Shown here: piece after piece, positions 1-64,000 of the stretch | Position numbering within the stretch: position 1 is the stretch's first letter | How the letters are laid out: each line of letters begins with the position of its first letter | NCBI GenBank assembly: GCA_022376465.1 | Contig: JACDTU010000002.1 | Span: 186,001-250,000 of the forward strand | Reading direction: 5' to 3' | Length of the DNA: 64,000 nucleotides | Origin: Cubamyces lactineus | Lineage: Eukaryota; Basidiomycota; Agaricomycetes; Polyporales; Polyporaceae | Position numbers and translations under genes: made by a program | The notes under the pieces: generated by a model | What the model saw: only the letters and a program-made list of their open reading frames with translations | Told to the model about the DNA's origin: nothing | The model's database searches: none

Positions 1-2
1 GC

Positions 3-869
3 ACGGTTGGTGTCGAAGACTCTCATCTGGTAGACCACTCCCGGCACCCCGATGTCAACCAGTTGCTCCGTGCGCTCCTCACCAACCCTATCCCAGTCAT
101 CAATGCCACCGAGCGAGGCTTGCAGTACTTCCTTAGAGAATATCGATGCCTCTACAATGAGCAACGGGAACTGGACGCACTGGAAGGGAACCTTGTTGAC
201 GCAGCTGACATCGCAGAGGACGCTCTAGACGCTCATCATGAGGCGTTTGGTGAAGAAGAGGAGCAATGGCAAGTCTCGGATTACGACATCGCAGAACGGC
301 AGGCGCGCGCCCTCGAAAACGTCGGGCACCATGCCCACGAGTTACGGAGGTTGGCAAGACACTCTTTGAACACCACTCGACGGCTCGCCCGGACTACGCG
401 CACGTGGAGGAACTTCCTCATACAAACATTCGAACTCCCCGCATTCCGTGCAAGGATGGCGCCACTGGCCTCGGTCATCAACGACGCGGCCCCACCTCCA
501 GGAGAACTCCCAGCTGCGGCAAGAAGAGTGCCCGGCGAAGCCCGACGCCAAGGGACCTATCTGCCCTTGTTCCACACCAGAGTCTCCGCAGGAAGCCGTC
601 GGCCCCGTGATCCATCCCCCGACGAGCGTAACGTAAGAGCTTGAAGAGACACCTCGCCCGCCCCAATGGACGCTTCGCCAGCCCGACCTGAGTCCCCGCC
701 GTCCCTCCACCCTATTGGCCGCAGCTGCCTAGTCTGTGGGTCGCCCGATCACGAGTACCTGCGGTGCCAAGACTGGCGATGTGTCTGGTGTCGCGCCACC
801 GCCCCTGGCCATCACCCGTGGGAGTGCCCTCTGCGCCCAGAAGACATGGATGAGCGGTTCACGAGTTGA
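3..869 (+). pseudogene. gag-like frame with C-terminal zinc knuckle, split by one TGA
   Basis: The frame is open from the left edge to a TGA at 642-644 and then continues in the same frame to a stop at 867-869. The first part (about 213 residues) is rich in Arg, Glu and Ala and looks helical; I do not recognise it by name. The part after the TGA contains CLVCGSPDHEYLRC, an exact CX2CX4HX4C zinc knuckle as in retroelement nucleocapsid proteins, followed by a second Cys/His cluster (CVWC, HHPWEC). A single CGA-to-TGA change would restore one continuous frame, matching the decay seen elsewhere in this window. A programmed stop readthrough is the alternative. The gag assignment rests on the knuckle and on the adjoining LTR. 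Confidence 0.55.
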
Positions 870-907
870 GCTGGATACTCCGCTGATGGAACAGCGTAGA
901 AGCATAC

Positions 908-915
908 GAAGGGGG
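908..915 (+). other. putative polypurine tract
   Basis: The purine run GAAGGGGG ends 3 bp before the LTR. Its place fits the plus-strand primer site of an LTR retroelement and sets the element's orientation. Confidence 0.5.
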
Positions 916-918
916 TAA

Positions 919-1353
919 TGTTACGACGCTCACTGTGTCACGGTCACGAAGTTTCCTTTTCCTTCCTCCTTGCGCTCCCACTATGCCACGTCATCTTTTC
1001 CCACACCACGTCATCCTTTCCCGTGCCACGTCATCCTCGTTCCCACCGATTCCACGGTTGTTGTATTCCTAGCCTATCCTGTTTTGCCACGTCATCGCCA
1101 CATCACCTGTATTCCCAGCCCTGACTCTACGTAGTTATACTGGACTCTCACGGTACGTGGCGCCTACGTGGCGCTGACGTGTCTATGCCTCCTTTCCTGT
1201 ATTTAAGACCGGAGGATCCACTCGGGATCCTCAGCTCGACCTGGTTATCCATTGCCTATTCCTCTGAACCTCTACTCGACTCGAACTACTGGAGACCTCT
1301 GGTCCGATCCCTAGGACGTCGCTTGCTGTGACCGATCTAGGCTCGTCGTAACA
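919..1353 (+). repeat. 3' long terminal repeat (435 bp)
   Basis: The ends TGTTACGACG and CGTCGTAACA are perfect 10-bp inverted matches. A TATA-like TATTTAAG lies near 1200. The U3-like half carries repeated ACGTCATC motifs (separate entry). The LTR stops flush against the inverted repeat of the neighbouring transposon, so it probably inserted into that repeat. Confidence 0.75.
986..1096 (+). promoter_or_regulatory. four CCACGTCATC motifs in LTR U3
   Basis: Identical 10-mers CCACGTCATC start at 986, 1006, 1026 and 1087, the first three spaced exactly 20 bp apart. The reverse complement GATGACGTGG resembles ATF/CREB-type bZIP sites. The place upstream of the TATA-like box fits a retroelement enhancer; function is inferred. 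Confidence 0.45.
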
Positions 1354-1469
1354 TTCAGAATATACCTGAGGATATTCCGAGCGCTCTCTACCCGAGAGGC
1401 GGTAATTCTCACCAGACCCGGTATTCTCGCCAGACGCGCTGGCTCATTTCTGAAGTTCTCGGGCGGAAT
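1354..1469 (+). repeat. left terminal inverted repeat of the KDZ element
   Basis: Starts TTCAGAATATACC and matches the reverse complement of 16729-16844 over 116 bp without gaps. The two differences (CTCG/CTCA and TTCT/TTCC contexts) are both CpG-type transitions. Its outer edge touches the LTR. Confidence 0.8.
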
Positions 1470-1722
1470 TGGGAGGTCAACTAGAGCGGGGGTTTGAATT
1501 AAACTGGACATGGTAAGGTACAGGACATGGTCGCAAAACAGAGACCCAGATCATAGCAGCACAGCAAACAAGACAGCATAGCAGCACAGCGAGAACATAG
1601 CTAGTACGGTGGATGAGAATGGTTACGCGCAGCGGGGTTTCTTGCGGGGTGGCTCCTCCAGGGCAGACACATCACCTCTAGAGTGGAATGATTAGCAACA
1701 ACAGTGTAGAAATAGGCAAGAC
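1470..1722. other. non-coding stretch inside the element
   Basis: This lies between the left inverted repeat and the 3' end of the large minus-strand gene. It includes an AT-richer part with loosely repeated CATAGCAGCACAGC-like words near 1553-1592. I see no gene. Confidence 0.4.
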
Positions 1723-4659
1723 TCACGGGTCTTGATGTGCAGGCAAGGCAGCCATGGACTGGACTACCCAACGCACGTCAGCTACTCCAGCTAACCAGTC
1801 TTCTAAGGTAGAGTTGGACTCTGCGTCCCTCCACCACACCAGGGAGAGCAGAACAATGAGTAAGCCATTCTTCCCGGGGGCCACCAACGCGCCCCAGTCT
1901 CCAATACCGCCAGGAACAGGCCGGCCGCGCTCGTTGCAAATTCGCCAGGATGGTTGAAGTGCAGACCACCATTTCCACCATGACTCACCGTACCCCTTCA
2001 CGTTGCTGATGGGGAGTGGTCGCTGGAGGTTACGCCGGAGGACACGCAGCCAATGACCGACTTCGCCCGGACGGTGTTCGGTGCTGAGACCTTTAGGCTG
2101 GATTACAGATTGTCAGCTGATATTTACTGCAGGCTGTAGAAAATACACACGGAGGTTTTCCACTTGTAGTTACGCTCAATGATTGTCCACCACTCAACCA
2201 CACGCATGAAATCTGGGCCAAATTGTTTGGCCTCCATATACGTGTATGCCTCGCGCACCCAGGAAGGCCAGCCGCCCTTGTCCAGGAGCAGGGGGCAATT
2301 CAGATCTGGCATAGAAGTTGTCGTGGTTGTTGGCATCCCCAACGTCGTGGACAGATGGGCAGGAGGCGGAGACGCAGCGGGTAGAGACGCAGTGGCAGAC
2401 GGAGACTCAGTGGGCAGAGACGCAGACGGAGACTCAGTGGGCGGAGACGCAGACGTAGCGGACGGAGGTGGGGACGTGGACGGAGGTGGAGACACAGCGG
2501 GTGGAGACTCAGCAGGCGGAGACACAGACGTAGCGGGCGGAGGCGGAGACGCAACGGACACAGACGCAGCGGGTGGAGACTCGCTGGACAATCGGAATGG
2601 GGAGGACGAGGCTTGCGTAGAGTTGTCAGGAGATGGCGCACTACCCCCACCACACGGTTCTCCGTGGCCAGCGACATTTGCCGGTTCTCCGTGGCCAGCG
2701 ATGTTTGCCAGCCGCTCTGAAGTACGACGCGGGGTAGATTCTGAGCTAGACGAATCAGAGCTTCGATGGCGCTTGGACTTGCCCCCCCCTGCCTTTCCTT
2801 GCTGACTGAGAGCAGTACGGACGGCGGCAGTTGCACTGGGATGGAGTGGGATGAGCATGGTGCCGGTGGAGGACATCCCGGCGAAGAGCTCTGCCGCCCG
2901 TACACGGCTGGAGATGGTTTCGCGGTCGAAATCACTGAGTAATGCAAGATGGTACAGCTCAGCACGCCTGGTTGAAGGGCTCCTAAGCAAGAGCTGGCGC
3001 TTCACAGCGCCGTTAAGCCCTAGCTCTTCTGGGTCTGGCGTGCTGCGCTCATCCTCTTCGGATTCTTCCCCCAGCTCTTCCGTAGATGCGTCGTCAAACT
3101 CCACCCCACCTCCCCCATCGCCTCCATTGCTGCGCTCACCGTCGCGCCCTCCGTTGTGCTCGCCGTCGTGCTCTTGGATGTGCTCGTTGTCGCGCTCGTC
3201 ATCACCCCAGGCAGGATCTGTGGAAGATTCGCTGCTGCTCTCAGAATCATCCGAGGCATCTCCCCCCAACCTTGGCGCACGATGCTTGCTGGGGGATCGC
3301 GCAGAAGAACCGGCAGATTGCTGGGGACTTGGTGACGCAGGTATGGGAAGAGTGGGGGCGGAGGGGAGATTGACCGGAGAGGGGACCGGCGGCAAAGAAC
3401 TTGCAGATGTCCGCATGTCAGTGAGCAGCTGCATCGGACTCGTGCATGCGGACCGGGAGAGGCCCTCTGAGCGTCCAGTTAGTAATTGCTAGGATGCATG
3501 AATAGAACCCGATGCTCACCTGCAGTATTTCCGAGGAAGGACGAGAAGCAACTCATGACGTCGCACTTGAATTTGGCCTTTTCGTACACATGCCAGGGCA
3601 CTGGTACCAGTCCAGCTGTTTTTCCAGCAGTGACACTAGTGATTGTGAGCATGAGAATCATTAGATAAGAATTGAACGGCAACGTACATTTTGATTTGGT
3701 TGCCGGTTGCATGGGGTAGCCCAGCGAGGAGTGTGATATAGAACCCAGTCTGCTCATGCAGGCGCGTTAAGAGGGGCTGCACGATAGAGGTGAACTTCTG
3801 TCGCGCCCTGACGAGAAGTTAGCAGAGGTCGGCGTGACAAGCGAAACAGGAATACTCACTCACTTTGTGTTAGCGGCGAGGGGGCAGGCTGCTCCTCCTG
3901 GGCCTCATATGCAGCCTTCTCGATCGCCTGCATTTCCACACATTCTGCAAGGACCGCCGCGCGATACTCCTCGGTCTCCTGCTTGAGTAAGTCGATGGCG
4001 ACCTGGGATCGCAGGGCGGGCATGTGTGTTCCCAGGGTGTTCTCAAGTACGCGTCGTCCTTCGACCACTTGGTCAATCTCGGGCTTCTTCTTCGACATGT
4101 ACAGTTGCCAAGGGGCGAGTTGGCGGGGAGGAGGTGGCGCAGAGCCATGGTCGTGACTGAGCTCGGCAAGCACTTCTGCCCATGGGTTCCGGTCCTGTAC
4201 TCGGTCGCGGACATAGCGAAAGTGTCGCTTGATGGCCTGTCCAAGTTGTGAGTGACACGCATTGCATCAGTAACATAGACGTACTGTAACAATTTTATCT
4301 AACGTCTTGCCCTTCTCCTTGTGCTGGTCCTCTGTGAAGTCGTCTTCGTTTGGCAGTGGCCAAGCGGACTCGGTTGGCTCTTCTTTCAGAGGGACGGTGT
4401 AGGGGAACTGTTTCCAGTACGCTTTGAAGAACGCCTTCCAGAAGGTGTTCTGATCAGTTCGTGCGTCCTTTCCGAGCTTGTTGAATTCGGGCTGGTACTC
4501 CTCGAATAGGGCCAGTCGCCCCTTGCTGAAGGATCCTGGGTGGCCGGGTTTGCCCCCCTTCTTCGGTCGCTTTGACTTGCGACGCTCTCGTGTGGCCGCC
4601 GAGCTGGTATACCGTGGGCCTGAACAGTCGACAAACTCGATGTCATCGGGTTCGGACAT
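1723..4659 (-). CDS. large KDZ-element cargo protein of unknown function
   Basis: Six exons join in phase: 4659-4285, 4236-3860, 3807-3688, 3635-3520, 3466-2151 and 2097-1723, giving 892 residues without a break. The N-terminal third is basic and includes FWKAFFKAYWKQFPYT; the middle has FYITLLAGLPHATGNQ and WHVYEKAKFKCDVMS. A long acidic and Ser/Pro-rich stretch follows, with about 15 imperfect SPPxE/SPPP repeats. The C-terminus is a compact Trp-rich block (SWWKWWSALQPSWR, GDWGALVAPGKNGL, LSLVWW). I recall similar proteins from mushroom genomes near KDZ transposons but know no function. The start ATG at 4659 was chosen as the first Met before the conserved-looking region. The intact frame beside a broken TET gene suggests selection or recent activity. 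It could be an accessory transposition factor. Confidence 0.65.
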
Positions 4660-4997
4660 GTCGCCGAGAATGGTCAGAATGCAGCCACAGGAAGAAGGCA
4701 GGAAGCAACAGGTACAGAGGAAGCGTCGAGCTTCGCTGTCAACCAGCGCTAAGTCCATACGAGCGTTTCGTACTTTGCCATTCACCACCATCCACGAGCG
4801 CTTCTCACCCACCGGCTCTCAGCTCCACTCTCCCACACACGACGACCTCCTTACGTCTCTCAGATCCACCCTCCCACACACTTCGACCCTATCACCGCCG
4901 ATATCGCGGGAAACATGCCCCCGCCAGCCTATCCCCATCGCTATATCTAGTCACCTTGGATTATACGCTGTCGACATCAAAGGACCCACGGTTCAAG

Positions 4998-5648
4998 ATG
5001 TCGCCCTCACCAGAGCTATTGCGCGACTGCGATATGGTTGCGGGAGCCTTAGGAGTCACCCTGAGGCTCGATGCAGAAGGCATCCCCATCCCGATTGGCG
5101 AGAAAGAGGACAGGGGCCATGTCTACGTTGTATGGGTGGGGCGCGGAATTGGGCTATTTTACAACTGGTGAGTGCGGGGTCGTACCGACACGGTCCTTTG
5201 CTGACTGTGCCAACACAGGGGCCTCACACACGCAATGGTATGTGGCTTCAGCGGCAGCGCACACAAGAAGTACAACAGCCTGGAAGGCGCCTTGCAAGGT
5301 TGGATAGAGGGGCCGACCCAGATGGCCGGCTCCTGGCGCATTCCACAGCCTTGCCCTCCCATTCTGACCGAACGCTCACGACCGGAGGCAAAGCTGCCCC
5401 AATCCCCTGATCAGCCCCATCGATCTTTACCTCCCGAAGTCTCCGTCCTGCCAGCCAAGGCTGGCCCTCGCGCCCTAGCTATAGCTGCGCAAACTTGGGC
5501 TGCTCAGTCTGAGGACGCCTTTTGGGACAACCACAACGGCAACAGCCACGTCGACCCCAAGAGCATCAACGCCGGCACCAGCGCCGGCGTGAATGGCGTC
5601 GACGACGATGACGACGACAACGAATGGGACAACTACTACGACATTTAG
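4998..5648 (+). CDS. RNase H1 N-terminal-like (hybrid-binding) domain protein, gene 1
   Basis: Two exons (4998-5167, 5219-5648) give 199 residues. Residues about 39-75 read HVYVVWVGRGIGLFYNWG...VCGFSGSAHKKYNSLEGAL (shown in part), the pattern of the RNase H1 N-terminal/viroplasmin domain: YVVW-G, G(L/I)-Y-W, V-GF, KK(Y/F)-S-EA. That domain binds RNA:DNA hybrids or dsRNA in RNase H1. No RNase H catalytic domain follows; the tail is Pro-rich and then acidic, with a DDDDDD run before the end. It is divergent from the large minus-strand gene and 49 bp upstream of a second gene of the same type. A role in handling hybrids during element replication or silencing is a guess. Confidence 0.65.
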
Positions 5649-5696
5649 GAGCCACTATCCACCTCCAGCCCTCCCCCCTCCCCCACACCACGAGCG

Positions 5697-6280
5697 ATGC
5701 CATCGCCCAACGTCTCCTCTGACAGCGAATTGTCATTCTGTAGTTTGGAAGCCGTCCGCTTCGCGTCGATGCTCACCGATGGGACGATTTCTCCTTGGAC
5801 CATCAACACCCCCCCGATGTCCTCGCCCGCAGCCCAATCTAGCACCTTCTCTTCGCCCGTCGGCGCCCACCGCCGCGCACCCAACTCGCTCAACCCGCCC
5901 AAGCTTAGCCAACCGACCCCGACGAGCCCTCAGGTCCACAGCAGGATCAACGACGAGCGCCTTGAGCGGCTGGCTCGCATGAACGCCTTGGCTGCGAAGG
6001 ATCGTAAATGTTACGTTGTCGTTCGTGGCAACCGCCCTGGCGTTTACTTCACCATGTAAGCGCCAATCTGTCCATGCATCGCGTATACTAACCAGTACTC
6101 CACAGCAACATGGCGCTGGAGATGCTTGGCGGGAAGCCCAGCATGAAGTTGGTGCGCTTCTTCTCCCTCTCCGACGCCTGCTGGTATTTCGTTCAGGAGT
6201 ACATGGAGGACCGCGTGGGCGTGCCTGTGCTTCAAGAGGAAGAGGATGGGTACGGCGACGAGTGGAAGCCAGCTCGGTAG
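5697..6280 (+). CDS. RNase H1 N-terminal-like domain protein, gene 2
   Basis: Two exons (5697-6055, 6106-6280) give 177 residues. The N-terminal half is Ser/Pro-rich and probably disordered. The C-terminal part has CYVVVRGNRPGVYFT, then a KLVRFFSLSDACWYF block, which follows the same YVV-RG--PGVY and RF-SL-eA pattern as gene 1 but is more diverged. The intron falls inside the domain right after the Y-(F/Y) motif in both genes, which supports common origin. The tail is acidic (EEEDGYGDE). It starts 48 bp after the stop of gene 1. Assignment to the hybrid-binding fold is weaker than for gene 1. Confidence 0.55.
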
Positions 6281-6329
6281 ATATGCACTTGTATTACGGA
6301 TGTTCTCGATGCAATCTCAATGGTTCGGT

Positions 6330-7126
6330 TCATGCTTCAGTATCTAAGTACACCTGCAGCACGACAGTCATGTACTGCATCTTCCAGACCACAGCAGTGA
6401 GATGTCTCCACATCATTGCGCCTGCCCTGGAGGACAAACTGCACATCCAACCGTCGCTGATGAAAACCTGTATCTGCTCTAGGATCATGTCCCCTTCACG
6501 GAGCCATGCGCCCTTCTCACTCATCCATTCCTCCCAAGCTCCTTCATCGAGCTTCGCGGCGGCGAATTCGTCCTTAAATGCCGCAACATACCCATCCAAA
6601 TCGTCCGTGTATCCCCACGCTTTAATCCTGGCGTTGAGATTGGTGAGGACCTCCACAAGCGCGGTGTTCGGCGTGACTAGGATCGGAATTGGTGAGCCAC
6701 CTCTGCACGCCCCTCCATTGTCAGCGGCCATCCAAGTATACGCTCACAGACATACCTTGTAGGAATTGGGGCATCGTCCTCTAACCAGTCCCCCTCGTCC
6801 CCTGCGCCGTTGCTCCCTTGGGGCTCCAGCTCTGGCTCTGGCCCATCAGGCGACATTTCCTCCCCTCCTTCCTCAGTGACTGCAACTGCATGGGCGCTGG
6901 CTGCAGCGTCTGTACCACCACCTATCACCGGTACAGATATCCCTGCTTGTGAAGCTTTGCGCCTGCAAGGGGTAAGTGGATTGATTGAGCGTGCAGATGC
7001 GTACAGATTAATGACATACTGCTTTCGTTTCAGGTGGTACCGTTGATTCCTCAGGCGGCGTAGCTCGGTCTGACGCACCTGCTTCTCCATCTCCTCTGCC
7101 TCGGTAAGTACTTTCTTTCTCGCCAT
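6330..7126 (-). CDS. small element-encoded protein of unknown function
   Basis: Three exons (7126-7020, 6962-6756, 6702-6330) join in phase to 228 residues. The N-terminus is strongly basic and helical (MARKKVLTEAEEMEKQ, then RRLRNQRYHLKRKQ), like a DNA-binding basic region but without a clear leucine zipper. The middle is acidic and low in complexity. The C-terminal half has a folded look (ALVEVLTNLNARIKAWGY, AAFKDEFAAAKLDEGAWEEW). A possible extra donor near 6437 could shorten the end. It is convergent with the second hybrid-binding gene (50 bp apart). I do not recognise the family. Confidence 0.5.
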
Positions 7127-7382
7127 ATTCTAGGAGTTAAGATGCCAGATGCCAGTAGGTCAGAGGCGTGGGGCAAGGAGAGATATTGAACAAGGGTAAG
7201 ATGCCTCTGGCCCCATCTTACTGCGTCTTAACATCCACTCACCAAATCTCACGCCTTGCCACGTCTGATCGTCTTATTGTATGGGGCGCCTGACCGTCTG
7301 ATCTCGCATCTTCCCGCACCACCCCATCTTACAGCATCTTCCAACACGTTATACGTCTTACTATGCCACCATATGTTGCAAC
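7127..7382 (+). repeat. degenerate CATCTTAC/CGTCTTAC repeats, left of palindrome
   Basis: Words of the form (C/G)(A/G)TCTTA recur on the plus strand, for example near 7206, 7220, 7266, 7328 and 7357. The same word, in the same orientation, is dense right of the palindrome. So the palindrome appears to interrupt one repeat tract. No gene is seen here. Confidence 0.5.
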
Positions 7383-7557
7383 AATAATGCATTATGAACA
7401 GGTAGTTCCCCTACACCGTTATACAACTAAACCTGGCTGGTTCCTAATACTTTACGAACGCCCGGGGTTTCCGGGATAGCCTCCATAGGTCCGGCTTGGC
7501 TTCTCAGCTTCCTTCCTAATATGGTAGGTGTCCCCGGCAGGCCCTTTCTCCCGATCT

Positions 7558-7800
7558 GGGCGCTTTTTTCGGCGCTTTTTTCGGGCTTTTTGGGCGCTTT
7601 TCTGGGCGCTTTTCCCACGCTTTTCTGGGCACTTTTCTGACGCTTTTCTGGGCGCTTTTCTCGCGCTTTTCTGGGCGCTTTTCTGACACTTTTTGGGCGC
7701 TTTTTCAGCTACTATCTGGGCGCTTTTTTGTCAATGATCTGGGCGCTTTTTGGCTACTATCTGGGCGCTTTTTGGGCGCTTTTTTGCGTCCAAATAGGGT
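7558..7800 (+). repeat. tandem GCGCTTTTCTGG-type minisatellite, left arm
   Basis: About 19 degenerate copies of a 10-14 bp unit, GGGCGCTTTT(T/C)(C/T)..., stand head to tail. Variants replace GCGC by CACG, GACG or CGCG. The unit is not coding in any frame I trust. Its mirror copy lies at 9756-9998. Confidence 0.8.
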
Positions 7801-8704
7801 AGATATATTCTACACCTCCCTGCACCCCCCCTCTGGGGCTCTATTAGGGCACCCTGTTGGGCTAAAAATATGTATAATATGTATGTGTATGCTGTAGTAT
7901 ATCTCTGTGTGCATAGGCATAGAATAGGGCAGGGAAAGTAGCCTAAAAATGCGACCCCAGGGCAGGGGCCACCAGGAGGGGACCACTGCAGGGTGGCTGG
8001 GCTGTCATCCTCTGGGCCAATTCCTATGAGTAGTATATCATTCAAAAGGTGCTTGAAAGGGCTTTCCAACGCATATTTTTTCAGGAGGAACCATGCAGTA
8101 TTGGCAGAGATATAGACCATCGCATTTTCGCCAAAAATGGCCATTTTGTTTCCTTTGTTACTCTGCACCCAGGGGTCCCCTTATGTTGCCCTTGGTACCG
8201 TTGGATTCGCGTTTTTATGGGCTTTCTAACAGTAGTAAATACATGAAATTCTGACCACATGCATTGTCGCCCTCCTCCTGCCCCTCCCCCACTTACCCAC
8301 CTCATAGCTCCTGCAGTTCTTGGTCTTTCTCTGTGAAGTCTTTTGATACTTGGAGTATACATACAGAACTATGTATTTATTGCTTTTTACGCCCTAATAT
8401 GGCCTATCCCCAATGGAATCCATCTAGGTGCATTTTCGCACTTTTTAGATTCTTCCCTCCATATCTCTGCACCCAGAGTGGATATTGCCTTCGTTCTTTT
8501 TGCATTTTGTGCCTAGACAGCGCTACTACATGTCTGTAGAAGCTCATCCTTACCGAATGCAGCGATCAGAATTGAGCTCCTTATCAGCTGTAGCAGGCAG
8601 ATCCTGTTTTGGCTTACATCCAGGATATTATTTTTTAATCAGATGGTACATTCATATTCTACTCGTTGATAGCTACCTGGCACAATAGGAATCATGAGAT
8701 TTGG

Positions 8705-8851
8705 TGAAGAATTGACTGAGCTACAGGAGATGGACCTCCTGGACACCCAAAGTTGCAGTGTGTGCAGTTGCACTGCTCCAGAAATGCATGTAGTGCACAG
8801 CTGAACAGGCAGCATTTGGTGCCTCTGGGCCATATCTCTACAGCCACTCAT
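8705..8851. other. unique spacer (hairpin loop) of the palindrome
   Basis: These 147 bp separate the arms and show no inverted match. They contain short TGCAGTTGCA-like words but no frame or RNA gene that I recognise. Confidence 0.7.
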
Positions 8852-9755
8852 CCAAATCTCATGATTCCTGTTGTGCCAGGTAGCTATCAACGAGTAGAAT
8901 ATGAATGTACCATCTGATTAAAAAATAATATCCTGGATGTAAGCCAAAACAGGATCTGCCTGCTACAGCTGATAAGGAGCTCAATTCTGATCGCTGCATT
9001 CGGTAAGGATGAGCTTCTACAGACATGTAGTAGCGCTGTCTAGGCACAAAATGCAAAAAGAACGAAGGCAATATCCACTCTGGGTGCAGAGATATGGAGG
9101 GAAGAATCTAAAAAGTGCGAAAATGCACCTAGATGGATTCCATTGGGGATAGGCCATATTAGGGCGTAAAAAGCAATAAATACATAGTTCTGTATGTATA
9201 CTCCAAGTATCAAAAGACTTCACAGAGAAAGACCAAGAACTGCAGGAGCTATGAGGTGGGTAAGTGGGGGAGGGGCAGGAGGAGGGCGACAATGCATGTG
9301 GTCAGAATTTCATGTATTTACTACTGTTAGAAAGCCCATAAAAACGCGAATCCAACGGTACCAAGGGCAACATAAGGGGACCCCTGGGTGCAGAGTAACA
9401 AAGGAAACAAAATGGCCATTTTTGGCGAAAATGCGATGGTCTATATCTCTGCCAATACTGCATGGTTCCTCCTGAAAAAATATGCGTTGGAAAGCCCTTT
9501 CAAGCACCTTTTGAATGATATACTACTCATAGGAATTGGCCCAGAGGATGACAGCCCAGCCACCCTGCAGTGGTCCCCTCCTGGTGGCCCCTGCCCTGGG
9601 GTCGCATTTTTAGGCTACTTTCCCTGCCCTATTCTATGCCTATGCACACAGAGATATACTACAGCATACACATACATATTATACATATTTTTAGCCCAAC
9701 AGGGTGCCCTAATAGAGCCCCAGAGGGGGGGTGCAGGGAGGTGTAGAATATATCT

Positions 9756-9998
9756 ACCCTATTTGGACGCAAAAAAGCGCCCAAAAAGCGCCCAGATAGT
9801 AGCCAAAAAGCGCCCAGATCATTGACAAAAAAGCGCCCAGATAGTAGCTGAAAAAGCGCCCAAAAAGTGTCAGAAAAGCGCCCAGAAAAGCGCGAGAAAA
9901 GCGCCCAGAAAAGCGTCAGAAAAGTGCCCAGAAAAGCGTGGGAAAAGCGCCCAGAAAAGCGCCCAAAAAGCCCGAAAAAAGCGCCGAAAAAAGCGCCC
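9756..9998 (-). repeat. tandem minisatellite, right arm (inverted copy)
   Basis: This is the reverse complement of the left-arm minisatellite, with units such as CCAGAAAAGCGC. The same order of variant units as in the left arm shows that the array was copied whole and did not expand separately. Confidence 0.8.
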
Positions 9999-10173
9999 AG
10001 ATCGGGAGAAAGGGCCTGCCGGGGACACCTACCATATTAGGAAGGAAGCTGAGAAGCCAAGCCGGACCTATGGAGGCTATCCCGGAAACCCCGGGCGTTC
10101 GTAAAGTATTAGGAACCAGCCAGGTTTAGTTGTATAACGGTGTAGGGGAACTACCTGTTCATAATGCATTATT

Positions 10174-10616
10174 TCTACAGCAGCAGCTGACTATGCGTCT
10201 TACATACGTCTTACATTTACATACGTCTTACATACGTCTTACATGCGTCTTACATGTGTCTTAAATCGTCTTTAATTGTCTTACATGCGTCTTACATGCG
10301 TCTTACTATGCGTCTTATAATGCGTCTTACATTGTCTTACAATGCATCTTACATTGTCTTACGATGTGTCCTACGATGCGTCTTACAACGTGTCTTAATG
10401 TGTCGATCTATCAGTATCAACGTCTTACCATGTCTTACCGTGCGTCTTATGGGCTCGCCCAGTCTGAAACCGGTCAGACTCTGTAAGACTGTGTCTTGGG
10501 TATTTCATTGTTTGGGCGGCACCAACATCGCTAGTCGACCCATGGTCGTTCTGAGGCAGTGAGAAGCTAGAATTAACGTGAACGACTACTACGGGGTGAC
10601 ATCAAGGGCAGGTACG
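10174..10616 (+). repeat. dense (G/A)CGTCTTACAT repeats, right of palindrome
   Basis: From about 10194 to 10450 the octamer CGTCTTAC and near variants (TGTCTTAC, CATCTTAC) recur about 25 times, often 10-14 bp apart. The orientation is the same as left of the palindrome. Beyond 10460 the sequence is unremarkable up to the TET-like gene. Confidence 0.7.
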
Positions 10617-12840
10617 CTAAAGTGGGCTGTTCTGCAGCTCTGACCATTTACTCAACATTCCCAGCCCCTCCTCCCAACGTGAGGGGCCCATGCTACTCAG
10701 CTCTTTGGCAGATATACCGGCGTCCTTCGCGGAGCGGAAGCTGCATGCTGCCCACCTAAATATACCGCCCGGCGAGAATTGCGTGAATGAATAGCGGCGT
10801 TCTGCAGGTGCAACGGGGGTGTTGCAGTGCCGGAGAATTGCAGAAGGGATGAGGATGGTAGAACCGGGCAGGAATTCTATTACCATTCATAAGTCGGCGA
10901 GTACTAGATGGCCGCCGTGCCAGGGATCGTAATCACTGAGGGCGGTGATGCTGCACCACCCAAACGGCAAGTTGAGGTGGTCGGTATGCATGCGAGTGAT
11001 GGTGTGGGGGCCCAAGTTGAACGTGGAGCAGCTGAATACGGAGCGTGCGAAGTTGGGTTTGAGCGAGGGGTCGCGCACACAAAGTGACGCAAGGGTTGTG
11101 CTATAGTGGGCATACATGCGCGGGGCGAACAGGCGGACGAGGCCTGCGTGGAGAGCTGGTCAGCTAAGCTCTCCAAGTCGAATGGGTTGTAGGCTTACTG
11201 CTGCCAAAATGAGCAATTTGTCGGACCGGTTTTTGCTGGAGCATGGAATCCAGAACGCCCAAGTTGGCGGGGGTATGCTTGAGGCTGCCGAGGCGCTGCG
11301 ATGAGAAAAGGCGTCAGTATGGCAGCTGTGTGCGCGGCTAGCAACGGGGTGACGTTAGTTACCTTCTGTCCTCCGCCGTACGATATGCCGAGAGATACCG
11401 CGGTGAATTGTCCACGGCGGTGTGTGGTCTGGTTGGCGTTGGCGGAGTAGGCCGCCTTGCACTGGTTGAGTAGGCCGATCATGCTGCTGTTGACCTCTGC
11501 CCAGTTGTCCTGTCGTGGGCGGCCGCCAAGAACAGCGAAGACGTGGTCCTGGTTGTCAAGGATGGGCCTAGGCGATCTATGGTTTGCCGGGCGTCAGTCG
11601 CTTGCAGAACGGTGAGGGCGCGTGCTTACATGCCGTCCCATTCCACTAGAGTATACCCGTTGGTGAGCAGCTCGTCCTTCGTCTTGGGTACGTCGTCCTC
11701 AGGTTTGCTTGGGATGCGCTTGCCGACAAATGCAGTCTTCGCCACCGGCACGTCGGCCATTCGGAGGGAGAGGTCGGTTTCGATAGGTGTCGCGCCCTCC
11801 AGATGCGCGGAGGTATAATCGATGGCCATGGCGACTGAGGCGTCGTCTAGCGATATGGAGGCTTTCAGAGCTTGGGCAGCCTCTCTTCTCTTGCGGGCAA
11901 TGGATTTGAGGGGAGGGGCGGCGGCATCGCCAAAGATCTCCGCTCAGCCTTGAGCGCGGGCATTCTGGCGATGCTGCTTTGATCTGGCCTTGTTGTGAAG
12001 GGTCTTCTTGGACTGGGCCTTGGCCGGCAGTGATTGGGCGGCGGTGAGCATAGGACTGAGTGGCGAGACCGGTGTGAAGAGAGACGGGGCTGTCGACGCA
12101 AGAGGTGATGAGGCCGTCGATGCAGAGAGAGGCGGTGTTGCAGACATGGGGGGTGACGTGACAGTCGGCGCGGGGAGGAGGGCGGTGCTGGGAGAGGGGG
12201 ATGAGGGACGTGCGATACTCACCAGGTGTTCATTGACCTCCAGGTCGACTTCATCGTCCTCGCCCTCCGCACTGCCCTCCGGTTGTGCGGCCCCCTTGTT
12301 CTCTCAAAGAGAAGCCTGTGCGTGGGCGATGAGGTCGAAATCGCCGGGGGCGTGGAGGGGTATCCCCATGGCTTGCTCCCAGGGTGAGAACGCGGCCCCG
12401 GAGCGAGTCTAATGTGTTATGGTGTTAGCTTGAGCTTGTCAGAGTGCCGTCGATACGAGTGTACTTACCTGACGAAAGGAGCCTACGAAGGCCTGGCTTG
12501 CTGAGCAATAAGAGAGGACGGTTCGTTAGCAGCTGCTGATGTGGTAGAGGGTGGAAGAGATGGGTGGCGCTAAAGTCTGCACGCTGCGCAGCTCGGCATA
12601 CGGCCCGTGTCCCAAAGGTCGGGTCCGCAGGGTTATATGCGCGAGCTGCATTAGCGCTGTGACCTGACGCATCCCCAAAGCATGCTTACATTTGGCTCTG
12701 TCCTTGATGTGTTTTTTCATAGTGTGCGGGCGATAGAGTCGTTGGAAAGGTGTGGGCTGGAGAGACGAGCTCACCTTCAAGGCGTACTTATATGTTGGTG
12801 TGGGACATGGGGAATGTTTCAAATGGGCTGGTGCCGGTGA
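10617..12840 (-). pseudogene. TET/JBP-family 2-oxoglutarate/Fe(II) dioxygenase, broken
   Basis: Enzymes of this family oxidise 5-methylcytosine in DNA. Exons read in phase at 12645-12469, 12408-11630, 11576-11363, 11295-11199 and 11143-10617; the first exon (from about 12840) is unclear and has a HTMKKHI finger-like motif. Recognisable blocks are PRPILDNQDHVFAVLGGRP, then the iron-binding HTDHLNLPFGWC (H-x-D), GGHLVLADL, ILIPSAILRHCNTP (distal His) and RRYSFTQF (2OG-binding Arg). Four lesions disable it: TGA at 12304-12306, 11944-11946 and 10887-10889, each one base from CGA, and an apparent 1-base shift near 12490. The last TGA falls between the H-x-D and the distal His, so a truncated product would be inactive. 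It is divergent from the KDZ transposase. Identification is from remembered motifs and context. Confidence 0.8.
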
Positions 12841-13060
12841 AGAGTAGCTGCGCCGTGACGATGCGTTAGCTCGTGTGACGCGACGCGTTTTGGCCTTCGC
12901 CGCCCTTCACCCGGATTTCCAAGCCGCGGCGAGTTACGCGTCCAACTCTCTGACTCTGAACTCCCGCGAGCCCGTCCCCTCCTCTACACTCAGCTACCAG
13001 ATTGCCACTGACCTTGCTCGTGTACTGCAACTAGCTGCTCAATCTTGACGCCTTGCTCTG
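12841..13060. promoter_or_regulatory. shared intergenic region between TET-like gene and transposase
   Basis: About 220 bp separate the divergent 5' ends of the dioxygenase and transposase genes, so any promoter here is likely bidirectional. There is no clear TATA box; the middle is pyrimidine-rich on the plus strand (CTCCTCTACACTC region), common in fungal promoters. Confidence 0.4.
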
Positions 13061-16000
13061 ATGGCTCGAGGTACGCGTGGACGGCGAAAGAAGCCCCCAG
13101 TGGACTACACTCTCACTGCCAACTATGAGCTCTCCCTCGACGATGACCTCTGCTCGCCAGAGAAATGCCACACTGAGTTCGTGTCCGCCGATCAACGCCG
13201 GTTATACCGCGACGTCATCGAATTGCCAAGCTCTGGTCATCTGTCCACGGTCTCGCTTCCCGAGGACGATCTGACGCTGCCTCAACTCGACGACGACGCT
13301 GCTCAGCCGCACTGCGACGATAGTCCATTCTTCACCCCGGAAACTGCCCATGCGCACGAGTACGATGGGCAGGCAGGTCTAGAAGAGCGGGCTGTGCGTT
13401 ATATCAACTCTGTGCGTGCTCACTCGTCATCGCCGCGTTCTCCGTTGTGCTGACTGTGACTTAGGACGAACCCCTCAAGTCGTGGATCCCTCGTAGAGAT
13501 GTATATCTCGACGAGTTGTTGCGCCACGATGGTCGAGGCTCATACACTCGGGCTTTGTGCCCGATGTGTCTGGACGAGGCCCCAGCCGTGATTTGCTGCG
13601 AGGATTGCTCACCTGGACCCCTTCTCTGCCCCGGATGCTGCGTTCGCACCCACATTCGTTGTCCATTTCACCGAGTTCTTGTAAGTTCCTCTTTCAACGC
13701 CGCCTTACCCACTAACTTAACCACGTACTTCAGCGATGGGAGGGTCGGGCGTATCGCAAGACATCTTTGAAAGAGCTTGGGCTAGTCATCCAGCTTGGCC
13801 ATGAGGGCGAGCTTGGCGGATGCTCCAATCCAATCCCTCGCGCCTCCTTCACTGTGGTCGACATCAGCGGCCGCCACACTGTCCCTGTGAACTTCTGTGG
13901 CTGCGACAGGGCGGGCGACGCTGGTGACCACGTCCAACAGCTCCTCCGGTACAAACTCTACCCCGCCACCGACATTGATCCCAATACTGCATTCACATTC
14001 CCTCTCCTCCAACACTACCATATCCAAAGCTTACAGGGCAAGATTTCAATGTACGACTACTATACGTTGGTGGAGCATCTCACGGACAACACCGGAACCG
14101 CAAAATGTAACGACCGCTACAAGGGCTTCATGCGTGTCGTGGCCCAATGGCGACATCTCAAGAGGCTCAAGCGAAGTGGGCATGGACATGATCCATCTGG
14201 AGTGGAGGGCACTGCGCCCGGCGAGCTTGCCGTTTGCTGTCCCACCTGCCCCCGGCCTGATATCAACCTGCCTCCGAATTGGCACTCCGTCACTGACGAT
14301 CTCAAGTGCGTGTCCCCGCCCCATTTGCAGTGCGATGCTTATTCTGTTACAGGTTCCTGTACGTGATGGCGATAGCTATTGACGCCTGCTTCCGTCTGAA
14401 GCGTCGCGCGGTCTCCAGCGAGGAGAAGGACCCGATCCTTGGCTCTGAATGGGGGTACTTCGTTGAAGATACGGAGTTCAAGGCGGTGCTGTCCGAGTAT
14501 AGCGATCAGGAGGAGGTGAGAGCCCGACATTGTAGTCTACGCTGCAGCTTTTACTTACCGCTATTTTCAGATGTTAAATTGCGTGGGCCTGTCCGCGATT
14601 GATCACGCAAATACGAAGTTCTCCAAGGGATATGCAGCAACAGGAATCGGGGCGGTGGTATGTGCTCGGCACGAGTTCTGGTTGGCAAATGGGGCCGGTG
14701 ATTTACAGAAGGGTGAGAGGTGAGTGAATATCGTCGTTGCCAAGTCAGCTATTCTCATGTATGCATAGGTACATCAATATGGATTATGTCTTCATCTCAT
14801 CTATGCGAGAGTGGCTTATTGTCAAGAAAATCGTGAGTTATGACATCGCGTGTCAGTGGTCTCGCCACATCGAGGAGCGGATTGCAATGCTCCCCTCCCA
14901 TCTCCAAATTCCGGTCCCCGAGGGCTCGATTACCTACGTCATACCAAAACTCCACCACCGCAGCCATGAACAAAAGGACCATGCTCAATACTCCCTCAAT
15001 CTGCGCCCGGGCTGTGCACGAACGGACGGCGAGGGAATTGAGCGACGTTGGTGGTGGATCCAGCCCATCGCCAACAGCACGAAGGTGATGGGCCCTGGCA
15101 TGCGTCAGGGCGTTCTGGAGGATCAATGGGGATATTCTAACTGGCGGAAGACTGTTGATCTCGGTGAGCATGGATCTTCTCTGAGTTCTCCCCCCATTAT
15201 TCATAGCCCGATGCTGCTAGTTTGGACGCTCTCATCTCGGCTGAAAGACACCATACACCAGCTTGCGGAGCACAAAACTCTTTTTGACAACCTTACCCAA
15301 ACTTTGGACCGGGCCCGCTGTGCAGAATGGGAGGAGATGGCGCAGGAATGGGAGGTCGATCCTAGCCTGCACGACGACCCCTATTTGATCGCCAACCAAG
15401 GTATGATTGCGCCATGTTGCTGCTCTTAGTCTCTAACGCCCCTCTGCAGGTTTGACCGTCAGCGAGACTGTGCAGGAGCTTTCAAGGGAGGAGCAGAAGG
15501 CTAGCGCAACACCGGGATTTATCGCAGTCCACAATGTCAGCATGCTCGGGTTCATCAATCTCGGTTTGGAGATCGAAACACAACAGTGCGTTATCTCATC
15601 AACCCACTCTGAGGTTGAGCTGACAAAGTACAGGTCCCATATCGCTGACGATGCTCGGTCCGCACCTCCAAGCAAACTAGCTGAACTCCACGAGCGGCGA
15701 ACATCTCTTCGCCGCAAGATACAACGATTCCGTGACCTGCAAGGCGTCTACATGCCCACAGCTCTACCAGTCCTCTCCGAAAATGCAGCATGCCGAACGG
15801 ACGTCGAGGAGGTGGAGAAAATCCGCCTCGGGCTGCCATCCGAGATCAACGAGAGTCGCCGAGCAATCGTCTGCAGTGCAAGGCTGGTGGAGATGGAGGC
15901 TCGCCTTCGAGAGGCTCAGTGTAGGGACACTCTGCAAGATCTTCGGAACAAGCTGCACACGATCCGCCAACTTTACAACTACAAACGCCTCAATGTCCGT

Positions 16001-16720
16001 AATCAAGGCCCGAATACCAGGGCGCGGGCTAGCATCTCTCATCAGGATGTCCGGAAGGAGCGGGCGGTGCAGAGATATCGCCGCGCGCATCAGGCAAAGC
16101 TTGCCCTCTCTGGTGCTGGGGATTGGGAGCATGAGCTGCGAGTTTTGAAGGACCACCATATCCGCGGCATCGAGGACGACGACCCACGCACCGTGGCCAA
16201 ACGGAAACGCAAGCGAGGCGACGATCCTGGCCCTGCAGAGGGTCACCGCAGGATTTCTTGGATCTGGCGTGCTGCTGACCAGGACGGCTCAGCCGGTATG
16301 ATCGACAGTCTCCGCGTTGAGTGGCTCAAGGCCCGTGCTCGCAAGATGCATTTGCAAGAAGAGGTCTCCTTACTCCCAGAGGAGATGCGTCGCGTTCTGG
16401 CGACCTACTCATACGAGCAACGAAGGTGGACCGCTCGAATCGCAGCAAGGCCGTCTGCAAGCTCCGCTCTTCGTGAGGGGCTGGTTTCGTATGCTGTCAA
16501 GCAGGCTGCCATTCGCTCTGCCATGTCAAACGTATTCCGACGGATCTGCCTGCCCGTGGCATCTGGATCATCACCTACAGTTTGCAGAGACTGGATCCTC
16601 GAGGACTGCGGTGAGGATTCTGCAGAGGTTGCAGCTGAGGAGGAGGGCGACGATTTGAAGGACTTTTTGATACTGTACCATCTGGACGGTGAGGATGTAG
16701 AGCCTCGTTACAAATGCTGA
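13061..16720 (+). CDS. KDZ transposase with N-terminal CxC2-type cysteine cluster
   Basis: Eight exons join in phase: 13061-13411, 13465-13680, 13734-14305, 14353-14515, 14571-14719, 14769-15163, 15221-15400 and 15450-16720, giving 1,098 residues; a further 48-bp intron at 15586-15633 would make 1,082. After an acidic N-terminus comes the cysteine cluster (CPMCLDEAPAVICCEDC, CPGCCVRTHIRC), then TSLKELGLVIQLGH and NFCGCDRA, the hallmarks of CxC2 proteins. The RNase H-fold core has candidate acidic residues in IDACFRLKRR, SYDIACQW and DGEGIERRW. The C-terminal third is helical and basic. No stops or shifts are seen, so the gene may be active. The stop lies 8 bp from the right inverted repeat. 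Confidence 0.88.
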
Positions 16721-16728
16721 ATGTACAC

Positions 16729-16844
16729 ATTCCGCCCGAGAACTTCGGAAATGAGCCAGCGCGTCTGGTGAGAATACCGGGTCTGGTGAGAATTACCGCC
16801 TCTCGGGTAGAGAGCGCTCGGAATATCCTCAGGTATATTCTGAA
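16729..16844 (-). repeat. right terminal inverted repeat of the KDZ element
   Basis: Inverted partner of 1354-1469 (114 of 116 identical). It contains an internal near-repeat, GGTGAGAATACCGGG then GGTGAGAATTACCG, which might serve as a transposase-binding site. The outer tip is GGTATATTCTGAA. Confidence 0.8.
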
Positions 16845-16990
16845 ATGGGTACGATGCCGAGGAGCCGTGCAGAAAAGAATTGAGCCGACCAGAGGTAAAG
16901 GCGCCTTCACTGGTGCTTTATGACACATTATGAACCCAGACGGTTTGTAATGTAACAGTGTCATCAAAGTTTAATGGTTCGTAACAGTTC
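16845..16990. other. junction between KDZ element and Gypsy fragment
   Basis: About 146 bp without a recognisable gene. If the left inverted repeat was cut by the retroelement, the outer part of the full repeat would lie here. Confidence 0.3.
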
Positions 16991-18616
16991 ATGGCTACAG
17001 CAGCTGCTGATGCATCCGCTTCTACCAGGAATGGTTTGGTGACGTCCGGCATCTGTAGCACAGGGGCCGTGGCGAAGCGGGTCTTGAGTTGGTCAAATGC
17101 TTTCTGGCATTCTGCAGACCATTCCCATTTGGCGTTCTTCTTGGTGAGTGCGTTCAGTGGTTGCGCAATTTCGGAGAAGTGGTCAATGAAGCGTCGATAG
17201 AAGTTCGCAAAGCCTAGGAATGATCGGACGTCCTTTACGGTCGTTGGTTCCGGCCAATCAAGAATTCCTTTCAGCTTGACTGGGTCCATCGCAACGCTGT
17301 TTTCCCGAATGATCATTCCCAGGTATTCCACTTCGTCTGCGTCGAAAGTGCACTTTTCGAGCTTGAGGTAAAGATTGTGTTCTCGTAAGCGTTCCAGTAC
17401 TCGGAGTGTTGGTCATCGATGGGTTTCTTCATCTCCCGAGAATATGAGGATGTCGTCCATGTAGATTACCACCCATCCTTCGTCGATCATGTCTTTGAAT
17501 ATTGAGTTCATCATGGCTTGAAAGGCAGCTGGCGAGTTGCGGAGGCCAAAGAACATAACCATCGGCTCGTATAGGCCCGAACTGGTTCGGAATGCGGCTT
17601 TCCATTGATCGCCATCCTTGATTCGTACGTTGTTGTATCCCGATCGTAGGTCCAGCTTCGAAAATATCTTGGCCCCTCGAAGCTTGTCGATTAACTCCGG
17701 GATCAGTGGTAAGGGATATTTGTTCGGGACGGTCCCTTCGTTCAGATAGCGATAGTCTTGGCAGGGTCACAACGACCTGTCCTTCTTCCCTACAAAGAAG
17801 AATGGTGATGACATGGGGGATTTTGAGGTTCTGATGTATCCTTTTCGCAGGTTCTCTCGCACGAATTCTTCTTCGGCTTCCAGTTCTTTGGGTGTTAATT
17901 GATACCGCTTGAAGTCTTTTTGTACAAAGCCTTCCTTCAGTTCGATAGCGAGATCCCATGGCCTGGCCGGTGGAAATCGCTCTGAGGCTTTCTTCTCGAA
18001 GACACTGGCGAATTCTTGGTACGCCGCCGGTAGCATCTCTTCGAATGTCTTCGGCTTCTCCTGCGCCTGTTGCTGCTGTGCCATTGCCATAGCGGGATTG
18101 ACTTTTGCTCGTATCCAGACATTGTTGGCTATTGCAAAGTGTATTCCTGTTGGTGCTTTTCGAATTTGTCCGATGCTGGGTCCTGGTCCTACGCGTACGT
18201 CATCTTCGTGTTGATGTTCACCGGTCAAAGGGTTCCCTGGTCTGGGAGCATCTCTATGCCATTCAACCATGTGTAGATGGGTCGTTTTGTCCATTTTGTC
18301 TCATAGATATGCGATCAAGAGTTCCTGGTCGTCAGGTTCTTCCTCTGGCTTGATGTCCGATGTGGTAACTCGTCCGATGTCTTCATATAGGGGTTCCTCG
18401 TCTTCATCTCCTTCTGATTCCGTTTCGCTCGCTGGGCCTTCTTCTTTCACTACTTCTCTGAGTCGTCCTGTGAATGGATTTTGATCTGGGAACCACATCT
18501 CTCTGAGATGTTCGACGACCGTCTTGACTACCTTGTCAGGGTCGATGTCCAGTGTTCCTGCTGTGAAGTCAATATTTGCATTGACTCGTTGATGCGCATG
18601 TTGCCTGTCTAGGCTC
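16991..18616 (-). pseudogene. Ty3/Gypsy pol fragment (protease-RT junction to RNase H)
   Basis: One minus-strand frame runs from about 18616 to 16991 and then into unrelated sequence. It shows [56 protein letters not shown], the catalytic [12 protein letters not shown], and [26 protein letters not shown], the usual order of a Ty3 reverse transcriptase with the start of RNase H. Three stops at 18301-18303, 17767-17769 and 17413-17415 are all TGA where family members usually have Arg or a similar residue, so CGA-to-TGA change is likely. Gag, integrase and LTRs are missing. It is a dead fragment. Confidence 0.85.
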
Positions 18617-20040
18617 AGAAGAACAAACTCGCACCTTCGCTAACTGCGCTCTCCAGCTGCCTCTTGTGCTAGCGGCCCTCGCGCGAAGGCTCTCCCTCTA
18701 ATGTACTGTCTGGCGAAGCCCCTGCTGCCTCTCATGCGACTCTGCAACTCCCCTCAGTGACTTCCCCTTTGCATCTCTCTTCCATCCTGGTCTGGTGCAT
18801 CGCGCGAACACATCCTATTCCCTTGCGAGCACACTACTCCTCCTGCAAAGACACTGCTCCTCCTGCGAAGCCACCACCTCTCCCGCGAACACTCTGCATC
18901 ACTTGCGAGCTGCCTACCCTCCTTGACAGGCTATAGCAAGCCAGCAAAAGTCAGCAAAGATGGCGCTACATCATTTGCGAGCCACCCTCAAGCCAACAGG
19001 GATGTGCTAGAGAGTGGCACACTTGCTAGTCTCGCGGTGCACTCGGTGCACTCATGCGGTGATGCGCATGGTGCTGGTCCAGACTCAGAGCAGGAGGCTA
19101 TCGCTGCGGAGTCTCCCCTCCTTTCCGCGGCGGTCTCATCTACACCTTTGCCAGTTGTGACCTCGCGCAACTCTTCGCACGTCCGCAGGACCCTTTGCGC
19201 ATACCTGGAGCACTTGCACCTGCACGCTTGGACCCCTGTGGGTCTCCGCTCCGCTCCCCTCGCCCTCGCGGACATGTTGTGCCCAGCTACGGACCGTATT
19301 GGCCGACAGAAACGATGCAGAATGGCGCCATATGGTGCGAGAGGTAGAGCAGAGCCTATAGGAGGCTGCGGAGAGGCCGCGCAGCGAGCCGGCCTCGCGA
19401 CGAGGCCACGCGGCCTTGCCAAGACCTGATGGACTGTAGCACAGGATCCCCTCTGTAAAGTACACGCCCCTAGGGCCAGACAAGATGGACTCCCTTCCCC
19501 CCATACCCTTAGGGTCTCTTACTTGTGATATTTACGACCTTGCGAAATCTGCGAACTGCGAACTGCGAAACTGCGAACTGCGAACTGCGAACTCTTGCGA
19601 ACTGCGAACTGCAAACTCTTGCGAACTGCGAACTGCGAACTCTTGCGACGACCTTGCGAAGATCTGCGAAACCACTTAGCTGCGAAATGGCGCGAACCCA
19701 CGAGGGCAGACTCCGCGAAAAGTTTGTGAAACCGCGTGTTGCGAAAATCTGCGAAACTCCGCGACATTTGCGAAATCGACAGCCTGCGCTCCTCTGCCCT
19801 TGTCCCCTTCCCCCTCTCTCCTTCCCAGTGTATCTGCGAACCCTTTCCCTGCGCTCTCGCCAGCGTCGCATCCCTCGCAAAGGCCAGCCAACCCTCTCTA
19901 CCCTCTCCCTTTGGTCCTAGGCTTCGCTACGGTTCGCGCCAGACACAGGGCACCCGACTCCAACCTCCCCTCTCCTTCGCATCCTTTCCCCTCTCCCCTG
20001 CCAGCAGGCCTCAACCTACAAAGGCTCTCGGCCTGAGTAG
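18617..20040 (+). repeat. zone of dispersed TGCGA/GCGAA words
   Basis: Short words such as CTTGCGAG, CTGCGAAG, GCGCGAAC and CTCGCGAC recur throughout, mixed with pyrimidine-rich filler, and merge into the tandem GCGAACT array at 19546-19680. Open frames here follow the repeat pattern in several frames and are not convincing genes. The zone looks like an expanded and decayed short satellite. Confidence 0.6.
19546..19680 (+). repeat. tandem GCGAACT heptamer array with CTCTT interruptions
   Basis: The 7-bp unit TGCGAAC repeats in groups of two to five, separated by CTCT, giving a higher-order unit of about 25 bp. The array then decays into AGATCTGCGAAACC-like variants further right. Confidence 0.85.
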
Positions 20041-23000
20041 TATCCTTCCCTTACGGGTGGGTTTGACGCTTCAATGAGGGAACACATCAGAGCAGTTCTC
20101 GAGAGCAACTACCTCAACGTCGCTACTAACCCACTTTGAAAGTCGAGAATGTGCATGACCATGTGCACCGGGCTCTGAGAATGGTTTTGTTCTCCCAAAT
20201 AGTACTTCTTCTGGACTAGGTCGACTTTGAAAGAACCTGTGGCAAGGCAACTAGCGGTGATTGCGGGGCCTGATAAAATAGATGTGTTCACTACTGTCGA
20301 GAGGTCTCGACGAATGCAGTCATACCTGTTGAAGGAACGAATGCAAATTATAACTTGATATTCTTCGCGAATTTGATCATACTCCAGCTTGGGTAAGTTG
20401 AAGTCGAGGGCAAGCGTTCCACCGCCAATGCGAGGTTTGTAAGTACGAAGCAGCATGCAGACGTCGAGCGTACATGCTGTAACCCGATGACATTAGCATG
20501 AGGTGCATCACATGTGGCTTGCGCTTGCGAGAGAGGGTAGCAAGAAAGCAAAACATACATGGGACATTCACTACACCCTGCTCATCCTTAATGGCCTTTG
20601 ACGTCACAGGATAGTTATAGCTTTGAGTTAAAGCACTGGAGTATCAGTTGGTCAGATGGGTTCATGGTTGTGAGCTGATCCTTGGCTGTGGGCTGAGATG
20701 ACGGTGGTGGTGAGTGTCCAATAGCATTTTGAGCAGTGGCCTTTATATCAATGGAACAGGGCAGCTACAGCGAGCTACCATAACTTCACAGTGCGTTTCT
20801 CAGTATCAATTCTTTGAGTGATCGACCAAGTGCTATGGAATGTTGCACCGTCGCTGGCATCTTCCATAGACATTTATGGCATTGGCGTAGCGTAACTTTC
20901 TACCACATAAGCGCCAATTAGCACCCATTGGGATGAGCTGGTAGTGATGCGTAGGCCTTTCGAGGCGATTGCGAACGTACTCCAAGTGAACCGGTGTGAA
21001 GTACTGGTGGCATTAACGTTGGATCTCTTTCGGCCGACGAAGTTAGCGGCGACGCCACAAATCACAATGTCAACCAGCACACAACTTACTTTGATACTGA
21101 CATTGAATGGCACCCGGCTGCTCTGCTAGCGGACATAGACTAAACTTCTTGTTTGTTCCATTTGGCAAGCATCGGTAGCTCACCTCTCAAGTAGGAAACC
21201 TGAAGTCCTCTGTGAGCCTCCAGTGGGCGCATCGTATGCGACTGTCAATAACATAATTGTGCGTGCTTCCCGGGCATGTTTAATGTGATAGCAAATGTTT
21301 GCAGCTGTGCGCCGCAAGCAGGTGAAGTGGAGGTATTGATCTGGAGTCACCCGCCGCCCAGAGTGCTTGGGACAATCAGGTGTGACAGTGTGATTGAATC
21401 AACGGATCTGTCACAATGGGCATTCTTTGGCATAAAACGCAACACAAAAGCATTACCAGTGGTTCCAGGTTTGTCTGCGGGATTGTTGTGCATTGATGTG
21501 CCTTCGGGCGTGGAGTCTTACGCCGCTGGCTGGAGGGTAGTCTGCTACGAAATCGAGGGGTCGTAGGGGAGGCTGAGGAATTGGCTTGCGGATCAGCGTG
21601 CCGAGTGATGGCCGATGTGCCGCTGTGGCTTCACAGGGCGCCAATATCCGTGCCCTCTCATCTTGTTCGCCTCTCGTCTCGCCTCTCGAATTCCACTAGT
21701 CCTCGCGATCTCATTGTCGCCCTCTCGACCACTGCGCATAACCTTCGTGAAGCATGCCGTTGTATTGTTATCATGACTTCATACCGTGATCGTAAATGGT
21801 CGGTGCGTAAATCGCGGAGATGTACTAATGCACGCTGGGGAGACCTGCTGTTCGTTAGATTCAATGCCACCAACCACACAAATGTATAGCAGAAGTGTTC
21901 TTTAAGTGCACGGCTGGTCCACTACAAGGCTCTTCCACGCCAGCTAGCTTCTGACTTTTGGCAGCTGCCGGTGACCCGTCTCTGAGATGGGAAACACCTG
22001 TGCTCTGAACCAGCCACTCACTCTATCCATACGGCATCCTCACACGCCTCTCTAAGGCACGGGATGTCTACCGGTGGCGCACAGGTCAATGGAAATGTGA
22101 TCCAACGCCGTTCAGGGTGAAGTATACAGCGACGTTCAAGACGTCGGACGCCTATCCGAATATGTCATGACCCCAAACCAGATAACTCTGTACGTATTCA
22201 GGACTTTCCGATGCATCTAGAGGGATGCTGAACTTAGCCAATAGTTATTGTACGGCTTATTATTGAAAGAGCACTGCTGCGCTTTTCTTGAACACATTGC
22301 AAGCTCAGGGGAAGCGGCAACTCGACTCGAACAACTTGCCGCATCGGTGGAAGCACTTGCAACGTTGAATCCATGCCTCGCGCAAGATATCTGACCTGAC
22401 CTGATCATCACTAAGACGTCTTTCCTACATGAGGGCGGATCCTGTGCTAGAACATGATCTCAGCTCTGACAGCGTCTGCACGTCAGAGCTACGATTACAG
22501 TTATGTCGCCCTGGACTACAAGCGCTCTCGGCACGGTAGCAGCCGCAATGCGAATAGTACCGATGGCTACACCACTTCCAAAGGTGAGCAAGGTGATATT
22601 CAGTTGCAAGCTGCTGCATAATCTGAAGTCGAACCGCGTGGTGGCTGTTTATGGCTCGGGCGACTCGAGCCTTGCCACCTTGGAAGTGCTGCTGATCCCG
22701 TCAACCCAGTCCTTACTCGAAGGACAATAGCTGTTTTTACGCCAACGCGTGAGGGCCGCGCACCAACTTGGGCCACTACCCTGAGGATGATTCTAAATAA
22801 CGATACCATTAGGTACTCCACTGACGTCCTTGGCGTGGTGTTGGAACAATGGGATCGGCCTGCCGGGTTTCTCATGGTCTCTCTTAAGGAATGCATAGCT
22901 AACATACTGGTATGCTACCAGCTAAAAGCAGTTGTGCCACATCGAAAGGCGCCTCGCCTAGAATGGACTTGAGGGTTCACCCCGGATGGGGGTGGCAGTT

Positions 23001-24419
23001 TGTCCATACAGATGCGTTCAATATGTCTCCCTGGTGCGAAGCGCGACCATCTTCGTACTCAGCCGATATACACAGGTCACGCTGTCGATGTGTGGTCCAT
23101 GAATCTGCTCAACTGTCTAGATCGGATATAGACGAGCCCAGATAGGTCGAGGCGACACGCCTCATGCCTCGCGGCCCGTCCTTCTTACGGTGCACGCTCC
23201 CCAGTGCAGACCCGTCCGGAGAAGGCGGCATTAGGTCTGTATTAACGCCACTGCCACGCACACAAGCTACCACAAATCATAACCCTATCGACTGTGGTGG
23301 ATCGCGCTACGTCCATGAGGCCATGGCGAAGCCATGGTGTAGGCCCACGTTCTGAGCATCTAGGTACGGCACCTCCCGCTCTCCACCCTCAAAGCCTCGA
23401 AGCTCAACGTGTTCGCCAGGATGAGCTACTTGCATGCCTAGGTCGTTTGTCCACTGACGCCGGGCTCAGGGTTCAACAAATGCTGAAACAAAGATACCGC
23501 GAAGATGGCTTGTTCGGCGACCCTAAGGGCTTGCGACTGATGAACCTTGGGTTGGAAGTAGACATTGTGCCTTTCAAGTTTTTCCAGGCCCCATTGTACA
23601 GGGAATGGGCGCTGCAACGAGGTGTTGGGGCTTACTATGCTCCGAAGTACCAGGTAGTAGGTACCTTGTGTCGTACGTAGCTGCCAAATAGCACCCCACG
23701 CGTGTACCTTAGGCTTCAATGGACTAGGCATGCCGCCCCAACGAAGCCAGACAGCTATCTCTGATACATGAGCATGTGGCGTGGATCCATCTTCGAAGGG
23801 TAGGGTGTGGTGGACCGTGGCACCTCGTTGGCCGTATTCAAACATTTCTACACCTGATATAGACAATCGCAGTGCCCAAGTAACACTGATGATACATCCT
23901 GTACACATTGTGGGCGGTCTGCCATACGTGGACGAGCAAATGTATCCATGGAGGGTACCGAACAATGAACCAAAAAAACACATTTGGTCACGGCCCCGTA
24001 TGTGCAACGACGTGCGCAACACATTCGTGAGTGAGGTGCGTGGATTCGAGGGTCCGGGGAGCTAGAGTGGATGTACTACTAGGGCGGATGGTCTTGGCAA
24101 GACGTGAACCGGCAAGTGATTCGTCTCTGCGGAACACACAGCGCGAGGGAACTGCACCCTCATGTTCACCCTGCTTGATCTCTTGGCTGTACTCGACAGC
24201 GGAAGCTTTTAGTTTTCGAGCAACACATGGACCCTACCCTACGGCGTATACTGTACCCAATCGTTCAGATCAGGCACCCACACCCTCGCTCTGTGGCGGA
24301 GTATGTAGTTGGCTAGTGGTGCCCTGAGCGCGATCTGATGGAATTTGTTGGGGCAGCTGGTTTCCGCTGAACAAACTCGGCGATCGAGAGCAGGACCCCT
24401 GACTATAGTAGGTGAACCT
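20041..24419. other. gene-poor stretch with no supported gene
   Basis: I see only short frames without splice support or family motifs. On the minus strand, a weak multi-exon candidate covers about 20109-20625 (ITASCLATGSFKVDL, RTYKPRIGGGTLALDF). Its SCLATG-VDL pattern faintly recalls cyanovirin-like domains. A plus frame at 21276-21566 and a minus frame at 23438-24022 look folded but match nothing I know. The stretch is probably intergenic or decayed mobile DNA. Confidence 0.4.
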
Positions 24420-25075
24420 GAATCCCTACGGCCAAATTTGGCCCAAAATGTCCGCGAAAAATCGGCCATTTTGGCCTCGAAATGTCCGGAAAAAATCTAG
24501 GTTCGGCCGCCTTCGGCGGCCATTTGTCCGGACATCCGATGTGGGTTCAAAATGGTACGAAAATGTCCGTACTTTGTAAAGTAGGTTGTGTTTTCGGCAT
24601 AAACGGTACAGAACGCGTAGGTTGGAACGTCTGGAATAGCTGGAAATGCATGCTGCAAAGAACCAGCTGTCGTAGCTAGTATGACCACCCAAACCTTCAA
24701 CGTTGTCAACACTTACCCTATATCTTGCTGTGGGCGCCTATTAAATGATGCTATGACGCCGTAATAAAATCTGGGATAGTCATCAATGCAAGTGGTACAA
24801 CTTCGACGTAGTGAATTAATCTAAGTAGGAACGATACTAAGTAGACTACATTATCTAAGAGTTGAGGCGCTCACATCCTTATAGCCTAGTGGTGGGTATG
24901 CGTGCCTCCAGTGGATTCAAAACATTTGTCCGGATATGTGGTATAGGTCCGACTACGCTTAAGACGATTTTGTCCGGCATTTTGCAGTGGGTTGGGGGTC
25001 AATTTCAGCCTGTTTTGTCCGGAAAAAATCTAGCTTGGCCCCCCTCCAGGGGACCGATTTTGTCCGGATTGTGAT
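24420..25075 (+). repeat. cluster of TTTGTCCGG motifs with two similar 50-bp blocks
   Basis: The word (A/T)TGTCCGG recurs at about 24484, 24525, 24927, 24969, 25015 and 25060. Blocks at about 24484-24535 and 25014-25066 share TGTCCGGAAAAAATCTAG, then a GC-rich hairpin-like core, then TTTGTCCGGA, in direct orientation. This resembles subterminal repeats of a small non-autonomous DNA transposon; no transposase is seen. Confidence 0.5.
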
Positions 25076-26512
25076 AGGGCTGGCCCTGCTATTGTCAGGG
25101 GTCCTTCGAGAGCACGGCGACGTTGATGACACGCGAGTACCACATCCTACGATTGCATAAACGCGCAGATGGCGTTACCTGTATCAATAACAAGGACTAC
25201 GTCCATGCGTAGCGGTAGATGACTGGAAGGGGCGGATGGTCTCATAGACCGCCGAGGCGATGGAAACGTTCGTCCCCGACTTTTGGCGAAAAGGTGTCCC
25301 CCATGGGCCGCGTGGTGAAGCAGACGATGCCATCTCATTATCCTTCACCCAAGCCCTTCCCGCTTTTTCCGCGACCTTCACTGAACCTATCTCGAGGGAA
25401 TTCCTCAAGGGTGGCCCGGTACAGGTCGAGGACGGCAATGGCCTGCAACAGCCGGTTACACGGTGCGCTGCTTCGAGCTTTGCTGGATATAAACGATTAA
25501 GGGGCAGATGATTACACCTTACACAAGTAACCCTGGCCTGGAGCTCATGGAACAGGTGTCAGGGCCGCAGAGGATAAAGCAGGAGTAGATACGTACGCTT
25601 CGTTGTCGAGAACTGGATCAGAGTGTTGTCACTGTACCGGAGCTGCCTAGCGGGGTGATAGTTCCGGGTTTTGTAAGCGAAATAGCACGACGACGAGTAG
25701 CATAGAAAGCAGAATAGGTATCCAATCCTTCAACAAGCCGCAGCGAAAAATCCGAGTCGATGTCAAAGTGAGAGTTTCTAAGCGCCTAAGGAGCGCTCAT
25801 GTTTTCGTCCTTGAATCGCGACACCTTCCAGCGCCTACCATAAGTCTACAACTTGGCTTCTCTCGACTTAAGGGTCACTTGTTATACGTAGCCATCGGCA
25901 CGGATGGGTGGTAAGAGGGGACGTATTGGAACGCCACCCCCACAGTACAAGAAGTATTAAATCATCTTCGAGCCAGTCGCAAGTTTGTCTCGAGGCAAGT
26001 ACTCGCTCTAGTTCATCTCACCGAGCCCAGTTCACCATCATGACTCTTGACCACCGCTAGCATTCAAGAAATAGCATGATATACACAAGACACAAGTTTC
26101 TATGGCATGAAAACAGCGAGATAGCTGTTATTCATTGGGATTCCTGTGAGTTCGACCTGAGATCGTAATCTGCTAGCGCTGCTCACAGCAATAGCCTCCC
26201 CTTCGAGGCAACTACTAGGAGGGGTCTATCCTCACTGTCAGGAGAGATTCCGGTTCTCTTCTGGTGCTGTTGAAGTAGAAGGACGGCATCAAGAAAAGCT
26301 GAACGATTGTGGCCACGACGGGGATCAGTCGCTGGCAAAGCGTGCGTGCCGCGGTGGCTATGCCACACAAAGCGACTACCCGCATTCATGATCACTGTGG
26401 CCAAGTCGTGCATTGTCGCTTGGAAGCAGACTCTTTGACCCAACATGGTTTATGATTGACATTGCAATGCATGAACCACTGCACGTACACCATCCACTTC
26501 TCGTTCGTGCCG
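25076..26512. other. intergenic, no supported gene
   Basis: No frame has splice support or motifs. A plus frame at 25219-25500 overlaps a similar-length minus frame and is probably chance. Confidence 0.4.
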
Positions 26513-28119
26513 ATGCAGTCTCCACTCCTGTCCCCCGTGCCCGTCATGAGTGTCACTGAGCTTGTTCAGGAGCCTGAGCCTGACGCCGATGTCCCTACTG
26601 CAGAATCAAACATCCCGAAGGTGAGTCGACTTGAAACGTACTGGCACCGCGATAGCGGGGTCGCTATGGCCACTCACGAGACTGCACCCTACAGCAGCCA
26701 CACAACCGATTGGCAACGAAACACACCAGTTGCCCGTGCAACATCGATCCTCGTTGTCAACTCGCGGTCGCCTTTCAGGAAGCCCGCGAGTACTGGGCAA
26801 GCCACCCTGACGATGTTGTGCGTAGCTTTCTTGCTACAAGTCGGACTTGAACTCATAGTGGTACTTCGTAGGCAAATGGTCCAAACGAGATCCACGAAGT
26901 AAGCCGTCTTAGGTCATCCATACCTACATATCTTTAGCTCATTCAATCGGTTTTCCAGTCCATAGAGAAGTGGCTCGTCGCCAAACGGATCTTAGAGGGT
27001 CCTCCGCAGATAACGCTGAAAGTGAGTTTCTCGCCCCGTCCAAACGTGTTTCATTCAGCCGAACGTAGGTCTAAGGATGAGACAGGAGACCTCACCTCTG
27101 GGGGCCCTCCCGAGCCAATCTCCCCTAGCAAGACTTCCGGTTCGTGGCTTACCCGACTCCGGTTCCGACGCTTAAGCCTTCCCTACCGCGCGTCGACGAC
27201 CGCCAAATCTTTCACCATGTCGTCCACCAACTTGCTACGGCGCCGCCACACGGACAGCGAGAGCGGCGCGAACGAGTCGTCGAGCAGCAGCAGCATGAGC
27301 GTTTTGCCGACATCACCGACGAAGAAGCTGTTCCGCAACGTTGCGCTCATCCTTACCCCAGGTCGTCACAAGGTGGATACTCAATACGATTTCATAGATC
27401 TTCCGGAGGTTAGACTGACTGACGTTTGCCGAGCGCCTCCAGAAAGCGACTCGGAGACGTGCCTATTCAGAGGCGTCCAACAGCAGCGCCTACGAGTCCC
27501 TCACGAGCTCCCGATCCTCAGGTGCTGAAGTCACACTTGACGTTGCTGAAGTATTGGGTACCGTATCCACGTCGGTGCGTCATTTGTGAGAGCAATCTGA
27601 GCAAAGCCGCTGAGTAGATCATAGGCGGGAAGCATCTACGAGGACGCCATCGAATGCCGAGTCTCTCCTGTACCCCCGTTAAAGCCGAATGCGTTGTGCC
27701 CCGCCAATCCTCGCGCTTCCATTCCATCTGGATCTGAAGAGCAGGTCAGTATAGGGTTCTATACATTACTCCTCACCACTCATACTCGGCACTCTTTCTC
27801 CTAGGAGGCTGAAGTTCCCGTTGATCCAGCATACGCAGCGTTGATGCCTATCCTATACGAGCTAGAGGCCATGCACGAACTCCCGAGATGCAAAGCTGTC
27901 GCGGCCGAGCACAACGACGAAGACTACATGCAGTTCTGGGAGACGTTCTCGCAATTGTCCGCGAAGGAGATCCTCTCTGCGGTGTACGCTATACGTGCAG
28001 GGGTTCTGGACGCGCCGATCTCGTGCGATGGGGGTGCGGCGAGCACTGGCGCTGTCGTCCTGTGCGCGTTTTGGGGCTTCTCGGCGTCCGTGATCGCCCT
28101 TTATTTGTACTTCTTTTAG
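26513..28119 (+). CDS. unknown protein with C-terminal membrane anchor
   Basis: Seven exons (26513-26620, 26695-26817, 26872-26898, 26959-27372, 27443-27574, 27625-27744, 27805-28119) join with every intron in phase 0, giving 412 residues. The region near residues 37-100 has CPCNIDPRCQLAVAFQEA and SIEKWLVAKRILEGPPQ. The middle is Ser/Arg-rich and probably disordered (SSSSSSMSVLPTSPTKK). The C-terminal domain (ALMPILYELEAMHELPRC, DYMQFWETFSQLSAKEIL) is helical, and the last 25 residues form one hydrophobic helix, suggesting a tail-anchored protein facing the cytosol. I do not recognise the family. Exons were inferred by eye; the 27-bp exon 3 is the least certain. Confidence 0.55.
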
Positions 28120-28458
28120 CTTGAGAGCTGTTGCACTACTACAAGGATTGGTTAGATCGACGTCCTGTCGAATCGTAGTGCATATAGCACTGTTAACTGA
28201 TAGCACAAGCAGGTTGATTGTCCATCCATCCACCATCCACAAGATACACACAACAGAATCAATAAGGTCAACAGGGTCCAAGTCGGTCGTCAACACTAGT
28301 AGTACACGTGCAGAACATCGCCTGGCAAGGCGTCCGCGCACTGCGCAGCCGCTCAAGCACGCGGCTTCTCGACAGTCACCCAGCTGTCCCTCTTGGGTTG
28401 CATCCTACAGCATCAAGAAAAATCCAGTTAGACGGGGTCGCACGGGCCAAGTACGCAC
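28120..28458. other. shared 3' region of convergent genes
   Basis: These 339 bp separate the stops of the tail-anchored gene and the alpha-mannosidase gene. No further gene is seen. Confidence 0.5.
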
Positions 28459-31400
28459 TCAAACACACCCAGGCTTGCCCAGGACGAGCTTCACGGTCTT
28501 CACCTCGAACCCGTGGAACTTGAGCTTCACCGCCAAGGACGTGTCCTCGGTCTGGTACACGTTCAGCTCCTCGAGCTCGTCCTCGAGCAGGTTCGTAACG
28601 ACCGCCTTCGCAACGGGGATGTGGCTCGCAATCTTGAGTTGCACCTGCGCGTGACCGCCGTATGCCTCGTAGAGACGGAGCACGACCGTGGGCGCGGCGG
28701 CGTCGTGTGTGGTGAAATCGTCGTTCAGACCGCGCTTGACGGTCTCTAGGAAGACATTGTGAGCGCCTTCGATGCTAAAGCCGGGCTTGGCCTTCAACAA
28801 CGGGGCCTCAGCGGTTTCCTCGAGCAAGCGGACTGTTCATGGTGATCAGAGATATGAACAGAGCTGACTACGGGGCTCTTTACATACCGTGAAGCGCAGA
28901 GTTGAAGAGGATGCCGGCAATCGGAACATCCGACTCCAAGAAATGACCCTGATGAGGCAACACGGCCCAAGAGAACTCGTGCTTCCCTGAACGGGAGAGC
29001 TCGAGTGCGTAGTCACACACAGTACAAATCTAACACTGACCTTGGTCTTGCTCGGCATCAGGAGCGGTCGCAGCGCGGAGCAGCGAGATACGTAGGACGT
29101 TCCCACGGCACGAGAAGCCATACTTGGACTCGGAAAGGATAGCAACACCATATCCGAACTCGCTCAAGTCCGCGTACTGCGACGATACAATAAACACGAT
29201 GTAAGCGTTCCGCCGTACTAGAGCCTGAAGCCGTTCAGATAGACGCACCTTGTGGCCGCAGACTTCGAACTTCGCAATGTCCCACGTCGTGTTCTTGTGC
29301 GTAGGCCGTTGGACATGGCCGAACTGGGTCTCGTACGTGGCGTTGTCATTACGAATGTTGAGCGGGAGCTCGACTGCATCCTCTCAACATCAGAGCAAGA
29401 CCGCCTTCAAAGAAAACGCACTCACACTTGAGGAACTCATGCCGCTGGTGCCAGTCGACCTGTGCGTCGAAGCGGAAGAAGGAACGCGAGCCCTTCTTCA
29501 AAGAAGCTGCCAAACAGTCTGCATTCGCTCACAAGGGCATGATACTCTGCTCTCACCTGGAATCGCGTCCAACGAGATCTTCCCAGCGATGATGAGTATG
29601 GACATAAGAGTAGCTCATAAAAGCACGCTTACCAAGACGTTGATAGTGCTCTGTCCATACTTGACCTCGGCTTTGAGCGAGGCACGAAGCGGGCCCTCGG
29701 CAGCCACCGAAACCTTCGCGAACTGGAGCTTCTTGGCCTTCTCCAGGTGGTGGACCTCGACGTCTGTGCATTCCAGTCAGCGTGTCGTGCCCACGCCGTA
29801 TCGCGCTCGCTATATATAATATATGCTCGCTCGGAAGGGGCATCTGGCACTTACCCCATGCGTCCCAGTAGTTCGGCCTGTCGTCGAAGATCACCAAGCC
29901 TCCCGTCTCGCCCTCAGGGATAAGCTCACGGCTATCAAAGGCAAGTGAGTGAGGGTCCCCGAGCCCGAGGCATGCAAATCTTGTGGACGTACTCGAGAGC
30001 GACGTCATAGAGGCTCGTGATGCGCCCTCCGGCGATTGTCATCTGAACCGCCGAGTTCTTGAGTACGAAGTGGTCCTCTCCCACACGAGCGACTAGGAAG
30101 CAATGAGCACCTCCCCCTTGACTCATAAGAAAAACGTTGCTTACCAGAAACCGGCTTGCAGTCGGCGTACATTCCCGTGCCAAACGCGACCCCGCCTCCG
30201 GCAGTGCAGCCCATCAAGGCAAGGCCGACGGTGCCATCTTTGGAAGCTTGGACAACCTGGGAGCGCAACCTAGAGGCCGAACCGACGAGCGGCACCTCGA
30301 CGATGTCGCGGCGCGGGAAGAAGGTCGTGTTGAAGCCCACGAGGATCCCCGACTTCTTGGTCTTGATCTTCGGGTCAGCGAGGGAGGTGGAGGGTGGGAA
30401 GATCGCCTTGAAGGCTTCCTCAATCAAGGTCTCTCCTTCCTTGCGGACCTCCGCGTACAGCTTCTCGGCATCATCGTACACCATAGCGCTATGGAAAAAT
30501 CAATCGTGTGATACTAAAAGTATAGGGGTCGGACTCACATTGCGGATCCCGGAAGTACTATTTCAGCACGAGCTTGTCAGTAGGTGTTCCGGTCTCGAGC
30601 TCAATCGACACATACCATCGTGGACTTCAGTCGGACAAGCACGTTTCAGCACACACATTCTACAACCCAACACAAACAACTCACATTGGTTGAGGAGCAC
30701 TTTCTCCCAGCAGTCGTTGATCCTCTCGTTCGGATAGACGTAGTCCGACTTGTGGTACTTGTACAAGCTCGCGAACGTGGCGAGAACCTGTTTTCAAGGG
30801 CCGACCGCGGGTGCAATGAGCGCCCCGCCGAGGACGGATTATTGGAGAGACGCACCTCAACGTCGCGAAGCAAGATTTCGGACTTTCTGTTGCCCTTCTT
30901 GATCGAGCCTAGTAGGTAGGTGGCGTCAAGATTCACCTCAACATCGCACGAATCTCGCCTGCGCGATCGAGTTCACTCACCGTGGGATGTGTACGTCCCG
31001 CGATGGAACTGACAGCGCAAGAAAAACGGTCAAGATGATGTCAATAACTGTCGAGAAGCCGACATACCTCGAGATACAGCTCGCCGCTCCTGCGTACAGA
31101 GGCACGTCAAAATGAGCCGTGTTCACACGTGTGAGCTCGAGTTGAAGCGGAACCCACCAGTTCGGGAGCTCCGTGCCCGCGGCCGAATCCTTGGCGATCA
31201 CATCGAAGAAATCATCTACGGAGTGGCCCATGTTCACGGGAGGGATGTCCCGAGAGCGATTACCCGTCGCCCGGATGCGTCGGAGCTAGAACCAAAGTCA
31301 AACCACGATCGAGCTCGCCGATCCCCCGATGATGCACTTACGTTTTCCAACATCTTCGGGAGCGGGCCTCCTCCGCCATCTCCGTTGCCGAAGACGAGCA

Positions 31401-33458
31401 GGGAGATATCAGAGGATTCCAGGTTCTGTATGCCTATAGTCAGTATCTGAAACGAAACGTGGAGATCTGTACTGCCCCCAAACCTTGTGATTGGTGAGTC
31501 CCTTGTTCACATCTCCGACAGTAGCTTGGGCGGTGTACGTGTCTTCGCAAGTCAAATCAGAAGCAGCCCGGGATCTGTAGCTTGTTCGATAGGGACGTAC
31601 CGACGGGCGTCATATGGCACAGAACCTGTGTTCCATCGATGCCAACCCAGTTGAAGGTGGAGTGAGGGAAGACGTTTCTGCAGATCGATCTCAGATGTGT
31701 CCAAACCCTCTCAGCAAATGGGCGGCTTACATGTTGTTCCTGGTGGGTGATGCGGTGTCAACAACGTACACATGCGCCCACACATAGTCACGGAAGGGAG
31801 GTACGATTCACGGGGTACTCACCAGGATAGCTTCTGAGTGAAGAAGTAATCCATGTCCGCGAGGCGAATGAGCTGAGGCAAGGCCCCGGTCAAGCCGAAT
31901 GAGTCGGGAAGCCAAGCAGTCTTGCAACGGATCCCGAAGCGCGACTCAAAGTAGCGCTGTCCAAAGATGAATTGCCGAGCAAGCGCTTCTCCCGAAGGCA
32001 TGTTCGAATCATTCTCGACCCAAGATCCACCGACGGGGTGGAACTTGCCCTCGAGGATCTTCTCTTTGACGCGCTCAAAGAGTGGAGGGTACAGCTGCGA
32101 TCTCGTTCAGCCGCTACGCTGCAATCCGGGGATGTGAGAACACAGACCTGCTCAAGCCACTTGTACTGTTGCGCTTGGCTACAGGTGAATCGGTGTTCAG
32201 GATAGCGATCCATCAGGTCTACTTGCGTCGACCAAGAACGAGCCACTTTCTGCTGTGTTACTCGGTAAGGCCAGAGCCTATCGCGAACCAACGTTATGGC
32301 ATGACCCTCATTGACTTCGAGCCCAGTACTAACCAAGCAGTGTCAATGTGGCAGTGGCCAATCCCCCATATTTGCGCCTTCTCAGGGCCTTCTTCATAGA
32401 TGCTGTCGCTCTTCTCATGCCAGCCCTCGCCAAAAACTTCTTCCGCGACCTTGCGGGCATGGGTGATGCTTGACGGATCGCCCTTCTCGAACACATTCAT
32501 GATCGCGTTCGCCGTTTTCAACGCCTTGTTTTGCAGCGACGTGTTTCCGGGCAGGGAGTCGGTCAACTCGCGCAGGGTCTGGAAGTCCCACATGAGGTGC
32601 CACGCTTCCATGTTGGGCACGACAAGGTCGGCAGATGCTAGTTGGAAGTACCTGTTCATCTGAAACGGGCGTGAGTACCTCTAATAGTCAGGGCATACAG
32701 CATTGTACATACATCCGGAGGCGCGATAGTGTCCCCGTTCCATGGGACGCCGAACATGCCGTTGCAGCTGGACTCGATCACGAGCTCGTACTTGCCCGCC
32801 TTGATAGCGCTGCGGGGGATGATATGTTCGACTCGCCTGTCGCCGCCGTAGCCGCCAGTTATACCTTGGAGCGGCGTGCCGTCCTTGGTAAAGATCATGG
32901 CCTCACAGCCAGGATCAAACTCAACTGCGATCACATTAATATTACATTAATATTATAGCATATACGACTGTGGGGAAGGGCCTACATTGCACGCGCTCGT
33001 ACTGCTCCCAGTAGGCCGGGATGGTAAGAGAGACCTTCCACCAGTGGTTGGTCTGAAGAGAATCAGTACTATGTTCATCGAATGCATACAAGCATTCATA
33101 CCCCTATGAGCACGTTAGCGAGACAGAACGAGCAAAATCCATCTCGATACTCACAAGACGGTCCAAACGACTCTCCCTTCTTCGCCGGTCTGAACTTCTG
33201 CTTCATGGCCTCCTCGAAGCTCGGCTTCGTCAGCCCCGGCGCGCTCCACACCTCCAGCTCAATATTCTCCTGGTTATCGATCCTGTGCGTGTACAAGACA
33301 GACGAGAGGTTGACGTCGGAGAAGTGCCCGCCGTTGAACGTCCCGAGACGGTCCTTGGTGAGATGCTTGATCCACTTCGCGCCGGGCCCGTAGTTCATCT
33401 TTGGGTATTCGTCGGACTCGGCCGCGGGGCCGTGCGAGTGACAGTGTGCGTGCGCCAT
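28459..33458 (-). CDS. AMS1: alpha-mannosidase, GH38, Ams1-like
   Basis: The product trims alpha-linked mannose from free oligosaccharides; the yeast homologue Ams1 is taken from the cytosol into the vacuole. About 15 exons cover 5 kb. Markers in order are [13 protein letters not shown] and GPGAKW near the N-terminus, [14 protein letters not shown], the zinc-site motif [44 protein letters not shown], the nucleophile region [18 protein letters not shown] (its Asp), [15 protein letters not shown], and the C-terminal beta-rich part ([30 protein letters not shown]-like ending). No signal peptide is seen, as expected for Ams1. ATG 33458 was chosen because [10 protein letters not shown] leads into the conserved start; a Met about 20 residues on is possible. 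The first splice junction does not resolve in phase by eye. Confidence 0.9.
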
Positions 33459-33948
33459 CCTTGGGCTTGTACACCGTCGCGGGAGATGGCGGTGGGTGTT
33501 AGGAAAGGTTGCGAGCGCGGGGCAGCCGACCTGACAGGCGCACGTTCCCCGCAACCAACGATAGACGCTGTGGGGAATCGGGCCGGGCCTCCGTGTTTGT
33601 GAACGAAGCGCCCGACTGCCGGCTGCCCGCGAACGCCCAAAACTAAGTTCAACTTGGTGATTGTGTTAAGTCGAGAGACAAACGCATGGCGGTCGCAACA
33701 CGGGCCGTATAGACGGTCTAAGTGATCATCATGTATAAACCAAGGCGTAGACAGCAGATCAGAGCATCCAGTCCGTATATACTACAGTACCACCACACAC
33801 TTATATACTACTACTCGTCATCATCATCATACAACAGGCAGTAAACAAACCCGTAAGGGGCTGCCGTCCAATCATGGCTATGCAGCGTATAGTCTCATAG
33901 TTTGCAGTAGGACAGCTCTATGAGAGTTGAGGGAGACAAGAGAGCGGT
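33459..33948. other. promoter region of the alpha-mannosidase gene
   Basis: About 490 bp between the mannosidase start and the stop of the upstream Iml2-like gene, both on the minus strand. It is AT-rich near 33720-33840 with repeated TATATACTAC and CATCATCATCAT words; no gene. Confidence 0.5.
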
Positions 33949-36900
33949 TCACAGTCGACCGACGCGCTCGAGGGCCTCTAGCGCAGCATGCGTCCGCACA
34001 TGGAGCGCATTCTAGGATTCCAGAACGTCAGTACCGCCAGCGGACAGGGCTACGGCGCGCTAACACTCAGGAAAGTTAATATATCACACACCTCCATGCT
34101 ATACTTGCCCTGTTTGGCGCAACAATGTAAAAAAAGGGGAAACGTAAGCATGCGGACGCGTCGCAGGAGGACCCGGGGTACTACTCTACGCACCTTCCGC
34201 CCAGCGGCGTTCACTTCCAGCGGCTTGCCTACAAAGAAGAGAAATGTCACGTCCTCAGCGTCCGGGGCCACGTCACCCGCAAAGAATGGGAGGTGCACTC
34301 ACCGGAGAGCACGAGCTCGAGGTGGATCCGGGCGGTCTCCTTGTCGCCCTGGCACGCCAGCAGCCGCGCATATTCGTAATCTGTCCCCCGTTATTGTCAG
34401 TACGTGTGCGTCGCGGGTGGGCCGGCCCAGTCAGTGCACTTACGTGCGTAGTACACCAGGTAGTGGTCGTACATGATCTTCGGGCCCAGGTCGAAGACGG
34501 CCTGGAACGCCTCCTGCGCGCCCTTCTCCGCCTCCGCCCGACCTTCCTTCACCGCCACCTCGTCCGCGGCGTCCAACACTGCGTCCGGGTCTGGATGCGC
34601 GACGTACCGCAGGCATACTCCCTTCAAGAACAACGCCAGCGCCCGGTCGTCCCAGTACTCATCCTCGCCGCGGCCCCCGCCCATGCCGTACTTGGCCGGC
34701 TCACGGGCGTGCGCGTCGAGCGCGGCAAGCTGCGTCGCAATGACCGGGAGCATCCGCGCGAGAATGACGCTGCGGGGCGCACGGGAGATCGCGAGGAAGA
34801 TGTACGCAAACTCGAGCGCGGGGAGGGCGAGTCGCCCGCCCTGCTGCTTGTACTTACGCGCCTTGCGGGCGATGAACTTCTCGAGCGGGATCGACTTGCC
34901 TGCGATGCGCTGCCGAAGCTCGGGCACCTTGTCCATCAGCTCGGACACCTCGCTCTGGTGTTTCTCGTCCCCGAGCTCTAAGAGTGAGACGGCAACTCCG
35001 TACGTGTATGTCGCTTTCGACCACTGAGTCCCGCCCGACGTTCGCAAAAAAGTCCGATTTTGGCATAATTCAGTACGATCTGAATTAGGTGAATTGAAGG
35101 ACAAATTAACAAACGCACCGTGGCTTCCGCGGCCAGAGTCCGCCAGCACACCAGAGACTCGCTGATCTCCCACAGCGCAAAGTGCGCGACGGCCATTTCC
35201 CAAAAGGAGATCTGGTGTAGGTTCCGGTACTGGTTCTGCGCCTGTAGCGCTTTCCGGTAGTATTCGATGGCCGTCGCGGGCTGGCCCCGGCAGAGATGCA
35301 ACCGCCCTTGGCCGAAGAGGAAGAACACACCTGGATGGAAGGATGCATTGTGTGCGCACGTCAGCGTCCGCAGCGCATGTCACAAAGGAAGTGTTGTGAA
35401 CAAGTGACGGGTGGCAGGAGGAACGATACGAAGGTGATCGTGCATCCGCAAACGCGCAGCCGAAGCGACGGCGCGCCACCGGGAGAAAGGTATAGGTGTA
35501 GAGATAGCGGATGGATTCGCACGTACCGTTCGGGTAGCGCTGGATGTGGTAGTCCAGTATCTTCTGGGCCATCCGGATGTCGACACCCTCAAACGTGAAG
35601 CTGGACAGGACAAGATGGAAGATGAGGAGCGCCATGTCACAAATAGTGCGGCGGACGCCTTCTTGCTCTGCCGAACGTGGTAATCCGTTAGTGACCGGGA
35701 TCTGGTGTGGTCCAGGACAGAAGAAACCGAGCGAATGGGACATACCAATGCCGATCGAGGGCTCGTCCGACTCCGCCGACCAGCCACCCGCCTTCTGAAG
35801 GTAAGCCAGACCGGCGTGTCGGTCACCCTTGTAACCGAACAGCTCGACAATCGTCAGCAGTTTCGAGGGCATCATTGACAGTATCAAGTTAGACATCCCG
35901 ACGCCTAGATACACCCCCGACCGGAAGTGTGCGTCGACGCTGGGGTCCTCGGGACCCAGTCCGCTGGCTTGCGCCTCAGCGTCTACGGCCTCGAGATACT
36001 TCCCGAGTTGACGGTAGATGTTGATGGTCGTGCGCATGTTGAGTCTGGATCCGACGGCACACGGTCAGCGAAACGGTTGTGCGGAGAGAGCAATGGAAGA
36101 CATACGCTTCCTTGATGAACGCAAGCCAGTCGCCAGAGTAAACGATGCCAAGGAGGGCCTGTGACAAGGCATGTGTGAGATTGTGTGTCAATGTATGAGA
36201 ATAGATGTGGCTGGCGAAGAGATGTTAAGGGCAACTACGTCCGAGATCGGCGCGCCCGCGTTCGGGCAGCAGTATGGAGGTGCTACGTAGACAGGCTGAT
36301 GGTGGATCCCGCAGCTATGTTTACCTCATCACCTTGACCACACCTGAAAGGTAAAGGTGAGAAGTATCATGAGATGCCGATGCCGGATGCAAACATCTCA
36401 AGAGCGCGGTGTAACATCAGCACGCATCGTCGATTGTGTCCCGGGCGCAGGAACACGTCACCGAAAGCGCCCTGCATCACGGAGAGCGCACGCCAGGGTG
36501 GAGTACTTCAAGATCGGCAAACAAGACTAACCCGACGTACAGCGGAAGCACTGCAATTCAGTAGGGCAGCACATCGAGGCGAATTCAGCAACGCCATGCG
36601 AGGAGAACCTGATCGTATACGGCTCTGGTGACAGCGTCAACCGGCAGACGCTGGGACCCCGCCCGACATCGGGAATCCGTAGGAGAGTGCGACGGATAGT
36701 GAGGCTCCCCTGGCACCTCTCTCAACCAAATTACGCATCGCAATCACGAATTAGATAGAGCAGAACCTTGCAGCACAGCACTGAGCAGATGCGGCAAGGT
36801 TGACTGTCATCTAATTCGGAGAGATATAGAATGCAGGTGGAGCCCAGAACTCCACTGGCAGTGTAGCCGTAAGATATTGCACCTGGACGCATGCAACATT

Positions 36901-37555
36901 TGCACAAGGAAGGTGGACGGACCCTCAAAGCGCGTGTCGTAATCCGTAGACATTGGTCAACCACACACGTACCTTCTCGAACAGGCTCTCGGCATAGACG
37001 AGCTCGGCGTGTCTTTCCACAGGTGTCATGCTCTTGATGAAGCCGACGCCGGAAGTGTTGAGCGAGCCCACAACCAGTCCAGCCAATCTTGTTGGAAGAG
37101 AAGCAGCTCGCTTCCTGTGCTGGCTAGCGATAGAATTGCCATGTCGGACTTGAGCGATGGCATCCACCAGGTCCTGTGGCGGAACAGTGAGCGAAATGGA
37201 AGCCAGGGGGAGATGATGCGACTCATGCGCACCTCATCTTCGAAGGACATCATACCCTTTACGCACTGGATAAGGCCGAAGCCTGTGGCGAAATAGAGCC
37301 GTTCCCTGCCTATCGTGAGTAACTGTCGAGCTCGAACTAGGGTTGGACACACATCTTTGGATCGTATTCGCGGCAATACTGTTCGGATTCGACCATGTGA
37401 GAGCCGAGGAAGAGGTGGAGGGCATAGACGATGCCATCTATGTCTTCTAGCGCCTTGGTGGGCGAATACGGGCTCTTGGGGAACGGTGGCGGGGTGCCTT
37501 GCCATGGCTCTACCACAGGCTTAGGTTCTTGGGTTTGCGGGGTTTGCGAAGCCAT
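33949..37555 (-). CDS. IML2: Iml2/TTC39-family TPR protein
   Basis: This family of tetratricopeptide proteins includes yeast Iml2, linked to lipid droplets and inclusion-body clearance, and animal TTC39. The order of blocks fits: GIVYALHLFLGSHMVESEQYC near the N-terminus (split here), ATGFGLIQCVKGMMSFED, ESLFEKALLGIVYSGDW, SGVYLGVGMSNLILSMMP, KLLTIVELFGYKGDR, then helical pairs such as QKILDYHIQRYPNG, FFLFGQGRLHLCRGQP, YYRKALQAQNQYRNLH and YTYGVAVSLLELGD, and near the C-terminus PALEFAYIFLAISRAP and YDHYLVYYAR. About ten exons. The last small exon (NALHVRTHAALEALER) gives the stop at 33949. ATG 37555 starts a Pro-rich leader before the conserved part. Confidence 0.82.
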
Positions 37556-40395
37556 GTTTGAGCACAGACGAGTGACAAGCTATCTCAGAGAGAGTTTAAT
37601 GAAGTACACTGGCGTCCGGAGGTAGAGCAAGTGCGTAGGCGATACAGCGGAGCCACAACCTGTACTTGTATCGAAAACAGTGATGAAGAAGCAGCCGAGT
37701 GAAGTAGCCCCGTCAATGCAGCATCGGTTGAGCACGGACGTCGGGAGCCTCCGCAGAATGGAGCACTGGTAGTGTGCTGGATGACGAGGAGACCGACGAG
37801 GACGAGGTGGCAGACGACGAGGAGATGCTGTCCCGAGACGCTCGACGTTGCTCCCTACCCGCCCTCCCCGGTCCCGGCGGAGTGCGGTTTCCCCGAAAAT
37901 GACGCGGTCACGTGGATTTAGACGCGTCATAACGATTGTCACGCCTGGTACCTGGCCCGGTCACACGCGGCATGTCACGCTGCTCTGAAGAATGATCAAG
38001 TGTGAGTTTGTCGTCGAATCCGACCGCCGCCATTCAACGTGTACACCATGAGACCAGGCATGAGCTCGGAGCCATCCCAACTTTGTACTTATGCCCATAT
38101 AACCTATGCGTACTCAAGAATGATGTGTCAAAGTTCCCGAACATACAGCGACATGGATACATTCATGACACGCGTATGTCAGGGCGAGTCGCAAATCTTC
38201 AGTTGCGAAGCGGCAACAAAGGATTGCACCAAAAAGGCTTCATACACTGTCCACAAAGTGGTCAGCGCAGTCCTTACGAAGTCTCGCATACTGTATAACG
38301 ACGAGATCCAGCAGCGATACCGACGGTGGATCGGAACGCCCTGCGGTCGACTCGTGCAACTTCGAGCTTCGAGCTTCGAACTTCGACTTCAAGCGCGCAC
38401 CACCCCGCACCGGGATCTAATGCCATTCTATGTGGGACCATCGCGCGCAGCACCTCGTCCTAGCAGCACATCCGCCGCTGACGGTCATTCGATATCGCCC
38501 GACGCAAAATTTGCCTCTAGCGACGTCCCCGCGTCCGCACATTCGAGGACTCGTGAACCTTACACATCGTCGTTCCGCCCTCGCCGCAGCGCCTGCGGCC
38601 GGCAGTCCACGCGGGGCAGCGTTAATTCAACCTACGCAAACTCAATGTGAGCGATGCAGCTGAGGACTCGCAAGTCCCCGCACTGGCACTGCACGCGGGG
38701 GAAGAGCCCTGCAGCAAGAGCAATAGCACTACTACGTAGTGCTCGCTCGCGTTCGCCGGTCCCTCGGCGTATGCGTCTTCCTAGGGCGCAGCCACCGGGG
38801 TAACGCCTGGCAGGCTGGACGTCGGGCAGGACCTACGCGGGGACCCACATGGTCACAAGACAGCACTGATGACGCGAGCCCGGCCGCGCGGGCGATGCTC
38901 CAGCCAAACTCGAGCCTCGGGAGGCACCGCACTCCCTTGAGAGTGCACGCATACGTATAGCCGACGGTGCACCCATCACAGCCGCATGGACACCTTCCCC
39001 CGAGGGCTCGCAATCAATCACGGAGGAGGTGACGCCCAAGTGAATTCGAATGCGGTGGAGCTCAAAATCGCCGGAGAAGCGTGCGCGTCCTGCGGCCCTC
39101 CTGCGGCGCTTGCGCATCCGACGACGACAGAATTAGGTGTGGTGCAAGTACCGTCATTGACACGCCTGAATAATACAATCGCCCCCGGTGTGATCGACGA
39201 GTTCAAAATGAAGGGCACCGCATGGTCTGAGCTGCACTGAGCTAGCCTGAAATTGCGCCGCCACAGGCTGCAGCGCGTGGGAGCCGCCGGATGGGGGCCG
39301 CGTCGGTGGTTTTAGGACACCGCTGCGAGCTCGAGGTGAGGCACGTCGCAGGGTCGCGGAGCGGAGGTTATCAAAGCCCATTCAGACCACCCCGTACGTA
39401 TTGCGGCTTGGAAGCCATCATCCGAGCTTCGAAGTGCAGTGATCGATTGAAGCACAGTGAGAGCGCAAGTCATCACGTTCGCGTCCAGGAGGAGCACTCA
39501 ACAGTACCACAAAGTGATCGTGGCACAGCTCAGAGGCTGATCCTGATCGCACGCCCGGCCGGGGCCCTCGCCAGATAGCAGCACTGGAGGCCAAGGCTTC
39601 TGCATGCAAAAGAAAAGACGTAGGTAGCGTAAACGCGACAAGCGCGGAAGCCGCGAACGCACACGGCCCCGGCTTCTTCGGCGGGCCTTTCTCCTCCCCG
39701 CGCGCCAAACTCCTCCGGCCGGCGTCTGGAAGCTGCCACCAACCACACCCTGGCCACGCGGCGATGGCTGGTAAGCCGGTCGTCCGAGTCGGTGTGCGCT
39801 TTGGGCCCCAGCGTGTGTACCGTTACGGCAAACGACGGAGCGTATCCGGGGCGCTGAATTCGTCGTCGGTGACATCCATGACAGCATGAGCGAGGCGCCT
39901 CCGTAGTACATACGACGACATTTTCGAGCTAAAGTCGAGCGTTGAGCGTTGAGTTGAGCGTCGAGCAGTCGCACAGCGTGTGCCTGGCGGCAGATTATGG
40001 TACCTCCGGCGCGTCGCGGGAGCGTAATAATTAAGGTATATATGTAAGAGAAAATAAACAGGGGTATCGATGGGGTTGGGAGACCTCTTGGTACAGATGG
40101 AATAGACGCAGTAGTGCGCATGCGATGTGCGATATGCAGGAAACAGGGAGAGAGTTGAGCAGGGAGACAGTGGGGAGGGGGAAGACGGGAAAGGGAGCAC
40201 GGAACCGATCTAGACTGCTAGTGTACAATAATCCAGTAATCCAGTAATCCAACGTAGTGTGTGCCCGAGTAGAAGGGCAAAAGAGAAGGGAGAAGAAGGA
40301 TGCGAAAACCGTATTGGCAGAACAAGAGCACATGCCTGCCGTCAGAGGCCGCGCGCGTCGCCCACCGCACGAGCCCCCGAGAAGCGTTTCAGGCT
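37556..40395. other. 2.8-kb intergenic, no supported gene
   Basis: This includes the promoter of the Iml2-like gene. A plus frame at 37780-37900 would read acidic (DDEETDEDEVADDEE) but has no exon support. A 203-codon frame at 38039-38650 lacks motifs. CTTCGA repeats occur near 38358-38390 and a purine-rich tract near 40140-40200 close to the 3' end of the TEA gene. Confidence 0.4.
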
Positions 40396-42131
40396 TCAGA
40401 ACGACGCGGGCCCGTAAAACTGTCCCGACGGGGCTTGCTGGTGTCCGTGCGAAGGCGTCTGCTGCTGCTGGAAATGGTGGGCGGACTGCTGCTGTTGCTG
40501 CTGCATGCCATAGAAGTCCGTCGGCTGGAACGACTGCAGCTGCGTTGCCGTGGTCGTCGCGACAGTCGTCGCGGCGGTGTTAAAGTCATGCCATGGCACA
40601 TGTGCTTGCGGGTACCAAGTGGCGGGGCTAATGGGCTGGCTGACGAAGCCGGGAGGGATGCTGTGAGATGGGGAGCTGCTTCGGTCGCTCCGGAGGGGAC
40701 TTTCAGAGCCGGTGCTCATGGCTTGGTTCGGGAAGAAGGGGAAGATCTCGCTCCCAGAGTCGCCTTCATACTCAAACTGTAACAAGGGCAGAACATAGTC
40801 AGCCACACGGGCGCAAGGTTTGACGGGATAGCGGCAACGCACCTCTGGGTTGAGCAAGAACGGCGATAGAGGGCGGGACTGGCCAGAGGAAGCCTGGATG
40901 AACTGATAATGGACACGCATCACCATCGCCGTCTTCTGCGTCTGCGTCCCATCGAGAGCCTCCTTCGTGATCTCCTGCACGATCGTGTACGGCGAGAGGT
41001 CTGCCACGCCGTCAGTACACGCACCACAATCAATCACGAGCGACGGCCACGCACCGTTGCATCCGCACAGAGTCTCCCAGTAGCCCGGCGCGAGCTTCGT
41101 GTGGTGGAGGTACCCGCCGAGCCCGGTGTCGTCCCAGGCGCGGACGGCCATGAGCGTCGGCTGGTCCGCGTGCACGATGAGGTTCCCGCGGTAGATCGTG
41201 AAGCGCGAGTAGAGGTTCGAGGGCGAGAAGGACGCGAACGTCACCGTGGGGTCGATGGTGTGCAGCGAGCGCGGCTCGATGAACTCGTACATGCCGCTTT
41301 GCGGCACGTTCACGTTCGTGAACCGGCCGCTCGGCGTCGGGCTCGTCGACGCGGACGCGGACCATGTCGACGACGACGAGCTGGACGGGGACGCAGAGAC
41401 GGGAGGGACGGAGATATAAACCTGCACGACGGGAGGAATGGTCGGTCCCATCTCGCTAGCGCCGTCCGAAGCACCATCGACGGCTGGGACGCCGCCCACG
41501 GGCGCGCTGCTGCCCTGTTGGCTTGAGCCGGGTCTGGAGGGGTGCATCATCTCGTAGTGTCTGTCGGAATAGGCCTTCATGACTAATCAAATTGACTGTC
41601 AGCAAAGGGCGTCCTGCGGGAACTCAAGGCCATGTATAAGGAAGGCAGGCGGGGGCTGGGGCCGGGGCTGGGGTGGGGATGGACGGGGCAGGGTGCAGAA
41701 GAAGACTGATCCCGGACTTACTGTGTTTGCCCGCGGCCGTATCTCGCAGCTGTTGGATGCGGGAGCCCACCTGCTTCGCGGTCCTGATCTGCCCCGTCTT
41801 GTTGAGGATGTGCTGCGCGATGAACTTGTTGCGGTTCGGGAAGCGGCTCAGGCCCCGCGGCGACTTGCTCTCCGCCGGCGTGTATTTCTCGAGCCCTGCG
41901 TGCGCGCAGCGTGAGCAGGTCTGAACTGGCGCGGGCCGAGCTATGAAGTCACCGGCGAGAGGGGTGCGAATGCGAACCTTCAATCAACGCCTCTTCGATT
42001 TCCGGCGGCCAGACGACTTGATTGCTCGTCTTCGACACTCGGTAGCACTTGCGGCCCGCGAGTATCTTCTTCGCAATGATCTTGGATGGGCCGGCAGCGG
42101 GAGCAGGCGGGGTGGTGTTGGTGTAGGACAT
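40396..42131 (-). CDS. TEA/ATTS-domain transcription factor (Tec1/AbaA-like)
   Basis: Three exons (42131-41978, 41895-41722, 41582-40396) join in phase; a likely 66-bp intron at 40777-40842 leaves 482 residues. The TEA domain spans about residues 38-105: VVWPPEIEEALIEG, RFPNRNKFIAQHILNKTG, then the recognition helix RTAKQVGSRIQQLRD. TEA proteins bind CATTCY-like sites; fungal members control development (conidiation, filamentation, mating). The C-terminal two thirds are low in complexity (Ser/Pro tracts and a QQQQQQ run) with a more structured centre (FSPSNLYSRFTIYRGNLI, LAPGYWETLCGCNG), probably activation or cofactor-binding. Which fungal TEA subfamily is unclear. Confidence 0.85.
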
Positions 42132-44435
42132 GATGACGATCGATGAGGATGGGGAGGGGTGGGGAATGGGTTGAACGGTGAAGGGTGCTTATGCTAAGGA
42201 AGGCACGATTGCCACAAGGTGCGGAAGAGAGGATTATACAGAGGAGGGGGGCGAGGTGCGCAGGCTGTTGTGAATGGGAAGCGGATAGCGACATTTTGAA
42301 TCGACGCGAGCGCCTTCTGGGGAGGCGTGTACGGCTCGCACGGCGACACCAGAGAGAGATTAGAATCGGTGCCACACTTGGGCTCGAGCCCACTTCGCGC
42401 ACCGTGGCCCTGCCCACCTGTCTGCCATGCCTTCCTTTCGTTACCACTTCGGAGATTTCCCTGCGGGCAGCACAGCGCCCTGTCGAGCATAGCCGCACGC
42501 GTGCCGCTGTCACAGTGGAAGCCCTAGTGCGCACAGGTAGACGATCAGGTAGATGGGCAGGCCGATTGCTAGCCTGCTCACCTTCCCGGACAAAGAGGGT
42601 TGATCCGCCTCGACGGGCATATCACGTCGAAAGAACGCAGAGGCGGGCGCCATGATGTGCGCTTGTGCCCCCGCCGATGCCAATAATGCGACGACGTTAG
42701 GGCGCTAGAACCGTCGCTGGCGATGTCCATGTCCTGAGGGTGGCTTCAGCATCACCATCTACATCTGTGGTAGAGACGCAGGAACGGGCCCACACAGCAG
42801 ATTCGCGATCGCGTGGCCCCTTCCGACTTCGCATCTCAATCTGTCCGCCGGCGTCTCCGACGCGAGAAAGTTTTGAGACTCTCCACTGTTCGGGGGCGCC
42901 TGACGCTGTGCCGCCAGAGGCACGGTCTCGAAGAGCAAAGTTCCAGCATTGCTGCGCAGCGATCGTGCTCCGAGCATACTACCCAGAACATCCAGCCGCT
43001 CCTTGCGCGTAAGCGAGCTGGGGCGTGTTCGTTGCTAACAACGTGGACTTGCATCTTTTGTTTCGCCCACTCCGCCTTCCCGCTGCTCAATGCACGGAAG
43101 CAGCAACGGTAACGAGAGCCTGACGGCGTCTGGCACGCCCAGAGAGGCAGACGGCACCCCCCGGCTGGCCGGGGCTGCCCAAAGACAAAGTTCAATTCAG
43201 GGCTCGGGATGTAGGAGTGGCCGGGGCCCGCGTCCAATCGAGCGCGCAAGCTGGGCCTTCTCCCGCTAGAGGTTGCCCATGCCAATGGTGCGAATGTGTC
43301 ATGGGCTTGGACGCTCGGCTCGGCATCCTAGGCCCACTTTGTCAACAGGCAACATGTGCACATGGGGTGCAGCCTGGCAGCCGCATGCTAGTGCTAGAGC
43401 GCACTGCGAGCGACTACGAGAGGACGGGAAGGCAGTTGCAGGTTTTTCGGTTGCGGTGTGCGCTTTCCGGGGGTTGGGAGTAGGCGGGGCCGGGTGGGAC
43501 GAAGAGAAGGGTGGAGGCGCGGAGAGAGGATATGGGAGGTAGTACTGCCTGGGTAGGAGAGGTAGGAGGGTGAGTAAAGTCCTGCAGCGTCGGTGCACGC
43601 ATCGTCCCCCAAACGGGCAAATTGCTCATCGGGCGCCTATGCGTCAAATTCGCAACTACCGGTGCCCGATCCCGATTCGATTATCCACCAAAGCTGTGCC
43701 AGTGCCCGCCCCCGCGCCCTCTGACCCACCCTCCACGCTTCGCGGACTCATTTTTGCTCTATCCTCCCCCAGACGCGCAGCTCCGTACGCTACGCATCCG
43801 TGATCAACGCGCCTCGCCGCACGTACCCCGCATGCCGCGGACTCCTCTACGCATGAATCAGAACCACTGCTATCTTACGCAACGGTACGCGCCCTGCCCC
43901 ACACTTGGCTGAACTCAAACGTTATGTGCGCGGCGCCGTAGACGCGGGACACGCTAAACACCAACGTTCGCGTGCAGATGATGTGATGGGAAACGACGAC
44001 GCGCCTGTGGCGGCGTATTATAACGTATGCATGTGGAGCAGCGCGGTCCTACTAGTCTACGGCAGCACCGAGCTCTAAACTGTTGTCCCGGATATTGCAC
44101 TACTAGCGTCTGCAGTGTCTAAGTGAGTATGTACGGAACTATGCGCGTCCATGTGCGAGTGCGAATCTCTAGTGCTGGTTCTGCATCTATCTATCTACGC
44201 GGAAATCGTCCATAGCGTCCGCTCGGGAATACGTACGTGCGAAGTGATGTCAGTCGATCTGAGGAAGAAAGGGGAATCCAAAAGAATACCGGAACCGGAA
44301 CGCGTACGCCAGTCGCAGCCAGGTACCACAGAGGACGCTCATCAATCAAGGGCGTGTGTGCAAATTGAGCACCCTGGGCCTCTTTGGGACACACCCACAT
44401 GGAGGCCCCACGCTAAGCGCAACATTGGGCGGAAA
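42132..44435. other. 2.3-kb intergenic, no supported gene
   Basis: The 5' flank of the TEA gene is purine-rich near 42140-42260. A TGGGCTCGAGCCCA palindrome lies at about 42378. The rest shows only short frames on both strands with no splice or motif support. Confidence 0.4.
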
Positions 44436-46837
44436 TTACACCTGGCCCTGCGCCTCCTTGTTGTACGCTTCGGACCCGGACTCGGAATGGCGCGGGGAGC
44501 GGTGGAGGAGGGCCATGGCGAGCTTGCGCTCGAGCGCATCCTGGAGGACCTCCTCGCGGCGCGCGAGGAAGATCTTGCCCTTGACGAACGCGTACGCGGT
44601 GAGCGCGAAGAGCACGAGCCAGACGGCGCACATGAGCACGGTCATGGCGAGGTGCCAGACGTAGAACCCGTTCAGCTTGAAGACGTCGCCCAGCACGCGG
44701 ATCGTCGAGATCCAGCCCACTATACGGTACACGGTGCACGGTGCACGGTGCGCGAACATCAGCAAATCAGTCCCACGGACGATCAGGGGACATATGCCGC
44801 ATACGCACCGTTTGGGAATGTGAGCGCCCAGCCTAATGATGATGGGAGCAGAATGCGAATTGATGGCGGGCGGGGGATTCAAGAATCTGGTAAGCGTCTG
44901 CCACGCGCGTGCGACCCTGCAGTCCGGAACGACTCACATCCGAGGATCTCGCTGAGGTGCTTGTGGACCTTAAACCAGTAGGGCAGGACCCCGAACACGA
45001 AGAGGAAGACGGCGAGGCCGAAGAGCATGAGGCCCGACATGACGGACGTGGCGTACCATATCTGGCCCGCCTGTTCGCTGACGAGGCCGTGAAGAGGAAG
45101 ACTGGCGAAGACGAAGACGAAGGCGAAGATGTAGGCGAAGGTGCGCAGGCGTATAGTAGGAAGGCACGGGCGAAGGACGCAGGGCGCCAAGGGTGGTCGA
45201 AATCCCGATGGGACGGAGATCGTCAGAGAGATTGCGCGCAAGAGGGAGCAAACGAGGGACGCACATTTCGGCCGCGTTCTCGCCCAGCTTCATGAGTGCG
45301 AGGGCCGTGAATCCCGGGGGGGCCGACTGCGACGAAGGCCCCGTTTGCCTGGTGGCCCTCAAGGAAGCCCGTCTGCGCCGTAGCAGCAGCGGTAGGGCGC
45401 AGCAAAGAGCATTGAATAGAGCCAGGATGAATTAGCACCGATGCGGCGGATATAGCACGGGCGCCTGGGGGCAGCAGCGCATTCGCTCACCGTCATTATC
45501 CTAATCGGGAAGAGACGTCACTCTAACGTCGGTAAGCGCTGGACCCGGAGGGACACTGACCGGATGAGATATATACAAATGTAGAAGAAAGTGACGAAGA
45601 AGCCGAGCCCTGCAGAGCCATTGGACGCAAAGTCAGCATCTCCCTGTGCACCGTGGCGCAGAGCCTCCCCGAGAATCACGCAGTACAGCAAACTGACCTT
45701 GGAAGACGTACCCCGTCAGCAGCACCCCCACCGCTCGCTCCTCCCGAGCCGGCACCACGTCCAGCACATTGAATGCGACGACGCCGACGAGCATCTGAGA
45801 ACCAGAAGACGAGCACTCAGTCAGCAACCGCTCCGATGGCCGTCGGACATCCACGGCTCAGGTCGCCACTCAGGCTCAGGCTCACCATCGGAAATATCTG
45901 CAGCCGTGGGTCCGCGTTCGTGCGTGCGTTCGGAAGCAGCCAGGTTCCATGCGACGTCGCTGCTCAGACCACGATGCTATCCAGACCACGATCGCAATTA
46001 ACGCACCAGGAACGCCCAGGCGGGCGTGAACGTCCTCAGGTCGTGCGGTTGGTTGAACCACACCATGAGCATCGGGAAACAGACGATGACCGCGAACGCC
46101 ACGTACACCCTGCATCCAGCTCAGATGAGCTGACCACATTCTGACACTAGCCGACAGACCCTCGGGGAACCGCACTCACCAAAACAGGGCGTAGACGAAA
46201 CCGGGGCCGACGTGGCCACTGGGCACTGCGTACTTTATCGTCCCGATGATGATGGTCGCGAACGACAGCACGACCAATGGAACGAAGATGCCCTTGACAG
46301 GATCCTTGACCAGCCTCAGGGCCTGCGTCGGATACACTGTGGTTCGCCGGAGCGTGCATGCAACGTCAGTCAGCCCCTCTCAGCTCTCCCCTTCTCCTTG
46401 GTCGTTGATCCGACCCAGGACGCGTAACCATGCTCACCGATCATTTGGATAGCGAGCGTCGTGACGTTCAGCAGAAACAGCGCCATGTTCAGGAAGTAGA
46501 AGAACGTCTCGACGTGCGTCAGCGCGTTTGCGTGCTCCTTCAGGCCAGACAGCGTCACATAGACGGCGCCTGTGCCCATTCCGATCGGGAACTGTGTGCG
46601 TGGCAGCCAGCCTGGTATCAGCTTATTGTCTACTAGCCCAACGACCACAGCAACAAAACGGAGCCGAGCAGAGGACTGAGAACGCACCGCTTGCCAGCTC
46701 CATCCGTGTATGCGGCGGGCTAGATGGCTGACTTTGATCTCGCCCTGGGCCGGGGCCGCGGAGTCCGTCGTAGCATTCATCCGCTCAGGAAGAACGACGT
46801 TGTGCGACTGATAGGTGTCCGAGTGATAGGAATCCAT
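44436..46837 (-). CDS. TDT/SLAC1-type anion or dicarboxylate carrier
   Basis: A membrane protein of the tellurite-resistance/dicarboxylate family, which includes fission yeast Mae1 (malate uptake) and fungal Ssu1 (sulfite efflux). Exon pieces show about ten hydrophobic helices. Markers are FPIGMGTGAVYVTL in helix 1, VETFFYFLNMALFLLNV, FVPLVVLSFATIIIG, VYVAFAVIVCFPMLMVWF followed by NQPHDLRTFTPAWAF, FNVLDVVPAREE, GFFVTFFYICIYLIRIM, PPGFTALALMKLG and FGVLPYWFKVHKHL. The tail is charged and cytosolic. About nine exons; the start ATG at 46837 leads into a Ser-rich N-terminus. Plasma membrane location is expected. Substrate cannot be told from sequence; malate and sulfite are the main options. Confidence 0.8.
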
Positions 46838-48513
46838 GACAGGATGCGGAGAACGGTGTAGCGGCGGTAGTACGAAACAACTGATCGGGGACCGCAGAGG
46901 GAGGGATGTGCACCACTTATACGGATCGCAAACGAGTGGACGCGGTGCACAGCGGCAGCAGTGACTGTTGCAGTTGCAGTTGGATTTAGAAAGCCGCGGC
47001 GAGCCTGGAAAGTTGAAAGAGGCGGCGGAAAAACGGGAGGAAGAAGAACGGTACGGGAGAGCCTATAGGCAAAGGGGACGGGAGGGTCGGAGACGCACAG
47101 CGTGCTCGGACGAGCGAGCGACGACGCCGTCTCCGTTCCCCATATTTAAGCCCCACGGACGAGACCACGCCCATAGCACGCCCAGCCGCGTTATCGTCCT
47201 TCTCAACCATGCTTCGTCGTCTAAGCATGCACGCTCCACGCACACAAACGTCGATACTGGGGGGAGGCGAGGGAGGCGATGGTGATGATGCGCCGCCAAG
47301 GCCTCGCCCGCGGGCCAATCGCCAGCTCGGGCCAAGAACGAGAGAGGACGCGACCGCGACGGCGGCGCACCGTGTACGTGTCTCGGGGCTTCTGTGGAGC
47401 GTGAGAGGGCTTCTTCGACTCGATTATTCGCACCGCAAGAGCGGATATGATGTCTCGCCTGGCGGTCTTCTCGAGCTGCGGACGCTCCAAGCCCCCTTGT
47501 TCTGCACGACTTGAACCTGCGCACGTTGCAGGGTTAACTCCCAGCAACGTGTATTTCTCTTGGCATTTGTTGAGATAGTGCTGCGGGTGTTGAGGCCACA
47601 AAGGCCGACGGGGAAAGGACAGCTTGGTGAGAAACAGCGGACGAGGACGAGCGACGCTTCTGGCCGGCGGCGAATCCGAGACTCCTCCAGATCGGTGGCA
47701 GTGCAGTACCAGCGCTACGCGAGGCTTTCATCCACTTTCGGCAATTTTAGTACGAAACGCTTTCAGGCTAGTGCGAGGGTCATTGAACCAAACACCCACT
47801 ACACACCAAAAGCATTGTAGGAGGATTCATCCTTGTACCTGTAAGTATTACCATACAGTGTAGATGTCTTGGAACGTTCATTGAGTGTTTCTTCAGCCTT
47901 TCAGGCTTTGATCACCTTCTTTCCAATCTGCTTCGCCGTAATTGCCAAGGCCGCCAAGTATTCCACACCCGTTATCAAGGCCATTCCGCGATACTTCTGA
48001 CAACGATGCTCGATCGTCGATCGCGGGTTGCCACAGCCTCGGTGTTTATCGCGCCAAAGCCCCAAGAGTCAAGCTGCGGGCTTGGCAAAGCTTGGGATCC
48101 TCGAAGGATCAGAGCGGGCTTGGCCCTCTTCGCTAACCTGGAGAACTGCTGCGCAATTGCACAATCGTAATGCAAGCTACGCTTTGCAGTTGGCTCTGTA
48201 GTAGACCCTCCGAGGAGAGAGGTTTGTGTCAGGCTGCATAACGAGGGCGCCCTGCGACCCACGTGCAAGGCGTGGAAACACGAATTGCAAGATGCGTAGT
48301 GATTAATAGTGATGGTGCTGTACAAAACAATATTATGGCGAGAGATGCGTGTATGTTACGATGCGGAGCATGATACATTACACACGACAACATTACGACG
48401 CTACGCACGACGACGGGAAACCGCACAGCGAAAGCGATGCCAGACAACGCCAAGGTGACCTCGCGCGAGCATCGCACAGACAGCCTTCAAGTCGTAGTGC
48501 TGTGGCCCATGCG
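46838..48513. other. 1.7-kb intergenic, no supported gene
   Basis: The left part is the promoter of the carrier gene, the right part the 3' flank of the RBR gene. No tRNA or coding frame passes inspection. Confidence 0.4.
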
Positions 48514-51500
48514 CTAATTCGCGCGACGCTGTTGTACTCTCTTCGACCGCCTCGGCTCTGCCATTACAGGGTGCGCCGGAGGCGCATGTGCAGGTATAGG
48601 CGCAAGCGCCGGCGGGGGCGCCACGGGAGCAGGGTAGTAATGAATGGGCGCATGCATGGCAGGCATCGCAGGTGGGTAGAACGCGCGCTCCTGGACCATT
48701 GGCGGCCCTCTTGCGTGGTCGATGTGCACATGCACGTTATACACCGGCCCATGGTGCTGGGCGGCAATAGGTGCGGGCGCAGGCCTGGGCGGAGCAGGAG
48801 GAGCAGGGGCCGGTGCCGGGGGTGCGAGTGGAAGCGCGGGGACGGCGCCGTCCAGGAATCGTGCGGCAGCGGCACGGTTGCGTTCGACCTGGCGCTGCCA
48901 CATTCGAACGATGTCCCCGCGCTCTTCTCGGCGTCGCTCACGGTCTGCCGCCCTCCGAGGGGCACGGTGGTAATGGTGCGGGAGCGCTGGTAAGGGCGGT
49001 AGGGCCGGACGGAAGTCGGCAATGAGCTCAGCACCGAATGCGCGGACGGCAGGAGGATGCGGCGGGAAGACGTGGTGCGCTCCGACACCTGCACCGGGAC
49101 GAGATGGACCGGCTGCAGGGGGAGGTGGGGGCAGGTCGACAGCGAGGTCCTTCTCGTTGAGTTCGGGGTGGGCGCGCTTGTACTCTTCGATAGCTTGCTT
49201 GGCAGCAGCGGTAACCTGTAAACACATGCACACGCATGAATAACGTATTGCACAGTTGGCTTCCAGAGAAGGATCGTTGCATACCTCGTCGCTATGACGT
49301 CCTTCGACTGACGCATCCCATAGTGGACACTTCTTCGGATCCGGCTGATCGTGGTATGGAGGAGGCTAGCAAAAAGGGAGGCATGTCTGATCAGAAGATG
49401 CCCAGGCTTCAAAAGAAGGGAGCTCACGTTCGCAAAGTGGTCGTACCCCTTGATGAGTTTGCGGCACACGTAGCACGACAGCGCGCCGCAATTTGGGCAT
49501 GTCATCTTGTTGCACTACAGGGCCCATGCGTTAACATGAATTAGACAGCGTCTGGACGGAATGCATACCCCCATCTCCTTGATGAACGCTGAGCAAGAGC
49601 AATACTCAGATCCTGCGCTGCACGGCCAAACACTTAGAAACACACCTTTCTGACACTTGGGGCAGTTGCGCATGAGAGCACGAGCTATGAAATGATCAGT
49701 TCGACGTCATCGAAGTAGGATATGCCTTAGGTGAGCTTACTCATAGCCTCCTCGATTGCGTGCCGAATATCTAGTTTCTTGTCGTCTGCGACCTCTGTCC
49801 ACACACACGAAAGTGAGCCATGGATCCACAGCTCCTACACCCCACATCCCACGTACCTTGACAACTCTTCGGCAAGTGATCCTGCACGCACGCTATGTGA
49901 GCGAGCTGCCCTCCTAATCACACACACAGAAGCCAACGACTCTACCACGCACCGGCTTCTTACACGCTCGACAGGTAACCGCCCCGCACGCCTCGTTCTC
50001 GCACCGGAACAACCGCTCGTGCTCGTTCTCAATCACGACCTTGTAATCGCAGAAGGGACACTCCTCGAGGTTCTCCAGCCCTGCAGCCTCGATCTCCTTC
50101 CGCTGCTTCACGCGTTCGTACAATTCAAGAAGCTTGGGAGTCAGGAAGCGGCGCAACTCGCTCTCCGGGAACGGCAGCTTGCAACCCGACTGGTCCATAC
50201 AGACGATGTGCGCATCGTGCTCGCCGAGCTTCGTCTCTGCGTACGTCATCATGCATGAGGTGCAGAAGAGGTGCGCCTCTGGACACTGGATCATTTTGTC
50301 CTATATGACGTACAAGTGAATCATCAATTCCACATGGTCGAGTCGTCGCACGGAGCTTGACACGTACGAAGGGATATTCGCAGAAGCAACAGCCACATTC
50401 AATACCGCCTTCTTCCTGCAACCTCAGTTCTTCAGCGACCTCTGCTGCCTTCTTGGCCTCTTCTTCGCTAATCTTCTCGCGGACCCATTGTATCTCTTTG
50501 TAGAGCTCCTCATCGTGCTGTGCAACCCCCTTGCCTTTGCCCACAGGTCTCGGGCGGCTCATGCGCTTGTAGGGAGGCGATTTGAGGGCCTGCTGCTCGC
50601 GGAGACGCATGTACGCGGGCGCGTAGAGCGCGTTCTCTTCGGCTAACGTCAGGCGGATATGTGCGGTTGGAATATCAGGAAAGTCTGCTGCCAGTTGCTC
50701 CTGTCTGGGTGTCAGCAGTTGCAGTTGCAAACGCACGCGTGTACGCGACTCACCACAGCCAGGATACCATAGTAGTAGCCGCCTTCATGTCTCCGATTCT
50801 TGTTCCCGTAGTCGATCTTTGGTTTCACGCCGCGATCGGGCTGGGGCTCATCATCCTCATGTTTCCGCTTACCCTTCCCTTTCGCGTCCGCCCTTGGATA
50901 GTCTGGGTTTTCGAAGAGAGTATGCAAGACCGGTTCGACCACCTTGTCTAGATAGTTGGGATAGTGTTGTTCGATGAGAGAATATACGTGCGCAGGCAGG
51001 ACATCCGGAATGATTTCCAGGACTTGGGCGACAAATCCATCGAATGGATCAGTGTCGTCCATTGCTGCCGGCTGGTTAACCGCTTCTGGTGCAGCATTCG
51101 GCATAGGTTTGTTGTCGTGGATGGCCTGCTCGATTGCTACGGGCCTAGGTTCGATGACTGGAGTAGGGTCACGATGTGGAGGGTGATCCTCACGCATATC
51201 GAGGTCAGGGAGGAATAGAGGTAACGCACGAGGAGGTGTCGGTGCGCGAGCAGGCGTCGGTGCTGCAGCAGGGACTGCGGCAGGTGGTACCACAGCACGC
51301 GGGCGTGAAGGTCCGGCGACTGGCTCTGCCCTCGTCTTAGCCTTCTTGCGAGCTCGATTCTGCTGCGACAGCGCGGGGTATAGCTGCGACAGATTCTCTG
51401 GGAGTTCATCACAGTCGGAATCGGTCAGCTCAATGACATCGCCGCCGACTGGAATGGACCGCCTTCGCGTGGCGCGAGATTTGCCAGACCGTGTTGTGCG

Positions 51501-51563
51501 GCGAGGAGGATCTGCCGCGGGAGAACTCTCGCGCGAACTGACGTTGATGACGGGTAGGTTCAT
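48514..51563 (-). CDS. RBR (RING-IBR-RING) ubiquitin ligase, RNF216-like
   Basis: About ten exons. The N-terminal 300 residues are low in complexity with Lys/Arg patches and an ELTDSDCDEL stretch that may be a SUMO-interacting motif. RING1 reads ECGCCFCEYPF then DKMIQCPEAHLFCTSCM. The IBR has CPFCDYKVVIENEHERLFRC and CRACKKP. RING2 holds CPKCQK and GCNKMTCPNCGALSCYVC, whose CNKMTC segment carries the likely ubiquitin-accepting Cys. This wording is close to animal RNF216/TRIAD3, which builds K63-linked chains. The C-terminal 240 residues are Pro/Ala-rich and end in basic residues (RRSKRVQQRR). ATG 51563 is the first Met in the frame; an upstream exon is possible. Confidence 0.85.
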
Positions 51564-53277
51564 TACTGAGGAACAAGGGGCGTCAGCACTGCTCCTCTCG
51601 ACAGAGACATTAGGTGATAGAGGCGAGTTTGTTTCACGAGCTCTAACTGGAGAGATAATACCTGGGCGATAAGCCGTTTGGCTCCGGAGAGGACTCAAGG
51701 CATGCCAAGCAGCAAACAGTAGGGGTATATGTAGATATACCCCTTTCTACTGAGGGCCCGATGTTGCGTGAATATCTCTGTATTGTATAGGCCGTAGGCT
51801 TGAGTTTGAGCCCAATTAATCAACATCGCGGCCTCACGTCTGGCACCTATGTAAGGTGCCACACGAGTCGGGCGAAGAGGAAGTGCACCGGGTGTAATGG
51901 TTGTGGGAATGTCATGGCAATACGGAACTCACCTGATGGCCGCTCAATAGGATACCAGCTCCTGGCTGCGCTCCTATGCAAGATGGTATCCGCCGCTACG
52001 GTCAGACTTCTAGTTGTGTCCGTAGTGTAGCCACTCTCGTGAAACTAGTAGCTGGCCAAACAGTGTCGTCTTGCACGATTCGAGTACCAGTTTTGATGCT
52101 GCCTTTGTGGAAGGTAGGCTTCCAGGTCAATGCAACCTACACTCTTGTCTCGTGAAACCGCGTCTCAGCCGGATCAAGTAATGGTCAATTTATGAGCCAG
52201 ACAATAAGCAAAGCGGGAGTCGCCAAGGAGTTGCTCGACAAAGAGGCACAAATCCAGTCCAACGACCCAGGGCGCTTCATCACGTGTCACAATGCCACGT
52301 TCGAAAGGCGCGCTAGGTCACGCACACGTGCCACGACGTCACACGTGACAGACGCGCGCCTGTGACATAGAGAGCGGCGTCTAGGCTTGGCTCTTCTCCG
52401 TCACCCAGTGTGAGCTGGAGTGGCACATACTCAGGACGGTATGCGAATGTAGGTCTTCCGCATACTTGCATGAACTACGAGTGCTCATGATATACCTTGC
52501 AGGCTCAAGCCAGCGCGATCTTTGGCCGACGCCACATCCGCCATCTCGCGGTTGGGAACACCATCATGATGCAACATCTCCGCAGACTCCGTCAGGTGAA
52601 CGGAGACATCGGCCCCGTCTCCTACAGTCTCCCCCATTGGTTCTTTTGCGATCTTTAGACGCGAATCCGCGCAACCAGCCTTCAGGAACTCTCGCATTGT
52701 CATGATGGCTCGACTGACAACAATGCTATTGCAACTGGGGCTGTGTTTCAGCCGTCCGGGATCGATCTCAGCATCACGCTGGACGTCGCGTACATTGCCA
52801 ATGCTGGTCTCGAACGAGCCGTCAGCAATGCCCAGGTGGTCAATGTGCGCATGCGCGATGTAGCCGTTGCTATGAGCAAAGCATCACACAGCCTGCAGCT
52901 GGTATGTGTTGCTAACTTGGTAGCTAAGAGGGGCTTCCGCTCTGCACTACCTCCAACCTCAGAGGAGAGGATCCCCAACTGCACAGGGATTCCCGTGTAG
53001 GAAGGGACACCGTCTATCATCCGTATTCGGTCCCACGATGGACAGGCCTACACATTCCACCTGCGTTACTTCGTCAGCGGCCACAGACCTTGGAATAGGC
53101 AGGCCATCTGCATCCATTGAAACACAAGCGTCCAACCTCTACGAACATCAATCACTAGCTGATGGCCGCCAGCACGAACAATCTCCGGGGCACGGCACCA
53201 TCGGATCGTGGTCAGGCAGTAGACTTGTCTCGGCCAACGACTGGCCATGTCCGCCCGAGCGCCCTCGACCTGAGAGG
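51564..53277. other. 1.7-kb divergent intergenic region
   Basis: This separates the divergent RBR and secreted-protein genes. It holds a CACGTG cluster (separate entry) and a few frames without support (52466-52705, 52743-53000). Confidence 0.4.
52281..52347. promoter_or_regulatory. cluster of three CACGTG boxes with an ACGTCA site
   Basis: CACGTG occurs at 52281, 52325 and 52342, and GACGTCAC overlaps the last one. Three E-box/G-box type palindromes in 67 bp suggest a bHLH or bZIP regulated switch for one of the flanking divergent genes. The distance to either start codon is over 700 bp, so this is tentative. Confidence 0.35.
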
Positions 53278-53285
53278 TATAAAAG
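53278..53285 (+). promoter_or_regulatory. TATA box of the secreted-protein gene
   Basis: TATAAAAG lies 122 bp before the ATG at 53407, followed by a pyrimidine-rich leader. This is a strong, well-placed core promoter, consistent with high inducible expression. Confidence 0.65.
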
Positions 53286-53406
53286 CAGCCCTCCCTGCAG
53301 CTCGAATTCTTCAGTTTGTAACTCACCCACTTCCACTTCCATTGCAATTCACCTCTTCCGGCCCGGTGCCTTTCCCCCCACTTTCGTACTCACTCTCATT
53401 TTCAAC

Positions 53407-53967
53407 ATGCGCTTCTCTGCCGTTGTCCTTGCCGTTGTTTCCGCCGCCGCCGTCGGTCTTGCTCAGACGACCGGCACTGGTGATGGTGCGCTCTTCTCTA
53501 CTACTACTCCCCGATCAGGCCTCTTTCTAACGTGCACGCCTTGCAGCTACTTTCTACGAGGCTGGCCTGGGTGCCTGCGGTGTCTTCAACACCGACAGCG
53601 ACTTCATTGTTGCCATAGACGCCGCCACCTTCGACAACTTCCCGTACGTCTCATCCCTGTTCTCCTCTTGTACCACTCACTGACTTTGCTTTTCAGTGGT
53701 GCAACCGGCAACCCCAACGCGTCAGTATTTGGAAGCAACTGGCCTGTTTTTGACGCAGTACTGACTCGCTCCTCATACAGTAACCCCATTTGCCACAAGT
53801 CGCTCACCGCGACCGGCCCCGACGGCAAGACAGTCACCGTGACGGTCACCGACCGCTGCGCGGGCTGTGCACCGGGCAGCATCGACCTTACGCCCACCGC
53901 ATTCCAACAGCTCGCGTCGCTCGACGTCGGCCGTCTCCACGGCGTCACCTGGACCCTCTCCGCCTAA
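53407..53967 (+). CDS. secreted double-psi beta-barrel (RlpA-like/expansin-related) protein
   Basis: Four exons (53407-53485, 53547-53643, 53697-53720, 53781-53967) give 128 residues. The N-terminus MRFSAVVLAVVSAAAVGLAQ is a signal peptide, cleaved probably after AQ. The mature domain has ATFYEAGLGACG, SDFIVAI, NPICHKSL, TVTVTDRCAGCAPGSIDL and TPTAFQQLA, the double-psi beta-barrel pattern with conserved Cys pairs and the DRC Asp. Small single-domain proteins of this kind are abundant in mushrooms and act at cell walls or as cerato-platanin/barwin-like effectors; no lytic activity is certain. The 24-bp third exon is short but both junctions are canonical. Confidence 0.88.
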   Translation: MRFSAVVLAVVSAAAVGLAQTTGTGDGALFSTTTPRSGLFLTCTPCSYFLRGWPGCLRCLQHRQRLHCCHRRRHLRQLPVRLIPVLLLYHSLTLLFSGATGNPNASVFGSNWPVFDAVLTRSSYSNPICHKSLTATGPDGKTVTVTVTDRCAGCAPGSIDLTPTAFQQLASLDVGRLHGVTWTLSA

Positions 53968-54481
53968 GCCCTCGAAGACGGGACGGGACGGGTGAAGTAG
54001 AAGCGATATCCGCCTGCTCACGCCCATGATGATTATGACTGCTCGTGATGATGTACGATTAGGCTACTGCTTTGAATTGTGATGGAAGTGGATCTATAGT
54101 GGTCGGCGGTGTGTCGCCGTTGTGTGATTGAGAACCCGGCGGCGTATCGAGGATCAGCATTCATCGAGTCGAATGGCGCGAGTTCAGGTAAATATCCAGC
54201 TTGGCTGTAGCACTACCCGCGCACTTGTGATATACGAACTCACGGTTAACAGCCGTCAGAGTCTGCCTGTGAATTTGATGAAGGCGCAGCCTGTGTGTCG
54301 ACGGGCAGTAGAGGGCGCTACCAGCCACTTAACAGATGCAATAGTGACGCTTTACTGGCGCGACTTCTGTACTATGACGACCGCCATACGATTGGTCTAC
54401 CTACATACATCCCATGCTTTCAACTGTAGCTATACGAAACTTCTGTCCACTAATCTGTGTAGAGACCAGGGGATAGTGCAT
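53968..54481. other. intergenic between convergent genes
   Basis: About 510 bp hold the 3' ends of the secreted-protein and F-box genes. No further feature is seen. Confidence 0.5.
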
Positions 54482-56224
54482 CTACAAATCCGAATAATTG
54501 CTATTCAGTACTAGCTCGGGACAGATGCAACAAGATAAACACGCACCGGGACCAGCCCAACCATGACCTCGCAGAAGCCACTCCGAGTCCTCGCATCCGT
54601 CGAACTCGTGGACGGTCCGGAATTGTACCTTGGTGTAGTCCCAGAACGGCAGGGTGAACCGTGTACCACTCACCGGGTCCCGCCGGATGGGGTACAGCTG
54701 TGGCCCGTACCCGACAAGCTCGAGGGAGGGCGGGTGCCAGTAATCCTCGGCGAGGTGCTCCTTGAAGCTGTGGTTGTACATCTGGTCGATACAGTGCAGG
54801 TACCGTAGCTTCGTTCGCTTGCTGAACTGCACGCGCAGTATCATGTCAGGGAACCAAATGGGCGGGAGAATGGTGTTGCATGACATACCAGGTGCAAGAG
54901 GATCTTGACTGTCTCATCCTTCGTGACCGAATAGTAGTGGTCGAGGAGCATCGCCTTGAGGCCGAGCGGGAGGATGATGTCAAGGCGCTTGACGTGGTCC
55001 TCTGTGAACCGCGACCCTTGCATCTCCAGACCGAGTACCTCGAGATCGAGCAAGGTGCGGAACGTTTCGTAGAACGGCCAAGCGAAAGTGTCGGCCTTCG
55101 CGAGGCTGTTGAACGACACGTCCAACCGTCTCAACCCTCGTCGGTCCCGCACAAAGCTCGCGAGCGTATCTACGATACGTCGAGGATGAGTGTATGCGTT
55201 GAGGGCTAGCTTCAGAGAATGGAGACGGGGCAAAGCAGTTGGGAAGACTGCCATCGCGTTCCGCAGTTCCATGGCGCAACTTGATCTGTGGGAGGCTAGA
55301 ATGCCGAGCGACCGCAAGTCAGTACAGTGATGGAATACCTGCTCGACGCCCTCCAGACTGTTCGGCCACATCATGAACAGTTCCTGGAGGGCATAGAAAC
55401 GGTGCACAGGCGCCTGTAGAAACAGGTCGTCGTAGACCCAAAGTTGGCGCAGGGTGGGAGGTGTCTCCTCCAGGCAGTAGACAACCTCATCCTCGAGATC
55501 TTCGTCAAGCCTTGCCAGATTCACGACGTGCGTTGGGTCGCCATTGAGGCAGAGCATACGCAAACTAGACATCTCGCTTATCAGTTCGAAGAGCCCCGTG
55601 ACGACCCTACGAGCTCGTGCAGGTTAGAAGATCGAGATGCTGCATAGATTGGAGGAATACACGCACGGTATGTTGAGCTGCCTCAAGTTTGCGCCGCATG
55701 ACGCAGAGAGCGCTTTCACTACCTCGATAGGCAACTGAGGCTCAGCTCCGCTCCAACGGAAGGAGCGGAGGTTGGGAAGGCACTTCAGAGCGTCGCGAAG
55801 AAGTCCTATGGAATTTTCAGTCGCGAAGCCTCTGGCATGAGAGTATGTGGCGCAAGGACTCACGAAGCTCGAAGAGGCGATCCGTCGAAGCGTAAGCACG
55901 CACAGAGAGCTCCCTAATTGTGAGGGCGAACGCGGGATCCTGCATAATCTGTCTGAGACTCTCGTAGCTCGCGTCGTTCTGGCGTTCCCATTCTTCGTAG
56001 TCGAACTCGTCCCACTTGTCGTTTTCGTCGTCTGTGAGCCACCTCGCTTGATAGAGGCCGAAACAGATTGTCACTCTGGAGAAGACTTGCGAGAACGCGA
56101 TCTGGTGCAAGTCCCTGGAGACGAAGAGGCAGCTCCGCTGGTCGGCGCGCGGAAGGATTTCGATGACATGTCGCCATATGTCGAGTGGTAGTTGCACTGT
56201 AGTTTGAACGCCAACGTGAGGCAT
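54482..56224 (-). CDS. F-box protein with leucine-rich repeats
   Basis: An F-box-like motif opens the protein (VQLPLDIWRHVIEILPRADQ, then LFVSRDLHQIAF), as in SCF ubiquitin ligase adaptors that bind Skp1. Irregular leucine-rich repeats follow: LPNLRSFRWSG, LRQLNIP, MSSLRMLCLNG, LRQLWVYDDLF, LRSLGILAS, LHSLKLALNAYTHP, LRRLDVSFNSL, LEVLGLEM, LRYLHCIDQM. About five exons. Such F-box/LRR proteins are a large, fast-evolving family in basidiomycetes and usually lack known substrates. The last exon end (54482) is the least certain point. Confidence 0.75.
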
Positions 56225-56835
56225 GGTTTTCTAGGATGCAAGGGTCAGGGTGGCGTGTGTGTGGACGCTCCACGTTGTGCGAGTGGGGAGGCTGGGGTCC
56301 CTGACTTCTGGAGGGTTTATATACGAACGAGTCGAGAGATTTTGGTACCATGCCGTTCATCACGAAAAAAGGGAGTCGAAAATCCTAGAGTGTTGGAAAA
56401 AGAGTCGGTATGTCTTGATGCGGTCTTGAGGAACGCGCCGCCGTGTCGTTGAGCGAGCCTTGTGCTTCGGTTCGTGCATGCGAGCAACGTTTGTCGACTG
56501 CATCGATATGCTAGTGCAAGGATACATAAACGGAGGCAAAGGTCCGACTTGCGCCAACTTTCAGTTGTGGTAGTCGCTAAGTAAGTACTAAAGACGTTGG
56601 TAGGGTAGATGAGCGCCCAGCAGCAGTCCTCGGTAGGCGCCCGTTAGCCTCCTTAGGCCACTGGCATGCGTTCTATCGAGGGGAGGGAGGAACGAGTGCA
56701 AATGTCCTGAGGTTGACAAAACATGACATTGCCGTTCCAAAGCAGTCAATTGACTGTATGGCAAAGAGCACGAAATATGGCCGAATCCGTAACGAACTTA
56801 ACAAGAGGTACGAGAGTCGCAAGCGCCTGGCCTCG

Positions 56836-57733
56836 TCATGAACGAAGTAAACAGATTGCTTTATTGAGTGCCACGCATTGATCCATCCTGCCCGGCTTGT
56901 GTACGAAAACCGTTGCAGCAAACCAAAAACCGTCTATATGGACGAGGTTTACGAGCTTGACAGTACGCGTGCTGTACCTGTGAGCATTTCTGGGGACGTC
57001 CCATTCCTGTGCTGAGGCGGTGAGGTCTACTTTCCATAATCTATCAAGCAACGTTAGTGTGGCTGTATCAAATACGCCATTATGATCCGGCCTCACCTTC
57101 TCGAAGAATCTCTCACAGGCCTCGGCGACCGCAATCATGAGCTGAAAGGGATTCTGCACGCCGTTTGGGTCACCGATTCGAATGTGTTCCGTGTAGATGG
57201 CGTACGCAGGCCACTAGGAAGCCAAACATCAGGAGACTCCCCTACGACAACGCTCAGCGTTGACTTACCGAAATCTTAAGCCGGATGCCTGAGTGCGAGA
57301 AGATGCGAAGAACATCATCCCAAACGTTACAGGATCCCATCGCTGAGCGCATCGTCACCGTGACGGAGCGATGGATGTGTAGCATGTCGTGCACCCACAG
57401 GATAGGCGCATTATCTCCATGCCGGGGAGGGGTTCCTTCCGAGATCTCGACGGAGCAACCATGGTGGAGGAAAGGTCGAAGGTTATCGCGAGGGGCGACG
57501 GGGTGTAGAGAGGTCAAAGCGGAGGTCCAGAGACAGGCGCACTTTGATACGAAGAGATGGGCGCGCAGAGTCCGGTAGACATCGCGGGGCCGGCGGCGTG
57601 CCACTCGGGCGGGCAGCCGTAGAATCTTGACCAGGGTTTGATGCGATTGCTTGGATTCTGCAAGAATCCGGACTGCGTTCAAGTTGTCCACAAGGGCGCG
57701 GTGACCGGTGGCGCTCTCGTGGCGTTGGCTCAT
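56836..57733 (-). CDS. uncharacterised protein, possibly F-box-related
   Basis: At least three exons can be followed. The first (57733 to about 57265) contains VYRTLRAHLFVSKCACLWTSAL, like the helix after the F-box in neighbouring families, then WVHDMLHIHRSVTVTMRS. The second (about 57215-57098) reads ISWPAYAIYTEHIRIGDP and FQLMIAVAEACERFFEK across the junction. The third starts near 57041. The end is uncertain. I know of similar small basidiomycete proteins but no function. The CDS may extend upstream, because the frame is open to about 57850 with a Cys-rich stretch (CFFCAKCSQ). Confidence 0.4.
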
Positions 57734-59041
57734 GCGGCCGGGCGGGCAATGTGCCTGTTCTGAGCCTCCTTGGACTATCTGCGAGCACTTGGCGCAGAAA
57801 AAGCAAGCTATGGCCAAATCACAGTTGCAATGTCCCTCAGACTCCTTCTATTGTCGGCGCCATAGTCGTAAGGTGAGGTACTGCCAACAACAAGTTGACG
57901 ACGACGGTTCGAGTCAAGCACCGCGTGTTAAAGCGTAGCGACATAGCCCTCCCTGAATGTAGACTATGATCAGCCTCAGGATCGTAGAGCGCCCGTTTGC
58001 AAGCGATAGCCTTCAGGTCCACTGACTCGTGGCAATCCGGGGGTCGTGGTGTGCCTCGGCGGCTCGACTTGACACATGCCAGGTTCTGGGTTGCATAATG
58101 CTATAGAACGTTAAGCATGCATACATATGAGGTGCATACGACCTAGGCTCCTCTTGGTCGAAGTTTGGAGGAAAGGGACACTTGAGGGATCCGAGATCCG
58201 AGAGGAGCAAGAAGTCGAGTCTGAGACGGCGCCTCTCGAACTGATCTTTATCCAATCTCGATATTCGCTTTTATTATGAGTTGTTTGTTGCGGTGTATTA
58301 TTCGCCCTGGATACGAAGTTACGAGTCTCATTCTCTCTCGTATACTACACCCCCCCTCCCCCCAGCGATACTGGATCAAAGCGCCGTATGAAACTGGGTA
58401 GCTTTCCCAAGACCAATCATCGTTCAGGTCATGATGACCAGGCTGTAGCCTGCCTGGACCCGGAGGGACATAGATCCACCTGATTGGCCGAGTTAGCGAT
58501 CGCCGCACATATCACGAATTACATATACTTACAGCAGATTTGATTTTTGATAGTGACAGAAGCGGAAGAGTGACTCAAAACTGGCTTGTGGTGTGTGAAC
58601 TGCCAGGGACGCTTACGCCATTGTGTCAAGGTTTCCACGTCATTCTGCACACTCTCAGGCTGGTCGCGTTCAGCCTCTATCGCATCATGTTCTCCCGCTA
58701 ACGTCGCCTTTCTCTTATCTTCACATACAGAGACTATGCGATGTTGTCTCCTGTATCCAGTGCATTCATACCGCTGTCAAGCCTGAGGTGCCGCCAATTG
58801 CCCAACGTTGTGCTCACGACACAGTTACTAGGCTGAGTATGGCTCCGAGTGTCCGCCTCCGCCGCCTTCACGGAGCTAAAAATTGGTATTGGCTCATTTC
58901 TATTCGCACAGCGGCGCAGACCTCTGTCGGGACCGAAACGGATGACTCACTGATCGCAGCCTGAGCCTGGCACCCCAGTGGCCTATATATGAGCTCAGAG
59001 CTGGCTGTGAGGAGACCGTTGTTGCGACGACTTATATCAAT
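57734..59041. other. 1.3-kb intergenic, no supported gene
   Basis: It contains a short C/T-rich run near 58344-58366. The plus frame at 58623-58964 has no motif. The right part is the promoter of the hydrolase gene. Confidence 0.4.
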
Positions 59042-60518
59042 ATGAACGCTGAACTTGCTCATTCACCCGCAGATGCTGAAACATCCGGGTCCACTGAGCT
59101 TGTATCTACGGGGGGCGTTGCCGAGTCACGCGCGCTGTTCGATAAGTTCGTCACGAAGCCCTACGTCGCGTTCCACGAATCCATCTTGCCTGCGAGTAAG
59201 TCTGAATAGTCAGGTTCTCTAGGAATATTGAGTAACTGACATTGGATATCCGTTCCTATAGAGGGTACGTACGACGTTCAAGACCATCTCGTCGCCGTTG
59301 AGGGCGGCGAGATATCCGTCAGGTGCCTCGTACCTGTCGTGGAAGACGCCAATGAGACCTTTCCCGTTCTGGTCTTCATGCACGGAGGGGGTGAGTTCGC
59401 CTATGCTGATTATATGGCGGACGGTTTCTAACCATAATGAGTTTCGATTGCATTTCCGAACTTTGCCTCTAGGAATGTGCCTCGGGAGTATTGAGTTAGA
59501 TGACTACGCTCTCCGCGGTTGGTGTGTGAAGCACAAAATCTCTATTGTAAACGTCGATTACCGGTAAGCAGTACGGAAGGAGTCGACTGACATGGGTTAC
59601 TCAACAGCATTCTCCAGTCTCGCTCCTGAGCACCCCTTCCCTACTGCGGTCAACGATTGCCACACCGCACTGAAATGGGTACGCCGATCTGACTGACTGT
59701 GTATGATCGTAGTTCTCAGAGCAACTTGCAGGTTGTTTCGAACACGCCCCTCTTGAAAGGTGATCTTAGCAAGGGCTTCATAGTCGGAGGCCACTCTGCG
59801 GGCGCATACCTCTGCGCAGTGCTTGTCCATATCGCTCGAGACGATCCTTTCTTTGAGGGCCGGCGCCTCACCGGCCAACTCCTGCGTGAACCCACTGTTT
59901 GTCGTTATCAGGCATATCCAGAGAGGTAAGGCCGCGTTGGGTCTATCTCCGTGATGAACAAAAACACGGCGGTATCAGCAGGGCTGACCTGCGCTGCCTT
60001 TGCTAGTCTCAAACACAAGTTCCGCTCAATCGAGGAAAACAAGGACGTGCCTCCAGTCACTAAAGGCCAGCTGGATCGGCTTAGAGGTACGTCTTCCAGG
60101 GTCGGCCATGTTGTTCAGAAATATGCGCGGTTAACGATTCAATCTTGTAGCGTGGTACAATGGGCCACCGACTGACCCCAGATGCTCGCCGCTCCTTTAC
60201 CCATCTCACGAAGGGCTCCCTCGTGCGTACATCCAAGCCAGCCAGCTCGATGTGCTGCGCGACGATGGCCTCGTGTATGCCGAGGTACTCAAAGAAGCTG
60301 GCGTCGAGGTCAAAGTGGAATTGTACGTGTCTTGTGGATCCCGAACTTTGAGCCAACTAGCCAGTACTCACTATTCGTCCCCGACCTCTACCTCTGACAG
60401 ATATCCTGATGTCGGTCATGGATGGTACTACAATGATCCGACCAGCGCTGCTTCCGCTCGGGCGCGAGAGGGCGTTGATGAGGCTTTGGAATGGCTCTTG
60501 GGTCGCCGCCAGAGCTGA
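59042..60518 (+). CDS. alpha/beta hydrolase (esterase/lipase, HSL-like fold-3)
   Basis: A multi-exon gene of about 340 residues. The oxyanion motif appears as VLVFMHGGG just before an intron, followed by [15 protein letters not shown] and [21 protein letters not shown], typical of the hormone-sensitive-lipase-type family. The nucleophile elbow is [10 protein letters not shown]. The acid residue probably lies in [12 protein letters not shown] and the catalytic His in [10 protein letters not shown]. The order HGGG, GHSAG, D, H is complete, so the enzyme should be active on small esters. No signal peptide is seen, suggesting the cytosol. ATG 59042 lies just after the upstream non-coding region and gives a Ser/Ala-rich leader. 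Confidence 0.85.
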
Positions 60519-60926
60519 ACCTTCGCTGTATACGACAAAATCCTTGATTGTGGTTAATACATAGTCTCCCGTAGGCAGACGACCGATGTGCTATACTGAG
60601 TGATACAGGAGATTTTCATACAATCGAGATCAATGAGAGTTCTGGGCAGGTCCGGCGACAGGGTAGAAGAGGCGGTAGCCACTCGAGCGTGCATTCGCGA
60701 TACCATGTCACTTTGTGAACCATATTATGGGATACGTAGTGCCAATGAATTCGGGCTCGAGCTTCGATTGCAGTGTTCTGCACCTCTTCCCCTCTAGAAC
60801 AACCCAATTGCGTCAAATCCTTGCGCGCTGCGTGCCACCTCCAAGATACGGTCACGTGAACTAACACGGCGCATAGCGCGCGTTCCGAACGCGATTGACG
60901 AGCGCCTTCCGCTCTTGCTCTCAACG

Positions 60927-61857
60927 ATGACTTCGAAAGTACTGCGCGTGCCAAAGCTTGACCTAAGCGCCGTCCTCGCCCAGCAGAACCCCCAGATAGA
61001 CCTTAGGCTTGATGCATACGAGGCTTCTACGCGCAATTTCCTCACTGCAGTCTCCAACTATACCCAACGTGCCGTCGCGGAGATCACGCACCGGAAGAAT
61101 GCGTACGCCGCCGAGAAGAAGCGGCTCGCGGAGAAGACGCAGCAGATCGAGGCGGAGACGAACCAGTGCAAAGTGAAAGAGATTGAGCTGATTGCTGGTG
61201 CGTGTCGCGTCTTCTGCGCGTGAGGCAGGTAGATTGGGTGGCTGAAGGTCAGGGCAGTGTTGGATCGGGAGCAGGAGGAGAAGAAGGAGGCGGAGGCAAG
61301 CGTAGCTGCGTTTCGACGACAACTGGGCTCGATCAAGGACAAATGTGCGTCGCTGGACGTCGAGATTGAGCAAAATCGTATCGTGGCTGCGAACCTCATG
61401 CGCGGTGCGTGTTCCGTCCCCCAACATTCTCGTTCGACATATTGATGTCCCATATGCGCATGAGCACAGAGAGGAGACGCGAGCAGTCGATTCTGGCTGA
61501 GCATGCCTCGCGAACATATCCGGAGCTGACTGCATGCGAAGCGGTACTCAAGTGCGCGATTGAGGGCATCGACAAGGACAAGATCTTGATCCGTTTCACC
61601 CATATCGACTCCGCGGACCTGAATCGCGAGTTCAGTATCGTCATAGACGTCTCCGCCAGACTGTACAGAGGTGAGCTCCCTCTCTTTCTCAGCGCATGCG
61701 GAGCCGCGGTGCTCAGACCAACGTAGTGCCGACAACGACGCCCTTCCTGCCCACGCTCCCGATCCTTCTCGACGAGCTCAACGAGTCTCGAGACGTGTAC
61801 GCTTTCATTCGACAGGTGCGGCAGGCGTTCTGCGACCTGGTTGAGCATGGTCGATGA
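60927..61857 (+). CDS. SPC25: kinetochore protein Spc25 (Ndc80 complex)
   Basis: Four exons (60927-61197, 61258-61404, 61470-61670, 61727-61857), all split after the first codon base, give 249 residues, the usual Spc25 size. After a short N-terminus with DLSAVLAQQNPQIDLRLD comes a coiled coil of about 120 residues rich in Glu, Lys and Gln. The C-terminal globular domain follows: YPELTACEAVLKCAIEGI, KILIRFTHIDSADLNREFSI, IDVSARLYRV, LPILLDELNESRDVYAFIRQ, which fits the RWD-like Spc25 fold that pairs with Spc24 at the inner kinetochore. Identification is by overall pattern. Confidence 0.85.
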
Positions 61858-62015
61858 CCACTGCTGTATCGTTATGTTTGATACCCCACCTCTGTGTTAC
61901 TGTAGTACTGGTGTAGCTGTACTTGAGTTGTGTTCAAGCGTCGAACACTTCTTGGCCGGAATCACGGTATTCAACAAAGGCGGTGACTATTTGCAAGTGA
62001 CGCAAGGGAGATCAT

Positions 62016-62087
62016 AGCAACTTGACGCAGTGGAAGCGTGCAGGGCTCATAACCCTGAAGTCCCTGGATCGAAACCAGGAGTTGCTA
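62016..62087 (+). tRNA. initiator tRNA-Met (CAU), intronless
   Basis: The 72-nt sequence folds fully: acceptor AGCAACT pairs with AGTTGCT with discriminator A at 62087; anticodon stem CAGGG/CCCTG encloses CTCATAA with CAT at 62048-62050; T stem CCTGG/CCAGG encloses ATCGAAA. The A1:U72 pair, the three G:C pairs next to the anticodon loop and the T-loop A(T)CGAAA in place of TTCRA mark a eukaryotic initiator tRNA. The A box (TGACGCAGTGGAAGCG region) and B box (GGATCGAAACC) are present. A weak T-rich run follows. Confidence 0.95.
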
Positions 62088-62282
62088 AATTTATTCTTTG
62101 TAGATGCTCTCTGCTTTCATTTTTTGGACGCATCGACGACATTCTGTTCGCGTCATCCATTATACTGCAGAGTACACCACTGCTGGTTCTATCATTGTGT
62201 GTAATATAATCACCGGATATAATCCGGGAGAGCTTTCTGGGCAGCGTTAAGGTGGTATTAGGATATGAGCGCCAATTGGACG

Positions 62283-62520
62283 CTTAGTGACTCTCACCAG
62301 GACCCCCGAAAATCCACCTAGATCTTACATGCCGAAATCCCCGAAAACGGGCCCGAAGGGCCCGGGAAGCTACATGCCAAATCCAGCCAGATCCCCGAAA
62401 ATCCGGCTTTCAGAGCGCCAGGTCACATCCCGAAGACGGGCCCTGCGGCAGGTGGCTTATGTGCCGGGATCCCTGAAAATGTGGGTCTGGACCTGACATC
62501 ATACCCCGGCGGCCCGGTGG
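62283..62520 (+). repeat. subterminal-type repeats A(T/C)CCC(C/T)GAAAA
   Basis: The word occurs near 62303, 62338, 62392 and 62469 with a relative at 62429, interleaved with two TACATGCC(G/A)AAATCC copies and GC-rich GGGCCCGAAGGGCCC hairpins. Such arrays are usual near the ends of DNA transposons and lie between the tRNA gene and the Ulp1-like gene. Confidence 0.5.
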
Positions 62521-62847
62521 GGTTAGCAACGCGTGAAACCCTATCTCAGTTAGCTCCCAGCCCAGTTCGATGACGCAAGAAGACGGGTGAAATTTCTGCA
62601 TTAGGCAAGGTACTTACCAAACGCTTGAGCTGTTTACCACTAACGGTGCGGGTTGACTGTCCCCCCTCACTAAAATAGGGTTGTTTCCGTTGCAATTTCT
62701 GGATTATTCACACTTTTTTGGGCACTCTCCTTCCGAAAATGTAGGATATTCTATCGATGACGGGGTCGCAAACCCACCAAATCTATTCTATCGCTCTGCC
62801 GTGGTTCGTTTGACTGCAAGTTCTCTGCTTCTCTTGATGCTGCGGCT

Positions 62848-64000
62848 ATGACTATTCAAACTTCTGGCGATGTCATTCCAGTCTCTGAATCTCTGGCGCC
62901 CCCTTCGTTACTGGAGGCTGTGTGCCCGCCACCGGAGTTACCTGTCTCTCAGCTTCTCCAGTGGCCATATACTCCTTGGCGTCCAGGGAGCCGCAAGTTC
63001 GCTTTATCACCCCAGGAATGGTTACGTGCAGAGGCACCTACAGTCTCTGAATTCCCTCCCCAAGATCTCTTACTGCCGCCTTCTCGGGTCTGCAAGACTC
63101 TCGGTACACTCCTCACCCAGGTACGGGAGGAAGGGGTCAACGTGCATTCCGTGCAGCATCCCATCCACGAGGGGGTGTATTTACCTCTCTGGGTCATTCC
63201 GGTATGGGAACATGCAGATTTTTTGCTCTACATGCAACAGCTGTGGCGAGGGAGGCTTGTATGGGTTGAGAAGGCAGCAAGCGACGAGAACTGGCCAGAG
63301 GAACTTCGACGAGGTGCTCAAGATTCAATCAATGCTGCACCCTGGAGAGGCGGCCTATCTCTGCTTCAACGGGGGATGGTCAAAGTCTCCCACCTTGCAA
63401 ATATCCTCCTCTCAAATAGCTGGCTCGATGATGAGGTCCTCGACACCCTGGGTAATGTATTTCACCTAGAGATAGCAAGACGGGACTTTGATCTACGAAC
63501 CACACTAGTCGCCTCAGCTCACCTTCGCACTTGCCTCTCAAACGAAAACTCTGGGATCAACCGTTACTATAGCCAGAAGCTCTCGTCTGGTAGCGTCACA
63601 CGCCTCCTGATGCCGTGCAACATTGTGAACACACACTGGATACCTCTGGAGATCGACACTTTGGAGAGCGTGATCAGCCTGGGAGACTCGAGGCCATCAA
63701 GTCTGTCTGAACGGCATGTGTCCACTCTGCTTGCTGACGTCCGAGCCTGGTTGGGCCGTATCCTCCCTCAACGTGAATGGCGGGTCAATACAACCGCACT
63801 CGAAACAGGGATCCAGCTGGATACGACATCCTGTGGTATTGCAACCCTCAATGCCATTGAACGGCGGATCTTTGTGGACGCACCGAGATGGTTACCTAAG
63901 GCCCCAGGGAAAACACGGGTACGCTACTTCCGTTGGTGCTTGGAGATCGCTCAGGCTATGGTGCGTGCCGATGCGAGTACAGGTGAACATACACATGCTA
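62848..64000 (+). CDS. C48 (Ulp1/SENP-like) cysteine protease, cut by window edge
   Basis: The frame is open from ATG 62848 to the last base (384 codons). Residues 1-180 are Pro/Leu-rich and unrecognised. From about 185 it follows the Ulp1 fold: NSWLDDEVLD (substrate groove), NTHWIPLEI with His 263, an Asp near 280, and GIQLDTTSCGIATLNAI with oxyanion Gln 323 and nucleophile Cys 329. The triad is complete, so the enzyme could be active. Divergent Ulp1-like genes of this sort are common cargo of basidiomycete transposons; the preceding repeat block supports this. An in-frame ATG at 62837 is blocked by a stop, which decides the start. Target (SUMO or another protein) is unknown. Confidence 0.75.
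   Translation, partial: MTIQTSGDVIPVSESLAPPSLLEAVCPPPELPVSQLLQWPYTPWRPGSRKFALSPQEWLRAEAPTVSEFPPQDLLLPPSRVCKTLGTLLTQVREEGVNVHSVQHPIHEGVYLPLWVIPVWEHADFLLYMQQLWRGRLVWVEKAASDENWPEELRRGAQDSINAAPWRGGLSLLQRGMVKVSHLANILLSNSWLDDEVLDTLGNVFHLEIARRDFDLRTTLVASAHLRTCLSNENSGINRYYSQKLSSGSVTRLLMPCNIVNTHWIPLEIDTLESVISLGDSRPSSLSERHVSTLLADVRAWLGRILPQREWRVNTTALETGIQLDTTSCGIATLNAIERRIFVDAPRWLPKAPGKTRVRYFRWCLEIAQAMVRADASTGEHTHA

Follow-up and report, generated by a model that had tools for sequence, protein, structure and literature searches.

Genes and features of the locus

In the window, the whole stretch of 64,000 nucleotides from Cubamyces lactineus that was analysed, five genes lie between two inverted repeats. 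They encode a KDZ transposase, a TET/JBP-type dioxygenase (TET), a protein with two RNase H1 N-terminal domains (H1N), a protein of about 892 amino acids (U) and a small protein with a basic start (B). TET and B are read in the direction opposite to the transposase, H1N is read with the transposase and U in the direction of TET. The genes and neighboring features are the following:

1..1353, no strand: LTR retrotransposon, 3' part, nested in the left terminal repeat; 3' LTR at 919-1353
1354..1469, plus strand: left terminal repeat, inner 116 bp; the outer 165 bp lie outside the window at C12:179491-179655 (C12 being the contig of the window)
1723..4659, minus strand: U, about 892 aa, probable HMG box, six exons with inferred joins
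4998..6280, plus strand: single gene for H1N (360 aa), with two hybrid-binding domains of the RNase H1 N-terminal type
6330..7126, minus strand: B, a small protein, basic at its start and probably encoded by at least two exons
7360..7366, no strand: ACTATGC, 7-bp target duplication on the left of the palindrome
7367..10189, no strand: palindromic element of 2823 bp, nested, with CACCATATG...CAGCAGCTG as its ends
10190..10196, no strand: ACTATGC, 7-bp target duplication on the right of the palindrome
10617..12303, minus strand: gene of a 2OG-Fe(II) dioxygenase of TET/JBP type, with catalytic exons at about 10620-11593 and an uncertain 5' end
13061..16720, plus strand: KDZ transposase gene of several exons, with Pfam matches to KDZ and CxC2
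16729..17009, minus strand: right 281-bp terminal inverted repeat, element end ...GGCTACAGCAGCTGCTG
17010..17016, no strand: ATGCATC, the 7-bp target duplication on the right; its left counterpart is C12:179484-179490
17017..18605, minus strand: older retrotransposon pol fragment, right half, insertion target of the element
18606..18612, no strand: single TGTCTAG in related sequence, a paralogous empty site for the copy C41, which has TGCCTAG on both sides

Positions 10301-10449 of the window match C5 over 149 bp in the opposite orientation.

The transposase matched the Pfam profiles KDZ (PF18758, E=6.8e-47) and CxC2 (PF18803, E=3.4e-36), and its reading frame stops at 16720, 8 bp before the repeat that starts at 16729; an earlier sequence-only reading of this DNA had stated the KDZ identity and the 8-bp distance correctly. 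It had also been right in placing a TET/JBP enzyme in the unit. This assignment came via the relatives: 11 of the 30 that were aligned, out of 103 retrieved, matched Tet_JBP (PF12851, best 8e-5), and two bear the database name 2OGFeDO JBP1/TET, whereas the window protein itself gave a 2OG match below the Pfam cut-off and none above it. The HxD...H iron-binding triad is kept in the window protein as HTD and a later H; among the 30 relatives H188 and H241 are invariant and D190 is nearly so. Against PDB sequences the protein gave no match beyond weak adenylyltransferase and capsid rows, which we regard as chance.

H1N matched PF01693 (E=3.4e-5) in Pfam and 1qhk (E=1.5e-5) among PDB sequences. 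It had been taken for two RNase H1-N-type proteins, and two separate genes are ruled out by the NCBI model P0013 (C. lactineus, 360 aa), which has the exons of the window and contains both domains, and by the C5 copy, in which a single open frame spans domain 1 into domain 2. In a fold comparison (3bsu, 1qhk) both domains adopted the RNase H1 hybrid-binding fold. A Trp and a Lys that align with the hybrid-binding surface of the human protein are kept in domain 1 only, and domain 2 is without contact residues. H1N is a putative binder of RNA:DNA hybrids.

For U, a hand-joined six-exon model also gave 892 aa. The sequence-only reading had described an 892-residue unknown protein; length and minus strand stand, but the word unknown no longer holds in full, as the structure model of a relative, P0008, has an HMG-box-like helical fold over residues 149-237. 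U thus probably contains an HMG-box fold. By sequence it showed no convincing match to any Pfam or PDB family, and no HMG family was found among the Pfam matches of eight U family members. B had no match in Pfam.

Borders and class of the element

The 116-bp inverted repeats noticed earlier are indeed present (1354-1469 and 16729-16844, 116 nt, 98% identity in a repeat search of the window), but they are the inner portion of 281-bp terminal inverted repeats, the left and right of which are identical at 271 of 281 positions. The left one is interrupted by a 7.7-kb LTR retrotransposon (C12:179661-187353). This insertion is recent; its LTRs, at window positions -6339..-5903 and 919..1355, are 100% identical, and its junctions read TTCAG/TG...CA/TTCAG with a 5-bp duplication TTCAG. 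The true element begins beyond the window, at C12:179491, and ends at window position 17009; it measures about 13.0 kb without and 23.5 kb with the nested insertions.

The element termini are CA..TG (CACCTTTTG...CAGCTGCTG) and are the same in the window and in a second copy, C41, in the region C41:258321-281411. Both copies are flanked by exact 7-bp target duplications, ATGCATC in the window and TGCCTAG at C41; this count of two out of two refers to copies with both ends at hand and leaves out a relative at C42, whose end region gave a 76% match over 91 bp. An 8-bp duplication, a trait of Zisupton, was rejected: the window copy is readable as 8/8, C41 only as 7/8 (CTGCCTAG / GTGCCTAG). To the question of whether other copies of the 116-bp repeat flank unrelated DNA, C41 gives a favorable answer, since the repeat flanks the same transposon there, though its middle is lost. 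The pol fragment into which the window copy inserted is presumably of the Ty3 type, judging from its motifs, and its flanks, joined across the element, match two related copies without gaps.

CA..TG ends and 7-bp target duplications are hallmarks of TET+ Kyakuja transposons, and among TET+ DNA transposons only TET+ Kyakuja are reported from Polyporales in the text of Kojima (2025, PMC12730594). In our judgement this element of C. lactineus is likely to be a cut-and-paste DNA transposon from the KDZ superfamily, of the TET+ Kyakuja type; this confidence covers the identity of the element, not the hybrid-guided targeting discussed below. TET-carrying fungal transposons are already known; complete borders and the five-gene layout are defined here for a Polyporales Kyakuja.

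Cargo genes and the nested palindromic element

TET, H1N and U occur together in a fixed order at seven loci of the C. lactineus genome, five of which have a KDZ match and five B. H1N adjoins TET at all seven loci where the H1N family was found in the genome, order and spacing are alike at five to seven diverged loci, and the cargo genes are partly linked in other species too. TET, H1N and U, together with B, are a coherent cargo set, and the earlier suggestion of a wider cargo set on one unit agrees with the same order at other loci. Whether the cargo occurs at loci without the transposase had also been asked, and here the outcome is divided: KDZ accompanies most of the loci, but C16 and C40 are without a nearby KDZ match. 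Chance capture of host genes was rated lower; the recurrence at seven loci speaks against it.

The arms of the palindromic element (7374-8704 and 8852-10182) comprise 1331 nt each, are 100% complementary, contain short tandem repeats and enclose a 147-nt spacer. A genome search identified it as a dispersed repeat with 78 arm matches and a family at 40 sites. All six full-length copies examined have CA..TG ends, and exact 7-bp duplications flank five of them, the exception being C40:1482842. Three of these five duplications represent the same target, ACAAGTA or its complement, so that only three distinct targets are available. Because of the ends and the 7-bp duplications in full-length copies, the palindrome appears to be a non-autonomous element of Kyakuja type, nested in the larger one, and the large family uncovered here may rely on transposases of the Kyakuja type. 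Non-autonomous DNA transposons of fold-back or palindromic form are a known class; as in these, the inverted repeat makes up almost all of the element, whereas the Kyakuja-type ends and the 7-bp duplications set it apart.

These data also bear on the overall architecture. The sequence-only reading had proposed a bounded unit of 15.5 kb, delimited by the 116-bp repeats and carrying the hairpin as cargo. One mobile unit is present, as are the repeats and the 2.8-kb hairpin, both as described. The repeats, however, run past 116 bp in both copies and are not the element ends; the proposed borders are refuted by the target duplications of 7 bp, found at 17010 and at C12:179484, the left end not being 1354 and the right end being 17009 instead of 16844. 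The cargo status of the hairpin falls with its 40 sites and its own duplications, and at four other loci that have both TET and B the spacing between the two genes is too small to contain it. We therefore consider this architecture highly improbable. Equally little can be said for a chance pile-up of nested transposons: nested insertions are plentiful here (LTR element, palindrome, pol pieces), but the cluster recurs with like order and spacing at diverged loci and in part also in other species, which refutes it.

Possible functions and comparison with known systems

As the best mechanism we infer that the cargo helps the element to undo its own methylation. The transposase would bind the element ends and mobilise the unit, U would bend DNA and aid assembly or targeting, and TET would oxidise 5-methylcytosine on the element. 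H1N might bind RNA:DNA hybrids arising from element transcription and retain TET, and U, on the element's own DNA. Such an RNA-guided demethylation kit, in which H1N reads transcription hybrids and recruits TET, would act locally and not genome-wide, as TET would be brought to hybrids of the element's own transcription. All the biochemical activities and the HMG role are presumed here, and the guided version is put forward tentatively, at a low probability. It would provide a way for a mobile TET enzyme to act on its own element, with H1N as a concrete candidate.

It is quite possible, though short of probable, that H1N and U serve transposition itself by bending and bridging the ends and handling displaced strands, unrelated to silencing, and that TET alone acts on methylation. 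HMG proteins assist several recombinases, and the HMG-like fold in the relative of U and the occurrence of H1N and U at transposon-type loci are consistent with such a role. A hybrid-binding fold, however, has no obvious use in DNA-only cut-and-paste, and TET accompanies H1N and U at all seven loci whereas KDZ does so at five, so that the two follow TET more closely than the transposase. Suppression of host RNA silencing by H1N, by which element transcripts would be shielded from small-RNA-directed methylation, appears rather unlikely. A caulimovirus protein with the same domain suppresses host RNA silencing. PF01693 (Cauli_VI) is named after caulimovirus, and a Pleurotus Helitron carries the domain according to a passage in PMC4289320; against this reading, domain 1 of H1N keeps the residues aligning with the human hybrid-binding surface.

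H1N resembles the RNase H1 hybrid-binding domain (3bsu, 1qhk, PF01693) in the fold of both domains and in the Trp and Lys of domain 1. It differs in having two domains with a long low-confidence linker between them, and no RNase H catalytic domain was seen, for which reason an RNase H remnant was rated lower. Through the HMG-like helical fold modelled for its relative P0008, U may be akin to the HMG-box proteins CIC, TFAM and HMGB. It differs in showing no Pfam-level similarity by sequence, in a helical part conserved at the N terminus and in a C-terminal part to which no fold could be assigned. Additional proteins, a divergent HMG domain among them, are reportedly named in the 2014 abstract of Iyer and co-workers; U is probably the protein with this domain and hence not new. 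No paper on H1N as transposon cargo was found in the open-licence library searched, and the words "RNase" and "ribonuclease" are absent from the main text of Kojima (2025, PMC12730594). With the TET+ Kyakuja of Agaricomycetes, as described in that text, our element shares the KDZ transposase, the TET/JBP gene, the CA..TG ends and the 7-bp duplications. The two Kyakuja families of L. bicolor are without terminal inverted repeats there, whereas those found here measure 281 bp, and the element further differs from the published TET+ Kyakuja in its recurrent additional cargo of H1N, B and U.

Ends and insertion sites of the element

The element is a five-gene transposon of the TET+ Kyakuja type (KDZ superfamily) with its ends, encoding a KDZ transposase, a TET/JBP dioxygenase, a small basic protein (B), a protein with two RNase H1 N-terminal domains (H1N) and a protein of about 892 aa with a probable HMG box (U). 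The 116-bp inverted repeats (1354-1469 and 16729-16844, 116 nt, 98% identity) were recovered, as was the stop of the transposase ORF at 16720, 8 bp ahead of 16729. A genome-wide search with the repeat (36.3 Mb) gave four matches, two at the window element and two on contig C41 (C41:267448-267564 and C41:281124-281239). The sequence-only reading had taken these repeats as the borders of the element, but comparison with C41 revealed that the repetition extends beyond these 116 bp. The full-length terminal repeat comprises 281 bp per side, with 271 of 281 positions identical between the two sides of the window copy, which ends at 17009 on the right.

Features of the two element copies (C12, contig containing the window; negative positions lie left of the window)
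C12:179484-179490 and window 17010-17016: 7-bp target duplication ATGCATC flanking the window copy
C12:179491-179655: outer 165 bp of the left terminal repeat, parted from the inner 116 bp by the insertion in the next line
Window -6339 to 1353 (C12:179661-187353): LTR retrotransposon inside the left terminal repeat of the window copy
C41:258328-281404: second copy, TGCCTAG flanking both sides

The element measures about 13.0 kb once its LTR element and palindrome are subtracted; as present in the window copy it spans 23.5 kb. The retrotransposon is flanked by a 5-bp duplication (TTCAG), and since its 435-bp LTRs are 100% identical (match of 919-1355 with -6339 to -5903), its insertion is very recent. 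A relative lies within the C41 copy (268801-275677). The left repeat of that copy is likewise split, by a different LTR element (258387-267337; LTRs 99.8% alike). Where the cargo would lie, the C41 copy carries a truncated LTR element and a palindrome from a different subfamily, and an internal stop interrupts its KDZ match. Both copies have CA..TG ends, and a putative end of a relative lies at C42:550553 (76% over 91 bp).

Rejoined with a single ATGCATC, the flanks of the window copy align without gaps over 121 bp to two related pol copies (73.6% and 72.7%); judging by its motifs, we take the retroelement that received the insertion to be Ty3-type. At window 18606-18612, related sequence has one TGTCTAG where C41 carries the element between two TGCCTAG. 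This is a paralogous empty site for the C41 insertion, and the sequence that holds it is repeated beside the window's own copy.

The palindrome family

The palindrome in the window (7367-10189) has arms of 1331 nt (7374-8704 and 8852-10182), 100% complementary and separated by 147 nt. It had been counted as cargo, yet the distance from TET to B, 3584 bp in the window, is shorter at the other loci by about the palindrome length (811 bp on C5 and C24, 769 on C23, 496 on C40). As the excess thus approximates the palindrome, we infer a nested element, seemingly mobilised by Kyakuja; the right end of Kyakuja and one palindrome end differ at two of 16 positions.

An arm query gave at least 78 genome matches (a lower bound, with 40 of 57 candidates scored) at 40 sites, counted from the match list as the window and 39 others; 37 of these were matched on both strands. 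Ends were examined at the loci of 20 of the 78 matches, and all six full-length copies among them have the common ends CACCATATGTTGCAAC and CAGCTGCTGCTGTAGA. Exact 7-bp duplications flank five, the exception being C40:1482842.

Duplications at full-length palindromes
Window: ACTATGC
C7: GGAGACC
C41: ACAAGTA (twice)
C5: TACTTGT

TACTTGT and ACAAGTA are complementary, which leaves three different targets; the three like ones may reflect one insertion later copied, or one favoured repeat. In six copies, compared with their ends, the two arms of one copy are 97.4-99.0% alike. Of 15 comparisons between copies, 11 gave lower values (94.5-96.9%), hinting at homogenisation of the arms. The family is high-copy, its palindromes 2-3 kb long and near-perfect, with Kyakuja-type ends wherever ends were examined. 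Between TET and the palindrome, window 10301-10449 resembles C5:270226-270361 (149 bp), inverted relative to the other parts of the element.

Distribution of the cargo genes

TET occurs at nine loci in the genome, and both H1N and U are present at seven of them (C12, C5, C24, C40, C16 and twice on C23). At the sensitivity of the genome search, neither H1N domain 1 nor U matched beyond these seven module loci. B was found at five. Cargo elsewhere without the transposase would, by the sequence-only reading, count against a single unit; cargo with no KDZ match nearby is seen at two module loci (C16 and C40) and not at the other five (C12, C5, C24 and twice on C23), where KDZ lies beside TET in divergent orientation. 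The sets without a nearby KDZ match are C16:310784-314599 and C40:722448-726605. The C40 module is decayed, with stops inside matches. No KDZ match was found on the C16 contig, and the C16 frames are mostly open, with one TAG within a U match; this set could be stranded or host-kept cargo. The C5 and C24 modules are nearly alike, and one on C23 (707-746 kb) is stretched across 38 kb by insertions. TET loci without H1N and U are C5:793611 and C30:58761, the latter with a KDZ match 7 kb off in convergent layout.

A PF01693 search of the genome missed the modules, where the window's H1N domain 1 is interrupted by an intron, and gave matches on C2, C4 and C41. The genome therefore has further genes of hybrid-binding type. 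On C41, another KDZ transposase and a PF01693 match (404575-404985 and 407390-407512) lie about 2.4 kb apart and share one strand; they may represent a second KDZ lineage that has hybrid-binding cargo.

In other species, five of ten H1N matches lie on one contig with a match to U or TET, taking equal contig size within one species as proxy for the same contig. Within the H1N, U and TET match lists, the remaining five H1N matches and four of seven U matches have no partner.

Linked matches in other species
T. versicolor, tags 52754/52755: H1N with U or TET
T. sanguinea, contig 18691: TET, H1N, U
T. sanguinea, 19476: TET, H1N
Lenzites, 132614: TET, H1N
Cubamyces sp., 13489: H1N, U

Possible function and known Kyakuja elements

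Iyer in 2014 reportedly described further proteins in which a divergent HMG domain occurs, which makes it probable that U is already known. TET likely counters methylation; oxidised 5mC is described as enriched in transposons of two other mushrooms (PMC8889193). H1N would tether TET to RNA:DNA hybrids, a hybrid-tied TET for which mammalian GADD45A and TET1 offer a precedent (PMC13022674). Alternatively, the cargo might serve in transposition itself or block small-RNA silencing.

Escape from methylation, the role we favour for TET, was already put forward by Kojima 2025 (PMC12730594), where TET+ Kyakuja elements with 7-bp duplications and CA..TG ends are described, Polyporales are named among the orders carrying them, and two L. 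bicolor families are given as lacking terminal repeats. The words RNase and ribonuclease are absent from its main text. Compared with the TET+ Kyakuja as described there, the C. lactineus element differs by its long terminal repeat and its recurrent extra cargo.
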